DNA from: Erysipelotrichaceae bacterium
GTDB taxonomy: Bacteria; Bacillota_I; Bacilli_A; Erysipelotrichales; Erysipelotrichaceae
Direction: 5' to 3'
Assembly: GCA_015058875.1 (NCBI GenBank)
Contig: SVBN01000018.1
Location: 1 to 48,374, forward strand
DNA length: 48,374 bases
Of this stretch, positions 1 to 48,374 are shown in pieces (within the stretch, counting starts at the first letter, position 1; each line of letters opens with the position of its first letter). The notes beneath the pieces were generated by a model that was not told where the DNA came from, ran no database searches, and saw only the letters and a program-made list of their open reading frames with translations. The position numbers and the translations under genes are program-made.

Positions 1-122
1 ATGCGTATGCAAGATAATTATGAGGCAGAATGCATTGCATAAAGAGTTCGGAAGCCGTATGCGTTAGAGGCGCACGTACGGTTTGACAGGGGGCGGCAGA
101 TGTTGAATCTGTCGCCTACCTT
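1..122 (+). mobile_element. 3' end of a group II intron (domains V and VI)
   Basis: Bases 51-84 form a 34-nt domain V-like hairpin. The AGC triad (53-55) pairs with GTT (81-83), followed by CCGT/ACGG and a GC-rich tip, as in bacterial group II introns. Bases 92-101 pair with 107-116 (ten pairs, one G-T) as a domain VI-like hairpin with loop GTTGA, and the intron should end within a few bases of 118-122. The intron-encoded reverse transcriptase would lie upstream, outside the window. The exact splice site is not fixed by this sequence alone. The intron lies within about 15 nt of the next gene's ribosome-binding site. Confidence 0.8.
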
Positions 123-137
123 ATTATAGAGGCACGC

Positions 138-557
138 ATGAACCGTGAACAATTGGAACAGAGAGTGAACAGTGCAATAATCAGACTGATCCATCAGAAA
201 GGCTATATCTGTGCCGTGGATGTGCTTATGGAGTCGGGAATACTTGCCAAAAAGGACTATGAGACATGGAGAAACCGCAGGGTTCCTTATCTGGAGCGGG
301 TCTGTCATGCCAATCTGAGCCAGCTTTCCGCTGTGAATCATCTCATCCGCAGTTATGCTGTGAAGAACGAGCTGAAGCCCTCCTATACTGCATACATGTC
401 GTGGGGGAAGGGAAAGAAGGAAAAACTTCGCTTCTCAAAAACCGGGAATGAAACAATAGAAAAGAACTATGCGACTCATTACGTATCACCTGCGCTGAAG
501 AAAAAGAAAGAAGAGGAACATACTGACAGCACCGCTGCAGACTCGGAAGGTCTGTAA
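138..557 (+). CDS. conserved hypothetical protein, 139 aa
   Basis: This is a small basic protein of unknown function. The start has an AGAGG ribosome-binding site about 6 nt upstream (127-131). The N-terminal half (residues 1-75) is predicted helical, with a Trp-Arg...Arg-Val-Pro-Tyr-Leu-Glu-Arg-Val stretch that resembles small proteins I recall from other Bacillota. A middle section (about 80-115) carries a Lys-Gly-Lys-Lys segment followed by Leu-Arg-Phe-Ser-Lys-Thr-Gly. The last 25 residues are charged and low-complexity. It has no signal peptide or membrane span. The gene directly follows the 3' end of a group II intron, so its native promoter lies beyond the intron and its transcription may depend on read-through or splicing. 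No function is assigned. Confidence 0.7.
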   Translation: MNREQLEQRVNSAIIRLIHQKGYICAVDVLMESGILAKKDYETWRNRRVPYLERVCHANLSQLSAVNHLIRSYAVKNELKPSYTAYMSWGKGKKEKLRFSKTGNETIEKNYATHYVSPALKKKKEEEHTDSTAADSEGL

Positions 558-638
558 CGGTTTTTTATCATGCGGAAAAAGAAGTTATGTTTGCGGACTG
601 ACAGGTTATTATGAAAACAGAAAACGGAGGATGAAACG

Positions 639-1421
639 ATGATACATGCACAGCTCACAATGCGCTCTGTTGCCCTGGATATGGATACCAAGGTGGATGT
701 TCTTCTGCCTGAGGACAGACACGAGACAAAGGATCTCAGAGGAAAGAAATATCCGGTACTGTATATTCTTCATGGGGCAAAAGAAGACAACAGCTCCTGG
801 ATGAATCTTTCCAATATATTCCTGATGTGCAGGGACCTCGATCTGATTGTGGTGATGCCTACAACATACAGAGGTTCTTATGCGGATGCGGAATACGGCC
901 AGAAGTATTTTACATATATTGCGGACGAACTGCCGATGAAGATGAAAAACTATTTCCCGATCAGCGACCGCATGGAAGATACCTTTATCATGGGTGAATC
1001 CATGGGCGGCGGCGGAACTTTCCGGATTGCCATGAGAAGGCCGGAGAACTTTGCCAAGGCAGTGGTTCTTTCTTCCGGAAACAGAAATCCCTTTGCCGAC
1101 GGAAGAACGACAGCAATCGACAGAGGTGTGTTCAAAGATGAGGAAACCTGGCTTGCCTCGGATAATAATGCGGATACGCTGATCCGGAAGATGAAAAACT
1201 ATCAGGGACATAAGCCGGATATGGTATTCTACTGCGGAACGGAAGATCATGTATATCCGGGATGCGTGGAACTGTATGAAACATTGAAACGGGAAGTGCC
1301 GGATATGAATGTGAAGGCGGAGTTCTGGCATGGCCAGCATAATTTCTTCTTCTGGAATCAGGCAATCCCCAAAGCTTTGAAGGAATTCGGTTTTGAAGTT
1401 GTTGAAAATTCAGTGATCTGA
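639..1421 (+). CDS. esterase of the FrmB/acetyl-esterase alpha/beta-hydrolase family
   Basis: This is a cytoplasmic alpha/beta hydrolase, 260 aa, of the putative-esterase (esterase D / FrmB-like) family. Members cleave small acyl esters, often acetyl groups on sugars or S-acyl thiols. The nucleophile elbow Gly-Glu-Ser-Met-Gly-Gly is at 119-124 (Ser121). Asp203 in Cys-Gly-Thr-Glu-Asp-His and His234 in Gly-Gln-His-Asn-Phe complete a plausible triad. The oxyanion-hole strand is Tyr-Ile-Leu-His-Gly (42-46). The start is supported by a GGAGG box about 6 nt upstream. The gene stands alone, 297 nt ahead of a MATE exporter. The natural substrate cannot be told from sequence, and a sugar acetyl esterase is only a guess. 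Confidence 0.85.
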   Translation: MIHAQLTMRSVALDMDTKVDVLLPEDRHETKDLRGKKYPVLYILHGAKEDNSSWMNLSNIFLMCRDLDLIVVMPTTYRGSYADAEYGQKYFTYIADELPMKMKNYFPISDRMEDTFIMGESMGGGGTFRIAMRRPENFAKAVVLSSGNRNPFADGRTTAIDRGVFKDEETWLASDNNADTLIRKMKNYQGHKPDMVFYCGTEDHVYPGCVELYETLKREVPDMNVKAEFWHGQHNFFFWNQAIPKALKEFGFEVVENSVI

Positions 1422-1717
1422 AAAAACAGAAAAACGTGCAAAACAGGAAGAAAAAACAGGAGAGCAGGCGATTATAACGGGGAAGGGAACTGTGAATAAG
1501 ATGGTTATATTCACAATGTCAGCCTGATGCTGTTTTCCGCTTCCTGCTTATAAGAGAGGAAGTTGAAGACATACTGTGGAGAATGATTACGTGCCGGAAT
1601 CCATTATGCGGAGGAGAATGAAGGGATTCATAAATAATCCAGGTAAGAAAAAGTTGTATTATGCAAGTAATATTGCTGAAATTGTGCTAATATAACGGAG
1701 CACAGGAGGATTACAGG
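1422..1717. other. 296-bp intergenic region with an inverted repeat
   Basis: No convincing gene is present. An inverted repeat TGTGAATA (1491-1498) / TATTCACA (1508-1515) with a 9-nt spacer could be an operator or a hairpin. It has no T-tract, so it is not a classic terminator. The 60 bases before the MATE start are AT-rich and probably hold its promoter, but no clear -35/-10 pair can be assigned. No known riboswitch class was recognised. Confidence 0.4.
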
Positions 1718-3100
1718 ATGAGTGAGAAAAAAGAAAGCAAGCAGCTGATCCGGGACCTGACCTCTGGAAGTGTTCCCGGTACACTGCTCAGATTTGCAAT
1801 GCCTTTGTTCTTTTCGGGATTATTGCAGACAGTATATAACATGGTAGATATGATCGTGGTCGGACAGTTTGTCGGAACCAACGGTCTTTCCGCGGTGTCC
1901 ATCGGCGGTGAAGTACTCCAGCTGCTGACATTTGTGGCAATGGGCTTCTCCAATGCCGGACAGATAACCATTTCAAGATATGTCGGTGAAGGCAGAAGAG
2001 ACCGTGTCGGTCAGATGGTGGGCACATTGTTTACACTGCTGATGAGCGCGGCGGTTGTGCTGATGATCACATTCCTGATCGGTTATAAAGGGGTTATGGC
2101 ATGGCTGAATACGCCTGCGGACTCCTGGGATATGACCAGGGATTACATCGTGACATGTATCTTCGGTCTGATCTTTATCTACGGATATAATCTGGTATCC
2201 GCAATCCTCAGAGGCATGGGTGATTCCAAGCATCCGTTCCAGTTCATTGCGATTGCGTCCGTTCTGAATATTATTCTTGACCTGGTATTTGTTGCGGGGA
2301 TGCATCTCGGTGCATTCGGTGCTGCGCTGGGTACAGTTATCGGTCAGGCGGTAAGCTTTATCTTCGCACTGCGTCTGTTGTATAAGAACAGGGAACAGTT
2401 CTACTTTGACTTCAGGCCGGAACATTTCCGCATCTATGGGACTGTAATCAAACCGCTGCTGTCACTGGGTATCCCGATGGTCATCCAGTCAGCTGCCATC
2501 ACATTCTCCATGCTGTTTGTCAACTCCTATATCAATTCCTACGGTGTTACGGCGGTTGCCGTTACCGGCGTCGGCAGAAAGATCGAATCCATTGTCAACA
2601 TTGTTTCCCAGGCAGTCTCCAGTGCCGGCGGTGCTATGATCGCCCAGGCACTCGGTGCCAACAAGATCAAAAGAGTTCCGAAGGTCGTCTTTACTGCATT
2701 CAGTGTAGTGGCTGCCCCGGCTGTTCTGATGGGCATCATTACAATCTTCAAACCGGAATGGCTGTTCGGGCTGTTCTCCAGTGATGAAGCAGTGCTGACG
2801 CTGGCACTGACTTATATCCCGTTTGCATTGATTCAGTACGCCGGCTCCACTGTACGTCCTGCCGCATTCTCTCTGATCAACGGATCGGGGAATTCCAAAC
2901 TGAATCTGGCTGTTGCACTGCTGGATGGTATTGTCTGCCGCGTTGGTCTTGCATTGCTGTTCGGCGTTCAGATGGGTATGGGAATCAAGGGCTTCTGGCT
3001 TGGAAATGCAGTCTCCGGACTGGTACCCGGCCTGATCGGCGGAACATATCTGCTCAGCGGAAAATGGAAGCTCAGAGCATCCGGCGCAATGAAATCCTGA
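1718..3100 (+). CDS. MATE family multidrug/metabolite exporter
   Basis: This is an integral membrane antiporter of 460 aa with about twelve hydrophobic segments in two six-helix halves, the usual size for MATE proteins. MATE carriers export cationic drugs or metabolites in exchange for Na+ or H+. Family traits near the N-terminus include Pro-Gly-Thr-Leu-Leu-Arg-Phe-Ala-Met-Pro and Asn-Met-Val-Asp-Met-Ile-Val-Val-Gly-Gln-Phe-Val-Gly in the first helix region. A repeat-like Val-Asn-Ser-Tyr-Ile-Asn-Ser-Tyr-Gly segment marks the second half. The start follows an AGGAGG box. It is a single-gene unit with no regulator beside it, and its substrate is unknown. Confidence 0.9.
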   Translation: MSEKKESKQLIRDLTSGSVPGTLLRFAMPLFFSGLLQTVYNMVDMIVVGQFVGTNGLSAVSIGGEVLQLLTFVAMGFSNAGQITISRYVGEGRRDRVGQMVGTLFTLLMSAAVVLMITFLIGYKGVMAWLNTPADSWDMTRDYIVTCIFGLIFIYGYNLVSAILRGMGDSKHPFQFIAIASVLNIILDLVFVAGMHLGAFGAALGTVIGQAVSFIFALRLLYKNREQFYFDFRPEHFRIYGTVIKPLLSLGIPMVIQSAAITFSMLFVNSYINSYGVTAVAVTGVGRKIESIVNIVSQAVSSAGGAMIAQALGANKIKRVPKVVFTAFSVVAAPAVLMGIITIFKPEWLFGLFSSDEAVLTLALTYIPFALIQYAGSTVRPAAFSLINGSGNSKLNLAVALLDGIVCRVGLALLFGVQMGMGIKGFWLGNAVSGLVPGLIGGTYLLSGKWKLRASGAMKS

Positions 3101-3157
3101 AACATGAAATAGCCGTCGGTTTTAAAATGCTTTCGGAGCGGAATTTCAGGTAAGATG

Positions 3158-3200
3158 TTTTACTGGTTTTACTACTTTCACTGCTTTTACTGGTTTTTGG
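3158..3200. repeat. 9-bp tandem repeat (minisatellite)
   Basis: There are four full units and a partial one, with 9-bp period: TTTTACTGG, TTTTACTAC, TTTCACTGC, TTTTACTGG, then TTTTTGG. The array lies in the spacer between the convergent MATE and M20 genes. It is probably a slippage-prone spacer, and no role is visible. Confidence 0.7.
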
Positions 3201-3226
3201 CAGTTCAAAAATGAATATGAACATAC

Positions 3227-3255
3227 AGAAAACCGGCTGATTTGCTCCAGCCGGT
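3227..3255 (-). terminator. intrinsic terminator of the M20 gene
   Basis: On the minus strand ACCGGCT and AGCCGGT (arms 3249-3255 and 3232-3238) form a 7-bp stem followed by TTTTCTG. It lies 16 nt past the M20 stop codon. Confidence 0.75.
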
Positions 3256-3270
3256 ATATCTGTATTATCG

Positions 3271-4626
3271 TCAGTCTTTATATGGCCACTCGAAGTCGTC
3301 ATCTATCGGACATACATACGGTTTGCCCTGCGTGCTTGTCTGGAATTCCTGTTTTGCGGCTTCCAGCTTTTCCGGATCGGCGATCAGTCTCCATGCGCCG
3401 CCTGCCATAATCTTCGCGGCACGGATCATGCCTTTCATGCCGATGGAAGAGCCTGCAGTTGCAGTCATCATCCAGCTGTGTCCTGCTGTCAGAGTTGTGG
3501 CAGTGCATTCATTCACCTGGAATCCCGGGCAGATATAAGACACATCACCATAGTCCGTGGAACCGTAGATATTATTGGTGCGCAGTGTCTGATCGGTTGC
3601 GACAGGAGGAGTATCAGGCGTATACTGCGGTGATTTCTGATTGATTTCATCCGCAAACTTCAGTTCTTCTTCTGTGTAGGTAATTGCCGGAATCTCTTTT
3701 CTTGCGTCCTGGCATGCCTGTGCAAGCACATGGTTCTGCAGTGTCGGATACAGTCCGCCGATTCTTGTGACTTTCAATGTGGTATCAGTCATATGCGCGG
3801 CGCCTTCCGCACATCTGACAACACGGTTGAATGCATCGACCGTTGCTTCACGTGTCAGTGCTCTGACAAAATATTTGACCTGGGCGTGATCTGGTACGAT
3901 ATTCGGTGCCAGACCGCCGTCTGTATAGATATAGTGCATTCTGACATCACTTGTGACATGTTCTCTGAGGAATTCGACGCCGATATTCATCAGCTGTGCC
4001 GCATCCAGCGCACTTCTCCCGTTTTCCGGAGCACCTGCCGCATGTGCTGTTCTGCCGGTGAAGTCGAAGAATGCGCCTTCCACGCCGGTATGGATTCCCA
4101 GTGTATCACTGGCCAGGGAAGACGGATGCCATGTAATGGTGAAATCGCACTCCGTAAATGCGCCGCGCTTTGCCATGATGCCTTTGCCGGTCAGCTGTTC
4201 TTCTGCCGGGCACCCGTAGAAGATGACTGTTCCGGGAAGATGCTCTTCTTCCATCACTGCCTTCAGTCCGATGCATGCGCCGAGGCATCCGACACCGAGC
4301 AGATTGTGTCCGCATCCATGTCCGTCTCCGCCCGGAACGATCGGATTCTGATAGGAACAGAGATTCTGGCTCAAACCGGGCAGGCAGTCATATTCCGCCG
4401 CGAGACCTACTACCGGCTTGCCGCTGCCCCATACAGCTCTGATGCATGTCGGCATTCCGTATGCACCGACTTCTGTTTCAAATCCGTTGGCTTTTAATAC
4501 TTCGGCGGTCCAGGCGACTGCCTTGTTTTCTTTCCAGCCCATTTCCGGATTTTCCCATATTTTCTTTGCGAGATCGACCAGCTCTTCGGAATGAGCATCG
4601 ATTGCCTGATAAGCAGTATTGATCAT
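3271..4626 (-). CDS. M20 family metallo-amidohydrolase (AbgB-like)
   Basis: This is a zinc-dependent peptidase/amidohydrolase, 451 aa, closest in style to the p-aminobenzoyl-glutamate hydrolase B / aminoacyl-hydrolase branch of M20. It is probably cytoplasmic, with no signal peptide. Metal-site motifs are Ala-Glu-Tyr-Asp-Cys-Leu-Pro-Gly, Gly-His-Gly-Cys-Gly-His-Asn, and Gly-Cys-Pro-Ala-Glu-Glu-Gln (catalytic Glu pair). A central dimerisation (lid) domain follows. I chose the ATG at 4626 because GGAGG lies 8 nt upstream, and an upstream in-frame ATG at 4653 lacks such a site. It is transcribed divergently from the glycosyltransferase. Its substrate is probably an N-acyl or aryl-glutamate type amide, which is an inference from the family only. 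Confidence 0.87.
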   Translation of the reverse strand: MINTAYQAIDAHSEELVDLAKKIWENPEMGWKENKAVAWTAEVLKANGFETEVGAYGMPTCIRAVWGSGKPVVGLAAEYDCLPGLSQNLCSYQNPIVPGGDGHGCGHNLLGVGCLGACIGLKAVMEEEHLPGTVIFYGCPAEEQLTGKGIMAKRGAFTECDFTITWHPSSLASDTLGIHTGVEGAFFDFTGRTAHAAGAPENGRSALDAAQLMNIGVEFLREHVTSDVRMHYIYTDGGLAPNIVPDHAQVKYFVRALTREATVDAFNRVVRCAEGAAHMTDTTLKVTRIGGLYPTLQNHVLAQACQDARKEIPAITYTEEELKFADEINQKSPQYTPDTPPVATDQTLRTNNIYGSTDYGDVSYICPGFQVNECTATTLTAGHSWMMTATAGSSIGMKGMIRAAKIMAGGAWRLIADPEKLEAAKQEFQTSTQGKPYVCPIDDDFEWPYKD

Positions 4627-4696
4627 GTAAAAAACCTCCAATGCAAACATCATAGCGCATCATGAATCTGTTCAGTGCCGGATATCTGAACATTGA

Positions 4697-4724
4697 AATA
4701 TAAAATGTTTATCATTTATGAAAA
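4697..4724 (-). promoter_or_regulatory. candidate promoter for the M20 gene
   Basis: The minus strand reads TTTTCA (4724-4719), a 16-nt spacer, and TATATT (4702-4697). It lies about 70 nt upstream of the M20 start. This is a motif match only. Confidence 0.4.
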
Positions 4725-4798
4725 CAGTTCTTCTTGTTTCATTCAAAAGAGCATGCGGAAAGTGGTAAACTGACAGTGCAGAAAAGAGGAAAACAATC

Positions 4799-6091
4799 AT
4801 GCCAGAAGTAAGTTTTATCGTGCCTGTTTATAATGCGGAAGCTGCATTGGAGCGGCTGATTGAAAGTGTGCTGAACCAGGAATACAGAGATCTGGAACTG
4901 ATATTGATGGATGACGGCAGCAAGGACGGATCCGGGGCAATTATGGATAAATATGCAGCGGATGATCCGAGAGTCATTGCTGTGCATAAGACAAATTCCG
5001 GCGTATCGGATACCCGGAATCAGGGACTGAAGAAAGCGACAGGAAAATATATCCGCTTCCTGGATGCGGATGACTGGATTCCCGATGACTCCACCAAGCA
5101 GATGGTAAGAGCGGCGGAAGAGACCGGTGCGGACCTGGTGGTCGGGGATTTTTACCGCGTGGTCGGAGAAAACGTTTCCCGCAAGGGCAGCATCTCCAGT
5201 GAAAAAGCACTGAGCCGCAACGAGTATGCGGAATGGATGATGGAATCACCGGCAGATTATTATTACGGCGTCATCTGGAATAAGCTTTACCGGAAAGAAA
5301 TTCTTGACCGGTATCAATTGGAATTTGATAAAGATCTCAGCTTCTGTGAAGACTTTGTTTTCAACCTGGAATATCTTCTGCATACGGAGAAGGTGATTCC
5401 GATTCAGGTTCCTGTCTATTACTATGTCAAAACGGAAGGATCACTTGTCGCAAAGAATATGAATCCGGTCCGGATTGCCAGAATGAAGACTTCCATTTAC
5501 ACGTATTACAACGATTTCTACAAAAACATTCTGAATGAGGAACAGTACCGCAGCCAGCGGGCTAATATTGCCGGTTTCCTTGTTGCGGCAGCCCAGGATG
5601 ACCTGGTGGTCCCGATGATGCCGGGTACGATGAAACTCGGAGAGGAAGTCATTCCGGCTTATGTGTTTGACGAAAACGAGACAGATCTCTATGTCGGACT
5701 GAGCTATCTTTCCGATGCTTATGCAAGATATCTGAATACTGCCGCAATCCGCAGGGATCTGAGTCTGAATGATATGCGTATTCTGAACTTTATGAAGCAT
5801 GCCGGAAAGTCATTCACCCACAGAGAGATTGCCGGAGCGCTCCGGATCTCCCAGCTGGATGTCATGGCATCCCTTCAGAAGATGGCGCTGCGCAATCTGG
5901 TGAAAGTGGAAGTGCATGGGGAAGGACTGCTTGCGGAATACATCGGTTCTGCGGAAATAGAAAAAGATATGGATGAAGCAATGCAGGATCTCAGTGAAGT
6001 CTGCACGGATACCATGACGGAAGAAGAAAAAGAACAGTTCAGACTCCTGTTCCGCAAGATGTGCACAGGACTGAGGGAGCACCTGAAATAA
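4799..6091 (+). CDS. GT2 glycosyltransferase fused to a MarR-like winged-helix domain
   Basis: The protein has 430 aa. Residues 1-220 are a family-2 glycosyltransferase GT-A fold: Ser-Phe-Ile-Val-Pro-Val-Tyr-Asn at 5-12, Asp-Asp-Gly-Ser at 38-41, and a DXD-type Asp-Ala-Asp-Asp at 89-92. Such enzymes transfer sugars from nucleotide donors to glycans or lipids. Residues about 321-385 read as a MarR-type winged helix (Asn-Asp-Met-Arg-Ile-Leu-Asn-Phe-Met, then a helix-turn-helix at about 340-365 and a beta-wing). Residues 386-430 resemble the MarR C-terminal dimerisation helices (Met-Thr-Glu-Glu-Glu-Lys-Glu-Gln-Phe). No membrane span is evident. The stop codon overlaps the start of the GH3 gene (TAATG), so the two are translationally coupled. 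The fusion is unusual, and DNA binding is an inference from the fold pattern. Confidence 0.8.
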   Translation: MPEVSFIVPVYNAEAALERLIESVLNQEYRDLELILMDDGSKDGSGAIMDKYAADDPRVIAVHKTNSGVSDTRNQGLKKATGKYIRFLDADDWIPDDSTKQMVRAAEETGADLVVGDFYRVVGENVSRKGSISSEKALSRNEYAEWMMESPADYYYGVIWNKLYRKEILDRYQLEFDKDLSFCEDFVFNLEYLLHTEKVIPIQVPVYYYVKTEGSLVAKNMNPVRIARMKTSIYTYYNDFYKNILNEEQYRSQRANIAGFLVAAAQDDLVVPMMPGTMKLGEEVIPAYVFDENETDLYVGLSYLSDAYARYLNTAAIRRDLSLNDMRILNFMKHAGKSFTHREIAGALRISQLDVMASLQKMALRNLVKVEVHGEGLLAEYIGSAEIEKDMDEAMQDLSEVCTDTMTEEEKEQFRLLFRKMCTGLREHLK

Positions 6092-8409
6092 TGCTCAGCG
6101 CACGGGAAAAGGCAAAGCTGTCTGTAGGAAAAGACAATTGGACGACACAGGAGATGGAAGGCGTTCCTTCCATCCGTGTCTCCGACGGTCCGGGCGGACT
6201 CAGAATTGAGGCAAAGACAGGTCTCGGCTTTAACGAATCCCATCCGGCTGTCTGTCATCCGACCGCATCTCTGCTGGCATGCTCCTTTGACCGGGAACTG
6301 CTGTATGAGCTCGGTGAGATGCTTGCGGAAGAATGTCAGGCGCAGGGGGTATCCGTACTCCTCGGCCCTGGCGTCAATCACAAGCGCAGTCCCTTATGCG
6401 GAAGAAATTTTGAGTATTATTCCGAAGATCCGGTGCTGTCCGGAGAACTCGGTGCTGCTTATGTGAAGGGCCTGCAGGATCATGGCGTCGGGACGTCCGT
6501 GAAGCATTTTGCCGGCAATTCCAGGGAAAAGGGAAGATTGATCTGTGACAGTGTGATTGATGAAAGAGCGCTGCGGGAAATCTACCTGAAGCAGTTTGAG
6601 ATTATCGTCCGGAAAGCGCATCCCTGGACCATCATGGCCGCGTACAACATGCTGAACGGGACATACTGCACGGAAAATGCAAAGCTGCTCAGAGAGACTG
6701 CCCGGAAAGAATGGGGATTTGACGGCGTCTTTGTCTCCGACTGGGGTGCTGTTTCCGATCCCGTCCGGAGTCTGAAAAACGGATTGAATCTGGAAATGCC
6801 GGGCGGGGATCACGGGACATCGGATGCGATACTGAATGCAATGGAAGATGGGATAATCACACCGGAGGAATTGGATGAATCCGCCGGATATATGCTGAAA
6901 CTGATTGAAAAAGGCGCTCAGCTGAAGCGCAGACGCTTTGATCTGAAACAGCATCTTGATTTTTCGCAGAAAGCTGCGGAACAGAGTGCCGTATTGCTGA
7001 AAAACGAGGGCGTTCTGCCTTTGAAAGCAGATCAGAAAATAGCATTGATCGGTGCATTTGCGAAGCATCCGAGATTCCAGGGAGCAGGTTCCAGCCAGAT
7101 CAACGCGGTCGGTGCGGATTGTCTTTATGACGTGTTTGAAGAAGAAAAGATTCCGTTCACCTATACCCAGGGCTACGAAACAAATACGGACCGTGTCCGT
7201 CCGTCCTTGATCCGGGAAGCGGCACATCTGGCGTCGCATGCGGATGCGGCCGTGCTTGTCATCGGTCTGCCGGAACGCCATGAAGCGGAAGGATATGACC
7301 GGCATGATCTGGATCTTCCGGAGAACCAGAATGCATTGGTGGAAGCGGTCTGTGCAGTACAGAAGAATGTCATTGTTGTCCTGCAGTGCGGAGCACCCGT
7401 CATCCTTCCCTGGAAAGACAATGTACAGGGAATTCTGTGCATGTATCTGTCCGGCGGAAGAGGCGGGCATGCGCTTTACCGGCTGCTGTATGGGAAGGCG
7501 AATCCTTCCGGACATCTTGCGGAAACCTGGCCGCTGAGACTGGAAGATACGCCGTCCTGCAGGTACTTTGATGATGATATCCTGCAGGCCCAGTACCGGG
7601 AATCCATTTTTACCGGCTACCGGTATTATGATACGCTTCGTATCGGATGCGCTTATCCGTTCGGATTCGGGCTTTCGTATACGCATTTCTCCTGTGAACG
7701 GATGATAGTGGCATTGAATGGAGAAAATGCGGAAATCAAAGTACAGGTAAGAAATGACGGGAGCTGTTCCGGCAGAGCAGTCCTGCAGTTATATACCGGA
7801 ATGCGTGACTCACAAATCTGCAGGCCGGATAAGGAACTGAAGGATTTTGCGTCGGTGCTTCTGAATGCCGGTGAGCAGAAGGAAGTGATATTCACACTGC
7901 CGCTGCAGAGTCTTGCATTCTTTGATACAAAGCGGAACGCATGGATCGTTGAGGAAGGAACATACCGCTTCATGATCGGTGATTCCGTGGAGAACATCCT
8001 GCTGGAAGAAGAACTGCCTGTTGCGGGAGAAACGGATGTGCATGCGGATCTGAAGAAAGAATATCTGCAGACCGGTCCGGAAGGATTGTATGTTTCCGAC
8101 CGGGATTTTGAAACGGTACTTGGAAGAGAAATTCCGTCTGTCGCAAAGATCCTGCCGGTCGGCAGGAATACTGCGATTGCGGATCTCGAAGATACAAGAA
8201 TCGGCAGATATGTGCACCGTGCAGTAAAGCATCTTTTGAAAAACAATTCCCTGAAGGATGTATCGGAATCCATGATCTGGGAAGCTCCGGTACGTATGCT
8301 GTTAATGGGAAGCAGAAGATTTACCTGGGAAACCGTGGACGGTGCTGCAGAGCTGCTGAACGGGCACCTGATCCGGGGGATCCGCAGAATCAGAAAGAGT
8401 CTGAAATAA
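6091..8409 (+). CDS. GH3 family beta-glycosidase
   Basis: This is a 772-aa cytoplasmic glycoside hydrolase of family 3, typically beta-glucosidase or beta-xylosidase-like. The TIM-barrel domain carries Ser-Asp-Gly-Pro-Gly-Gly at 31-36, Lys138-His139, and the nucleophile Asp217 in Val-Phe-Val-Ser-Asp-Trp-Gly. The alpha/beta sandwich domain carries a Glu-Ala-Glu-Gly-Tyr-Asp-Arg motif where the acid/base Glu is expected. A fibronectin-III-like domain follows (about 545-640), then an extra tail of about 110 residues that I do not recognise. It has no signal peptide, so it acts on imported oligosaccharides. I chose the start at 6091, which overlaps the preceding stop (TAATG). An upstream in-frame ATG at 6061 would sit inside the glycosyltransferase gene. 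Confidence 0.9.
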   Translation: MLSAREKAKLSVGKDNWTTQEMEGVPSIRVSDGPGGLRIEAKTGLGFNESHPAVCHPTASLLACSFDRELLYELGEMLAEECQAQGVSVLLGPGVNHKRSPLCGRNFEYYSEDPVLSGELGAAYVKGLQDHGVGTSVKHFAGNSREKGRLICDSVIDERALREIYLKQFEIIVRKAHPWTIMAAYNMLNGTYCTENAKLLRETARKEWGFDGVFVSDWGAVSDPVRSLKNGLNLEMPGGDHGTSDAILNAMEDGIITPEELDESAGYMLKLIEKGAQLKRRRFDLKQHLDFSQKAAEQSAVLLKNEGVLPLKADQKIALIGAFAKHPRFQGAGSSQINAVGADCLYDVFEEEKIPFTYTQGYETNTDRVRPSLIREAAHLASHADAAVLVIGLPERHEAEGYDRHDLDLPENQNALVEAVCAVQKNVIVVLQCGAPVILPWKDNVQGILCMYLSGGRGGHALYRLLYGKANPSGHLAETWPLRLEDTPSCRYFDDDILQAQYRESIFTGYRYYDTLRIGCAYPFGFGLSYTHFSCERMIVALNGENAEIKVQVRNDGSCSGRAVLQLYTGMRDSQICRPDKELKDFASVLLNAGEQKEVIFTLPLQSLAFFDTKRNAWIVEEGTYRFMIGDSVENILLEEELPVAGETDVHADLKKEYLQTGPEGLYVSDRDFETVLGREIPSVAKILPVGRNTAIADLEDTRIGRYVHRAVKHLLKNNSLKDVSESMIWEAPVRMLLMGSRRFTWETVDGAAELLNGHLIRGIRRIRKSLK

Positions 8410-8430
8410 AAAGACGAAAAGAGGTGAGCA

Positions 8431-9150
8431 ATGATCTATGTAATGTCGGATATACACGGCCTGTATGACCGTTATTTGAGAATGCTTGATCTGATCTCAT
8501 TGAAGGAAGACGATACACTCTATGTTCTGGGCGATGTTATTGACAGAGGACCGGACGGGATTGCAGTCCTGCTGGATCTGATGGAGCGGAAGAATGCTGA
8601 GCTGTTCCTCGGCAATCATGAACATATGATGCTGATGTGGATGGACGGATATGACAGAGTCAGCTGGCTCATGCAGGAAAATGGCGGAGATGAGACCCTG
8701 AGGGCACTGCGCGCACTGCCGAAAGATGTGCAGAAGCGGATCCTCTATTACCTGAGGGAACAGACGCATCTGGTAAAGCATTTGAAATATCCGGATCATC
8801 AGCTGATTTTGTCGCATACCGGCGTCTGGCTGGAAGGGACGGATCTTGATACAAAGGATGTCGTATATCCATCCATGCTGGAATATGTCTGGAATATGGG
8901 GAGATATTCTCTCTATCAGCTTCCTGCATTAAAGAAGACAGAATATCCGACTACATTGATCAGCGGACATATCATCACCCGCTACATGACGATGTCGGAT
9001 AAGGATGAGATTGTACAGAGAGACTATTGGAACGGATACTCTTATATCGATATTGACTGCGGATGCGCCATGGGCGCGTACCGCGGGAAACTCGCATGTC
9101 TGAAAATCAATGATGAAGGAAAGATCGAAGACGTGCTGTATACAGACTGA
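8431..9150 (+). CDS. PPP-type metallophosphatase (PrpE/ApaH-like)
   Basis: This is a 239-aa calcineurin-like phosphoesterase. The dinuclear metal site is complete: Asp-Ile-His-Gly (7-10), Gly-Asp-Val-Ile-Asp-Arg-Gly-Pro-Asp (about 34-42), Gly-Asn-His-Glu (about 60-63), then Ser-His-Thr-Gly and Gly-His-Ile in the second half. This set is shared by bacterial Ser/Thr phosphatases and diadenosine tetraphosphate hydrolases, and the two cannot be separated here. It lies 21 nt after the GH3 gene with its own GAGGTG box, so it is the third gene of the glycosyltransferase-GH3 operon. How it serves the other two genes is unknown. Confidence 0.85.
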   Translation: MIYVMSDIHGLYDRYLRMLDLISLKEDDTLYVLGDVIDRGPDGIAVLLDLMERKNAELFLGNHEHMMLMWMDGYDRVSWLMQENGGDETLRALRALPKDVQKRILYYLREQTHLVKHLKYPDHQLILSHTGVWLEGTDLDTKDVVYPSMLEYVWNMGRYSLYQLPALKKTEYPTTLISGHIITRYMTMSDKDEIVQRDYWNGYSYIDIDCGCAMGAYRGKLACLKINDEGKIEDVLYTD

Positions 9151-9153
9151 ACA

Positions 9154-9188
9154 GAAAAAAGATGCCGGCTGCTTCCCCAGCCGGCATC
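9154..9188 (-). terminator. intrinsic terminator of the PTS IIB-IIC-IID operon
   Basis: GATGCCGGCTG (9161-9171) and CAGCCGGCATC (9178-9188) form an 11-bp perfect stem. Read on the minus strand it is followed by TTTTTT. It ends the PTS unit and may also block the convergent phosphatase transcript. Confidence 0.9.
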
Positions 9189-9218
9189 ATGCTATAGAGG
9201 GGGTCCGCGGCGAGCAGA

Positions 9219-10091
9219 TCAGCCAACGGTCCAGGGGACGCTGAACAGCGGAGTATAGGAACCCTTCCAGATTCCGAACATGGCTCCGACAATACCGATG
9301 ACAAGGATCAGTCCGATGCACTTGACCGGAGTCCAGCCTTTCTTCCTGATCAGGAAGAACATCAGCAGTGTGATGAGAAGGGGCAGAAGGCAGGGGAGAA
9401 TCATGTTCAGATAGGACTGGATCACAATCGGATTCTCACCGTTCTGAATCACCATGCCGAGGGCGGTTCCTCCGCCGTAATTTGCAATCAGGGCACCGAC
9501 AACAAACACACCGAGAATGGATGCGGCATGGGTAAATTCCTGCGCATATTCCGTCATGACGGAGACAGCCTTCATTCCGAGGTTATAGGAGAAATACATC
9601 AGACCGTAGCGCAGTGCCATTTCGCAGCCGAACAGGATCAGGAAGTACAGAATCGGTCCCAGTACCGATCCGCCGATCGCAAGATTTGCACACAGACCGG
9701 CGGTAATCGGCACCAGGGTGTACCAGAACAGCGCATCCCCGATTCCCCCGAGCGGAGCCGCAACTGAAATACGTACGGAACGGATGGACTGGATATCCGC
9801 TTTCAGCTGCTCCATGGAAAGGACAATTCCCATAACGAAGGTAACAGCGAACGGATGCGTATTCAGAAAGTCCAGGTTATGCGTCATTGATTTTGCAAGG
9901 TCATCCTTATCCTTGTGGATTTCCTCCAGACCCGGCAGCATTGACCACAGCCATCCGGCAGCCTGCATGCGTTCATAGTTGAACGATGCCTGCAGCATGG
10001 TGGATCTCCAGATCATTTTTGCCAGTGTGGATTTACTGACGGGCTTTGCCGGCGTACAGTCTTTATAATTCTGCAATGTATTAGATTCCAT
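9219..10091 (-). CDS. PTS system mannose/GalNAc-family IID component
   Basis: This is a 290-aa membrane subunit of a mannose-family phosphotransferase permease. It forms the sugar channel with IIC. The N-terminal cytoplasmic part has the family signature Trp-Arg-Ser-Thr-Met-Leu-Gln-Ala-Ser-Phe-Asn-Tyr-Glu-Arg-Met-Gln. A Gly-Ile-Gly-Asp-Ala-Leu-Phe-Trp motif follows, and hydrophobic spans lie in the C-terminal part. I chose the ATG at 10091, which has AAGGAGG 8 nt upstream and overlaps the end of IIC by 11 nt. The longer frame to 10145 has no comparable site. The match to N-acetylgalactosamine-type systems is supported mainly by the nearby nagA/agaS/gatZ genes. Confidence 0.9.
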   Translation of the reverse strand: MESNTLQNYKDCTPAKPVSKSTLAKMIWRSTMLQASFNYERMQAAGWLWSMLPGLEEIHKDKDDLAKSMTHNLDFLNTHPFAVTFVMGIVLSMEQLKADIQSIRSVRISVAAPLGGIGDALFWYTLVPITAGLCANLAIGGSVLGPILYFLILFGCEMALRYGLMYFSYNLGMKAVSVMTEYAQEFTHAASILGVFVVGALIANYGGGTALGMVIQNGENPIVIQSYLNMILPCLLPLLITLLMFFLIRKKGWTPVKCIGLILVIGIVGAMFGIWKGSYTPLFSVPWTVG

Positions 10092-10872
10092 CGCTGAAGC
10101 CTCCTTCTTCTGCTTTTTTCTTAATGCCGCTGACGCGGAAGTCATGCACTGCGATTGCCACGCCCAGGAATGCCACTAAAAGCAGGCATGCGGATGAGAG
10201 TGAAGCGATATTGCCGATGACCAGCGCGCATACAAATCCTGCCAGCAGGATGCCCCACATATCATTGGCAATCATGATCTTCAGCAGTACGGCAAATCCG
10301 ACAAACCGCATCATTCCGCCGGCTGCGCTCAGTCCGCCCATCAGCCAGGAAGCGTGATCCGCCAGAGACTGAAGAGCTCCGGACATTGCGACGCCGCCCA
10401 CGTAGGCAAGCATGGACATCAGTGCAAACAGGGAACCGAGAATGCAGCAGGAGATCAGATTGACTCTTGTGATTCCTGCGGGATCGGCGTTGGCGGCTGC
10501 TTCATCGGCTTTTGCCATCAGACCGGACATGATTGTAAATGTCAGGGTGACGATGTACTGCCCGAATGTGGCGAAGATCATGCAGGCACCGAGCGCGGCA
10601 TTCATATCCATGCCTGCCTTGACCGCAAAGATCATGGCAATGATGGATCCGAGCACCGCATTGGGAGGCTGTGCTCCTCCGACCGGCATGTTTCCGATCA
10701 TCATCAGCTCGTATGTTCCGCCGATGACAAGACCGGTGCGGACATCGCCGAGAATCAGACCGATGATCGGACAGGCAATGATCGGACGATATGCAATCTC
10801 AGTCAGTGAGAACTGGTCGATTGCAAAGACAAATGTAACCACTGCCAGCAATACAATTTCCAGAATATTCAT
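10081..10872 (-). CDS. PTS system mannose/GalNAc-family IIC component
   Basis: This is a 263-aa polytopic membrane protein, the translocating IIC subunit of a mannose-family PTS. Its length and pattern are normal. It contains Thr-Tyr-Glu-Leu-Met-Met-Ile-Gly-Asn-Met-Pro-Val-Gly-Gly-Ala-Gln-Pro-Pro-Asn, the typical IIC loop signature. An AGGAGG-type site precedes the start at 10872. The gene lies 18 nt after IIB and overlaps IID by 11 nt, so the three are one transcript ending at the 9.16-kb terminator. Confidence 0.92.
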   Translation of the reverse strand: MNILEIVLLAVVTFVFAIDQFSLTEIAYRPIIACPIIGLILGDVRTGLVIGGTYELMMIGNMPVGGAQPPNAVLGSIIAMIFAVKAGMDMNAALGACMIFATFGQYIVTLTFTIMSGLMAKADEAAANADPAGITRVNLISCCILGSLFALMSMLAYVGGVAMSGALQSLADHASWLMGGLSAAGGMMRFVGFAVLLKIMIANDMWGILLAGFVCALVIGNIASLSSACLLLVAFLGVAIAVHDFRVSGIKKKAEEGGFSDGI

Positions 10873-10890
10873 TCTATCCCTCCTATTCTG

Positions 10891-11367
10891 TCAAACGAAC
10901 AGCTTTCCCACATCTTCCGGAGCAGTTTGGGGAACCCTGCGGATTTCAAGCTCAACACCGGCTTCCTGAAGCTTTCGGAATGCTTCAACATCACTGTCAT
11001 CGACAGCTACGCTTGTTGCGACCTGCCGCTTCCCTTCTGACATGTGCATGTTTCCGATGTTGACCTTCGTGATCGGTACGCCGCCCTCCACCAGTTTCAG
11101 TACATCCTGCGGTGTTTCACAGATAATCGCAATCATCTGTTTCGGACTTGCTTTTCCGATGATCTGAATTGTTTTGTCAATCGAGAAAAATCTTGTCTGT
11201 GCATATCCCGGTGCAGCCATCTTCATCAGTGACTGGCGCATGGTATCCTGAGATACCGCATCATTGGCGACGAGAAGAAGATTTGCTCCGACAGATCCGC
11301 ACCACTGCGTCGCAACCTGACCGTGAATCAGCCGGTTGTCAATTCTTGTCAGTACAATGTTTGGCAT
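10891..11367 (-). CDS. PTS system mannose/GalNAc-family IIB component
   Basis: This is a 158-aa cytoplasmic phosphotransfer protein. The phospho-accepting histidine lies in Arg-Leu-Ile-His-Gly-Gln-Val (His15), the classic mannose-family IIB motif. It receives phosphate from IIA and passes it to the sugar. It is the first gene of a IIB-IIC-IID operon. The partner IIA gene is not here but 3.5 kb away, behind agaS. A ribosome-binding site AAGGAGC precedes the ATG. The upstream region holds an operator-like direct repeat and a palindrome (see those entries). Confidence 0.92.
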   Translation of the reverse strand: MPNIVLTRIDNRLIHGQVATQWCGSVGANLLLVANDAVSQDTMRQSLMKMAAPGYAQTRFFSIDKTIQIIGKASPKQMIAIICETPQDVLKLVEGGVPITKVNIGNMHMSEGKRQVATSVAVDDSDVEAFRKLQEAGVELEIRRVPQTAPEDVGKLFV

Positions 11368-11436
11368 GTTATCTGCTCCTTTTCTGAGGATCTCTGTCCT
11401 TCTGACAACATGATAGAATTTTGGCTTTTCTTTTTC

Positions 11437-11464
11437 TTTGCACTAATTGGGGAGAGATTTGCAT
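11437..11464 (-). promoter_or_regulatory. candidate AraC-type operator upstream of the PTS operon
   Basis: On the minus strand, ATGCAAA (11464-11458) and GTGCAAA (11443-11437) are direct repeats 21 bp apart, two DNA turns, as is usual for AraC-family sites. The proximal copy sits in a 12-mer AATTAGTGCAAA that recurs, with the same 21-bp spacing, upstream of gatZ. A possible -10 TATCAT lies at 11415-11410 without a good -35 element, consistent with activator dependence. Confidence 0.6.
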
Positions 11465-11479
11465 GTTTTAAAAACATGC
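11461..11479. promoter_or_regulatory. 19-bp palindrome upstream of the PTS operon
   Basis: GCATGTTTT, a single A, then AAAACATGC form perfect 9-bp arms about 95 nt before the IIB start. It could be a binding site for a dimeric regulator. It overlaps the distal half-site of the direct repeat by four bases. Confidence 0.5.
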
Positions 11480-11557
11480 GGGATATGACAAAATACAGGT
11501 TCTGTTTCTATCGCGAAACAGAAAGATCAGAAAAAAACCGCAGATATATTTCTTCTA

Positions 11558-11648
11558 TTTCCGAATAATCGGAAATCTATCGGAAATATTTTGCGTCTGT
11601 TTCCGATATTATCGGAAATCTTAATCGAAAATGATATAATATTTCCGA
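11558..11648 (+). promoter_or_regulatory. palindromic operators and -10 box of the HTH-AAA ATPase gene
   Basis: Two near-identical palindromes, TTTCCGAATAATCGGAAA (11558-11575) and TTTCCGATATTATCGGAAA (11600-11618), frame a half-site TCGGAAAT near 11580-11587. A further half-site TTTCCGAG lies at 11642. A perfect TATAAT -10 box lies at 11635-11640, so the second palindrome covers the -35 region. This arrangement suggests repression, plausibly by the gene's own N-terminal helix-turn-helix. Confidence 0.7.
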
Positions 11649-11661
11649 GCGGAGGCTGACT

Positions 11662-13527
11662 ATGGAAAAAAACGGTAAAGTAATCAGTGCATCTGAAGCT
11701 GCTGAGCTGGCAGGCATGACCAGCCGCAGAATTACAGGAATGTGCAGAGAAGGGAAAATAGACGGTGCATTCCGGAAGGGGAGAAACTGGATGATTCCTG
11801 TGTCTTCTTTCAAAAGGTACCTGGAAGAATCCGGAAGAACCGGCACAAATGAGACGGAAGAGCACGATTCTGTAAAGCCTCTGGCAATCGGCAATACGTC
11901 GTATGCTGAAGTTTCCAGTGAATGCTATTACGTGGATAAAACGCTGCTGATCAGAGATCTGATCGACGACCGCAGCACGGTCACTTTGTTTACACGTCCG
12001 CGCCGTTTCGGCAAAACACTCGCACTCAATATGATCAAGACATATTTTGAGAAGACAGATGAAGATACATCACGTTATTTCCGGGACAGAAAAATATGGC
12101 AGTGCGGTGAAAAATACCGGTCTTATCAGGGAAAATATCCGGTGATCATGCTGACATTCAAGGATGTGAAATATGACAGCTGGGAGGATACGCGCGAGTC
12201 ACTCAGACTGGTCATCGCTGATGAGTTTAAAAGACATACTGAATTGTCCGGAGAGTATGCCGAAAATGCTGCGGAATATGCGGAGCGGCTGGAAAACGGC
12301 ACACTGAGTGATGTGGAACTCAGCCGCACTCTTATGAATCTGACAAAACTGCTTGCAGAATATCACGATTCGAAAACCGTGATTCTGATTGACGAATACG
12401 ATACTCCGATTCAGCAGGGCTATACCAGGGGGTTCTCCGGAGAAGTTATTTCATTCATGAGGAATTTTCTGTCCGGCGGTCTGAAGGATAATCCATATCT
12501 GGCATTCGGCGTACTGACCGGAATTACCAGGGTATCAAAGGAAAATCTGTTCAGCGGACTGAATAATCCGGTTGTCAATACTGTTCTGGAAAAGAAATAC
12601 AGTACTTATTTCGGGTTTACCGAACAGGAAGTTCAGGATATGGCGGCCTATTATCATGAAACGGATAAAACAGATGAGATCCGTTTCTGGTATGACGGCT
12701 ACCTGTTTGGTGATACACGGATTTATAATCCCTGGTCGGTCGCAAATTATTTTGCCGGAGGCTGTGCCGCAAAGCCTTATTGGGCGAATACAAGTGAAAA
12801 TGAAATCATCCGTGAGATTCTGTCCGGGCTGACGCCGGAAATTGCCGAGGAATTGGAGAAAGTGATGCAGAATGAGGCAGTGCATGCTTCACTTGACATG
12901 GAAGTTGTATATCCGCAGATCTCCGATGGAAATGATACTGTTTTCAGCTTTCTGATGATGGCGGGATATCTGACACCGATCGGCATGCCGGAGGAAACAG
13001 AGATCGGAACAATAGCTTCGCTTCGTCTTCCGAATGCGGAAGTCAGAAGGATTTTCAATACGGAAATACTGAGCTGGATCAGAAACGGACAGGCTTCAGG
13101 CGTGATACCGGAAATTGAAAAAGCAGTTTATTCCTCAGACGCAAAACGTCTCGAAGAAGCACTCCGGAAGTATATGATCTCTTCAATCTCGTATTATGAC
13201 GGGGCGGCAGAAGGGTTTTATCACGGCATGATGCTCGGACTGATCGCAAGCCTCTCTTCCAGATACTATATCCGATCAAACCGGGAATCGGGTGATGGGA
13301 GATTTGACATACAGATGGAACCGAAGACCGGGAATCTGCCGGGAATCCTGATGGAATTCAAAGCATCTTCAGAAAAAGAAAAACTGTCTGAACTTGCTGA
13401 AAATGCATTGAAGCAGATCACTGAAAAGGAGTATTACCGGGAGCTTCAGCAGCGCGGAGTCAGGGATATTGTCATGTACGGCATCTCCTTTTCGGGGAAG
13501 GATGTATTTGTGAAACTGTCACGCTGA
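11662..13527 (+). CDS. HTH - AAA-ATPase-like - PD-(D/E)XK nuclease-like fusion protein
   Basis: The protein has 621 aa. Residues about 5-55 form an excisionase-like (MerR-type, HTH_17) winged helix: Ile-Ser-Ala-Ser-Glu-Ala-Ala-Glu-Leu-Ala-Gly-Met, then Gly-Arg-Asn-Trp-Met-Ile-Pro. Residues about 70-350 are the AAA-ATPase-like domain, with Tyr-Tyr-Val-Asp-Lys-Thr, a Walker A variant Arg-Pro-Arg-Arg-Phe-Gly-Lys-Thr, Walker B Leu-Ile-Asp-Glu-Tyr-Asp, and Trp-Tyr-Asp-Gly-Tyr. The C-terminal region is PD-(D/E)XK-like (Gly-Arg-Phe-Asp...Met-Glu-Phe-Lys). The family is abundant in gut Bacillota and Bacteroidota but its role is not known to me. The HTH addition and palindromic operators suggest autoregulation. 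It sits between the two halves of the GalNAc locus on the opposite strand, which is consistent with an insertion. Confidence 0.85.
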   Translation: MEKNGKVISASEAAELAGMTSRRITGMCREGKIDGAFRKGRNWMIPVSSFKRYLEESGRTGTNETEEHDSVKPLAIGNTSYAEVSSECYYVDKTLLIRDLIDDRSTVTLFTRPRRFGKTLALNMIKTYFEKTDEDTSRYFRDRKIWQCGEKYRSYQGKYPVIMLTFKDVKYDSWEDTRESLRLVIADEFKRHTELSGEYAENAAEYAERLENGTLSDVELSRTLMNLTKLLAEYHDSKTVILIDEYDTPIQQGYTRGFSGEVISFMRNFLSGGLKDNPYLAFGVLTGITRVSKENLFSGLNNPVVNTVLEKKYSTYFGFTEQEVQDMAAYYHETDKTDEIRFWYDGYLFGDTRIYNPWSVANYFAGGCAAKPYWANTSENEIIREILSGLTPEIAEELEKVMQNEAVHASLDMEVVYPQISDGNDTVFSFLMMAGYLTPIGMPEETEIGTIASLRLPNAEVRRIFNTEILSWIRNGQASGVIPEIEKAVYSSDAKRLEEALRKYMISSISYYDGAAEGFYHGMMLGLIASLSSRYYIRSNRESGDGRFDIQMEPKTGNLPGILMEFKASSEKEKLSELAENALKQITEKEYYRELQQRGVRDIVMYGISFSGKDVFVKLSR

Positions 13528-13656
13528 CAGGCAGGATTTATTATCAGAAACAATAATAGGGCATTATTGACAGATAAGAAACCATTATGGTCAGATATAT
13601 TTTTACTTTACGCCGAAAAGTATAAAATAATGCCATCATAGAATGGAGGTGCAGGC

Positions 13657-14823
13657 ATGTTCCGCAAAACATCCAGTGTTGAATTTCTCAGATACGGTGA
13701 TGTGTATTCCGAACCGGAGGCACTTTGTTTCGACAGCAAAACCAGATACTCCCTGCCGGTGCAGAACCAGGATCTGATCTTTCTGTATCAGGCTGATCAG
13801 GATGTCTGTCTTTACTGTTCTTCCGGGATCACTCTGCTGGTGGTTTCCGAAGAGCTGAAGCCGGAGACATTCCGGAATTTTGTCATACACCGGTATATCC
13901 GGCTCAGAAAGGGGATGTATTTCAATTTCATCTCTCTGAGCGACAAGGCGGCGGTTACGCTGGCTTTCCCGGAAGGGACAAAGATTCACAGCTGTTTCTT
14001 TGAACAGGAATATCATTATGCGCATATCGTTCCGCGCCTGCATATCCGTGATCTGATTGCCTATTATTACAATGTCCGAAGTGCGAATTATAACTTTGCC
14101 GGGGAAAAGAACCAGTTCTGGGAACTGACTTATGTGGACAGCGGCACGCTGATCACGGAAATCGAAGGCGTCCGCTATGCTGTGGAAGAGAACCAGTGCA
14201 TTTTCTATGCGCCGGATCAGTTCCACACGCAGGCGACAGAAGACGGACTCTGTTCCTATCTGACGGTTGTTGTTGGAATGGATATTATCGATCAGTACAA
14301 ATACCGTCTGATGAACCGGGTGTTCACCTGTGACCGGGATACCCGGAAGGCCATTGAAATGTTTGTCGCTTCCGACAGCAAGCTTTCCATCTACGACAGG
14401 GAGATGATGATTCTTTCACTGGAAAGAACCATTCTGAACATCCTCAAGAGCACCGAAGTGATTACGGAAAAAGCCGCAAGCACGCCGATGCAGCAGAAGT
14501 TTGAAAATGAAATGATTGAGCAGATTGTTCTGTATATCAACGAGAATATCTCGGAGCCGCTGAGCGTGGAGGATCTCTGCGATCACTTTACCCTCAGCCG
14601 CAGCTCCCTGCAGGCGTTGTTCCGTCAGAATCTCAACACCGCGCCGAAGGAATACATCAGTTCTCTGAAACTGAAAAAAAGCCAGGCACTGATCCGTGAG
14701 AGCAAATATACCATCTCGGAGATTGCATCAATGCTCGGCTTTTCATCGATTCATTATTTCTCAAGAAAATTCAAAAGTGAGTTCGGCATTTCCCCGAGTG
14801 AATACGCCAATAAGATTATCTGA
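13657..14823 (+). CDS. AraC-family transcriptional regulator
   Basis: This is a 388-aa DNA-binding regulator. The C-terminal about 100 residues contain two helix-turn-helix motifs (Leu-Ser-Val-Glu-Asp-Leu-Cys-Asp-His-Phe; Thr-Ile-Ser-Glu-Ile-Ala-Ser-Met-Leu-Gly-Phe) ending Ser-Pro-Ser-Glu-Tyr-Ala. Residues about 120-230 fit a cupin-like ligand-binding domain, and the first about 115 residues are an extra domain I cannot name. The start has an ATGGAGG box. It is convergent with the IIA gene (5-bp gap) and lies between the two transcription units of the GalNAc-type locus. It is therefore the best candidate to bind the RTGCAAA-N14-RTGCAAA sites found before both. The inducer is unknown. Confidence 0.88.
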   Translation: MFRKTSSVEFLRYGDVYSEPEALCFDSKTRYSLPVQNQDLIFLYQADQDVCLYCSSGITLLVVSEELKPETFRNFVIHRYIRLRKGMYFNFISLSDKAAVTLAFPEGTKIHSCFFEQEYHYAHIVPRLHIRDLIAYYYNVRSANYNFAGEKNQFWELTYVDSGTLITEIEGVRYAVEENQCIFYAPDQFHTQATEDGLCSYLTVVVGMDIIDQYKYRLMNRVFTCDRDTRKAIEMFVASDSKLSIYDREMMILSLERTILNILKSTEVITEKAASTPMQQKFENEMIEQIVLYINENISEPLSVEDLCDHFTLSRSSLQALFRQNLNTAPKEYISSLKLKKSQALIRESKYTISEIASMLGFSSIHYFSRKFKSEFGISPSEYANKII

Positions 14824-14828
14824 GTACT

Positions 14829-15260
14829 TCAGATACCTTCTTCCGGTTCTTCCTGAGCAGATTCCGTCAGGACCTTGCAGTCCAGACGCAGGATCTGCTC
14901 TTTTGCTGTATGGATGGCTTCGGAAAGCATGGAATCAAAATCGGAAACATAATCCCGTACCAGTACGACTTCCAGAAGCAGGGGAAGACTGACTCCGGCG
15001 ATGACCTCTAAACGGTCATTCTCCACAGCCAGCTCTGCCGCAGTCTTGAACGGGGTGCCGCCGGGAATATCGCAGAAGATGATTATCTTTCCGCATTCCG
15101 CATAGTCTTCAACGGCCTTTTTCAGAGCGTGTTCCAGCTGTTCCGGTTCCCGATCAAAGCATACACCGCAGATACGGTTCAGATCACCGGCAATCAGTTC
15201 GCAGGCACTGAGGAAACCAACCGGGAACATTCCGTGTCCGGTAATAATAATTCCTGTCAT
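14829..15260 (-). CDS. PTS system mannose/GalNAc-family IIA component
   Basis: This is a 143-aa cytoplasmic IIA protein. The start Met-Thr-Gly-Ile-Ile-Ile-Thr-Gly-His-Gly carries the phosphorylated histidine (His9), and Asp-Ile-Pro-Gly-Gly-Thr-Pro-Phe is the family signature. It takes phosphate from HPr and hands it to IIB. Its ATG overlaps the agaS stop codon (ATGA). It is the last gene of the gatZ-nagA-agaS-IIA operon and must work with the IIB-IIC-IID set encoded 3.5 kb away. The short acidic C-terminal tail is not unusual. Confidence 0.92.
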   Translation of the reverse strand: MTGIIITGHGMFPVGFLSACELIAGDLNRICGVCFDREPEQLEHALKKAVEDYAECGKIIIFCDIPGGTPFKTAAELAVENDRLEVIAGVSLPLLLEVVLVRDYVSDFDSMLSEAIHTAKEQILRLDCKVLTESAQEEPEEGI

Positions 15261-16432
15261 TGTTTCACCTCATACGGATATACCGTTACTCCCTGCACAA
15301 CCCGGTTGACCTCTCCGGAAGGACACGGATCATCCGGCATATGTCCTGTTTTCAATGATTTGAATAGCGCAAGTGTCTGTGCTGCCAGGATATATTCCAG
15401 TCCCCCAAAGACAGAAGGAACAGAAGATCCGGCATTGAAGCTGATAAAATAATCGGTTTCATTCCGGATGTCATCCTCTCTGGAAGAAACGGTCAGAATC
15501 CGGTTTGCTCTGCGCTGATGACTCATTTCCCGGATGATGTCATATTCATACTGCCGGGTATATGCGTCATCGGAAAGATATACGACACATAAAGCAGAGT
15601 CCTTAATGACTGACTTCGGGCCGTGCCGGAATCCCATCGGTGAATCATATACGGTATCGACATCTCCCTGTGTCAGCTCGCAGATCTTCAGGGCGGATTC
15701 TCTGGCAATGCCTTTCAGCGCACCTGTGCCGAGATAGATGATTCTGTCGAAATCAAACTCCGATACAATCTGATATGCTGTTTTCCATCCTTCGGTGAGA
15801 TAGGCTTCCGCCTGTTTCGTGACTTCAGTCAGAAGGAGTTCGGTTTCCTCTGTGATCTCATTCTGAAATGCAAGGTATGCCGCCAGATACATGCAGGTAA
15901 AGGAGGAGGTCATTGCGAATGCCTGATCATTGGTTTCCGGCGTCAGAACGATCAGATCACAGTTCTCATGGCAATGGGCAAAATGACATAACGCACCGTT
16001 TTCATTGCATGTGATGATCAGATGCCGTACTTCTCCGCAGATCTCTTCTGCCAGCTGTACGGCTGCCACAGATTCCGGGGAGTTTCCGCTTCTTGCAAAA
16101 CTGACCAGCAGGGTCGGCTTTGTGCGGGAAAGATATTCTTCCGGATCGGCCGTGATATCGGTTGTGGCATAGGATTTTACATTGTACCCGTATTGTTTCT
16201 GAAGAACAGGTGCCAGGGCATTCCCGATGAAATCACTGGTTCCGGCTCCGGTCAGAATTAGGTCGCAGTTTTCCTTTCCTGCGATTTCCTGAATAAATGC
16301 ACGCAGTTCTGCATGTCTGTCTCTGATCTGTTCAAAGGTTTTCCGCCATGTTTCCGGCTGCTGGAGAATCTCATGTGCGGTATGGAATCCTCCTGACTTT
16401 TTCCATGCATCTTCTGTCTGAAAAAACATCAT
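15257..16432 (-). CDS. agaS: AgaS-type galactosamine-6-phosphate deaminase/isomerase (SIS domains)
   Basis: This is a 391-aa cytoplasmic sugar isomerase with two SIS domains. Sugar-phosphate-binding motifs include Thr-Gly-Ala-Gly-Thr-Ser-Asp-Phe-Ile-Gly, Ser-Phe-Ala-Arg-Ser-Gly-Asn-Ser-Pro-Glu-Ser, Leu-Gly-Thr-Gly-Ala-Leu-Lys-Gly, and Met-Gly-Phe-Arg-His-Gly-Pro-Lys. AgaS proteins convert galactosamine-6-P to tagatose-6-P and ammonia. I chose the ATG at 16432, which has GAGGAGG upstream. An in-frame extension to 16480 is Lys/Arg-rich and overlaps nagA. The gene follows nagA by 20 nt. The operon context (nagA, IIA, gatZ) supports GalN-6-P over GlcN-6-P as substrate. Confidence 0.9.
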   Translation of the reverse strand: MMFFQTEDAWKKSGGFHTAHEILQQPETWRKTFEQIRDRHAELRAFIQEIAGKENCDLILTGAGTSDFIGNALAPVLQKQYGYNVKSYATTDITADPEEYLSRTKPTLLVSFARSGNSPESVAAVQLAEEICGEVRHLIITCNENGALCHFAHCHENCDLIVLTPETNDQAFAMTSSFTCMYLAAYLAFQNEITEETELLLTEVTKQAEAYLTEGWKTAYQIVSEFDFDRIIYLGTGALKGIARESALKICELTQGDVDTVYDSPMGFRHGPKSVIKDSALCVVYLSDDAYTRQYEYDIIREMSHQRRANRILTVSSREDDIRNETDYFISFNAGSSVPSVFGGLEYILAAQTLALFKSLKTGHMPDDPCPSGEVNRVVQGVTVYPYEVKQ

Positions 16433-16452
16433 TTTATCTTTCCTCCTCTTTT

Positions 16453-17610
16453 TTATCGTTTTCCGGTTCCGATCATCCATGCTCTTCCGCGCACAAATGT
16501 CTGAACCACGTCATAATTACTGCCAAGAACCGTGATATCGGCGTCGTAACCTGTACACAGCATGCCCTTGCGGTCATCTATGCCGAGCGCTCTGGCCGGA
16601 TTGATTGTGCATGCGTTCAGTGCTGATTCAAACGGCACGCCGGCCTGTTCGCACAGGATCTGCAGTCCCCGGTTAATCTTCAGGGTGCTTCCGGCAAGTC
16701 CGCCGGTAGTGCACAGGTGCGCCGAACCGTCCGGATATATTTCGATTTCATTTCCACCGAACAAGTGATGTGAACCTGCCGGACATCCCTTGGCCATCAG
16801 GGAATCGCTCACCATGATGCCAAGATTTCTTCCTTTCGCATGGAAGAAAAGATTCAATACCGCAGGATGCACATGGATGCCGTCGCATATAATCTCGCCG
16901 TAGGTATCACGCATGCGCAGGGCGGCGCCGGCAAAGCCGGGTTCGCGATGGTGCAATCCGCGCATGCCGTTGAAGACATGCGTCATGGAGCGGGCGCCAT
17001 GGGCACATGCTTCAAGCGCCTGTTCGTACGCTGCGGAAGAATGCCCCTGGGAAACAAGAATTCCATGGGAAGCGCAGTATTCGGTCAGCTTGTAATCCGG
17101 ATCATGTTCGCATGCCATGGTGATGATCCGGATCAGCCCTTCTGCTTCTTCCTGAAGACATTGGAATTCCTGCAGGTCTGCGGGACGGACATGCTGCTGC
17201 GGCTGGGCACCTTTATATTTCTGGTCGAGGTAAGGTCCTTCCAGGTGTATGCCGAGTATTTCCGCTCCCTCGTATCCTTTCCTTACGGTGCCTGCGACAT
17301 TCCTGACTGCCGCCGCAAGTACCTCATAGCTCTGGGTGATGGTGGTGGGGCAGATGCCGGTAACGCCTTCCGAAGGGATTTCGTTCATCCACTTGCGCAG
17401 TCCTTCCGGCGTGGCGTCATTGGTATCCCAGCCGGCGTATCCGTGGGTATGGATATCGATAAATCCCGGTACGATTCTGAGATCGCCGTAATCAAGATCC
17501 GCAGTCCCGGTTTCGTAAGGGAGAATATCTCTGATCTTTGATCCGTTCAGTTCCAGCTGTGCCGGGACAAAGTGTGACTGGATCCAGACATTCCGGCTCT
17601 GTATGATCAT
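16453..17610 (-). CDS. nagA: N-acetylhexosamine-6-phosphate deacetylase (NagA/AgaA)
   Basis: This is a 385-aa amidohydrolase that removes acetate from N-acetyl-glucosamine-6-P or N-acetyl-galactosamine-6-P. Metal and catalytic motifs are Asp-Ile-His-Thr-His-Gly, His-Leu-Glu-Gly-Pro-Tyr, Ser-Gln-Gly-His-Ser, Met-Thr-His-Val-Phe-Asn-Gly-Met, and the catalytic Asp in Val-Ser-Asp-Ser-Leu-Met. The Cys-rich zinc features seen in some relatives are not obvious. Its start overlaps the gatZ stop (4 bp), giving translational coupling. The neighbours suggest GalNAc-6-P as the physiological substrate, so an AgaA role is likely. The family alone cannot tell. Confidence 0.92.
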   Translation of the reverse strand: MIIQSRNVWIQSHFVPAQLELNGSKIRDILPYETGTADLDYGDLRIVPGFIDIHTHGYAGWDTNDATPEGLRKWMNEIPSEGVTGICPTTITQSYEVLAAAVRNVAGTVRKGYEGAEILGIHLEGPYLDQKYKGAQPQQHVRPADLQEFQCLQEEAEGLIRIITMACEHDPDYKLTEYCASHGILVSQGHSSAAYEQALEACAHGARSMTHVFNGMRGLHHREPGFAGAALRMRDTYGEIICDGIHVHPAVLNLFFHAKGRNLGIMVSDSLMAKGCPAGSHHLFGGNEIEIYPDGSAHLCTTGGLAGSTLKINRGLQILCEQAGVPFESALNACTINPARALGIDDRKGMLCTGYDADITVLGSNYDVVQTFVRGRAWMIGTGKR

Positions 17611-18932
17611 TGTGAAACCTCCCGGAAGAGTTCCTGCTGGCGGGTTGCGTAGAGATATTCATCGATGGTATCACCGATATGATCAATAATCAGATCTTTC
17701 GGCCGGTTGGGAAGAGTTCCTTCCCGGACCCTGACATACTGCACCGGCATGAACTGGCTCAGCAGATTCAGCGGCACCCCGTTTTCAAGATGACGCATCA
17801 TCTTCTTCCTGGACTCGATGACATTTGTGTCCGGAAGGTAATACCGGCACCGGTCGGAAAAGGAATATTTCCTCTTCAGCATGATTTCCTTCTCACTGCC
17901 GGCATAGTGCTTCTTCCAATATCCCGGGTTGGCTGCCATGGCATCATCCAGCACTTCAATGAAATGGCTGGACTGATAGCCGTACAGTTCATTTTCCGCA
18001 TAGGCAAGGGCGTACAGCGCTTCCCTGAGAGCAAAGGTCATGCCCGGCCCGACCTTCAGGATCGCGATCCCGTCCTCAACCATCTCCCGGAGTTTCAGCT
18101 TGGTCTGGTAATCGGTGGAATGACCTTCAAAAACAATCTGCGGACAGTCTTTTAAAGCGGCACAAAGTGCGGCTGCTTTTTCCCGGTCATATTCCACGCA
18201 TCCGCTGTCTTTTTCTTCCACGCCCGGCTGAACAACAATGCCGATGACATTTTTCCAGGCGTGTTCCAGTCCGCTTTCAAGGAACGCCTGTTCAAATGCA
18301 TGCAGTGTCTTCCGGAAATCATCCGGAGATGTTATCTGAAGCTCGCCGCTTTCTTCTCCCTGCTGACCGCCGGGAACGGGTACTTCACTGCCGATGATAT
18401 AGACCGGCTCAACGGCATCCGGATTCTCCTTCAGGACGATCCGGAAGAAGGTGTCTTCGGCAGCCTTTGCCAGTCTTGCGCCGCGGCGGGCTATCACTTC
18501 ATCGCTCAGCTTTTCATCCTGCGGATCATCCGCAAGCCGCATACTGGTATCGATATGAATTTTTGTAAAACCGGCGGAAACATAGCACCGGATCAGCTCT
18601 TCCGCTTCCTGCATGGCATCTTCTTCATTCCGGTCCGCAAATGTCAGAGGGCCGAGATGGTCTCCTCCGAGAAACAGCAGGGAGGTATCAAACTGCATTT
18701 CTCCCGCAAGCCGGTATACAAAACTGCGGAAGTCTGCCGGCGTCATGCCGGTATAGCCGCCGTACTGATCGCACTGGTTTGCGGTGCTTTCGATCAGCAC
18801 GCAGGAGCCGGTATCCTTTCCTTTTTTCAGAGCGGCCCGGATAACATGCTCATTTGCGCTGCAGCAGGAATAAATGCCGACGGCTTTTCCCTGTTTCTGC
18901 ACTGTTACAATCTGCTTCAACGGATTTTTCAT
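17607..18932 (-). CDS. gatZ: GatZ/KbaZ-family protein (tagatose-bisphosphate aldolase accessory subunit or tagatose-6-P 4-epimerase)
   Basis: This is a 441-aa cytoplasmic TIM-barrel protein. Family signatures include Ile-Glu-Ser-Thr-Ala-Asn-Gln, Gly-Gly-Tyr-Thr-Gly-Met-Thr-Pro, Leu-Gly-Gly-Asp-His-Leu-Gly-Pro, Lys-Ile-His-Ile-Asp-Thr-Ser-Met, and Lys-Val-Gly-Pro-Gly-Met-Thr-Phe-Ala. In Escherichia coli the homologues KbaZ/GatZ support the catalytic aldolase KbaY/GatY. No KbaY/GatY and no tagatose-6-phosphate kinase lies in this window. I recall members of this family reported to epimerise fructose-6-P/tagatose-6-P at C4, which would complete the pathway here without ATP or aldolase. It is first in its operon, with an AGGAG box before the ATG. 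Confidence 0.9.
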   Translation of the reverse strand: MKNPLKQIVTVQKQGKAVGIYSCCSANEHVIRAALKKGKDTGSCVLIESTANQCDQYGGYTGMTPADFRSFVYRLAGEMQFDTSLLFLGGDHLGPLTFADRNEEDAMQEAEELIRCYVSAGFTKIHIDTSMRLADDPQDEKLSDEVIARRGARLAKAAEDTFFRIVLKENPDAVEPVYIIGSEVPVPGGQQGEESGELQITSPDDFRKTLHAFEQAFLESGLEHAWKNVIGIVVQPGVEEKDSGCVEYDREKAAALCAALKDCPQIVFEGHSTDYQTKLKLREMVEDGIAILKVGPGMTFALREALYALAYAENELYGYQSSHFIEVLDDAMAANPGYWKKHYAGSEKEIMLKRKYSFSDRCRYYLPDTNVIESRKKMMRHLENGVPLNLLSQFMPVQYVRVREGTLPNRPKDLIIDHIGDTIDEYLYATRQQELFREVSQ

Positions 18933-19001
18933 ATGTCTGTCTCCTCTCTCCGCCTGCAGTATATCTTTCGGAAAAACAGAAAAAAACCGGGTTACCGGTT
19001 A

Positions 19002-19029
19002 ATGCAAACATGCGTTTAATTAGTGCAAA
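19002..19029 (+). promoter_or_regulatory. candidate AraC-type operator upstream of the gatZ operon
   Basis: ATGCAAA (19002-19008) and GTGCAAA (19023-19029) are direct repeats 21 bp apart. The whole 28-bp site matches the site before the PTS operon at 19 positions, including the 12-mer AATTAGTGCAAA. Relative to its gene the orientation is opposite to the PTS copy. A possible gatZ -10 TATACT lies at 18963-18958. Confidence 0.6.
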
Positions 19030-19049
19030 ACAAGCAAATGGAAAAGAAA

Positions 19050-19083
19050 GCAAAAGAAAATCCGGCTGATTACCGGCCGGATT
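19050..19083 (-). terminator. terminator of the 2-hydroxyacid dehydrogenase gene
   Basis: AATCCGGC (19059-19066) pairs with GCCGGATT (19076-19083), and the minus strand continues TTTTCTTTTG. A second small hairpin (AACCGG/CCGGTT, 18985-19000) with seven Ts lies further along, ahead of gatZ. Together they separate the two minus-strand transcription units. Confidence 0.75.
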
Positions 19084-19098
19084 CATCTGAATACAGTA

Positions 19099-20037
19099 TT
19101 AGTAGCCGAGCTTTCTGTCGACAATATGGAGCGGTTTCTTCCCTTCGGAAACAAGCTTCAGGTTTTCGGAAACAATATCCAGCAGTCTGCCGCGGATGAT
19201 ATTGGAATCGGACCCGCCGCTGATGTGCGGGGTGATATATACCCGTTCCGTATTCCAGAGCGGATGGTTGAGCGGCAGCGGTTCCGGATCGGTCACATCC
19301 AGATATACGCCGCGGAACCAGCCTTCTCTCGCAAGTTTCAGCAGGGCTTCCGTATCAATGGCAGAGCCTCTTCCGACATTGATCAGAATGCTGTCTTTCT
19401 TCATTGTACGCATGCGCTCTTCATTGAATATATGAACGGTTTCCGGCGTTTCCGGAAGGGAGAGGGCGACGATGTCCGCCTCCGGCAGGATCTGATCCAG
19501 ATCGGTGAAGGAATACAATTCCTTAACGTAGTCCGGGGTGTCATGAACCGTTCTTCTGACGCCATAGCATTCCGCACCGAGCAGATTCATTTTCTTCAGG
19601 AATGTACCGCCGATCGATCCCATTCCGACAGATAATACTTTGGATCCGCTGATCAGACGGGGCTGGTCCAGACGCGTCCACAGTCGTTCTTTCTGCTGTC
19701 CGAGATACCCCGGAAGAACCTTTTCCACCGCAAATGCACAGGCAATCATATACTCGGAAATTGCTTCGCCGAATACATCATAGGCATTTGTCAGAAGAAT
19801 TTCCTGATCGATATCTTTATACTGGTTTGCACCGGCGCTGAGCAGCTGAAGCCATTCCGCTTTTGCGAATTTCTTCAGAACATCCATGCGGGGATTGCCG
19901 AGAATGATTTCCGTTTCCTTAAAGACTTCTTCAGGAAGATTCCAGTCTCCCGCAAAAGTGAACTGATATCCGGGAATTTCTGTGAGCCGCTGTTTTTCAT
20001 CGTCACGCAGCTTCATGACGAACAGTACGTGTTTCAT
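19099..20037 (-). CDS. D-isomer-specific 2-hydroxyacid dehydrogenase
   Basis: This is a 312-aa NAD(P)-dependent oxidoreductase that interconverts 2-keto and D-2-hydroxy acids. The Rossmann motif is Gly-Met-Gly-Ser-Ile-Gly-Gly. Catalytic residues fit the family: Arg in Asn-Val-Gly-Arg-Gly-Ser, Glu in Asp-Pro-Glu-Pro-Leu, and His in Thr-Pro-His-Ile-Ser-Gly. I chose the ATG at 20037, with GGAGG upstream (minus strand). The longer frame to 20073 lacks a site. It is a single-gene unit just upstream of the GalNAc operon but separated by terminators. The exact substrate (lactate, glyoxylate, hydroxypyruvate or other) is unknown. Confidence 0.88.
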   Translation of the reverse strand: MKHVLFVMKLRDDEKQRLTEIPGYQFTFAGDWNLPEEVFKETEIILGNPRMDVLKKFAKAEWLQLLSAGANQYKDIDQEILLTNAYDVFGEAISEYMIACAFAVEKVLPGYLGQQKERLWTRLDQPRLISGSKVLSVGMGSIGGTFLKKMNLLGAECYGVRRTVHDTPDYVKELYSFTDLDQILPEADIVALSLPETPETVHIFNEERMRTMKKDSILINVGRGSAIDTEALLKLAREGWFRGVYLDVTDPEPLPLNHPLWNTERVYITPHISGGSDSNIIRGRLLDIVSENLKLVSEGKKPLHIVDRKLGY

Positions 20038-20152
20038 GTGCAAAACCTCCGGGGATATTCTAACATGACGCACTGACAGCAGTAACTGTATACGCTCATT
20101 TCAGATAATCCGTTTTATAATGAATCTGTATCAGATGGAAGGAAAAGAAATT

Positions 20153-20845
20153 ATGTTCAAGAATGTCAAATGGTCTGCGATTGTGACCGCTGCTCTGTAT
20201 ATTGCCTCGGGAGCATTGCTGTTTGTTTATCCCCAGCTCAGTGAGAATCTGATCTGCGATGTTATCGGCATTGCCGTGATTGTCTGGGGTCTGATCCATA
20301 TCACATCCTACTTTATGATGGACCTGCAGGAATCACTGTTCCGCAACGACTTTACGGAAGGCGTGATCATGGTGCTGATCGGCATCCTTGTTATCTATCA
20401 GAAACTGCTGTTTCAGCAGCTGGTACCGTTCCTGCTTTCGATCGTCATCATCGCCAGCGGAATCATGAAGCTGCAGGACGGCATTGATGCCCACCGTATC
20501 GGATTTCCTAACGGATGGATCTATCTTGTTCTGGCATCCATCTCCGTCGTGTTCGGACTGGTCATTATGTTCGAACTGATTCCGGCAGGCCAGCTGATCT
20601 TCAAGGTGCTTGGCGCCGGGCTCTTCTACAGCGGCGTCACCGATCTGTTCTCCGCGCTTTATCTCTCGGCCCAGATTAAAAAATACCGCGAAAAGAATGA
20701 TGAAGTGGAACCGCTGAATCCCGAACCGGTCATGAGCGAACCGGCTGAGGAAGCACAGCCTGAAATCATTCCGCCGGTACAGCCGGCAATGAATTTCGAT
20801 CCGGATACCGGCGAGCCGATCAAAAAAGAGGAAGAACAGTTCTGA
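20153..20845 (+). CDS. DUF308 (HdeD-like) membrane protein
   Basis: This is a 230-aa integral membrane protein with about six hydrophobic helices in the first 170 residues, typical of DUF308/HdeD. In enterobacteria HdeD is linked to acid resistance, but the function in Bacillota is unknown. The cytoplasmic tail (about 180-230) is rich in Glu and Pro. I chose the ATG at 20153, which has an AGGAAAAG site upstream. A longer frame from 20120 has no ribosome-binding site, and a TATAAT box at 20116-20121 overlaps that earlier start. A strong terminator follows the gene. Confidence 0.8.
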   Translation: MFKNVKWSAIVTAALYIASGALLFVYPQLSENLICDVIGIAVIVWGLIHITSYFMMDLQESLFRNDFTEGVIMVLIGILVIYQKLLFQQLVPFLLSIVIIASGIMKLQDGIDAHRIGFPNGWIYLVLASISVVFGLVIMFELIPAGQLIFKVLGAGLFYSGVTDLFSALYLSAQIKKYREKNDEVEPLNPEPVMSEPAEEAQPEIIPPVQPAMNFDPDTGEPIKKEEEQF

Positions 20846-20867
20846 ACAGACAGTACAATTGACAGGG

Positions 20868-20918
20868 AAAACCGGTCTTTTCCCGGGACCAGCATGTCCT
20901 GGGCAGGCCGGTTTTCTG
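20868..20918 (+). terminator. nested-hairpin terminator after the DUF308 gene
   Basis: The outer stem is AAAACCGG (20868-20875) with CCGGTTTT (20908-20915). An inner stem CCCGGGAC/GTCCTGGG has one wobble pair. A short T-rich tail follows. Confidence 0.75.
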
Positions 20919-20948
20919 TTTCCGTACTGCCTGCAATGATCGATATGC

Positions 20949-20977
20949 TTTTCATTTTGCACTGCTTGCCATAAAAT
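20949..20977 (+). promoter_or_regulatory. candidate sigma-A promoter for lgt
   Basis: TTTTCA (20949-20954), a 17-bp spacer, and TAAAAT (20972-20977) lie 27 nt before the lgt start. Confidence 0.5.
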
Positions 20978-21003
20978 AACATAACGAAGCGGAGGTCGAT
21001 GAT

Positions 21004-21777
21004 ATGTACAATGATTGGCTGACAATCGGAAGATTTACCATCCATGGATATGGATTTATGATAGCTGTCGGTATTCTTGCGGCATTTTTCTACAGTGAGC
21101 GTCAGGCAAAAAAACACGGAATGCAGGCGGATCAGGCGGACAATATTATCTTTACATGTCTGATCAGCGGATTCCTCGTGTCCAAACTGACCTATATTCT
21201 GGTGAACTTTCAGGAGTTTCTGAAGGATCCCGTATCCTTTATCAGCTCCTCCGGATGGGTAGTATTCGGCGGTATTATCGGCGGAATTCTCGGCGCATGG
21301 ATTTACTGCCGGATAAAGAAACTTGATTTCATGGCATATTTCAACATGCTGTTCCCGGCGGTCGCACTGGCACAGGGATTCGGAAGGATCGGCTGCTTCT
21401 TTGCGGGATGCTGCTACGGAGTGGAAACTCACGGTGCATTCGGCGTGACTTTCCCGGCGCATTCCCTGGCACCGTCCGGCGTGCCGCTGGTTCCGACCCA
21501 GCTGATATCCTCACTCGGGGACTTTATGCTGTTTCTGATCCTGTATAAGCTGTACGAAGATCAGAACACCCGGAAATACACCGGCAGTGTGTATCTGGTG
21601 CTGTACAGTCTCGGCAGATTCATGATTGAATTCCTGCGCGGGGATGTGGAACGCGGACATATCGGATTTCTTTCCACATCACAGTTCATCGCTTTGTTTG
21701 CGGCGGTTGCCGGGATTCTGCTGGTATTGAGAATCCGCAAAGCAGGCGGAAACGATAAAATGAATATGGTAGAATGA
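21004..21777 (+). CDS. lgt: prolipoprotein diacylglyceryl transferase
   Basis: Lgt attaches diacylglycerol from phosphatidylglycerol to the lipobox cysteine of prelipoproteins, the first step of lipoprotein maturation in the membrane. The 257-aa product has about seven membrane spans. It has the Lgt signature Gly-Arg-Ile-Gly-Cys-Phe-Phe-Ala-Gly-Cys-Cys-Tyr-Gly around residues 125-140. It also has His-Gly-Tyr-Gly-Phe in the first span and Arg-Phe-Met-Ile-Glu-Phe-Leu-Arg-Gly-Asp near 205. The start has a GGAGG box about 9 nt upstream. rpiB follows after 18 nt. The two lipoproteins in this window (33.8 and 39.3 kb) would be its substrates. Confidence 0.95.
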   Translation: MYNDWLTIGRFTIHGYGFMIAVGILAAFFYSERQAKKHGMQADQADNIIFTCLISGFLVSKLTYILVNFQEFLKDPVSFISSSGWVVFGGIIGGILGAWIYCRIKKLDFMAYFNMLFPAVALAQGFGRIGCFFAGCCYGVETHGAFGVTFPAHSLAPSGVPLVPTQLISSLGDFMLFLILYKLYEDQNTRKYTGSVYLVLYSLGRFMIEFLRGDVERGHIGFLSTSQFIALFAAVAGILLVLRIRKAGGNDKMNMVE

Positions 21778-21795
21778 AGAGCGGAGGGCATGTGT

Positions 21796-22254
21796 ATGAA
21801 AATCGGAATTGCGAATGACCACTCGGCAGTGGATATGAAAAAAGAAGTTGTGGCTTATCTCGAGTCACAGGGACATGAAGTGATCAATTACGGAACAGAC
21901 AGCTATGAAAGCACCGATTATCCGGTCTGGGGTGAAAAGGTTGCCAACGCCGTCGCAAACGGTGAGGTGGAGCGCGGTGTTGCGATCTGCGGAACCGGAC
22001 TCGGAATTTCCCTTGCGGCGAACAAAGTGAACGGCATCCGTGCCTGCGTCTGCTCGGAACCGTACACGGCAAAATACAGCCGTCTGCACAACAACTGCAA
22101 TGTGATCTGCTTCGGCGCAAGAGTCATCGGCATCGAACTCGCCAAGATGATTCTGGATGAATTCATGAATACGGAATTCGAGGGCGGAAGACACGAGCGC
22201 AGAGTTGCACTGATCACGGATATTGAAAGAAGAAATTCAGGAAAAGCTGAATGA
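21796..22254 (+). CDS. rpiB: RpiB/LacAB family sugar-phosphate isomerase
   Basis: This is a 152-aa aldose-ketose isomerase, probably ribose-5-phosphate isomerase B. The start Met-Lys-Ile-Gly-Ile-Ala-Asn-Asp-His-Ser contains the phosphate-site Asp-His. The catalytic cysteine lies in Ile-Cys-Gly-Thr-Gly-Leu-Gly-Ile-Ser, and Asn-Lys-Val-Asn-Gly-Ile-Arg-Ala follows. I chose the second ATG (21796), because GGAGGG is too close to the first (21790). The stop overlaps the next start (ATGA). A galactose-6-phosphate isomerase role is less likely, because such enzymes need a paired LacA/LacB gene and only one copy is seen. Confidence 0.88.
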   Translation: MKIGIANDHSAVDMKKEVVAYLESQGHEVINYGTDSYESTDYPVWGEKVANAVANGEVERGVAICGTGLGISLAANKVNGIRACVCSEPYTAKYSRLHNNCNVICFGARVIGIELAKMILDEFMNTEFEGGRHERRVALITDIERRNSGKAE

Positions 22255-23012
22255 AACGCATATTGAAAATCGCAGTTCCGGTGCTGGTGATTCTCGGAAT
22301 TCTGTACTGGATGCCATTCATTACCGTCAATATTCAGGAAGGCGGGGCGCAGTTCCGTGTGCCTTTCGGCTGTTCGCTGGAAAGCAATGACGGTGAGAAG
22401 GTGACATTCCGCAGTCTCAGAAGCGCCTATGCGCTGGAAAAGGATGCGGACAATGCCATGATGGCGTACGGGGAAAGCAAATGCTACGGAAAGACTTATT
22501 ACTATGATAAGTCAAATGACGTTTCCTATTATGATGTGGAGACTGAATCCGGGTTCCCGAGCCGTGTCAGCTATCTTTATGAAAGCGGAAATGCATGCCT
22601 GGGCTGGACGGAAGATGACGAAATCGCGTGGCCGTACGGCGATCCGATGGAAGTGGATCTTTCGATTACCCCCGAGGAAGCAATGGCTCTGGAAAATCCG
22701 TGGTTTGTGATTGTGGACGGAGTTCCGCAGAACGAATATGTGTTCAATGAATTTTCCAGGAATTTCAAGCAGGGCGTATGCAGCTACTTCCGTACGATGA
22801 TTGTGGAAGGAAATGAGAAATCACTGGTCGATATCCAGCTGCTGACTCCGGAAAACGGTGCGTTCTATATCCGGACACGGAATGCGGATTGGATCGAAGA
22901 AGGACCGTATCCGCGCGTTTCCGAAATTGAGATGAACGGAGAAGTCTGGATGGCAGCCTTTGCCAAGAATTCATCCAAGGCGGAAGCCATTCCGCTGTTC
23001 AGAGGAAGATAA
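22251..23012 (+). CDS. membrane-anchored hypothetical protein, 253 aa
   Basis: The function is unknown. The first about 25 residues are a hydrophobic anchor or uncleaved signal (Lys-Arg-Ile-Leu-Lys-Ile-Ala-Val-Pro-Val-Leu-Val-Ile-Leu-Gly-Ile-Leu). The rest is an extracytoplasmic, acidic, Tyr-rich domain with no family I recognise. The start overlaps the rpiB stop by 4 bp, so it is co-translated with rpiB and lgt. A strong terminator overlaps its stop codon. Confidence 0.75.
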   Translation: MKRILKIAVPVLVILGILYWMPFITVNIQEGGAQFRVPFGCSLESNDGEKVTFRSLRSAYALEKDADNAMMAYGESKCYGKTYYYDKSNDVSYYDVETESGFPSRVSYLYESGNACLGWTEDDEIAWPYGDPMEVDLSITPEEAMALENPWFVIVDGVPQNEYVFNEFSRNFKQGVCSYFRTMIVEGNEKSLVDIQLLTPENGAFYIRTRNADWIEEGPYPRVSEIEMNGEVWMAAFAKNSSKAEAIPLFRGR

Positions 23013-23033
23013 AACCGGAGAAATCCGGTTTTT
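23011..23033 (+). terminator. intrinsic terminator ending the lgt-rpiB unit
   Basis: AAAACCGG (23011-23018), loop AGAAAT, CCGGTTTT (23025-23032) plus another T. It overlaps the stop codon of the preceding gene and lies only 20 nt before the next start. Confidence 0.8.
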
Positions 23034-23052
23034 GCATATCGGAGATACGGAT

Positions 23053-24123
23053 ATGATTGATGAAGAAAAAAGAGCGGAAGCCGAACAGCTGATTCCGAAA
23101 CCGGAACTGAGGCTGGGATATACCGCGGCACTTTATTACAATGTGCGGAACACGAAGCTGCCGAAGCAGCTGGATCTGCTGGAAGAATGGTTTCCCGGAC
23201 TGGTGATCCGTCTGGAAGAAACAGACGGAACGGAAAAGAGACCTCCGGAGTATATTGATACGGAACGGATGATTCATGCCGTCAGATATCACAATTATAT
23301 TTATTCCGGCGGAAACAACCGGGTAACGCATATTACCGGAAAACTGACAGGCACTGCTTCCAGCAACCTGGAAAAGGAACGGAAGGCCGCGGAGCTGATC
23401 CAGAAAAATATTGCGCGCAGACTGGTATCCGAGATGAATCCGGTTGCGGATCTGCATGAGCATATGGAGAAAATGATCGATGAACTGGACGAAGAACAGA
23501 CGGATACATTCCACTATATCCTGTATATGTACGTGCTGATGTGTGCGGACCGGTACCGGGAAAAGGAAGCTTATGAGCGGGATGAGGAACTGTTTCCGCT
23601 GGATGAGGAAACCATAGAGCAGATTCTTTACAATGCCCTGTATCAGCTTTCGAAGTATGACTGGGACGGACTGGTCAATGCCTGGATGTGGCTGATGCTG
23701 GGGAGTCTGCTGAGAAATGAATGCGGCAGGGTTTTAAGGGTATATGACAGTTCATTTGTGCCGGTATACCGGGCACCGGGAAGCGAAGACGGACTGTTTT
23801 CCCGGCTGCGTTATCTGGTCGCACCGGAACAGTATGAAAGCTTCTATGCCGGGGATGATCTTGACAGACAGTTTCCCGGTACGGAATGGTACTGCGATCA
23901 GTGCGGCGAACACCTGAATGAGCAGGAGGGCTTCGATGATCATCTTGAGGCATGGCAGTGCCGCAGATGCGGGCATATCAATCCGATCAGCTTTGAGCAG
24001 CTGTATGAGAACAAAGAAGACTGGCTGAATGATATTCATGCGGAAACAAGAGAACGGTTTGAGCAGACTATCGAAAAAAGAAGGGCTGAACTGAAGGCAG
24101 AGACAGAAGAAAAGCAGGAGTGA
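23053..24123 (+). CDS. hypothetical protein with C-terminal zinc ribbon, 356 aa
   Basis: This is a cytoplasmic acidic protein of unknown function. Residues 1-270 are largely helical and unrecognised. A zinc ribbon follows (about 280-320): Tyr-Cys-Asp-Gln-Cys-Gly-Glu-His-Leu-Asn-Glu-Gln, then Trp-Gln-Cys-Arg-Arg-Cys-Gly-His-Ile-Asn. The same ribbon occurs at the end of several Bacillota hypothetical proteins. The last 30 residues are a charged helix, possibly coiled coil. I chose the ATG at 23053, with GGAGA about 8 nt upstream. The longer frame to 22960 runs through the upstream terminator. Its transcription start must lie within or just after the previous gene. Confidence 0.75.
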   Translation: MIDEEKRAEAEQLIPKPELRLGYTAALYYNVRNTKLPKQLDLLEEWFPGLVIRLEETDGTEKRPPEYIDTERMIHAVRYHNYIYSGGNNRVTHITGKLTGTASSNLEKERKAAELIQKNIARRLVSEMNPVADLHEHMEKMIDELDEEQTDTFHYILYMYVLMCADRYREKEAYERDEELFPLDEETIEQILYNALYQLSKYDWDGLVNAWMWLMLGSLLRNECGRVLRVYDSSFVPVYRAPGSEDGLFSRLRYLVAPEQYESFYAGDDLDRQFPGTEWYCDQCGEHLNEQEGFDDHLEAWQCRRCGHINPISFEQLYENKEDWLNDIHAETRERFEQTIEKRRAELKAETEEKQE

Positions 24124-24137
24124 GTCCTGCTTTTCTT
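24107..24137. terminator. bidirectional terminator between convergent genes
   Basis: A perfect 13-bp inverted repeat, AAGAAAAGCAGGA (24107-24119) and its complement (24125-24137), has loop GTGAG. T-rich arms on both strands serve both the zinc-ribbon gene and ftsH. Confidence 0.85.
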
Positions 24138-24141
24138 CGGG

Positions 24142-26004
24142 TTATTCGTTTTCATCTTCCGGCGATGTTTCATTTTCGGGTTTTTCGAATACACCGTCGT
24201 CATACAGTATCTGCATGAATTCTTCGCCGGTAATGGTTTCCTTTTCGTACAGATATTCTGCAATTTTATCCAGTTCCGCACGGTTGTCTTCCAGAAGCTT
24301 CCGGGCTTTTGCGTGCTGGGTTTTTACCAGTTCAATGACTCTGCGGTCGATATCTGCGGCAGTATTCTGAGAACAGCTCATGGATGTATCGCCGCCGAGA
24401 TACTGATTCTGTACGGTTTCCATTGCGACCATATCGAAGTCATCGCTCATGCCGTAACGGGTGATCATCGCCCTGGCAATTCTTGTGGCCTGCTCAATAT
24501 CATTGGAAGCTCCGGTGGATATCTGGCCGAATACCACTTCTTCGGCAGCTCTGCCGCCGGTCAGCGTTGCGATCCGGTTCTCCAGCTCTTCTTTCGTATA
24601 CAGATAATGGTTTCCTTCTTCGACCTGCATAGTATAGCCGAGCGCTCCCGAGGTTCTCGGAATGATCGTGATCTTCTGTACCGGAGCGCTGTGGCTCTGC
24701 AGTGCTGCGACCAGTGCATGTCCGACTTCATGGTAAGAGACGGTTTTCTTTTCCTGATCCGTCAGGATTGCATTCTTCTTCTCATATCCGGCAAAGACAA
24801 CTTCAATGCTGGCTTCCAGATCTTCTTGCGTAACGGCGGAACGCGACTGCCGTACGGCACGCAGGGCGCCTTCGTTGATGATGTTGGCAAGCTCTGCGCC
24901 GCTGGCACCGCTGGCCATGCGGGCGATCATTTCAAAATCGATATCCGGCGCGCACTGTACCTTTGCGGCGTGAACTTTCAGAATGGCTTCACGGCCTTTG
25001 AGGTCCGGCAGTTCCACCGGCACTCTGCGGTCAAAGCGGCCCGGTCTCAGCAGTGCGACATCCAAAGATTCCGGACGGTTGGTTGCGGCCAGAATGACGA
25101 CGCCGTTGTTGGACTCAAATCCGTCCATTTCCGTAAGCAGCTGGTTGAGCGTCTGCTCGCGTTCATCGTTTCCGCCGATATTGCCGGAAACACGCTTTCC
25201 GCCGATCGCATCGATTTCATCTATGAATACAATGCACGGCGCCTTTTCCTTAGCCTGTTTGAACAGGTCACGGACTTTGGAAGCACCCATGCCGACAAAC
25301 ATTTCAACGAATTCCGAACCGCTCATTGAGAAGAACGGGACATTGGATTCACCGGCGACCGCCTTTGCCAGCATCGTCTTGCCGGTTCCCGGAGGACCTA
25401 CCAGCAGGATACCCTTCGGCATCTTGGCGCCGATCTTGGAATACTTTGTGGGATCATGCAGGTAATCGACGATTTCCTGAAGCGATTCTTTGGCTTCATC
25501 CTCTCCGGCCACATCCTTGAACAGAATACCGGTCGTTGATTTGATATAGACTCTGGCGTTTGATTTTCCCATGTTGAACATCAGGGAATTCCCTCCGCCT
25601 TCCAGGCGCTTGCTCATGCGGTTGCCGAGATACATGAACAGGGCAATCGGCAGTACCCATGACAGCAGAAGACTGATCCACGGAGAAGCTTCCTGTTTGA
25701 TGTCCGTCGCAAACTCAGCACCGGAGGCATACAGCCGTTCGGTCAGATTCGGATCATTCATCAGTCCGGTTGTATAGATCTGATCGTCCTCACCGGTTTT
25801 TGTGAACAGAATCTGGGTGTCGGTAATTTCCACCGTTTCAATTTCACGGTCCTCTGTCATTTTCATGAAGGTACCGTAATCGACTTTCTGTATTTTTGCC
25901 TGTTCCATCTGCGGGATGGCAAACAGGTTCATTAACATCAGTACAAGGATAACGATGGCGTAGTAGTAAATCATCGGTTTTTTTGGTTTCTCTATCTTAT
26001 CCAT
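24142..26004 (-). CDS. ftsH: ATP-dependent zinc metalloprotease FtsH
   Basis: FtsH degrades misassembled membrane proteins and short-lived regulators. The 620-aa protein has a first membrane span (about 12-30), an extracytoplasmic loop, and a second span (about 110-130). The AAA domain carries Walker A Gly-Pro-Pro-Gly-Thr-Gly-Lys-Thr, Walker B Ile-Val-Phe-Ile-Asp-Glu-Ile-Asp, and the second region of homology Ala-Ala-Thr-Asn-Arg-Pro. The zinc site is His-Glu-Val-Gly-His. The acidic tail is normal. I chose the ATG at 26004, which has AGAGGTGG upstream. A 27-residue extension would read through the CIRCE element. A CIRCE box 24 nt before the start points to HrcA control. Confidence 0.95.
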
Positions 26005-26027
26005 AAGCCACCTCTCTGCAAAACAGT

Positions 26028-26054
26028 TTAGCACACAAAGCTCAAGAGTGCTAA
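26028..26054 (-). promoter_or_regulatory. CIRCE element (HrcA operator) of ftsH
   Basis: On the minus strand, TTAGCACTC-N9-GTGTGCTAA matches the CIRCE consensus TTAGCACTC-N9-GAGTGCTAA with one mismatch and the exact 9-nt spacer. It lies in the leader just upstream of the ftsH ribosome-binding site, the usual position for HrcA repression. Confidence 0.88.
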
Positions 26055-26189
26055 TGTTGTGCTTCATTTCATGCAGAATTCGCAAATTGCGGCCAGATCA
26101 TGTGATCGTAAGAAATTCTTAATGGTTTTCCTGCTGTTTTCTTAATCGGGCTGTGCGCAAAAATATAGGGGAAAGAGCAGGTATATCTC

Positions 26190-26696
26190 ATGAAAAGAAT
26201 CATTACGAATCACAGCTTCCTGTTTGCCCTCGGCATGATTGCAGGCTTCCTGGATATGGGCACCCATCATTTCCTTGAACTTGCGGTATGGATGATTCCG
26301 TTCGTTGTGTACGGCATCATATCTTCCGATTCCCTGAAATCCAGAGCAATGGTGCTTTCCTTTTCAGCAGGGGCGCTGATTTCCGTATCCCTGTTTGAAG
26401 CGTTCTTCGGATATCCGTCCGCATTCCGCCCGGCTGCAGCATGCATTGCATCGCTGGCCGCATACTGTACGGGCATCGTATTCCGCGGCGGGTTCTTCAG
26501 ATCCATCATCTACGGCTTGTGTTCCATGACCGGCGTCATCCTGCTGGAAGAAGGACCGGGACCGGCCGGGGCAGGCATTCTGATCGGAGTGGCGCTGGAG
26601 ATGAAGCATATTGCCGGACAGATTGATCCGGACGGCAGTGCATTCTCATTGCGGAACCTTCTTCCGCTGCGCAGATACTCCCGATTCCCCGGATAA
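26190..26696 (+). CDS. hypothetical membrane protein, 168 aa
   Basis: This is an integral membrane protein with about five hydrophobic segments and a short basic C-terminal tail (Arg-Arg-Tyr-Ser-Arg). No conserved motif is recognised. The start is preceded by an AGAGCAGG-type purine run. It is monocistronic, between divergent ftsH and the ECF S-component gene, whose promoter follows directly. Function not assigned. Confidence 0.65.
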   Translation: MKRIITNHSFLFALGMIAGFLDMGTHHFLELAVWMIPFVVYGIISSDSLKSRAMVLSFSAGALISVSLFEAFFGYPSAFRPAAACIASLAAYCTGIVFRGGFFRSIIYGLCSMTGVILLEEGPGPAGAGILIGVALEMKHIAGQIDPDGSAFSLRNLLPLRRYSRFPG

Positions 26697-26705
26697 GTAT
26701 TTCTC

Positions 26706-26734
26706 TTGACGGCAGACTTTCTGATTACTATCAT
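26706..26734 (+). promoter_or_regulatory. promoter and leader of the ECF S-component gene
   Basis: TTGACG (26706-26711), a 17-bp spacer, and TATCAT (26729-26734). The transcript would have a leader of about 110 nt with small hairpins (CGGC-ACGAA-GCCG near 26753; ACATCA...TGATGT near 26760-26776). No known riboswitch was recognised in it. Confidence 0.65.
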
Positions 26735-26851
26735 TTTTTCAGCGGCACGAAGCCGTGAACATCAGAATAATGATGTGAATCCTCATTCCCCGGAATGCTC
26801 TTTACGAAGAAGGGCGGTGTTCAGACGGACACAGGAAAGGAAAAGGATATC

Positions 26852-27379
26852 ATGAACACAAACATCAGAAAGATGACACTGGCCGCAATGTTTCTGGCAA
26901 TCGGTCAGGTGCTGCCCTTTATCACAGGACAGATCCCCCAGATCGGGGTGATGCTGTCGCCGATGCATTTTCCGGTACTTTTATGCGGAATGGTCTGCGG
27001 CTGGCAGTACGGCGGACTGGTCGGATTTATCTGTCCGCTGCTGAGATCGATTCTCTTCGGCATGCCGAGAATGTATCCGAACGCTGTCGGAATGGCATTT
27101 GAGCTCTGCACTTACGGCATTGTTTCCGGACTGATTCTGGCAAAATTCGAAAAGAAAACGATCCCGAACATCTATATTGCACTGATTACGGCAATGCTTG
27201 CCGGCAGGGTGGTCTGGGGAATTGCCCAGACACTGCTCTTAAGCGGAAGCAGCTCGCCGTTTACATTCCAGGCATTCCTGGCCGGCGGCTTTCTCAATGC
27301 AATACCCGGCATTATCGCGCAGCTGATCCTGATCCCGCTGATTATGCGGGCACTGGTGCAGGGCGGACTGGTCCGCTGA
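26852..27379 (+). CDS. ECF transporter S component (substrate-binding membrane subunit)
   Basis: This is a 175-aa membrane protein with about six helices, fitting the S component of energy-coupling factor vitamin importers. It binds a micronutrient and docks with the shared EcfA-EcfA'-EcfT module, which is encoded elsewhere. Family-like segments include Met-Thr-Leu-Ala-Ala-Met-Phe-Leu-Ala-Ile-Gly at the start, Met-His-Phe-Pro-Val-Leu-Leu-Cys-Gly, and Gly-Arg-Val-Val-Trp-Gly. I chose the ATG at 26852, with AGGAAAAGG upstream. The substrate is not determined. A pantothenate-type group is possible but not shown. Confidence 0.8.
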   Translation: MNTNIRKMTLAAMFLAIGQVLPFITGQIPQIGVMLSPMHFPVLLCGMVCGWQYGGLVGFICPLLRSILFGMPRMYPNAVGMAFELCTYGIVSGLILAKFEKKTIPNIYIALITAMLAGRVVWGIAQTLLLSGSSSPFTFQAFLAGGFLNAIPGIIAQLILIPLIMRALVQGGLVR

Positions 27380-27403
27380 AGCGACAGATTCTGAGAAATG
27401 TTT

Positions 27404-27442
27404 AAAACAACAGCATGCAATTAAACGCGTGCTGTTGTTTTT
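27404..27442 (+). terminator. terminator of the ECF S-component gene
   Basis: AAAACAACAGCATGC (27404-27418) pairs with GCGTGCTGTTGTTTT (27427-27441). This is a 15-bp stem with one G-T pair, and the T-run lies at its end. It lies upstream of the MarR gene. Confidence 0.85.
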
Positions 27443-27483
27443 GCGTGTGCGTTATTGTATCATTGTTTTCGGGAGGTGATTTC

Positions 27484-27948
27484 ATGGATCTGGGGCTGAG
27501 AATCAAGAAGATCAATGATCTGATGGAAAAAAGAGCAAACCATCAGATGCAGAAGGAAGACCTGACGTTTTCCCAGCATCATGTTCTGGTTTATCTGATT
27601 CAATGTCCGGAGTACACGGCTCCTTTAAAGGAACTGGAAAAGTATTTCCGGGTAGCTCAGGCAACCATGGCAGGCATCGTTGTCCGGCTGGAGTCGAAAG
27701 GACTGGTCGAAAGCTCTGTTTCTTCGAAGGACAAGCGTGTCAAGATGGTGACGCTGACGGAAGAAGGGGCAGAAAGCTGCCGCCGCTCATACCGCAATAT
27801 GAAAGCGGGTGAGGAAAAACTGAAAGCAAGACTGAGTGAAGATGATGTCCGGGAACTGGAACGGCTTCTGGATATTGTGTATCAGACGATGCATGATGAT
27901 CTGGAAACAGATGAATCCATGAAGGAAAACGGAAAGGAGAACTTATGA
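27484..27948 (+). CDS. MarR-family transcriptional regulator of the ABC exporter
   Basis: This is a 154-aa winged-helix repressor. It has the MarR pattern Leu-Thr-Phe-Ser-Gln-His-His-Val-Leu-Val-Tyr-Leu at about 27-38. The recognition helix region is Ala-Gln-Ala-Thr-Met-Ala-Gly-Ile-Val-Val-Arg-Leu, and the wing is Ser-Ser-Lys-Asp-Lys-Arg-Val-Lys. The start follows a strong GGGAGGTGAT box. The stop overlaps the start of the first ABC exporter gene (ATGA), so regulator and pump are in one operon. By analogy with LmrCD/EfrCD-type systems it probably represses its own operon and is released by a pump substrate. Confidence 0.9.
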   Translation: MDLGLRIKKINDLMEKRANHQMQKEDLTFSQHHVLVYLIQCPEYTAPLKELEKYFRVAQATMAGIVVRLESKGLVESSVSSKDKRVKMVTLTEEGAESCRRSYRNMKAGEEKLKARLSEDDVRELERLLDIVYQTMHDDLETDESMKENGKENL

Positions 27949-29696
27949 TCAAAAAACTGATGAGCCATATCGGGGAATATAAAAAGCAGGCCATCCTGAC
28001 GCCGATCTTCATGATCGGTGAAGTCCTGATGGAAGTGCTGATCCCGTATGTTACCGCAAGTCTGATCGATAAAGGCATCGAAGCCGGAAATATGCCGGCA
28101 GTATGGAAATACGGCCTGATCATGCTGGTGATTGCATTCTTCAGTCTGTTCTGCGGCGCAATGTCCGGAAAAAACAGTGCCGAGGCATCCACCGGATTTG
28201 CCGCGAACCTGCGGAAGAGCATGTATGAAAAGATCCAGACATTCTCATTTGCCAATATCGATAAATTTTCTACGGCGGGTCTGGTAACCCGTATGACAAC
28301 GGATGTGACCAATCTGGAAAACGCATTCCAGATGATTATCCGCATTGCCGTGCGTCCCCCGGTGATGCTGGTAATGTCGATTGTCATGTGTCTGACAATC
28401 AGTCCGTCCCTCAGCATGATCTTCGTTGTGGCGGTTGTGATCCTTGCAATTGCATTGTCGATCCTGGTCACAAAAACAACCGGAATCTTCCGGCAGACAT
28501 TTGAAAAATATGATGAACTGAATGCGAGCGTACAGGAAAACGTGTCCGCGTCCAGAGTCGTCAAGGCATTCGTGCGTGAGGACTATGAAACGCAGAAGTT
28601 CACGAAGGCGGCGGGAAATCTGAAGAAGATGTTTGTCAGCGCCGAAGCCCTGATCGCATTGAACAATCCGGTCATGATGATGGTTGTCTACGGATGCATT
28701 ATTTCCCTGAGCTGGTTCGGTGCGAAGCAGGTTGTCGGCGGCGTGCTGACAACGGGTGAGCTGACATCCATGTTCTCCTATATCATGAACATCCTGATGT
28801 CGCTGATGATGCTGTCGATGGTCTTTGTCATGATCACCATGTCGGCAGCCAGCGCAAGACGTATTTCCGAAGTGCTGGATGAAGTTCCGGATATTCAGAA
28901 TCCGGAGAATCCGGTGATGGAAGTGCAGAACGGTCAGATTGATTTCGACCATGTTTATTTCTCCTATAAAACAGAGGGCAGCGGCGATGCCGTGCTGGAA
29001 GATATTGATCTGCATATCAGATCCGGTGAAACGATCGGTATTATCGGCGGCACCGGTTCCGGAAAATCCACGCTGGTATCCCTGATCTCACGTCTGTATG
29101 ACGCAACCGAAGGTGCGGTCAGCGTCGGCGGCGTCAATGTAAAGGATTATGATCAGGAAGTGCTGAGAAACAAGGTGGCGGTCGTATTGCAGAAGAACGT
29201 CCTGTTTGCCGGTACGATTCTTGACAATCTGAGATGGGGAAACGAAAACGCAACGGAAGAGGAATGCATTCAGGCGTGCCGTCTGGCCTGCGCGGATGAA
29301 TTTATCGAACGTTTCCCGGACGGATACAATACCTGGATCGAGCAGGGCGGAAACAATGTGTCCGGAGGACAGAAACAGCGTCTGTGTATTGCCAGAGCGC
29401 TTCTGAAAAATCCGAAGATACTGATCCTGGATGACTCCACATCGGCTGTTGATACAGCGACGGACGCAAAGATCCGTCAGGCATTCGCAACTACGATTCC
29501 GGATACGACCAAGCTGATCATTGCCCAGAGAATCTCTTCCGTACAGCATGCGGACAGAATTCTGGTGCTCAATGAAGGCAAGGTGGACGGATTCGATACG
29601 CATGAAAACCTGCTGAAGACAAATAAGATATACAGTGAAATCTATGAAACACAGGTGCACGGCAATGCGGACTTCGACGCTCCGCAGCCGGAATAA
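27945..29696 (+). CDS. heterodimeric ABC exporter, subunit 1 (degenerate catalytic site)
   Basis: This is a 583-aa half-transporter with six membrane helices (1-310) and one nucleotide-binding domain. Walker A is Gly-Gly-Thr-Gly-Ser-Gly-Lys-Ser-Thr and the signature is Asn-Val-Ser-Gly-Gly-Gln-Lys-Gln-Arg. Walker B reads Ile-Leu-Ile-Leu-Asp-Asp-Ser-Thr, so the catalytic Glu is replaced by Asp, the mark of the non-consensus site in heterodimeric exporters. It must pair with the downstream subunit. Such pumps export lipophilic drugs, peptides or lipids. It is co-transcribed with the MarR gene. Confidence 0.92.
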   Translation: MIKKLMSHIGEYKKQAILTPIFMIGEVLMEVLIPYVTASLIDKGIEAGNMPAVWKYGLIMLVIAFFSLFCGAMSGKNSAEASTGFAANLRKSMYEKIQTFSFANIDKFSTAGLVTRMTTDVTNLENAFQMIIRIAVRPPVMLVMSIVMCLTISPSLSMIFVVAVVILAIALSILVTKTTGIFRQTFEKYDELNASVQENVSASRVVKAFVREDYETQKFTKAAGNLKKMFVSAEALIALNNPVMMMVVYGCIISLSWFGAKQVVGGVLTTGELTSMFSYIMNILMSLMMLSMVFVMITMSAASARRISEVLDEVPDIQNPENPVMEVQNGQIDFDHVYFSYKTEGSGDAVLEDIDLHIRSGETIGIIGGTGSGKSTLVSLISRLYDATEGAVSVGGVNVKDYDQEVLRNKVAVVLQKNVLFAGTILDNLRWGNENATEEECIQACRLACADEFIERFPDGYNTWIEQGGNNVSGGQKQRLCIARALLKNPKILILDDSTSAVDTATDAKIRQAFATTIPDTTKLIIAQRISSVQHADRILVLNEGKVDGFDTHENLLKTNKIYSEIYETQVHGNADFDAPQPE

Positions 29697-29708
29697 AGGA
29701 GGTGCGAT

Positions 29709-31604
29709 ATGAGAGGACCCAGAAATCTCGGACCGCGTCCGAAAGTCAAAAAGGGAACGCTGACAAGAGTTCTGAAGTATACGCTGAAGAACTACCTGCC
29801 GCACATGATCCTGGTTGTGATCTTCATTATTCTCAATGCCGTATGCACGCTGCAGGGAACTCTGTTCATGCAGAAACTGATCGACGTATATATCCTGCCG
29901 ATGGTCAGAACCGGAAGCACGGATTTTGGCCCGCTGGCTGAGGCGCTGCGCAGACTTGCGGCCATCCTGGTGGTCGGCATCTTCTCGGCATATGCATATA
30001 ACCGGATCATGGTAACCGTATCGCAGGGAACCATGGAAAAGATGCGTATTGAACTGTTCAGCCACATGCAGACGCTGCCGATCCGCTATTTTGATACCCA
30101 TGCGCACGGCGATACGATGTCCATCTATACCAACGATATCGATACCATGCGTCAGGTGATCGGTCAGACGATACCGCAGGTTATCAGCTCCGCCGCAACG
30201 ATCATCACTACATTTATCTCCATGGTCCGGATGAGCCTGCCGCTGACCGGCGTATCGCTGATCATGATCTGCGTCATGATGTTTGTCTCCGGTAAAGTCG
30301 GCGGACAGTCCAGGAAGTATTTCGTGGAACGTCAGAAGGCACTGGGTCAGGTCAACGGCTTTGTCGAGGAAATGGTGGAAGGACAGAAAGTCATCAAGGT
30401 GTTCTGCCATGAGGAAAAGGCAATCGAACGGTTTGCCGTTCTGAGCGGACAGCTGCGGGAAAGCGCCAGAAAGGCAAACACATTTGCCAATATTCTGATG
30501 CCGATCAACGCCAACCTCGGCAATATCAGTTATGTGCTGATTGCCGTGACCGGCGCTGCGCTGTCGCTGAGCGGGCTGAGCGCTTTGACGCTTGGTTCCA
30601 TCGTCTCCTTCCTGACGCTGAACAGAAACTTCACGCGTCCTGTTTCCCAGATTTCCCAGCAGGTCAACTCTGTCGCCATGGCAATGGCAGGCGCAGAGAG
30701 AATCTTCTCCCTGCTGGATGAACCGAGTGAAGCGGATGAAGGTTACGTCGAGCTGGTCAATGTCATTGAACATGAAGACGGCACACTCGAGGAAACAAAG
30801 AAAAAGACCGGCAAGTGGGCATGGAGACATCCGCATAAGGCGGAAGGAACCGTCACCTACCAGAGGCTGGAAGGAAAGATCAATATGTATGATGTGGACT
30901 TCAGCTATGACGGCAAGAAAACCGTTCTGCACAATATCACGCTGTTCGGTCTGCCCGGACAGAAGATTGCATTTGTCGGGTCCACCGGTGCCGGCAAGAC
31001 AACGATTACAAACCTGATCAACCGTTTCTACGATATCGCGGACGGCAAGATCAGATACGATGATATCAATATCAACAAGATCAAGAAGCCGGATCTGAGA
31101 AGATCACTCGGTATGGTTCTGCAGGATACGCACCTGTTTACCGGGACGATTATGGACAATATCCGCTACGGCAGACTGGATGCGACCGATGAGGAATGTA
31201 TTGCGGCCGCAAAGCTTGCCAATGCGGACGGATTCATCCGCAGACTTCCGGACGGATATAATACGCATATCACTGGAGACGGCGGATCATTATCCCAGGG
31301 TGAACGCCAGCTGCTTGCGATCGCAAGGGCAGCTGTCGCAGATCCTCCGGTCATGATTCTGGATGAAGCGACATCCTCCATCGATACCAGAACCGAAACA
31401 CTTGTCCAGAGAGGCATGGATGCGCTGATGAAGGGCAGAACGACATTCGTCATTGCCCACCGCCTGTCTACAGTCCAGAACAGCGACTGCATTATGGTCC
31501 TGGAACAGGGAAGAATCATTGAACGCGGTACACACAATGAACTGCTTGAAAAGAAGGGCAGATACTACCAGCTGTATACCGGCAATAAGATAGACGAAGC
31601 ATAA
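29709..31604 (+). CDS. heterodimeric ABC exporter, subunit 2 (catalytic)
   Basis: This is a 631-aa half-transporter with six membrane helices and a nucleotide-binding domain. A linker of about 55 residues between them (Gly-Thr-Leu-Glu-Glu-Thr-Lys-Lys-Lys-Thr-Gly-Lys-Trp-Ala-Trp) is typical of this subfamily's larger partner. Walker A is Gly-Ser-Thr-Gly-Ala-Gly-Lys-Thr-Thr, the signature is Leu-Ser-Gln-Gly-Glu-Arg, and Walker B is Met-Ile-Leu-Asp-Glu-Ala-Thr with the catalytic Glu intact. It follows subunit 1 by 12 nt with an AAAGGAGG box. A terminator closes the operon. Confidence 0.92.
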   Translation: MRGPRNLGPRPKVKKGTLTRVLKYTLKNYLPHMILVVIFIILNAVCTLQGTLFMQKLIDVYILPMVRTGSTDFGPLAEALRRLAAILVVGIFSAYAYNRIMVTVSQGTMEKMRIELFSHMQTLPIRYFDTHAHGDTMSIYTNDIDTMRQVIGQTIPQVISSAATIITTFISMVRMSLPLTGVSLIMICVMMFVSGKVGGQSRKYFVERQKALGQVNGFVEEMVEGQKVIKVFCHEEKAIERFAVLSGQLRESARKANTFANILMPINANLGNISYVLIAVTGAALSLSGLSALTLGSIVSFLTLNRNFTRPVSQISQQVNSVAMAMAGAERIFSLLDEPSEADEGYVELVNVIEHEDGTLEETKKKTGKWAWRHPHKAEGTVTYQRLEGKINMYDVDFSYDGKKTVLHNITLFGLPGQKIAFVGSTGAGKTTITNLINRFYDIADGKIRYDDININKIKKPDLRRSLGMVLQDTHLFTGTIMDNIRYGRLDATDEECIAAAKLANADGFIRRLPDGYNTHITGDGGSLSQGERQLLAIARAAVADPPVMILDEATSSIDTRTETLVQRGMDALMKGRTTFVIAHRLSTVQNSDCIMVLEQGRIIERGTHNELLEKKGRYYQLYTGNKIDEA

Positions 31605-31611
31605 ACAGCAG

Positions 31612-31664
31612 AAATCCTCCCATCATTGCTGCATATCGCAGTATGTCAGCGGGAGGGTTTTTTC
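31612..31664 (+). terminator. terminator of the MarR-ABC exporter operon
   Basis: AAATCCTCCC (31612-31621) pairs with GGGAGGGTTT (31651-31660) around a small inner hairpin, followed by a six-T run. Confidence 0.85.
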
Positions 31665-31682
31665 TGTTGGCTGCAGTTCTGT

Positions 31683-32203
31683 TCAGCGCCGGAGTATCTT
31701 CCTGACTTCTTCAATCAGCGCCTCCGCCTGGTCCGGAAGGACATGATACTTTCGACATGCCAGGACCGTATCATAGACGGTCAGAGGCGTGACGGACCGG
31801 AAGACAAGTCTGTCTCCGGTATAACGGAGAATGCTTCCCTCTGTGCACAGGGCATTCGCGAAGCCCGACTGCACAAGCGGCAGGATTCCCTGAATTAGGG
31901 TATACGTTCCGCAGATGCTGAGCTCCTATCTGGAAATATCCAGTTTCTTTGGGAAACGCGGATTGATATAGCGCTGAAATACCAGGAGATTCATCTCTTC
32001 CGGGGCAATTGCGGATAGTTGTGCATGCGGATCGTCTTCCTTCATCAGGATGCCGAGAGGATCCTGCATTCCGAGTGAAATATAATTGTATTTTGCACTG
32101 TCAAACGGTTCCCTCAGTATGGCAAGGTCTGCGATATCCTCGTCGAGATCATGCATGGAGGTTTCCGTATCCTTCGTTGAGATCATATATTTTACCGCCG
32201 GAT
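31683..32203 (-). pseudogene. LysR-family regulator remnant (effector domain only)
   Basis: The minus strand encodes most of a LysR substrate-binding domain: His-Pro-Ala-Val-Lys-Tyr-Met-Ile, then Asp-Leu-Ala-Ile-Leu-Arg-Glu-Pro, ending Val-Arg-Lys-Ile-Leu-Arg-Arg. It is broken by an in-frame TAG at 31926-31928, and the same frame continues with coherent residues after the stop. The N-terminal helix-turn-helix is missing: at about 32203 the sequence changes abruptly into the GH1 remnant on the other strand. This is a dead gene. Confidence 0.8.
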
Positions 32204-32398
32204 GTGCTCGGCTATACGATGTGGGCATTTACCGACTGTGTGTCCGCAATCACCGGCGAATACAAAAAGAGATACGGACTTGTGTATATTAACCGCCATG
32301 ATGACGGAAGCGGGAATTTCGAACGTATCCCCAAAGCATCCTTTGATTATTACAGACAGGTTATACGGCAGGGAGGGATCGAAGATGAAATATCGTAA
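32204..32398 (+). pseudogene. GH1 6-phospho-beta-glucosidase remnant (C-terminal about 64 aa)
   Basis: The frame reads Val-Leu-Gly-Tyr-Thr-Met-Trp-Ala-Phe-Thr-Asp, then Lys-Lys-Arg-Tyr-Gly-Leu-Val-Tyr-Ile-Asn-Arg, then Lys-Ala-Ser-Phe-Asp-Tyr-Tyr. This is the conserved C-terminal part of family-1 phospho-glucosidases. The other about 400 residues are absent. The fragment begins exactly where the LysR fragment ends, which points to one deletion that joined divergent genes. Confidence 0.82.
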
Positions 32399-32507
32399 GC
32401 TGGGATGGACCGGCGAACGGATTTCGGCTGTATGGGATGAGCCGGGGGTCGACGATTCTGCGGATAAAAAAGAGATGACTGAACTGCTTCCTGCGTTTCA
32501 CAAATAA
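32385..32507 (+). pseudogene. aldo/keto reductase remnant (N-terminus, internally deleted)
   Basis: The frame starts Met-Lys-Tyr-Arg-Lys-Leu-Gly-Trp-Thr-Gly-Glu-Arg-Ile-Ser-Ala-Val, the hallmark start of aldo/keto reductases. After 16 residues the family pattern is lost, and the frame ends at 40 aa. Its start overlaps the end of the GH1 fragment by 14 nt, so it was the next gene of the same operon. A GGGAGGG ribosome-binding site survives. Confidence 0.7.
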
Positions 32508-32520
32508 ATTAAAAAAGTAC

Positions 32521-32549
32521 TTGCACAACTCAGAATGCCATGGTATATT
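32521..32549 (+). promoter_or_regulatory. promoter of the tRNA cluster
   Basis: TTGCAC (32521-32526), a 17-bp spacer, and TATATT (32544-32549), 19 nt ahead of tRNA-Ser. Confidence 0.65.
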
Positions 32550-32567
32550 TAATGAGCACTTGGCAGT

Positions 32568-32658
32568 GAAGAAGTACTCAAGAGGTCGAAGAGGTGCCCC
32601 TGCTAAGGGCATAGGTCGGGAAACCGGCGCGAGGGTTCAAATCCCTCCTTCTTCGCCA
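32568..32658 (+). tRNA. tRNA-Ser(GCT)
   Basis: The acceptor stem is GAAGAAG/CTTCTTC, the anticodon GCT is at 32602-32604 within CCCT-GCT-AAGGG, and a long variable arm is typical of serine tRNA. The T-loop is TTCAAAT and CCA is encoded (32656-32658). Confidence 0.96.
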
Positions 32659-32662
32659 TACT

Positions 32663-32738
32663 GGTCCGGTGGTGTAGCGGTTAACATGCCTCCCTGTCAC
32701 GGAGGAGATCGCGAGTTCGATTCTCGTCCGGACCGCCA
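32663..32738 (+). tRNA. tRNA-Asp(GTC)
   Basis: The acceptor stem is GGTCCGG/CCGGACC, the anticodon GTC is at 32696-32698, and the T-loop is TTCGATT. CCA is encoded (32736-32738). It lies 4 nt after tRNA-Ser. Confidence 0.96.
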
Positions 32739-32743
32739 GTTTC

Positions 32744-32814
32744 GCGAGTGTAGTTCAATGGTAGAACGCAACCTTGCCAAGGTTGACACGGCGGTTCGAT
32801 TCCGCTCACTCGCT
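32744..32814 (+). tRNA. tRNA-Gly(GCC), CCA not encoded
   Basis: The acceptor stem is GCGAGTG/CACTCGC, the anticodon GCC is at 32776-32778, the T-loop is TTCGATT, and the discriminator is T at 32814. The following bases are CCT, not CCA, so the end must be completed by the CCA-adding enzyme. Confidence 0.95.
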
Positions 32815-32823
32815 CCTGACCTT

Positions 32824-32851
32824 AAGCGGCTGATAAACGGCCGCTTTTTTT
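32824..32851 (+). terminator. terminator of the tRNA cluster
   Basis: AAGCGGC (32824-32830) pairs with GCCGCTT (32840-32846), followed by Ts. Confidence 0.88.
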
Positions 32852-32855
32852 GTGC

Positions 32856-33665
32856 TTAAATTGATATCTGCTGTTCGCTGCTGCTTTTCCGGTATCTGCC
32901 GGGTGTTGTACCGAAAGCCTCCGCAAATGTTTTCGTAAACCAGCTTTTACTGCTGAAGCCGGTCTGGACGGCGATCTGTTCAATTGTCATGTTTGTGGAG
33001 ACAAGCAGGTGCCTTGCTTCATGAAGACGCATGGAACGAAGCTTCTCCGTAAATGTCATCCCGGTGATCATCTTAAAACGGAAAGACAGATAATCGGGAT
33101 GATAACCGAACTTTTCTGCAGTCTCCTGAAGGGTGCAGGAAGAATAATGCTCTCCGATGTATTTCATGATTCTGCCGAACCGGTCATCGGAATTCATTGT
33201 GCTGTTCGGGACAATCAGGATATCGTTCCGGCTGCGGTCCAGACAGGTGCACAGCCCGACTGTCAGCAGATGCATCATTTTGATATGGTAAATATCATTT
33301 TCCTCTGCTTCTTTCAGAAATGCTTTCAGCATATATAATGCCGGACCGGAGTGACCGGGCCGGAAGTACAGATATTCATCTTTCCTGACAGCTGAATTCA
33401 TAAAGTCATATATGATTTTGCAGTCCGCAATCTGCGTGAAAAACAATTCATCAAAAAACTCCCTGGACATACATACAGAAACCACTGCGCCTTCCCGCGG
33501 GGAGTGCCAGCTGATATTCTCCCGGCAGAGAATCAGATCATTTTTCTCAGTATTGTAAAGCTGCTCACCGATGAGCAGAGGTGATTCGTGCTCAATATAC
33601 AAAATAGTAAAATAATCTGTAATTCCCGATCGCCCGGTATTCTTTTCTGCATATTTCATATACAT
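32856..33665 (-). CDS. AraC-family regulator, divergent from the flavin reductase
   Basis: This is a 269-aa regulator. Its C-terminal domain has two helix-turn-helix units: Cys-Thr-Leu-Gln-Glu-Thr-Ala-Glu-Lys-Phe-Gly-Tyr-His-Pro-Asp-Tyr-Leu and Met-Thr-Ile-Glu-Gln-Ile-Ala-Val-Gln-Thr-Gly-Phe. It ends in the usual Thr-Pro-Gly-Arg-Tyr-Arg. The N-terminal about 150 residues are a ligand-sensing domain, probably cupin-like. It is divergently transcribed from the lipoprotein reductase across a 109-bp spacer with repeats, so it probably controls that reductase in response to its substrate. The start ATG at 33665 has no strong ribosome-binding site, and a second ATG two codons on is equally possible. 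Confidence 0.88.
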   Translation of the reverse strand: MYMKYAEKNTGRSGITDYFTILYIEHESPLLIGEQLYNTEKNDLILCRENISWHSPREGAVVSVCMSREFFDELFFTQIADCKIIYDFMNSAVRKDEYLYFRPGHSGPALYMLKAFLKEAEENDIYHIKMMHLLTVGLCTCLDRSRNDILIVPNSTMNSDDRFGRIMKYIGEHYSSCTLQETAEKFGYHPDYLSFRFKMITGMTFTEKLRSMRLHEARHLLVSTNMTIEQIAVQTGFSSKSWFTKTFAEAFGTTPGRYRKSSSEQQISI

Positions 33666-33692
33666 ATCTTATCATATCCGAATAATATCACC

Positions 33693-33762
33693 TAAGATTA
33701 CAGCACTTTTCAGGTAAGATACCGGCATTGTGAAAAAATGTGCGGAACAGTAATCTGATTAC
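33693..33762. promoter_or_regulatory. repeats in the divergent AraC/reductase promoter region
   Basis: TAAGAT occurs at 33693-33698 and 33715-33720 (22-bp spacing, direct). A perfect palindrome GTAATC-T-GATTAC lies at 33750-33762, and GATTACAG occurs at 33696-33703 and again at 33757. These are candidate binding sites of the divergent AraC protein. No clear -35/-10 pair was found. Confidence 0.45.
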
Positions 33763-33774
33763 AGGAAAGGCTGG

Positions 33775-35778
33775 ATGAAAATGAAAAAAATAACAGGTAT
33801 TTTACTGTCAGCTGCTGTCATATGTACCGCGCTGACAGGATGCGCTCAGCAGAGTGCGGAAACAGCGCCGGTGCAGGAAGAAACCGGTGTAAAGGACGGT
33901 ACATATGAAGCGGTGGGAACAGGCTTCTCCAATGCCGACGTACCGGTATCAATCACTGTAGAAGGCGGCAGGATCACTGCCTGCACAGTCGATGGCTCGA
34001 CCCAGTCAGACGGCTACGGCAAGGACGCCGCCGATGCGCTGGCACAGGAAGTAGTAGACGGACAGACTTATGATATTGATGTGGTATCCGGTGCTACAGC
34101 TACAAGAAATGCGGTTTCCGATGCTGTGAAACAGTGCATGGAAGAAGCAGGCTTTGATGTTGAAGCGCTTGCGGCAGTACAGGAGGCAGGCGAATCTGAA
34201 GAGATCACAACAGATATTCTTGTGATCGGCATGGGAGCTTCAGGTTCCGTTGCGGCACTTAAGGCTGCCGAATCCGGTGCGAAAGTACTCGGGGTCGAGG
34301 CAACTGAAATGCTCGGCGGTTTCGGCAATGCTGCGCAGGGAATGTTTGCGGTAGGCTCCGTGGAACAGAAGGCACGTTACGGGGAAGACGGTGAGACGAC
34401 CGATGACGAGTACTGGTATGACCACTTCCAGGAAAGAAACAACAATCTCGGAAATTCCAAGCTGATCCGCACATTTATTTCCGAGGCAAGAAATACCGTC
34501 AGCTACATGCTGAATCACGGTGTAGGCTTCTTCCTTTCGGAGCAGCCTCAGCAGATTGCACATTTTGATACGGAAACGGTTTATCACAGATGGAACAATG
34601 CAGATCCGTTCACATATATAGGCAAGGGGCTTGATGAAGCAGGCGTAGAAATCCGTTATGGTACAACTGCAACTGAACTGATTACTGATGAAAACGGCGC
34701 GGTTACCGGCGCAAAGTGCACAAAACCGGACGGCGGAGAACTGACAGTTCATGCCAAAGCAGTCATTGTTTCCACGGGCTCTTTCGCCGGAAACAAACAG
34801 CTTATGGCTGAAACTCTGGGTGAAGAAGTCTACGCCAATTCAATGGTGCTTGCCGGAGCGGAACTGCCGGGTATTGAAATGATGTGGGATGCCGGTGCTT
34901 CAAAGGGTGAACTGCTGACAATGAATCACGGAATTGCCGTCATCGGCGCTGATGTTGAAACCGTTGACCAGCTGACACTGAACACACCGATTCTCTGGGT
35001 CAATAATCAGGGCAAGCGCTTTATGAATGAAGATCTGCTGAAAGATACAGTTGAATTCTCTTCCGCTGTCCTGGCTCAGGGCGGTACGGCTTATACAATC
35101 GTGGATGAAGCGACTGTTGAAAGATGGACAGATGAAACACAGGAAAATACAGGAACATGGGTACATTATTGGGACCGTTTCGGCATCGTGGATGAAAACG
35201 GCAATCCGACAATCTATCACGCGCCTGTTTCCAGAGATACATGGGACAGTGACTTCGCCAGCCTGAGTGCCGGCGGCCAGGGCGGCGTATTCGAAACACT
35301 GGAAGAAGCGGCTGCTTTCATCGGCTGTGATCCCGCTGATCTGGAAGAAACCGTAACGAATTACAATACCTATGTCAAAAACGGATATGATGAAGAATAC
35401 TTCAAATCTGCAGAAAGCCTTGTATATACAGTGGAAGAAGGTCCGTATTATGTCACTAAAGGACATACATGTGTCCTCGGTGCACTGGGCGGCGTTAACA
35501 CAAATGAAAAACTCCAGGTACTGACACAGGGGTTTGAAGTTATCGACGGCCTTTATGCGACAGGAAATAATGTATCCGGTATCTCTTACGGTGCTTATCA
35601 GGATGTCGAAGGCGTAGGTCTCGGTTTCTCCCTGACCTCAGGCAGGCTTGCCGGCGCTGCCGCTGCGGAATACTGCGGGTATACACCTGAAGCTGATACA
35701 ACCGAACTGAATGAAACAGGTGAGGCCGCAATGCTGGAAGCGACTGAGCGCGGCATGAACGGCAATCTGGATAATTAA
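33775..35778 (+). CDS. extracytosolic flavinylated FAD-dependent reductase (lipoprotein)
   Basis: The product has 667 aa. A signal peptide ends in the lipobox Leu-Thr-Gly-Cys (Cys23), so it is anchored outside the membrane. Residues about 40-125 form an FMN-binding domain with the flavinylation motif Asp-Val-Val-Ser-Gly-Ala-Thr (102-108; Thr108 the probable acceptor, attached by ApbE). Residues about 145-660 are a fumarate-reductase-like FAD domain (Gly-Met-Gly-Ala-Ser-Gly; Asn-Asn-Gln-Gly-Lys-Arg-Phe-Met-Asn-Glu). The usual Gln-x-His-Pro-Thr segment and the C-terminal catalytic Arg region of fumarate reductases are not recognisable, so the electron acceptor is probably not fumarate. Partners such as ApbE or a membrane electron donor are not in the window. 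Confidence 0.9.
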   Translation: MKMKKITGILLSAAVICTALTGCAQQSAETAPVQEETGVKDGTYEAVGTGFSNADVPVSITVEGGRITACTVDGSTQSDGYGKDAADALAQEVVDGQTYDIDVVSGATATRNAVSDAVKQCMEEAGFDVEALAAVQEAGESEEITTDILVIGMGASGSVAALKAAESGAKVLGVEATEMLGGFGNAAQGMFAVGSVEQKARYGEDGETTDDEYWYDHFQERNNNLGNSKLIRTFISEARNTVSYMLNHGVGFFLSEQPQQIAHFDTETVYHRWNNADPFTYIGKGLDEAGVEIRYGTTATELITDENGAVTGAKCTKPDGGELTVHAKAVIVSTGSFAGNKQLMAETLGEEVYANSMVLAGAELPGIEMMWDAGASKGELLTMNHGIAVIGADVETVDQLTLNTPILWVNNQGKRFMNEDLLKDTVEFSSAVLAQGGTAYTIVDEATVERWTDETQENTGTWVHYWDRFGIVDENGNPTIYHAPVSRDTWDSDFASLSAGGQGGVFETLEEAAAFIGCDPADLEETVTNYNTYVKNGYDEEYFKSAESLVYTVEEGPYYVTKGHTCVLGALGGVNTNEKLQVLTQGFEVIDGLYATGNNVSGISYGAYQDVEGVGLGFSLTSGRLAGAAAAEYCGYTPEADTTELNETGEAAMLEATERGMNGNLDN

Positions 35779-35804
35779 GAGAAACAGGTATAACACCATA
35801 ACAG

Positions 35805-35838
35805 AACAGTCCTGGAATAAACAGGACTGTTTGTGTTT
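35805..35838 (+). terminator. terminator of the reductase gene
   Basis: AACAGTCCTG (35805-35814) pairs with CAGGACTGTT (35822-35831), followed by TGTGTTT. Confidence 0.8.
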
Positions 35839-36107
35839 CAGCAGAAAAAAGATTTCTGTTCACCTGAATGACAGACTTCAGCCACTGATGTACAGAATAC
35901 AGGGATTTCGTGGTCAGGATAAATACTGCTAAAAAGAAGATATCCCCGATTTGTTTTCTGCATGCCGGTGCATTCATTGAATCCGCAGGTGTTTGGTTTT
36001 TATCATATCTGAAGAAAACCGGTGATAAACATGCGATAATGGATTCGGCAGAAATCCTGTATGGGAAGAACAGGATGATGCATCTGCATATTAAGAAGGA
36101 GAATTAT
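35839..36107. other. 269-bp spacer before the rubrerythrin gene
   Basis: An open frame runs through this stretch in phase with rubrerythrin, but it has no ribosome-binding site or recognisable residues. An inverted repeat ATCCTGT (36054-36060) / ACAGGAT (36070-36076) with a 9-bp spacer lies 32 nt before the gene and may be an operator or leader hairpin. A GATAAT with upstream TG lies near 36034 as a possible extended -10 box. Confidence 0.4.
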
Positions 36108-36764
36108 ATGGCAGTATTCAAATGCAGAGTCTGCGGAGAAGTATTTGAAGCGGACAGTATCGAAACAGCAGTATGTCCCCGCTGCAGACAGAAGGGCGAC
36201 AAATTGGAGGAAATTGTGATGGAAAAGAAAAACCCGTACGCAGGTACACAGACTGAAAAGAATCTTGAAGCAGCATTTGCCGGAGAATCCCAGGCAAGAA
36301 ACAAGTACACTTATTTCGCTTCCAAGGCAAAGAAGGAAGGCTATGAACAGATTGCCGCACTGTTCCTGAAAACAGCGGACAATGAAAAAGAACATGCCAA
36401 GATGTGGTTCAAGGAACTGAACGGCATCGGTTCCACAGCGGAGAATCTGGCAGCTGCGGCTGACGGCGAAAACTATGAGTGGACTGATATGTATGAAGAG
36501 TTCGCAAAGACAGCTGAGGCGGAAGGTTTCCCGGAGCTTGCGGCGAAATTCAGAGGAGTAGCCGCAATCGAGAAGCATCATGAAGAAAGATACAGAGCCC
36601 TTCTGAAGAATGTCGAGATGAAGGAAGTATTCGAAAAGAGCGAAGTCAAGGTATGGGAATGCAGAAACTGCGGACATATCGTTGTCGGAACAAAGGCACC
36701 GGAAGTATGCCCGGTATGCGCGCATCCGCAGGCTTACTTCGAAGTCAACGCTGAAAACTATTAA
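36108..36764 (+). CDS. rubrerythrin with N- and C-terminal rubredoxin-like domains
   Basis: This is a 218-aa cytoplasmic non-haem iron peroxidase that reduces hydrogen peroxide in anaerobes. Residues 1-36 are rubredoxin-like (Cys6-x2-Cys9 and Cys23-x2-Cys26). Residues about 45-170 form the di-iron four-helix bundle (Glu60; Glu-Lys-Glu-His at 93-96; Glu155 with His157-His158). Residues 183-213 are a second rubredoxin (Cys185/188/201/204). Most rubrerythrins carry only one such domain. A second start is plausible at Met38 (36219), with GGAGG 8 nt upstream, which would give a 181-aa form lacking the N-terminal domain. The main start has AAGGAG upstream. Confidence 0.9.
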
Positions 36765-36777
36765 TTCATGAAGACGG

Positions 36778-36806
36778 GATGCGGCAGCTGCTGCATCTTT
36801 TCTTTT
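36778..36806 (+). terminator. terminator of the rubrerythrin gene
   Basis: GATGCGGC (36778-36785) pairs with GCTGCATC (36790-36797), with loop AGCT, then TTTTCTTTTT. Confidence 0.85.
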
Positions 36807-36875
36807 TGGAAAAATTGAGAATTGAAAAGAGAGCAGTCTGTATTAGAATGATACGTGCACGCGAGGGGGATGCCT

Positions 36876-37748
36876 ATGCATATCGCTAATATGAACTTCA
36901 CGAAACAGGATATTCTGAATGTATTTGCAATTGTTATCTCGACGATTATTTATGCCTGCGGATTCAATGTGTTTGTCCGCTCCGGCAATCTGTTTCCGGG
37001 AGGATTTGCGGGACTGTCCAGACTGATTTCCATGGTGCTCTCGGATGCACTGCATATTTCAATTTCATTCAGTGTGATTTATTTTGTTCTGAATGCACTG
37101 GTGACATTGCGGGTTCTGAAGAAAACAGGACACAAGTTCATTCTGTATTCTGTTCTGTGGTATACGCTGTCATCGTTTTTCACCGGCGTGATTCACCTTC
37201 CGATGATTACGGAGGATCCGATTCTGATCTCGGTCTTCGGCGGTCTGATCAACGGATTTGCAATCGGGATTGCCCTGCGTTACAACGCATCCAGCGGCGG
37301 AACGGATTTTGTGGCGATCGATCTTTCCATGAAGCTCAACCGGCCGACATGGAATTATATCTTCGGCTTTAATGCGCTGGTGCTGATCTGTGCGGGATAT
37401 CTGTACGGATGGGAAAGAGCACTGTATTCCATTATCTTTCAGTACACTTCCAAGGAAGTGGTGGGATTGATGCATGAGCGTTATAAGATTACCAGCCTGC
37501 ATGTCGTGACGGATCATGCGGATGAAATCTGTGCCGCGGTGTTCCGGATCTGCAGGCACGGCATTACCAAAGTGCAGTGTGTCGGCGCCTACAGCAATCA
37601 GGAACATGAGATGCTGTTTATGTCCGTAAACAACAATCAGCTGAAAGAAGTGCAGAAATGCATACAGGAAATCGACCCGCATGCTTTCATTACCCTGAAC
37701 CGTGTCGAAAGAATTATCGGAAACTATTATCAGAAGCCTCTGGATTGA
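36876..37748 (+). CDS. YitT family membrane protein (DUF161/DUF2179)
   Basis: This is a 290-aa protein with five to six membrane helices and a cytoplasmic C-terminal DUF2179 domain. Typical motifs are Gly-Asn-Leu-Phe-Pro-Gly-Gly-Phe-Ala-Gly-Leu-Ser and Arg-Tyr-Asn-Ala-Ser-Ser-Gly-Gly-Thr-Asp-Phe, both common in YitT proteins. The cellular role is unknown, though a transport role is suspected for the family. I chose the third in-frame ATG (36876), 7 nt after a GAGGGGG box. The earlier ATGs sit before or within it. The small DUF1232 gene follows after 32 nt. Confidence 0.85.
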   Translation: MHIANMNFTKQDILNVFAIVISTIIYACGFNVFVRSGNLFPGGFAGLSRLISMVLSDALHISISFSVIYFVLNALVTLRVLKKTGHKFILYSVLWYTLSSFFTGVIHLPMITEDPILISVFGGLINGFAIGIALRYNASSGGTDFVAIDLSMKLNRPTWNYIFGFNALVLICAGYLYGWERALYSIIFQYTSKEVVGLMHERYKITSLHVVTDHADEICAAVFRICRHGITKVQCVGAYSNQEHEMLFMSVNNNQLKEVQKCIQEIDPHAFITLNRVERIIGNYYQKPLD

Positions 37749-37780
37749 GTACAATGAGATCAGAAAGAAGGTAATGCTTT

Positions 37781-38194
37781 ATGGAAACATCATTTGATCT
37801 CGAAAAAGCGAAAAACGTAATCGACAGCGGTATCGGACAGGCGCAGGAACTGATTCAGGATCCCGCGAAAGTAGATGATCTTCTGGCTGATCTGCAGACA
37901 AAGCTGAAGGAAGTGCCGACAGTGGGAACAAGCCTTTCCAATGTTCCACTGATGGTATCCATGGTGAAAAGCTATGCGACAAAAGAGTATACAGCCGTAT
38001 CGCCGAAAGTGATCGCGGCCATTGTCAGCTCATTCCTTTACTTTGTGAAAAAGAAGGATCTGATTCCCGACAATATCCCTCTGCTCGGTCATCTGGATGA
38101 TATCGGAGTTGCGGCGGTCGCACTCAAAATGGTGGAACCAGAACTGGCCGAATATGCACAGTGGAGAGAAACAAGAAAAACACCTGAAGAATAA
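37781..38194 (+). CDS. YkvA/DUF1232 family protein
   Basis: The protein has 137 aa. The C-terminal half carries the DUF1232 core: Ala-Ala-Ile-Val-Ser-Ser-Phe-Leu-Tyr-Phe-Val, Lys-Lys-Asp-Leu-Ile-Pro-Asp-Asn-Ile-Pro-Leu-Leu-Gly, then Leu-Asp-Asp-Ile-Gly-Val-Ala. The hydrophobic stretch probably associates with the membrane. Function is unknown for the family. The N-terminal helical about 60 residues are not recognised. It is probably co-transcribed with the YitT gene, and a terminator follows. Confidence 0.8.
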   Translation: METSFDLEKAKNVIDSGIGQAQELIQDPAKVDDLLADLQTKLKEVPTVGTSLSNVPLMVSMVKSYATKEYTAVSPKVIAAIVSSFLYFVKKKDLIPDNIPLLGHLDDIGVAAVALKMVEPELAEYAQWRETRKTPEE

Positions 38195-38207
38195 TACCGG
38201 AAGTGAA

Positions 38208-38229
38208 GCGGGCAGAAATGCCCGTTTTC
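38208..38229 (+). terminator. terminator after the DUF1232 gene
   Basis: CGGGC (38209-38213) pairs with GCCCG (38220-38224), with loop AGAAAT, then TTTTC. Confidence 0.7.
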
Positions 38230-38300
38230 ATTATCTGTTGAAAACAGAGAAAAAACATCTGCGCCCATGCCTGTGAATTGTGATGAAATTGTGAACAAAA

Positions 38301-38357
38301 TGTATCATACACGAATGTTTTGGTGTATTATTACGTTATGAATTGTAAGCGGTTGCA
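38301..38357 (+). promoter_or_regulatory. control region of the sugar ABC importer: cre site and palindrome
   Basis: TGTAAGCGGTTGCA (38344-38357) matches the CcpA catabolite-response element consensus well. A palindrome TGTAT-C-ATACA lies at 38301-38311 upstream of it. The cre lies 27 nt before the YesL start, so CcpA would repress or block transcription when preferred sugars are present. The promoter itself was not resolved. Confidence 0.65.
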
Positions 38358-38383
38358 TAACTGCGCTCATAAGGGAAACTGAC

Positions 38384-39037
38384 ATGGCTGTTCATGCGGA
38401 CGGAACCGAAGACAGAAGCCTGATTCTGGAGCTTGGAGAAACAATTTTTAATCTGATGGTGCTGAATGTATTATGGGCATTATGCTCAATACCGGTTGTG
38501 ACCATCGGCGCAAGTACAACTGCTCTGAACTATACATGCATCAAGCTGAGAAAGGACGAAGGGGACAGCGTCGTCCGGATGTTCTTCCGCAGCTTTGCGG
38601 CAAATATCCGGCAGGCTCTGATTCTCGGAACGGGAATGCTGGCGGTTCTGATTATTCTTTCCGCAGGCCTGATCCAGATGATCGGAAATATGCTGGCCGG
38701 TAAAAACGCTTATGTTTTTGCGGCAGTGGCGCTTGTTCTTCTGCTGTTTCTGTGGCTGCTGCTGTTTGCCTACATCTTTATGGTGCTGGCAAGGTTTGAC
38801 AATACACTGCTGAGAACGGTGACGAACAGCGTGTATCTGATCATCCGGAATCCGCTGAAGTCATTGAAGATTCTGTGGATTGAGATCATGCTGGTGCTTG
38901 TCGTGCCGTATGCACTGTGGACATATTTCCCCTACGGGTTCCCGCTGGTGATTTTCTTCGGGATGCCCTTTACAGCCTATATTCTCTCCAGGGAATTCAA
39001 TGAAATCTTTGATGAGTATATTCCCGAAGACAGATAA
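38384..39037 (+). CDS. YesL family membrane protein (DUF624)
   Basis: This is a 217-aa membrane protein with about five hydrophobic helices. The DUF624 pattern is seen in Asn-Val-Leu-Trp-Ala-Leu-Cys-Ser-Ile-Pro-Val-Val-Thr-Ile-Gly-Ala-Ser-Thr-Thr-Ala. YesL proteins are commonly encoded with CUT1 carbohydrate importers, as in pectin and rhamnogalacturonan loci, but their role is unknown. Here it is the first gene ahead of a binding protein, two permeases and an ATPase. An AAGGGA site lies upstream of the start. Confidence 0.85.
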   Translation: MAVHADGTEDRSLILELGETIFNLMVLNVLWALCSIPVVTIGASTTALNYTCIKLRKDEGDSVVRMFFRSFAANIRQALILGTGMLAVLIILSAGLIQMIGNMLAGKNAYVFAAVALVLLLFLWLLLFAYIFMVLARFDNTLLRTVTNSVYLIIRNPLKSLKILWIEIMLVLVVPYALWTYFPYGFPLVIFFGMPFTAYILSREFNEIFDEYIPEDR

Positions 39038-39271
39038 AAATGTTGTGAATCTTCGAACTGTACCTCTGTGATGCCGGGAGGAGGATCCCGCATAAAGGAT
39101 AATTCTGAGGACAAAGGCGAAGAACTGCATGTAACTCCTTCCGACCGGAAATGCTGAAACCTGACGTGAAGCAGGAATTATGAGCAGTAATTAAGATGAA
39201 AAGTCGATTGTTGCAGGATTCAGCTGTCACGCAGACATTAACTGCAGAAAACCTATAGAGAGGAGAAAAAA

Positions 39272-40942
39272 ATGACACTCAGAAAATTACTTGCATTTGC
39301 ACTCTCTGCTGCTCTGCTCGCAGGATGCAGCGGAGGATCATCCGGCGGTGGCGGAGGTGAAACACCTTCCGGCGGCGGAGAAGCATCCGGTCCCGCTGAA
39401 ATCCCGACTTCCGATGTCTTCAAGGGTGAAACAAACCAGCAGACCTATCCGATTTCAAGCGAAAAGATTACATTAAGCTATTGGTATCCGCATGGAAACT
39501 CCATCGGTACACTGAATGATTTCAATGACAGTGAATTCTTCCAGTGGATGGAAGAAAAGACAAACATCCATATCGACTTTGTTGTTCCGGCAGTAGGTGA
39601 GGAAGCAAACTCCTTCAACCAGCTGTTTATTGCGGATGACCTGCCGGATATTCTGTATACTTCTCCGGCTACTCAGAAGTATCGTGACGGTATGGATGCG
39701 GCAATCGAGGACGGCTATGTGGTTGACCTCAGAGATTATCTGGATCTGATGCCGAACTATGTCAGCTGGCTGAACAGCATTCCGACAGCCAAGAAGGATG
39801 CTCTGACAGATACCGGAAAAATGTACGGATTCTGGAGTTTCTGGGACAACATGGAAAGCGGATACGCTGACCAGGGTATCTCCATCCGCAAGGACTTCCT
39901 GGACAAGGTCGGAGAAGAAATCCCCGAAACATATGAAGACTGGGAAAGAGTTCTGACAAAGTTCAAGGATGAACTCGGCATCGAAGCTCCGTACTATACA
40001 TCCAAGTATGGTATCGACTACGGTGAATTCATGGCCGGCTACGGAGTGGCTCCGTATTTCTATCAGGTAGACGGAACCGTCAAATACGGTCCGATGCAGG
40101 ATGAATACAAAGAATACCTGACCATGATGCATGACTGGTATGAAAAGGGACTCCTGGATCCCGACTTCTCCACAAGACAGTCCACAGGTGTTGCGGCTGA
40201 CAACGACATGATCCTGAACGACAAGATCGGTGCGCTGATTGACTGGGGCACACGTATGACAGATGCATACATTTCCAGAGGCGCTACCAATCCTGATTTC
40301 TATGCAGTTGCCGCAAAACAGCCGAAGAAGAGTGCTTCCGATCCGGATCCTGCATTCAGAATCGTAAACAACAACTTCCATGATCTGCAGTCTGTCTGCA
40401 TCCTGATCAATGCGAAGAGTGAGCATATCGAAGAAGCAATCAGGTGGGTTGACTCCTTCTATGCAAAGGATGTTTATCTGAATGCCAACTACGGTATCGA
40501 CAGCGAAGAAGGCACAGTCTGGTATGCGGCTGAAGACGGCCACAGAATCGGCGACTATGACTTCCGTTACAGCAATCCGGACGGACTTGATTCCGCTACT
40601 GTTGCTGCGAAGTACTGGGCAAAGAACCCGCCGGTCCGTGTAGAAGCTGCACAGATCGAGCAGATGCCTGAAGACCGTGCTGCATCCTACGCTGTATGGT
40701 CCACATATGAATCCAAGAACTTCATCCCGACAACTGTCACAATGACAACGGATGAAAGCTCCGAATATTCTCAGTACTACACAGACCTGGAAGCATTTGT
40801 ACAGGAAAACAACGTCAAGTTCATCAACGGTCAGAGATCTCTGGATGAATATGACGCTTACAGAGACCAGCTCAAGAGCATGGGCATCGAAACCTGCATC
40901 AAGCTGCAGCAGGCTGCTCTGGACCGTTACAACGCGCGTTAA
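39272..40942 (+). CDS. sugar ABC transporter substrate-binding lipoprotein
   Basis: This is a 556-aa extracytoplasmic solute-binding protein of the large LplA/aldouronate class. The signal peptide ends in Leu-Leu-Ala-Gly-Cys (Cys19), followed by a Gly/Ser-rich linker (20-45). The mature domain shows the family pattern Thr-Leu-Ser-Tyr-Trp-Tyr-Pro, Asp-Leu-Pro-Asp-Ile-Leu, and Arg-Lys-Asp-Phe-Leu-Asp. It delivers an oligosaccharide to the permeases. The 234-nt spacer after the YesL gene has no gene, only a small hairpin (CGGGA...TCCCG near 39077), and may hold a second promoter. An AGAGAGGAG site lies before the start. The ligand is unknown. Confidence 0.9.
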   Translation: MTLRKLLAFALSAALLAGCSGGSSGGGGGETPSGGGEASGPAEIPTSDVFKGETNQQTYPISSEKITLSYWYPHGNSIGTLNDFNDSEFFQWMEEKTNIHIDFVVPAVGEEANSFNQLFIADDLPDILYTSPATQKYRDGMDAAIEDGYVVDLRDYLDLMPNYVSWLNSIPTAKKDALTDTGKMYGFWSFWDNMESGYADQGISIRKDFLDKVGEEIPETYEDWERVLTKFKDELGIEAPYYTSKYGIDYGEFMAGYGVAPYFYQVDGTVKYGPMQDEYKEYLTMMHDWYEKGLLDPDFSTRQSTGVAADNDMILNDKIGALIDWGTRMTDAYISRGATNPDFYAVAAKQPKKSASDPDPAFRIVNNNFHDLQSVCILINAKSEHIEEAIRWVDSFYAKDVYLNANYGIDSEEGTVWYAAEDGHRIGDYDFRYSNPDGLDSATVAAKYWAKNPPVRVEAAQIEQMPEDRAASYAVWSTYESKNFIPTTVTMTTDESSEYSQYYTDLEAFVQENNVKFINGQRSLDEYDAYRDQLKSMGIETCIKLQQAALDRYNAR

Positions 40943-40980
40943 GATTGCTGCAAAAATATTTTTTCAAGAATCAAGAAGAT

Positions 40981-41012
40981 GAAGAAAGCAGAATCCTGAT
41001 TCTGCTTTCTTC
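40981..41012 (+). terminator. strong hairpin between binding protein and permease genes
   Basis: A perfect 14-bp stem, GAAGAAAGCAGAAT (40981-40994) with its complement (40999-41012), has loop CCTG. The 3' arm is T-rich. It probably ends or stabilises part of the transcripts, so that binding protein exceeds permease. Confidence 0.7.
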
Positions 41013-41050
41013 GCATATTCTTCAATGCAAAAGAAAGGTATGGTTCAACT

Positions 41051-42004
41051 ATGAGCGAACAGGCGCAAAGCGTAAAATCATACAATAACAAAAAAGGTTT
41101 CTGGAAGAAACTGAAGCTGGATTTTAAGAATCACTGGCAGATCTATCTGATGGCTGTACCGGTGATTCTGTATTTTGCCATCTTCAATTATGCGCCGATG
41201 GTAGGCATTATCATGGCGTTCCAGAAATATCAGATCAGAAAAGGTATTTTCGGAAGCCAGTTCGTCGGAATGACGAATTTCATGAGATTCTTTTCCGGTC
41301 CGTATTTCTGGAGAACCCTGCGCAATACACTCCTGATCAGTCTGTACGGCCTTCTGCTTTCATTCCCGCTGCCGATTGTATTTGCACTCTGCCTGAATGA
41401 AGTCAGAAATACCAGATTCAAGAAGATAGTGCAGACCATTTCGTATCTTCCGTACTTTATTTCAGTCGTTGTCGTTGTATCCATTCTGTTCGACTTCGGC
41501 AAGTCCAACGGTATCCTGACACAGCTGGCAATGAAGTTCGGATGGTCCGGCGGTGCGATTATCGCAAGTGATAAATGGTTCCGTACGCTGTATATCGGAT
41601 CCAACCTCTGGCAGCACCTCGGATATAACTCCATCATCTTCATTTCCGCACTTGCGGCGATTGATCCGACGCTTTATGAAGCGGCTCGCATTGACGGTGC
41701 CAACCGCTGGCAGCAGACACTGCATGTCACAATTCCCGGAATCGCTTCGACAATCGTTGTCCTGCTCATACTGAGACTCGGTCAGATCATGGGCGTCGGC
41801 TATGAAAAGATCATCCTGATGTACGGCCCTTCGACATACGAAACCGGTGATGTTATCGCCAGTTACGTATATCGTACAGGTATTCTTGACGGAGATTATT
41901 CATATTCCACGGCTGTCAACCTGTTCAATTCCGTTGTGAATCTGATCGTCCTCTGGACAGCGAACACGATCAGCCGCAAGGTAAATGAAACAAGTATCTG
42001 GTAA
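41051..42004 (+). CDS. sugar ABC transporter permease (LplB-like)
   Basis: This is a 317-aa permease with six membrane helices. The EAA loop that docks with the ATPase is Glu-Ala-Ala-Arg-Ile-Asp-Gly-Ala-Asn-Arg-Trp-Gln. The N-terminus (Trp-Gln-Ile-Tyr-Leu-Met-Ala-Val-Pro-Val) is typical of the LplB/YtcP-partner group. It is paired with the next gene. An AAAGAAAGG-type site precedes the start. Confidence 0.92.
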   Translation: MSEQAQSVKSYNNKKGFWKKLKLDFKNHWQIYLMAVPVILYFAIFNYAPMVGIIMAFQKYQIRKGIFGSQFVGMTNFMRFFSGPYFWRTLRNTLLISLYGLLLSFPLPIVFALCLNEVRNTRFKKIVQTISYLPYFISVVVVVSILFDFGKSNGILTQLAMKFGWSGGAIIASDKWFRTLYIGSNLWQHLGYNSIIFISALAAIDPTLYEAARIDGANRWQQTLHVTIPGIASTIVVLLILRLGQIMGVGYEKIILMYGPSTYETGDVIASYVYRTGILDGDYSYSTAVNLFNSVVNLIVLWTANTISRKVNETSIW

Positions 42005-42016
42005 TAGGTGACGAAT

Positions 42017-42901
42017 ATGACGAAAAGAACAACTGGTGAAAAAATATTCGCGGTATTCAATACGATTTTCCTGATACTGCTGTGCATTATCTTTATCCTG
42101 CCGGTATGGCATGTCGCGATGGGATCGATCAGCGATCCGCTCAAGGTTGCCGCAACAAGCGGACTCTATCTGAGACCGCTCGGTACGCCGACGCTCGGCG
42201 GATATAACCTGATTTTCCAGAATCAGACGATTATCAATTCCTATAAAAACACGCTGATTTATGTTATTATGGCAACGCTGATCGGACTTATCCTCAATAT
42301 TCTTGCGGCATATGTCCTCAGCAAATCCAAGCTGACGTTCGTCAAGCAGTTCTCGATGTTTGTTATGTTTACGATGATCTTCAACGGCGGTCTTGTGCCG
42401 ACATTCATCGTCATCAACAAGCTCGGCCTGCTGGATTCCCGCTGGTCAGTCATCCTCCCCGGAGCTCTGACGGCATTCAATATCATTATCATGAGGACTT
42501 CCTTCCAGGAAATCCCTCAGGAAATGATTGAAGCGGCGACCATCGACGGAGCCAGTGATTTCAAGATTCTGACGGATATCGTCCTTCCCGTCAGCAAAGC
42601 AATTATCGCAGTTATCGTGCTCTTCTACGGCATCCAGCATTGGAATTCCTGGTTCCAGGCTTCCATGTACCTGCCGAAGAGAAGAGATCTGTGGCCGCTG
42701 CAGCTGGTTCTGAGAGAAATCGTCCTGCAGTCCACAGAAAACGCAATCGTGGCTGATACGAGCGGTGAAGATGTAATGATCTACAGACCGCTGATCAAAT
42801 ATGCGACCATCATGGTATCTGTCATACCGATGATGATCATCTATCCGTTCGTTCAGAAATATTTCGTTTCCGGCGTCATGATCGGCGCTGTCAAGGGCTG
42901 A
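42017..42901 (+). CDS. sugar ABC transporter permease (YtcP/LplC-like)
   Basis: This is a 294-aa permease with six helices. The EAA loop is Glu-Ala-Ala-Thr-Ile-Asp-Gly-Ala-Ser-Asp-Phe-Lys. The C-terminus Met-Ile-Gly-Ala-Val-Lys-Gly is characteristic of this group (carbohydrate-uptake CUT1). I chose the ATG at 42017 because AGGTGA lies just before it. The in-frame GTG at 42008 lies within that ribosome-binding site. It forms the heterodimeric channel with the preceding permease, from which it is 12 nt away. Confidence 0.92.
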   Translation: MTKRTTGEKIFAVFNTIFLILLCIIFILPVWHVAMGSISDPLKVAATSGLYLRPLGTPTLGGYNLIFQNQTIINSYKNTLIYVIMATLIGLILNILAAYVLSKSKLTFVKQFSMFVMFTMIFNGGLVPTFIVINKLGLLDSRWSVILPGALTAFNIIIMRTSFQEIPQEMIEAATIDGASDFKILTDIVLPVSKAIIAVIVLFYGIQHWNSWFQASMYLPKRRDLWPLQLVLREIVLQSTENAIVADTSGEDVMIYRPLIKYATIMVSVIPMMIIYPFVQKYFVSGVMIGAVKG

Positions 42902-42932
42902 TTCCCGGAAACCATTCCGACTCATTGCCAGA

Positions 42933-42970
42933 AAGCCGGTACTTTTGGAATCATTGTCAGTACGCGGCTT
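42933..42970 (+). other. hairpin between permease and ATPase genes
   Basis: AAGCCGGTACT (42933-42943) pairs with AGTACGCGGCTT (42959-42970), leaving one bulged base. No T-run follows, so it is more likely an RNA stabiliser or processing site than a terminator. Confidence 0.5.
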
Positions 42971-43008
42971 CATAATTCTTTCAAAGGAGAAAGGGGCAAA
43001 AAAACATT

Positions 43009-44217
43009 ATGGCAACAGTATCACTGAAAGGCATCCAGAAGATCTATCCGAACACAGAAAACGAGACCAAGAAGAAGAAAAAGAAGAAGAAGGAAGATGA
43101 GCCTGCAGAGGAGAAATCCTACAAGCTCAAGGTCACCGATGAAGGCGTAGTCGCAGTAGACGACTTCAACCTGGAAATCGCGGACAAGGAATTCATCGTA
43201 CTGGTCGGACCTTCGGGATGCGGCAAATCAACAACGCTGAGAATGGTGGCAGGACTGGAAGAGATCACCAGAGGCGAACTGCGCATTGATGACAGACTGG
43301 TCAACGATGTGGCACCGAAGGACAGAGACATCGCAATGGTATTCCAGAACTATGCACTGTATCCGCATATGACAGTGAGACAGAACCTGGAATTCCCGCT
43401 GAAGCTGAGAAAGGTACCGAAGGATGAGATGGACCGCCGCGTCAATGAAGCAGCGGAGATCCTCGGAATCACACAGTACCTGGACAGAAAACCGAAGGCG
43501 CTCTCAGGCGGTCAGAGACAGCGTGTCGCGATCGGACGTGCGATCGTACGTGAGCCTAAGGTGCTTCTGATGGACGAACCTCTGTCGAACCTGGACGCAA
43601 AGCTGAGAAACCAGATGCGTGCAGAGATCATCAAGCTGAGACAGCGAATCAACACAACCTTCATCTACGTTACACATGACCAGACGGAAGCGATGACACT
43701 GGGAGACAGAATTGTCATCATGAAGGATGGAGAAGTGCAGCAGATCGGAACGCCGCAGGAAGTATTCAACAAGCCGGTAAACACATTCGTAGCGGGATTC
43801 ATCGGAATGCCGCAGATGAACATGTTTGACGGAAGACTGGTGAAGAAAGACGGGAAGTATGCAGTGCAGGTCGGAGATGCGACAATCGTCGTATCGGAAG
43901 ACAAGCAGGAAAGACTGAAGGCACACAATGCATCAGAGCAGGAAGTGCTGGTAGGAGTAAGACCGGAGCACATCACACTGGAGACAACACCGGGAGCTAC
44001 ATTAACCGGAGAAGTAGAAGTCTCTGAAATGATGGGTTCATCCGTGCATCTGCATCTGAACACACTCGGAAGAGATGTGATTGTCATTGTACCGACCCTG
44101 GATCTGAAGGACAACAGTCTGGGTATCGGATCAAAGATCGAGTTCACATTCGCCCCGAACGCCGTACACATCTTCGATCCGGCAAGCGGCAAAAACCTCG
44201 AATACCTCAACGACTGA
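43009..44217 (+). CDS. ugpC: sugar ABC transporter ATP-binding protein (MsmX/UgpC type)
   Basis: This is a 402-aa ATPase that drives CUT1 sugar importers. Walker A Gly-Pro-Ser-Gly-Cys-Gly-Lys-Ser-Thr is at 67-75, the signature is Leu-Ser-Gly-Gly-Gln-Arg-Gln-Arg, and Walker B is Leu-Leu-Met-Asp-Glu-Pro. The C-terminal TOBE-type regulatory domain is normal. An insertion near the N-terminus has eight consecutive lysines (21-28) followed by acidic residues, encoded by an AAG/AAA-rich run. The gene is last in the importer operon, 107 nt after the second permease, with an AAAGGAGAAAGGGG site. MsmX-type ATPases often serve several importers, so it may not be dedicated to this one. Confidence 0.94.
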   Translation: MATVSLKGIQKIYPNTENETKKKKKKKKEDEPAEEKSYKLKVTDEGVVAVDDFNLEIADKEFIVLVGPSGCGKSTTLRMVAGLEEITRGELRIDDRLVNDVAPKDRDIAMVFQNYALYPHMTVRQNLEFPLKLRKVPKDEMDRRVNEAAEILGITQYLDRKPKALSGGQRQRVAIGRAIVREPKVLLMDEPLSNLDAKLRNQMRAEIIKLRQRINTTFIYVTHDQTEAMTLGDRIVIMKDGEVQQIGTPQEVFNKPVNTFVAGFIGMPQMNMFDGRLVKKDGKYAVQVGDATIVVSEDKQERLKAHNASEQEVLVGVRPEHITLETTPGATLTGEVEVSEMMGSSVHLHLNTLGRDVIVIVPTLDLKDNSLGIGSKIEFTFAPNAVHIFDPASGKNLEYLND

Positions 44218-44245
44218 CTGTAATTCAGGCAATACCTTTTCATGG

Positions 44246-44276
44246 AAAGATCCCGCAGAAATGCAGGATCTTTTTT
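44246..44276 (+). terminator. terminator of the sugar importer operon
   Basis: AAAGATCC pairs with GGATCTTT around an inner GCA-GAAA-TGC hairpin. Six Ts follow at 44271-44276. Confidence 0.88.
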
Positions 44277-44291
44277 GGCGGAAGGGCATAT

Positions 44292-44321
44292 AAAAACAGG
44301 GCCGGACATGCTGTCAGGCCC
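44292..44321 (-). terminator. terminator of the c-di-GMP protein gene
   Basis: On the minus strand GGGCC and GGCCC (44321-44317 and 44303-44299) enclose a GACA/TGTC inner stem, followed by TGTTTTTA. Confidence 0.75.
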
Positions 44322-44333
44322 CGTCTGATGCAT

Positions 44334-47300
44334 TTATTCGTAGATGACGCAGTTGTTTCTGCCGGCTTCCTTTGCCCGGTAGAGTGCGGTATCCGCATCC
44401 TGGAAGATATCTCCCTGGGGATTCTGGCGGTCCGAGAATGCCGCACCGACACTGAGCGTAATCGGCGGCAGATCATCCTTCGGATATCTGAGCAGATCAT
44501 TGGCTCTGCGGATCTTGTTCAGCACCACGTGTCTCATCGATGAATTGGCTCTGGTCATGACGACCACAAACTCATCACCGCCCAGCCGGCAGATAATATC
44601 CACGGAACGGAAGCTGTTCTTCAGTATCTCGGCCACCCGCTTCAGCACCCGGTCGCCGACCGCGTGTCCGTAGGTATCATTGACTCCCTTGAAGTTGTCT
44701 ACGTCCACAATGATCAGCGCCATATGCTCCGTGTCCACGCTCTCCATTAACATGTCATAGGCGCCGCGGTTGAACAGACCTGTCAAAGCATCGTGGGATG
44801 CCTCATGGCTCAGGCGTTCCCTGGCTTCTTCGTTTTCCTTCAGGATTGCATTGTAGGTCCTTGTAACAAACCGCAGCTCCTCGGCACCGGTCGGCTGGAT
44901 GCTCTTCTGTGCGCGCATCATCTCCACCATCCGGGACAGCGGCTTGCGGATCTGTTCATTGATAATCAGAACGATCAGCAGCACAATCACCAGCATCAAT
45001 ATGGTCAGCGCCGTCTGGATATTGATCAGGAATGACATTCTGGCGGATGCCTGTTCCAGTTCCAGGCTCGAGGTACGGATCAGCGTCTGGGTGCACTGGC
45101 CGACATTCTCACGGATTCTGTCCTTGTAGTGCATGTAGCTGTTGTCAAATACCAGCAGCTGCGCCTCTTTCAGCAGCTCCTCTTCCGTCATATTCCGGTA
45201 TTCCGCCGGAATTTCGATATTCCTGAGGGCGTCCGGCATATCGGCCGGCCTGGTGCCCTGTGCTTCCAGCCTCAGCCGCATGGCCAGATGTTCGGTGACG
45301 ATCAGTTCATTGGACAGTTTCAGTGCGGTATTCAGGCTGATGAGTGCCGCATTGTTGGAATCGCCCAGCAGTTCCTCCAGATTTTCGACAGCGCGGTCTC
45401 TGGTTTTTGTGACTTCCACTTCCTCAAGGAAATCATCCAGATAAGCCTCATCCCCGGTTACGACAAAGCATCTGACCCGATCGGTCAGATAATCCGATCC
45501 GGATTCCATATCCGAGGCTGCCATCTGGGCCGATATATACCGGTCGCTTGCCTTTTCCATGCGCTGATAGCCATGGGTTACGGAGACGTCCGCAATCATC
45601 AGGGCAATCGCCGCCGCAAATGCCGCAATGACAAAGAACAGATTTGCCGTGCGCAGATGCAGACCGCTGCCCCTCTCGTGCTGTTCTTCCTGACCGCTCC
45701 CTGCGGAAAGCAGGTCTTCTTCCCGGACTGCGGAAGAAGGATACCCGGGTCTGGAACTGATGATCTCGATCTTATCCCTGTTTCCGGCAGCTGCCGTTTC
45801 GGTATTGAGACGTTCTTTCCGCTGTTCGATAAACGGCACAAACTCTTCTGCCGGCACCGGTTTCGAAAAATAGTAACCCTGTACAATGCCGCATCCCATG
45901 CTGCGGAGAGCTTCCAGCTGTTCTGCCGTTTCCACCCCTTCCGCTATGACCGGTACGGTCAGGTAATCCGCAATATCAATGATGATTTCCAGCATATGCG
46001 TATTTCCGCCTTCTCTGAATGCGCTGCGGACAAACTGCATATCCAGCTTCAGCGAATCAATCGGCAGAGAGGAAATCATGTTCAGTGAGGAATACCCGGT
46101 TCCGAAATCATCCATTTCAATCTGGAAGCCGAGTTCTCTGAGCCGGTCAACCGTTTTGATGATCTGACCGGAGTCCTGTGTATAGGCGGATTCTGTAACT
46201 TCCAGTCTCAGATCACGGCTGGAGATTCCGTTTTCTTCCAGAATCGCCGCCAGTGTATCCGCCAGATCCGGATCAAACATGTCGATGCGCGAGACATTCA
46301 CCGATACCGGCAGCGAATAATGCAGTTCATCACGCCATCTGCGGATCTGCCGTGCCGTTTCCCGCCAGACATACTGATCCAGTTTCCGGATCAGACCGTT
46401 CTCTTCAAACAGCGGAATAAAGACACCCGGACTGATAAAGCCGAGCTTCGGATGAATCCAGCGGACCAGAGCCTCCGCGCCATAGAGCAGCGGAGTTTCC
46501 GGCCGGACATCAAACTTCGGCTGATAATAAACCGTAAACTGATTTTCATCGATTGCGGTCTGGAAATCCTCGATCAGCTGTTCGGCATACAGCTGCTGTG
46601 CATGCAGCGTCTCATCATAAATGCCGATTGTTTTTGTAAAGCTGCCGCGGACTCTGTCAGAGGCCATTTTTGCCCGGTCAAAACGCCGTTCGATATCAAT
46701 CGTCTTGTCGGCAAAAGGATAGATTCCCATGCGCAGACGGATGCGGCTGACCGACTGCCCGGTTTCCAGCCCGGAGGAGATTCCGGCCAGGATTTCCGCA
46801 TAATCCTCGCGGTGCGGACAGTACACCATAAAGGTATCTGCCTCACGGCGGCACACAATTCCTTCCGACTCACTGACCGCGCCCCTCAGCAGTCCGGCGA
46901 CGCTGCGCAGCACCTCATCGCCGTACGCCTTGCCGTAGCGCTCATTCACCAGATGGAAGTGGTTGATATCCAGAACGACCGCATCCATATCCTTGGTTTT
47001 ATGGAACTGGTCATACTGTTCTGCATAGCGGTAAAAATAATCAATATTGTAGAGCCCGGTCAGTTCATCGCGCTCGGTGGAGCGGATAATATCCCGGTCT
47101 TCCGAAAGTTCAATTGTACGGGTGACCCTCGCCAGGATGACATCCGGTGCCGGGTACGGTTTCGGGATGAAATCGATCGCCCCGAGCTTCAGGCTCTCGA
47201 CTTCCGCATCCTGCTCTGAGGTAATGACAATCACCGGAATCCCGGCAGTTTCACTGTCTGCTTTCACCGCTTTTAAAACTTCCATCCCGTTCATGACCGG

Positions 47301-47507
47301 CATCAGAATGTCCAGCAGAACAAGTGAAAGCGTATCTTTATATTCACGGATCATTTCCAGTGCCTGCACACCGTTTTCCGCAAAGATTACTTCATGGCTG
47401 ATTTTTAAGATTGCCCCGAGCAGTTCCCGGTTGATCATTTCATCATCCGCTACCAGAATCAGACGTTTCCCGTTGGATGAATGAAATTTTTCATGATTCT
47501 TCGGCAT
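44334..47507 (-). CDS. REC-GGDEF*-EAL-TM-sensor-TM-GGDEF cyclic-di-GMP signalling protein
   Basis: The protein has 1057 aa. Residues 15-130 are a receiver domain (acidic Asp21-Asp22, phospho-acceptor Asp66, Lys116). Residues about 140-300 are a degenerate GGDEF domain (signature replaced by Arg-Arg-Glu-Ala-Asp at 220-224). Residues about 305-560 are an EAL phosphodiesterase with Glu345-Ala-Leu, Asn404, Glu436, Asp466-Asp467, Lys487 and Glu523 all present. A span at 622-641, an extracytoplasmic sensor (about 642-828) and a span at 830-849 follow. Residues about 895-1057 are an intact diguanylate cyclase (Gly-Gly-Asp-Glu-Phe 976-980) with an inhibitory RxxD site at 967-970. Synthesis and breakdown of c-di-GMP are thus joined in one chain. 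I chose the ATG at 47507, with GGAGG 9 nt upstream. It is monocistronic, and no histidine kinase is nearby. Confidence 0.93.
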   Translation of the reverse strand: MPKNHEKFHSSNGKRLILVADDEMINRELLGAILKISHEVIFAENGVQALEMIREYKDTLSLVLLDILMPVMNGMEVLKAVKADSETAGIPVIVITSEQDAEVESLKLGAIDFIPKPYPAPDVILARVTRTIELSEDRDIIRSTERDELTGLYNIDYFYRYAEQYDQFHKTKDMDAVVLDINHFHLVNERYGKAYGDEVLRSVAGLLRGAVSESEGIVCRREADTFMVYCPHREDYAEILAGISSGLETGQSVSRIRLRMGIYPFADKTIDIERRFDRAKMASDRVRGSFTKTIGIYDETLHAQQLYAEQLIEDFQTAIDENQFTVYYQPKFDVRPETPLLYGAEALVRWIHPKLGFISPGVFIPLFEENGLIRKLDQYVWRETARQIRRWRDELHYSLPVSVNVSRIDMFDPDLADTLAAILEENGISSRDLRLEVTESAYTQDSGQIIKTVDRLRELGFQIEMDDFGTGYSSLNMISSLPIDSLKLDMQFVRSAFREGGNTHMLEIIIDIADYLTVPVIAEGVETAEQLEALRSMGCGIVQGYYFSKPVPAEEFVPFIEQRKERLNTETAAAGNRDKIEIISSRPGYPSSAVREEDLLSAGSGQEEQHERGSGLHLRTANLFFVIAAFAAAIALMIADVSVTHGYQRMEKASDRYISAQMAASDMESGSDYLTDRVRCFVVTGDEAYLDDFLEEVEVTKTRDRAVENLEELLGDSNNAALISLNTALKLSNELIVTEHLAMRLRLEAQGTRPADMPDALRNIEIPAEYRNMTEEELLKEAQLLVFDNSYMHYKDRIRENVGQCTQTLIRTSSLELEQASARMSFLINIQTALTILMLVIVLLIVLIINEQIRKPLSRMVEMMRAQKSIQPTGAEELRFVTRTYNAILKENEEARERLSHEASHDALTGLFNRGAYDMLMESVDTEHMALIIVDVDNFKGVNDTYGHAVGDRVLKRVAEILKNSFRSVDIICRLGGDEFVVVMTRANSSMRHVVLNKIRRANDLLRYPKDDLPPITLSVGAAFSDRQNPQGDIFQDADTALYRAKEAGRNNCVIYE

Positions 47508-47641
47508 GGCGCATTTCCTCCGATACACGATATTTCTGAGAAGACAGATAAAAAGGCGGTGTTCTTCTGCCATTTTATCATGGTGGAAGAATCGCCGTCA
47601 TTCGTTATTTCTCATAAGCAGAAATTATCCGCATATAAAAC

Positions 47642-47665
47642 AGGAGAACCGCATTCGGTCCTCCC
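47642..47665. terminator. hairpin terminator downstream of the flavin reductase
   Basis: GGAGAACCG (47643-47651) pairs with CGGTCCTCC (47656-47664), with one mismatch. T-runs lie on both sides (TGTTTTA on minus, GATTTTTTC on plus). It mainly serves the flavin reductase gene. Confidence 0.7.
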
Positions 47666-47689
47666 GATTTTTTCTTTAATGTACGGTGA

Positions 47690-48241
47690 TTATTTCTTCA
47701 TCAGCGGAACACCGGCATTCCATGCCTGGCCGACTTTTTCGCCGGTCGCATAGTAGCCGTTTCTGAACTGATCGAACATCAGTGCATGCAGTTTTTCCGG
47801 CGCAACCTTTCCTCTTTCGTCAAGAACGCTTTCCTCTGCTTTCACATTGACAATCTTTCCGACGATTGCGGAAACATATTCATCCTTCAGATGTTCCAGC
47901 AGTTCGCATTCCATGACAACCGGGAATTCCTCGATTACCGGCGCATTGACTTTGTCGCTCTTTACGGCATGATATCCGGTACGCTCAAACTTGTCATCAA
48001 TCTTATTGCCGGAGGCGATGCCGAAGAAGTCTGCGGTTTCCATATGCGCTTCATCCGCAATCGCGACGGTAAATGCCTTGGAGTGCATGATATTCAGCCA
48101 GGTCTTCTTTCCTTCGCCGATGAACAGAATGATCTTATCCTCATCCGCAATCTGTCCCCAGGCAACATTCATGACATTTACTTTCCCGTTCTCATCATAA
48201 GCCGCAACCATCAGTACGGGCATCGGATATACGGCATCCAC
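47690..48241 (-). CDS. flavin reductase family protein, 5' end altered
   Basis: This is an FMN-binding split-barrel oxidoreductase of the flavin reductase/DIM6 type. It uses NAD(P)H to reduce flavin or has a related role. Core motifs are Tyr-Pro-Met-Pro-Val-Leu-Met-Val-Ala-Ala-Tyr-Asp, Met-Asn-Val-Ala-Trp-Gly, and Lys-Ala-Phe-Thr-Val. The normal N-terminus should begin about 10 residues before the Tyr-Pro motif. Upstream of 48241 the frame instead runs through a 22-bp tandem repeat array that gives non-homologous residues. The start is uncertain: a GTG at 48241 gives 183 aa, and a TTG at 48349 inside the array gives 219 aa. Neither has a strong ribosome-binding site. The gene may be truncated by a transposon. 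Confidence 0.75.
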   Translation of the reverse strand: MDAVYPMPVLMVAAYDENGKVNVMNVAWGQIADEDKIILFIGEGKKTWLNIMHSKAFTVAIADEAHMETADFFGIASGNKIDDKFERTGYHAVKSDKVNAPVIEEFPVVMECELLEHLKDEYVSAIVGKIVNVKAEESVLDERGKVAPEKLHALMFDQFRNGYYATGEKVGQAWNAGVPLMKK

Positions 48242-48252
48242 AATTCCAACGC

Positions 48253-48340
48253 ATATGGCGGAGCGAAAAGTCCGGCGAAGCGGGGTCAAAAGTCCATTGA
48301 AACGGGATAAAGAGTCCATCGAGTCGGAATAGAAAGTCCA
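48253..48340 (-). repeat. four 22-bp tandem repeats, probably a transposon (IS21-like) end
   Basis: AGTCCA/AGTCCG recurs at 48269, 48291, 48313 and 48335 on the plus strand, exactly 22 bp apart. On the minus strand each unit reads TGGACTnTT...CCG, and the copy nearest the flavin reductase is the most diverged. Multiple ~22-bp terminal repeats are typical of IS21- and Tn7-like ends. No transposase is visible, because the window ends 34 bp later. Confidence 0.65.
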
Positions 48341-48374
48341 CCTTCTCAAAGCACATAAATTCGATACATTAGAG

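Follow-up and report, generated by a model that had tools for sequence, protein, structure and literature searches.

A predicted receiver-phosphodiesterase chain fused to a membrane-bound sensor cyclase in an Erysipelotrichaceae bacterium and its relatives

One long gene on the minus strand of the analysed stretch encodes a chain with the domain order REC, degenerate GGDEF (GGDEF*), EAL, variable linker, transmembrane segment (TM), helical sensor, TM and GGDEF with an I-site (Table 1). The stretch, called the window here, has 48,374 nucleotides and makes up all of contig C37 in a draft assembly of 3.03 Mb and 125 contigs, so that statements on the neighbourhood are limited to this contig. The chain comes from a gut bacterium. 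Its frame is open from 47573 to a TAA stop codon ending at 44334 and holds two candidate ATG starts, at 47573 and 47507; the ATG at 47507, which is preceded by a GGAGGA, is the likelier start of the gene. A terminator-like hairpin follows the stop codon, and a second hairpin-like end was seen by eye between the gene and the same-strand ORF upstream. With such ends on both sides the gene appears to be transcribed on its own. Read by eye, the translations of the convergent neighbours (41051-44217) resemble those of a sugar ABC transporter set. No window neighbour recurs beside the fused relatives in a synteny comparison. A profile search of the contig found no further GGDEF or EAL ORF, in agreement with the preliminary description, which had seen no other c-di-GMP gene nearby.

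Table 1. Features of the gene and its flanks in the window (residue numbers count from the ATG at 47507)
Feature	Position	Strand	Basis
Putative ribosome-binding site GGAGGA	47516..47521	-	By eye
Whole gene, 1,057 residues and stop codon	44334..47507	-	Open frame; 25 complete full-length relatives
REC receiver, residues 17-125, phospho-acceptor Asp66	47133..47459	-	PF00072, family E 7.6e-19
First GGDEF, degenerate (EADTF), about residues 146-300	46608..47072	-	PF00990 second stretch; motif table
EAL phosphodiesterase domain (predicted), residues 313-550	45858..46571	-	PF00563, E 5.9e-67
Variable linker, apparent fusion seam, residues 565-612	45672..45815	-	Low identity, varied length, low pLDDT
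TM1, about residues 623-641	45585..45641	-	Hydropathy
Helical extracytoplasmic sensor (predicted), residues 646-828	45024..45572	-	Between TMs; all helix in model
TM2, about residues 830-848	44964..45020	-	Hydropathy
HAMP-like signalling helices, residues 853-895	44823..44951	-	Position and look only
C-terminal GGDEF cyclase domain (predicted), I-site R967xxD970, G976-F980	44352..44801	-	PF00990
Terminator-like hairpin and T run 3' of the stop codon	44290..44322	-	By eye

The preliminary description had read the chain as a response regulator with a phosphodiesterase (REC-GGDEF*-EAL) joined to a membrane sensor cyclase, both catalytic sets looking intact, and the Pfam matches, the motif table and an alignment of the window protein with its 25 complete relatives uphold this. 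In all 26 chains D22, E23, D66, T96 and K116 of REC are invariant, which would give the receiver the phospho-acceptor Asp and the acidic, Thr/Ser and Lys residues of a response regulator. The EAL domain appears to carry the complete metal and catalytic residue set of a c-di-GMP phosphodiesterase, with E345, N404, E436, D466, D467, K487, E523, E526 and Q543 invariant in 26/26. PF00990 gives two GGDEF stretches. The better one (residues 903-1052, family E 1.9e-55) is the last domain, which seems to have both the motif and the RxxD I-site of a diguanylate cyclase; R967 and D970 (RSVD) and G976-F980 are invariant in all 26 chains, and so is D952, at a position which we take to favour c-di-GMP over cGAMP. 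The match of the first GGDEF spans window positions 46662-47072. Its motif is EADTF in the window protein and takes variant degenerate forms in the relatives, and the GG(D/E)EF of an active cyclase is absent from this domain in the window protein and the relatives alike. The REC, EAL and GGDEF residues are assigned the roles usual for these domains, and the residue register is confirmed by alignment to the solved MorA (EAL) and PleD (REC).

Two hydrophobic segments flank the helical stretch that is predicted to be the sensor, as expected of a membrane sensor cyclase. This sensor has no convincing sequence relative in Pfam or PDB. Among the NCBIfam matches listed, all are confined to the catalytic and receiver parts and none covers the sensor, and in the profile search CHASE3 matches it weakly in 2 of 27 members (best E 0.003). 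The helices behind TM2 had been called HAMP-like; position and resemblance by eye still speak for this name, whereas Pfam gives no HAMP match in the window protein up to E = 1.

We predicted the structure of the full chain with AlphaFold2 (mean pLDDT 80.7, pTM 0.43). The modelled domains appear fair to good, and their arrangement is unsure at this pTM. Residues 576-616 lie under pLDDT 50 and are disordered in the model, so a rigid coupling of the two halves would be unlikely. Based on Foldseek and VIA-align, the GGDEF*-EAL part matches RmcA (PA0575), MorA, DosP and other EAL enzymes, while the fold match to RocR spans REC to EAL (model residues 14-569). LapD and FimX are also among the fold matches. 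By sequence, the best PDB match of REC is PleD.

The fused design is retained in many related uncultured bacteria. A scan of genome contigs gave 102 stretches, of which 100 are relatives, and 80 loci were kept. A chain was counted as complete if the query was matched from residue 20 or earlier to residue 1,040 or later in one piece. Complete chains were found in 25 of the 80 loci, all in other assemblies and 57-68% identical to the window protein; pairwise identity among the 26 chains is 0.54-0.96, with a median of 0.67. Five other loci are cut at contig ends (L045, L058, L060, L061 and L094), two have broken frames (L062 and L063), one keeps both ends with most of the sensor missing (L096), and the remaining 47 have other architectures or shorter cuts. 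Among the matches listed, sorted by score, there is no full-length match in 59 other genomes. The linker at residues 565-612 has a mean pairwise identity of 0.19 and a length of 36-91, against identities of 0.50-0.78 in the other measured stretches (0.65 in the sensor, residues 646-828). It is the sole unconserved stretch among those measured, and it looks like what is expected of a fusion seam.

These relatives also decide whether the fusion is real. Two genes could have been merged by misassembly or by a lost stop codon, given a source in 125 contigs and broken frames in 2 of the 80 fetched loci (L062 and L063). The domain order that the preliminary description proposed to seek in other genomes is however complete and continuous in 25 relatives from other assemblies, and an artefact is thereby refuted, with practically no probability left to it. 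No frameshift or join was found at residues 565-620, and the same relatives rule out both an assembly join at the seam and a splitting of the genes in all relatives.

Both halves are also encoded as separate genes. The C-terminal half stands alone in frames of about 450-520 residues, and seven such sensor-cyclase genes that were aligned are 29-38% identical to it; the REC-GGDEF*-EAL part likewise occurs without the cyclase half. At L102 and L103 a stand-alone cyclase gene precedes a same-strand REC-GGDEF*-EAL gene by 19 and 156 bases, and at L120 the two genes are divergent and 211 bases apart. We built a tree of the C-terminal halves with 39 rows, 31 fused and 8 alone (one gene being present twice, as L009 and L120). 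The fused rows form one side of a branch with SH-aLRT 93, in a tree with several long branches and unsure placement. This fits a single fusion, and the earlier proposal of a fusion of two full-length signalling genes gains support from the tree, the stand-alone versions of both halves and the complete relatives together. The identities of the two halves correlate pairwise over 27 chains (Mantel r 0.64, 0 of 2,000 permutations as high), which suggests that the halves have mostly travelled together.

The REC-GGDEF*-EAL part belongs to a larger family in which it is combined with several other partners. We collected 95 distinct proteins with this part by their similarity to the window protein, so the proportions of the following types are not those in nature. 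The window's type (A) accounts for 31 of them, i.e. the window protein, its 25 complete relatives, L045 and L061 (5' end cut), L060 (3' end cut), L063 (frame broken) and L096. L058, L062 and L094 are outside the type A rows, and the rows labelled 'chassis only' include L062, a fragment of a broken full-length gene. Type B (6/95) has a GGDEF attached directly at the C-terminus, with the motif lost in all six. In type C (21/95) a longer stretch without predicted TM segments precedes the GGDEF, whose motif is kept in 15 of the 21 and whose I-site pattern is matched in none. Type D (4/95) has an N-terminal permease-like part and GGDEF, type E (25/95) has nothing further, some of its members being fragments, and type F (8/95) has another tail. 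The architecture labels change 15 times on the chassis tree versus 52.7 times in shuffles, so the architectures have been inherited over long stretches; L092 and L096 fall outside the main type A group in this tree, which carries a long-branch warning. Fifteen of the 95 have an additional GGDEF ORF no more than 300 bases away, two of these cases being doubtful (L089, with short pieces, and L111, an EAL-GGDEF piece). In the window's genome a REC-GGDEF*-EAL paralogue on contig C65 adjoins an amino-acid-permease-GGDEF gene, and this pair appears to be the two-gene counterpart of the permease-GGDEF-REC-GGDEF*-EAL chains L124-L127. One phosphodiesterase response regulator seems to be repeatedly paired, by fusion or as a neighbour, with cyclases bearing different sensors.

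The receiver may take its input from a hybrid histidine kinase, as the loci of the relatives indicate. The preliminary description had noted that no kinase lies nearby. This is right for the contig, where a profile search of the window found none, and for the contig only: of the 30 relatives of type A, 11 have a same-strand hybrid histidine kinase gene no more than 300 bp away. Where at least 1 kb is available on both sides (23 relatives), a kinase lies within 300 bp in 8 cases and in 15 there is none. Nine kinases from type A and other fetched loci all have HisKA, HATPase and REC. Since five of the 11 kinase-neighboured relatives (L048, L052, L054, L057 and L060) form one clade, the kinase neighbour occurs in about seven lineages; the chance of such an adjacency is about 2% per gene by a rough guess. 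These neighbours support a phospho-input to REC, while the lack of one in the window and in the 15 relatives counts against the reading of the chain given below. The window's genome has 24 HATPase matches, 21 of them above the cut-off.

Some genomes appear to have this chain as their sole GGDEF and EAL protein. We counted both domains in the window's genome and in 31 other genomes with the whole chain or part of it. In 11 of these 31 (G061, G062, G069, G077, G078, G081, G082, G084, G086, G088 and G093), all drafts of unstated completeness, the only GGDEF and EAL matches are those of the chain; a contig end truncates the chain of G088 at residue 43. G089 resembles these 11, but its frame is broken. 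An HD-GYP match (PF13487) is present in G061, G086 and G093 and in none of the other eight, which represent about five lineages, with G077, G082 and G084 related to each other and G078 related to G081. The window's own genome is not of this one-enzyme sort, with 7 GGDEF matches, 5 of them outside the gene, and 3 EAL matches, 2 of them outside it.

Our analysis suggests that the chain is a membrane-anchored polypeptide combining two enzymes of opposite action, each with its own gating, a reading of the sequences to which we give a probability of roughly 60%. A histidine kinase would phosphorylate Asp66 of REC, and phospho-REC would alter the EAL phosphodiesterase through the degenerate first GGDEF, most likely raising its activity. 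The first GGDEF may bind GTP and activate the EAL that follows it, since degenerate GGDEF domains can do so according to a review (PMC10333796). Independently of this, the helical sensor would read an extracytoplasmic cue, and TM2 and the HAMP-like helices would relay the signal to the two C-terminal GGDEF domains of a homodimer, where c-di-GMP would be made and the I-site would cap the product. The fusion would fix maker and breaker at 1:1 and hold both at the membrane. The sequences show the intact frame, the retention of the fused form, the invariant residues and the kinase genes next to some relatives; from these we infer both activities, the direction of control, the ligand and the dimer, and the halves may or may not influence each other. 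That phosphorylation of Asp66 and an external ligand exert opposed control, as the preliminary description proposed, would fit the invariant residues and the kinase neighbours of the relatives.

It could be that only one half works, e.g. that the EAL domain is a c-di-GMP receptor gating the cyclase, or that a cyclase held by its I-site makes the chain a net phosphodiesterase. LapD and FimX, both receptors with degenerate domains, are among the fold matches, and the loss of the motif in 6/6 type B proteins indicates that fused GGDEFs in this family need not be cyclases, which counts against two working enzymes. Many tandem GGDEF-EAL proteins show one activity only (PMC2994820). Unlike in receptors that lost them, however, all catalytic residues of both domains are invariant in 26/26 chains, and we consider a single working half unlikely.

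Two further alternatives concern the place and the target of control. The chain might bind a partner and turn over c-di-GMP for the partner's site and not for the cell pool, in which case both activities may be real; membrane anchoring and the fixed 1:1 ratio agree with this, and local c-di-GMP signalling has been described (PMC5635695). But no partner gene recurs beside the chain, and in the 11 of 31 other genomes where it is the sole GGDEF and EAL protein found there is nothing to be local against, so that this reading seems quite improbable to us. Phosphorylation of REC might instead act mainly on dimerisation and thereby control the cyclase, not the phosphodiesterase. PleD and WspR have receivers that switch their cyclase in this way, and PleD is the best PDB match of this REC by sequence. 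In the window chain, however, REC directly adjoins GGDEF*-EAL, the variable linker and a membrane pass lie between it and the cyclase, and REC-GGDEF*-EAL is also found with no cyclase half attached; we hold a main effect on dimerisation to be very unlikely.

Bacteria usually make and break c-di-GMP with several different proteins, and the coordination of such opposed enzymes is debated. Here maker and breaker would be joined in a single chain but keep separate inputs, no other such protein was found in several draft genomes, and the chain would let one ask whether opposed c-di-GMP enzymes serve a shared or a local pool. Its parts resemble known systems. RocR of Pseudomonas aeruginosa (REC-EAL) has a receiver joined to EAL as in the window chain, without a GGDEF between them and without a cyclase half. 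RmcA (PA0575) and MorA, whose GGDEF-EAL parts are the best solved matches to GGDEF*-EAL (about 31-33% identical), have N-terminal sensors and are not known to have a second C-terminal cyclase. The stand-alone TM-sensor-TM-GGDEF genes (L102, L103, L120 and others) share the sensor and GGDEF of the C-terminal half and lack an attached phosphodiesterase. The N-terminal order is shared with REC-GGDEF-EAL regulators to which no TM sensor cyclase is attached, i.e. that of Acidithiobacillus, whose gene is preceded by a kinase gene (PMC6416229), and FimX (REC-PAS-dGGDEF-EAL), a c-di-GMP-binding protein with a degenerate GGDEF (PMC10333796).

The chain also has a functional likeness to MSDGC-1 of Mycobacterium smegmatis and MtbDGC (Rv1354c), bifunctional GAF-GGDEF-EAL proteins (PMC2994820 and PMC9676404). 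They combine making and breaking of c-di-GMP in one protein, as predicted for the window chain, but do both with one tandem GGDEF-EAL under GAF. In the window chain the tandem GGDEF is degenerate, cyclase activity would probably come from the second GGDEF, which is linked to the membrane and has a sensor of its own, and the receiver is an extra input. The window chain may thus work like the MSDGC-1 type and is not a member of it, because its GGDEF before EAL is degenerate. Bifunctional c-di-GMP proteins are already known, and the new element, as far as the accessible literature goes, is the arrangement of REC-GGDEF*-EAL with a second membrane-bound sensor cyclase, of which no description was found in the open-licence literature; the term 'GGDEF-EAL-GGDEF' was not found in the open-licence literature searched either.

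We speculate that in some uncultured gut bacteria this polypeptide may be the whole c-di-GMP metabolism, with the breaker under a kinase, the maker under an outside sensor and, in one case, one riboswitch as reader. This is a tentative proposal, which we would sooner doubt than accept; if true, the chain would be a two-input switch complete in itself and rank among the smallest c-di-GMP circuits in nature whose inputs are opposed. Of the receptors that the preliminary description proposed to seek, PilZ is present in none of 29 genomes, while the c-di-GMP-I riboswitch was found in 6 of the 29 and, among the eight genomes without an HD-GYP match, only in G062 (103 candidates scored in most genomes). 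It was not found in the window's genome, where 150 and 103 of 265 candidates were scored, and such absences are weak because only part of the candidates were scored. In G062 a hairpin with a T run comes after the aptamer, and behind it, at L141:1768, lies an ORF whose start resembles that of a secreted protein and which continues past the contig end. The fold of aptamer and hairpin has a z of -2.06, and 6 of 200 shuffles are as good. In G066 the riboswitch precedes a GGDEF ORF whose GGDEF match holds a stop codon.

By their sequences, the permease-like chains of four fetched loci (L124-L127) are both units joined in reverse order. The domains run from a permease-like membrane part through GGDEF, REC and a degenerate GGDEF (GGDEF*) to EAL within a single chain of ~1,460 residues, the one in L127 being cut. 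In the window's own genome the REC-GGDEF*-EAL paralogue on contig C65, with 65% identity to the window protein across the shared part and an extra tail of ~180 residues, is adjoined on the same strand by an amino-acid-permease-GGDEF gene, and a GH32 gene comes next after this pair. Amino acid permeases are also the Pfam match of the N-terminal membrane part in the hybrid histidine kinases of L048, L068 and L089.

In the sensor-poor natural variant of L096 most of the sensor is missing, while the catalytic parts at either end of the fused chain are retained, as are two hydrophobic segments. The host genomes of the near relatives (L038-L117) are labelled inconsistently, as Lachnospiraceae, Oscillospiraceae, Erysipelotrichaceae, Mogibacterium, Coriobacteriaceae, Eggerthellaceae and Chloroflexi; the conflicting labels may reflect either gene transfer or gut genomes labelled loosely.

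The fused chain is the sole c-di-GMP enzyme found in genome G062. A c-di-GMP-I riboswitch and a terminator-like hairpin lie there upstream of an ORF with a secreted-like start.

Coordinates of the features (locus-internal for L-numbered loci)
Feature	Location	Remark
Permease-like chain	L124:2936-7312	
Permease-like chain	L125:264-4652	
Permease-like chain	L126:3424-7824	
Permease-like chain	L127:2-3835	cut
Hybrid histidine kinase	L048:9158-12028	
Hybrid histidine kinase	L068:3535-6384	
Hybrid histidine kinase	L089:821-3763	
Natural variant of fused chain	L096:5785-8670	
REC-GGDEF*-EAL paralogue and neighbours	L118:4411-8906	own genome, contig C65
c-di-GMP-I riboswitch, terminator-like hairpin, ORF	L141:1501-1884	genome G062
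Group II intron match (RF00029)	window 50-124	48.4 bits; at contig edge
Three consecutive tRNA genes	window 32568-32814
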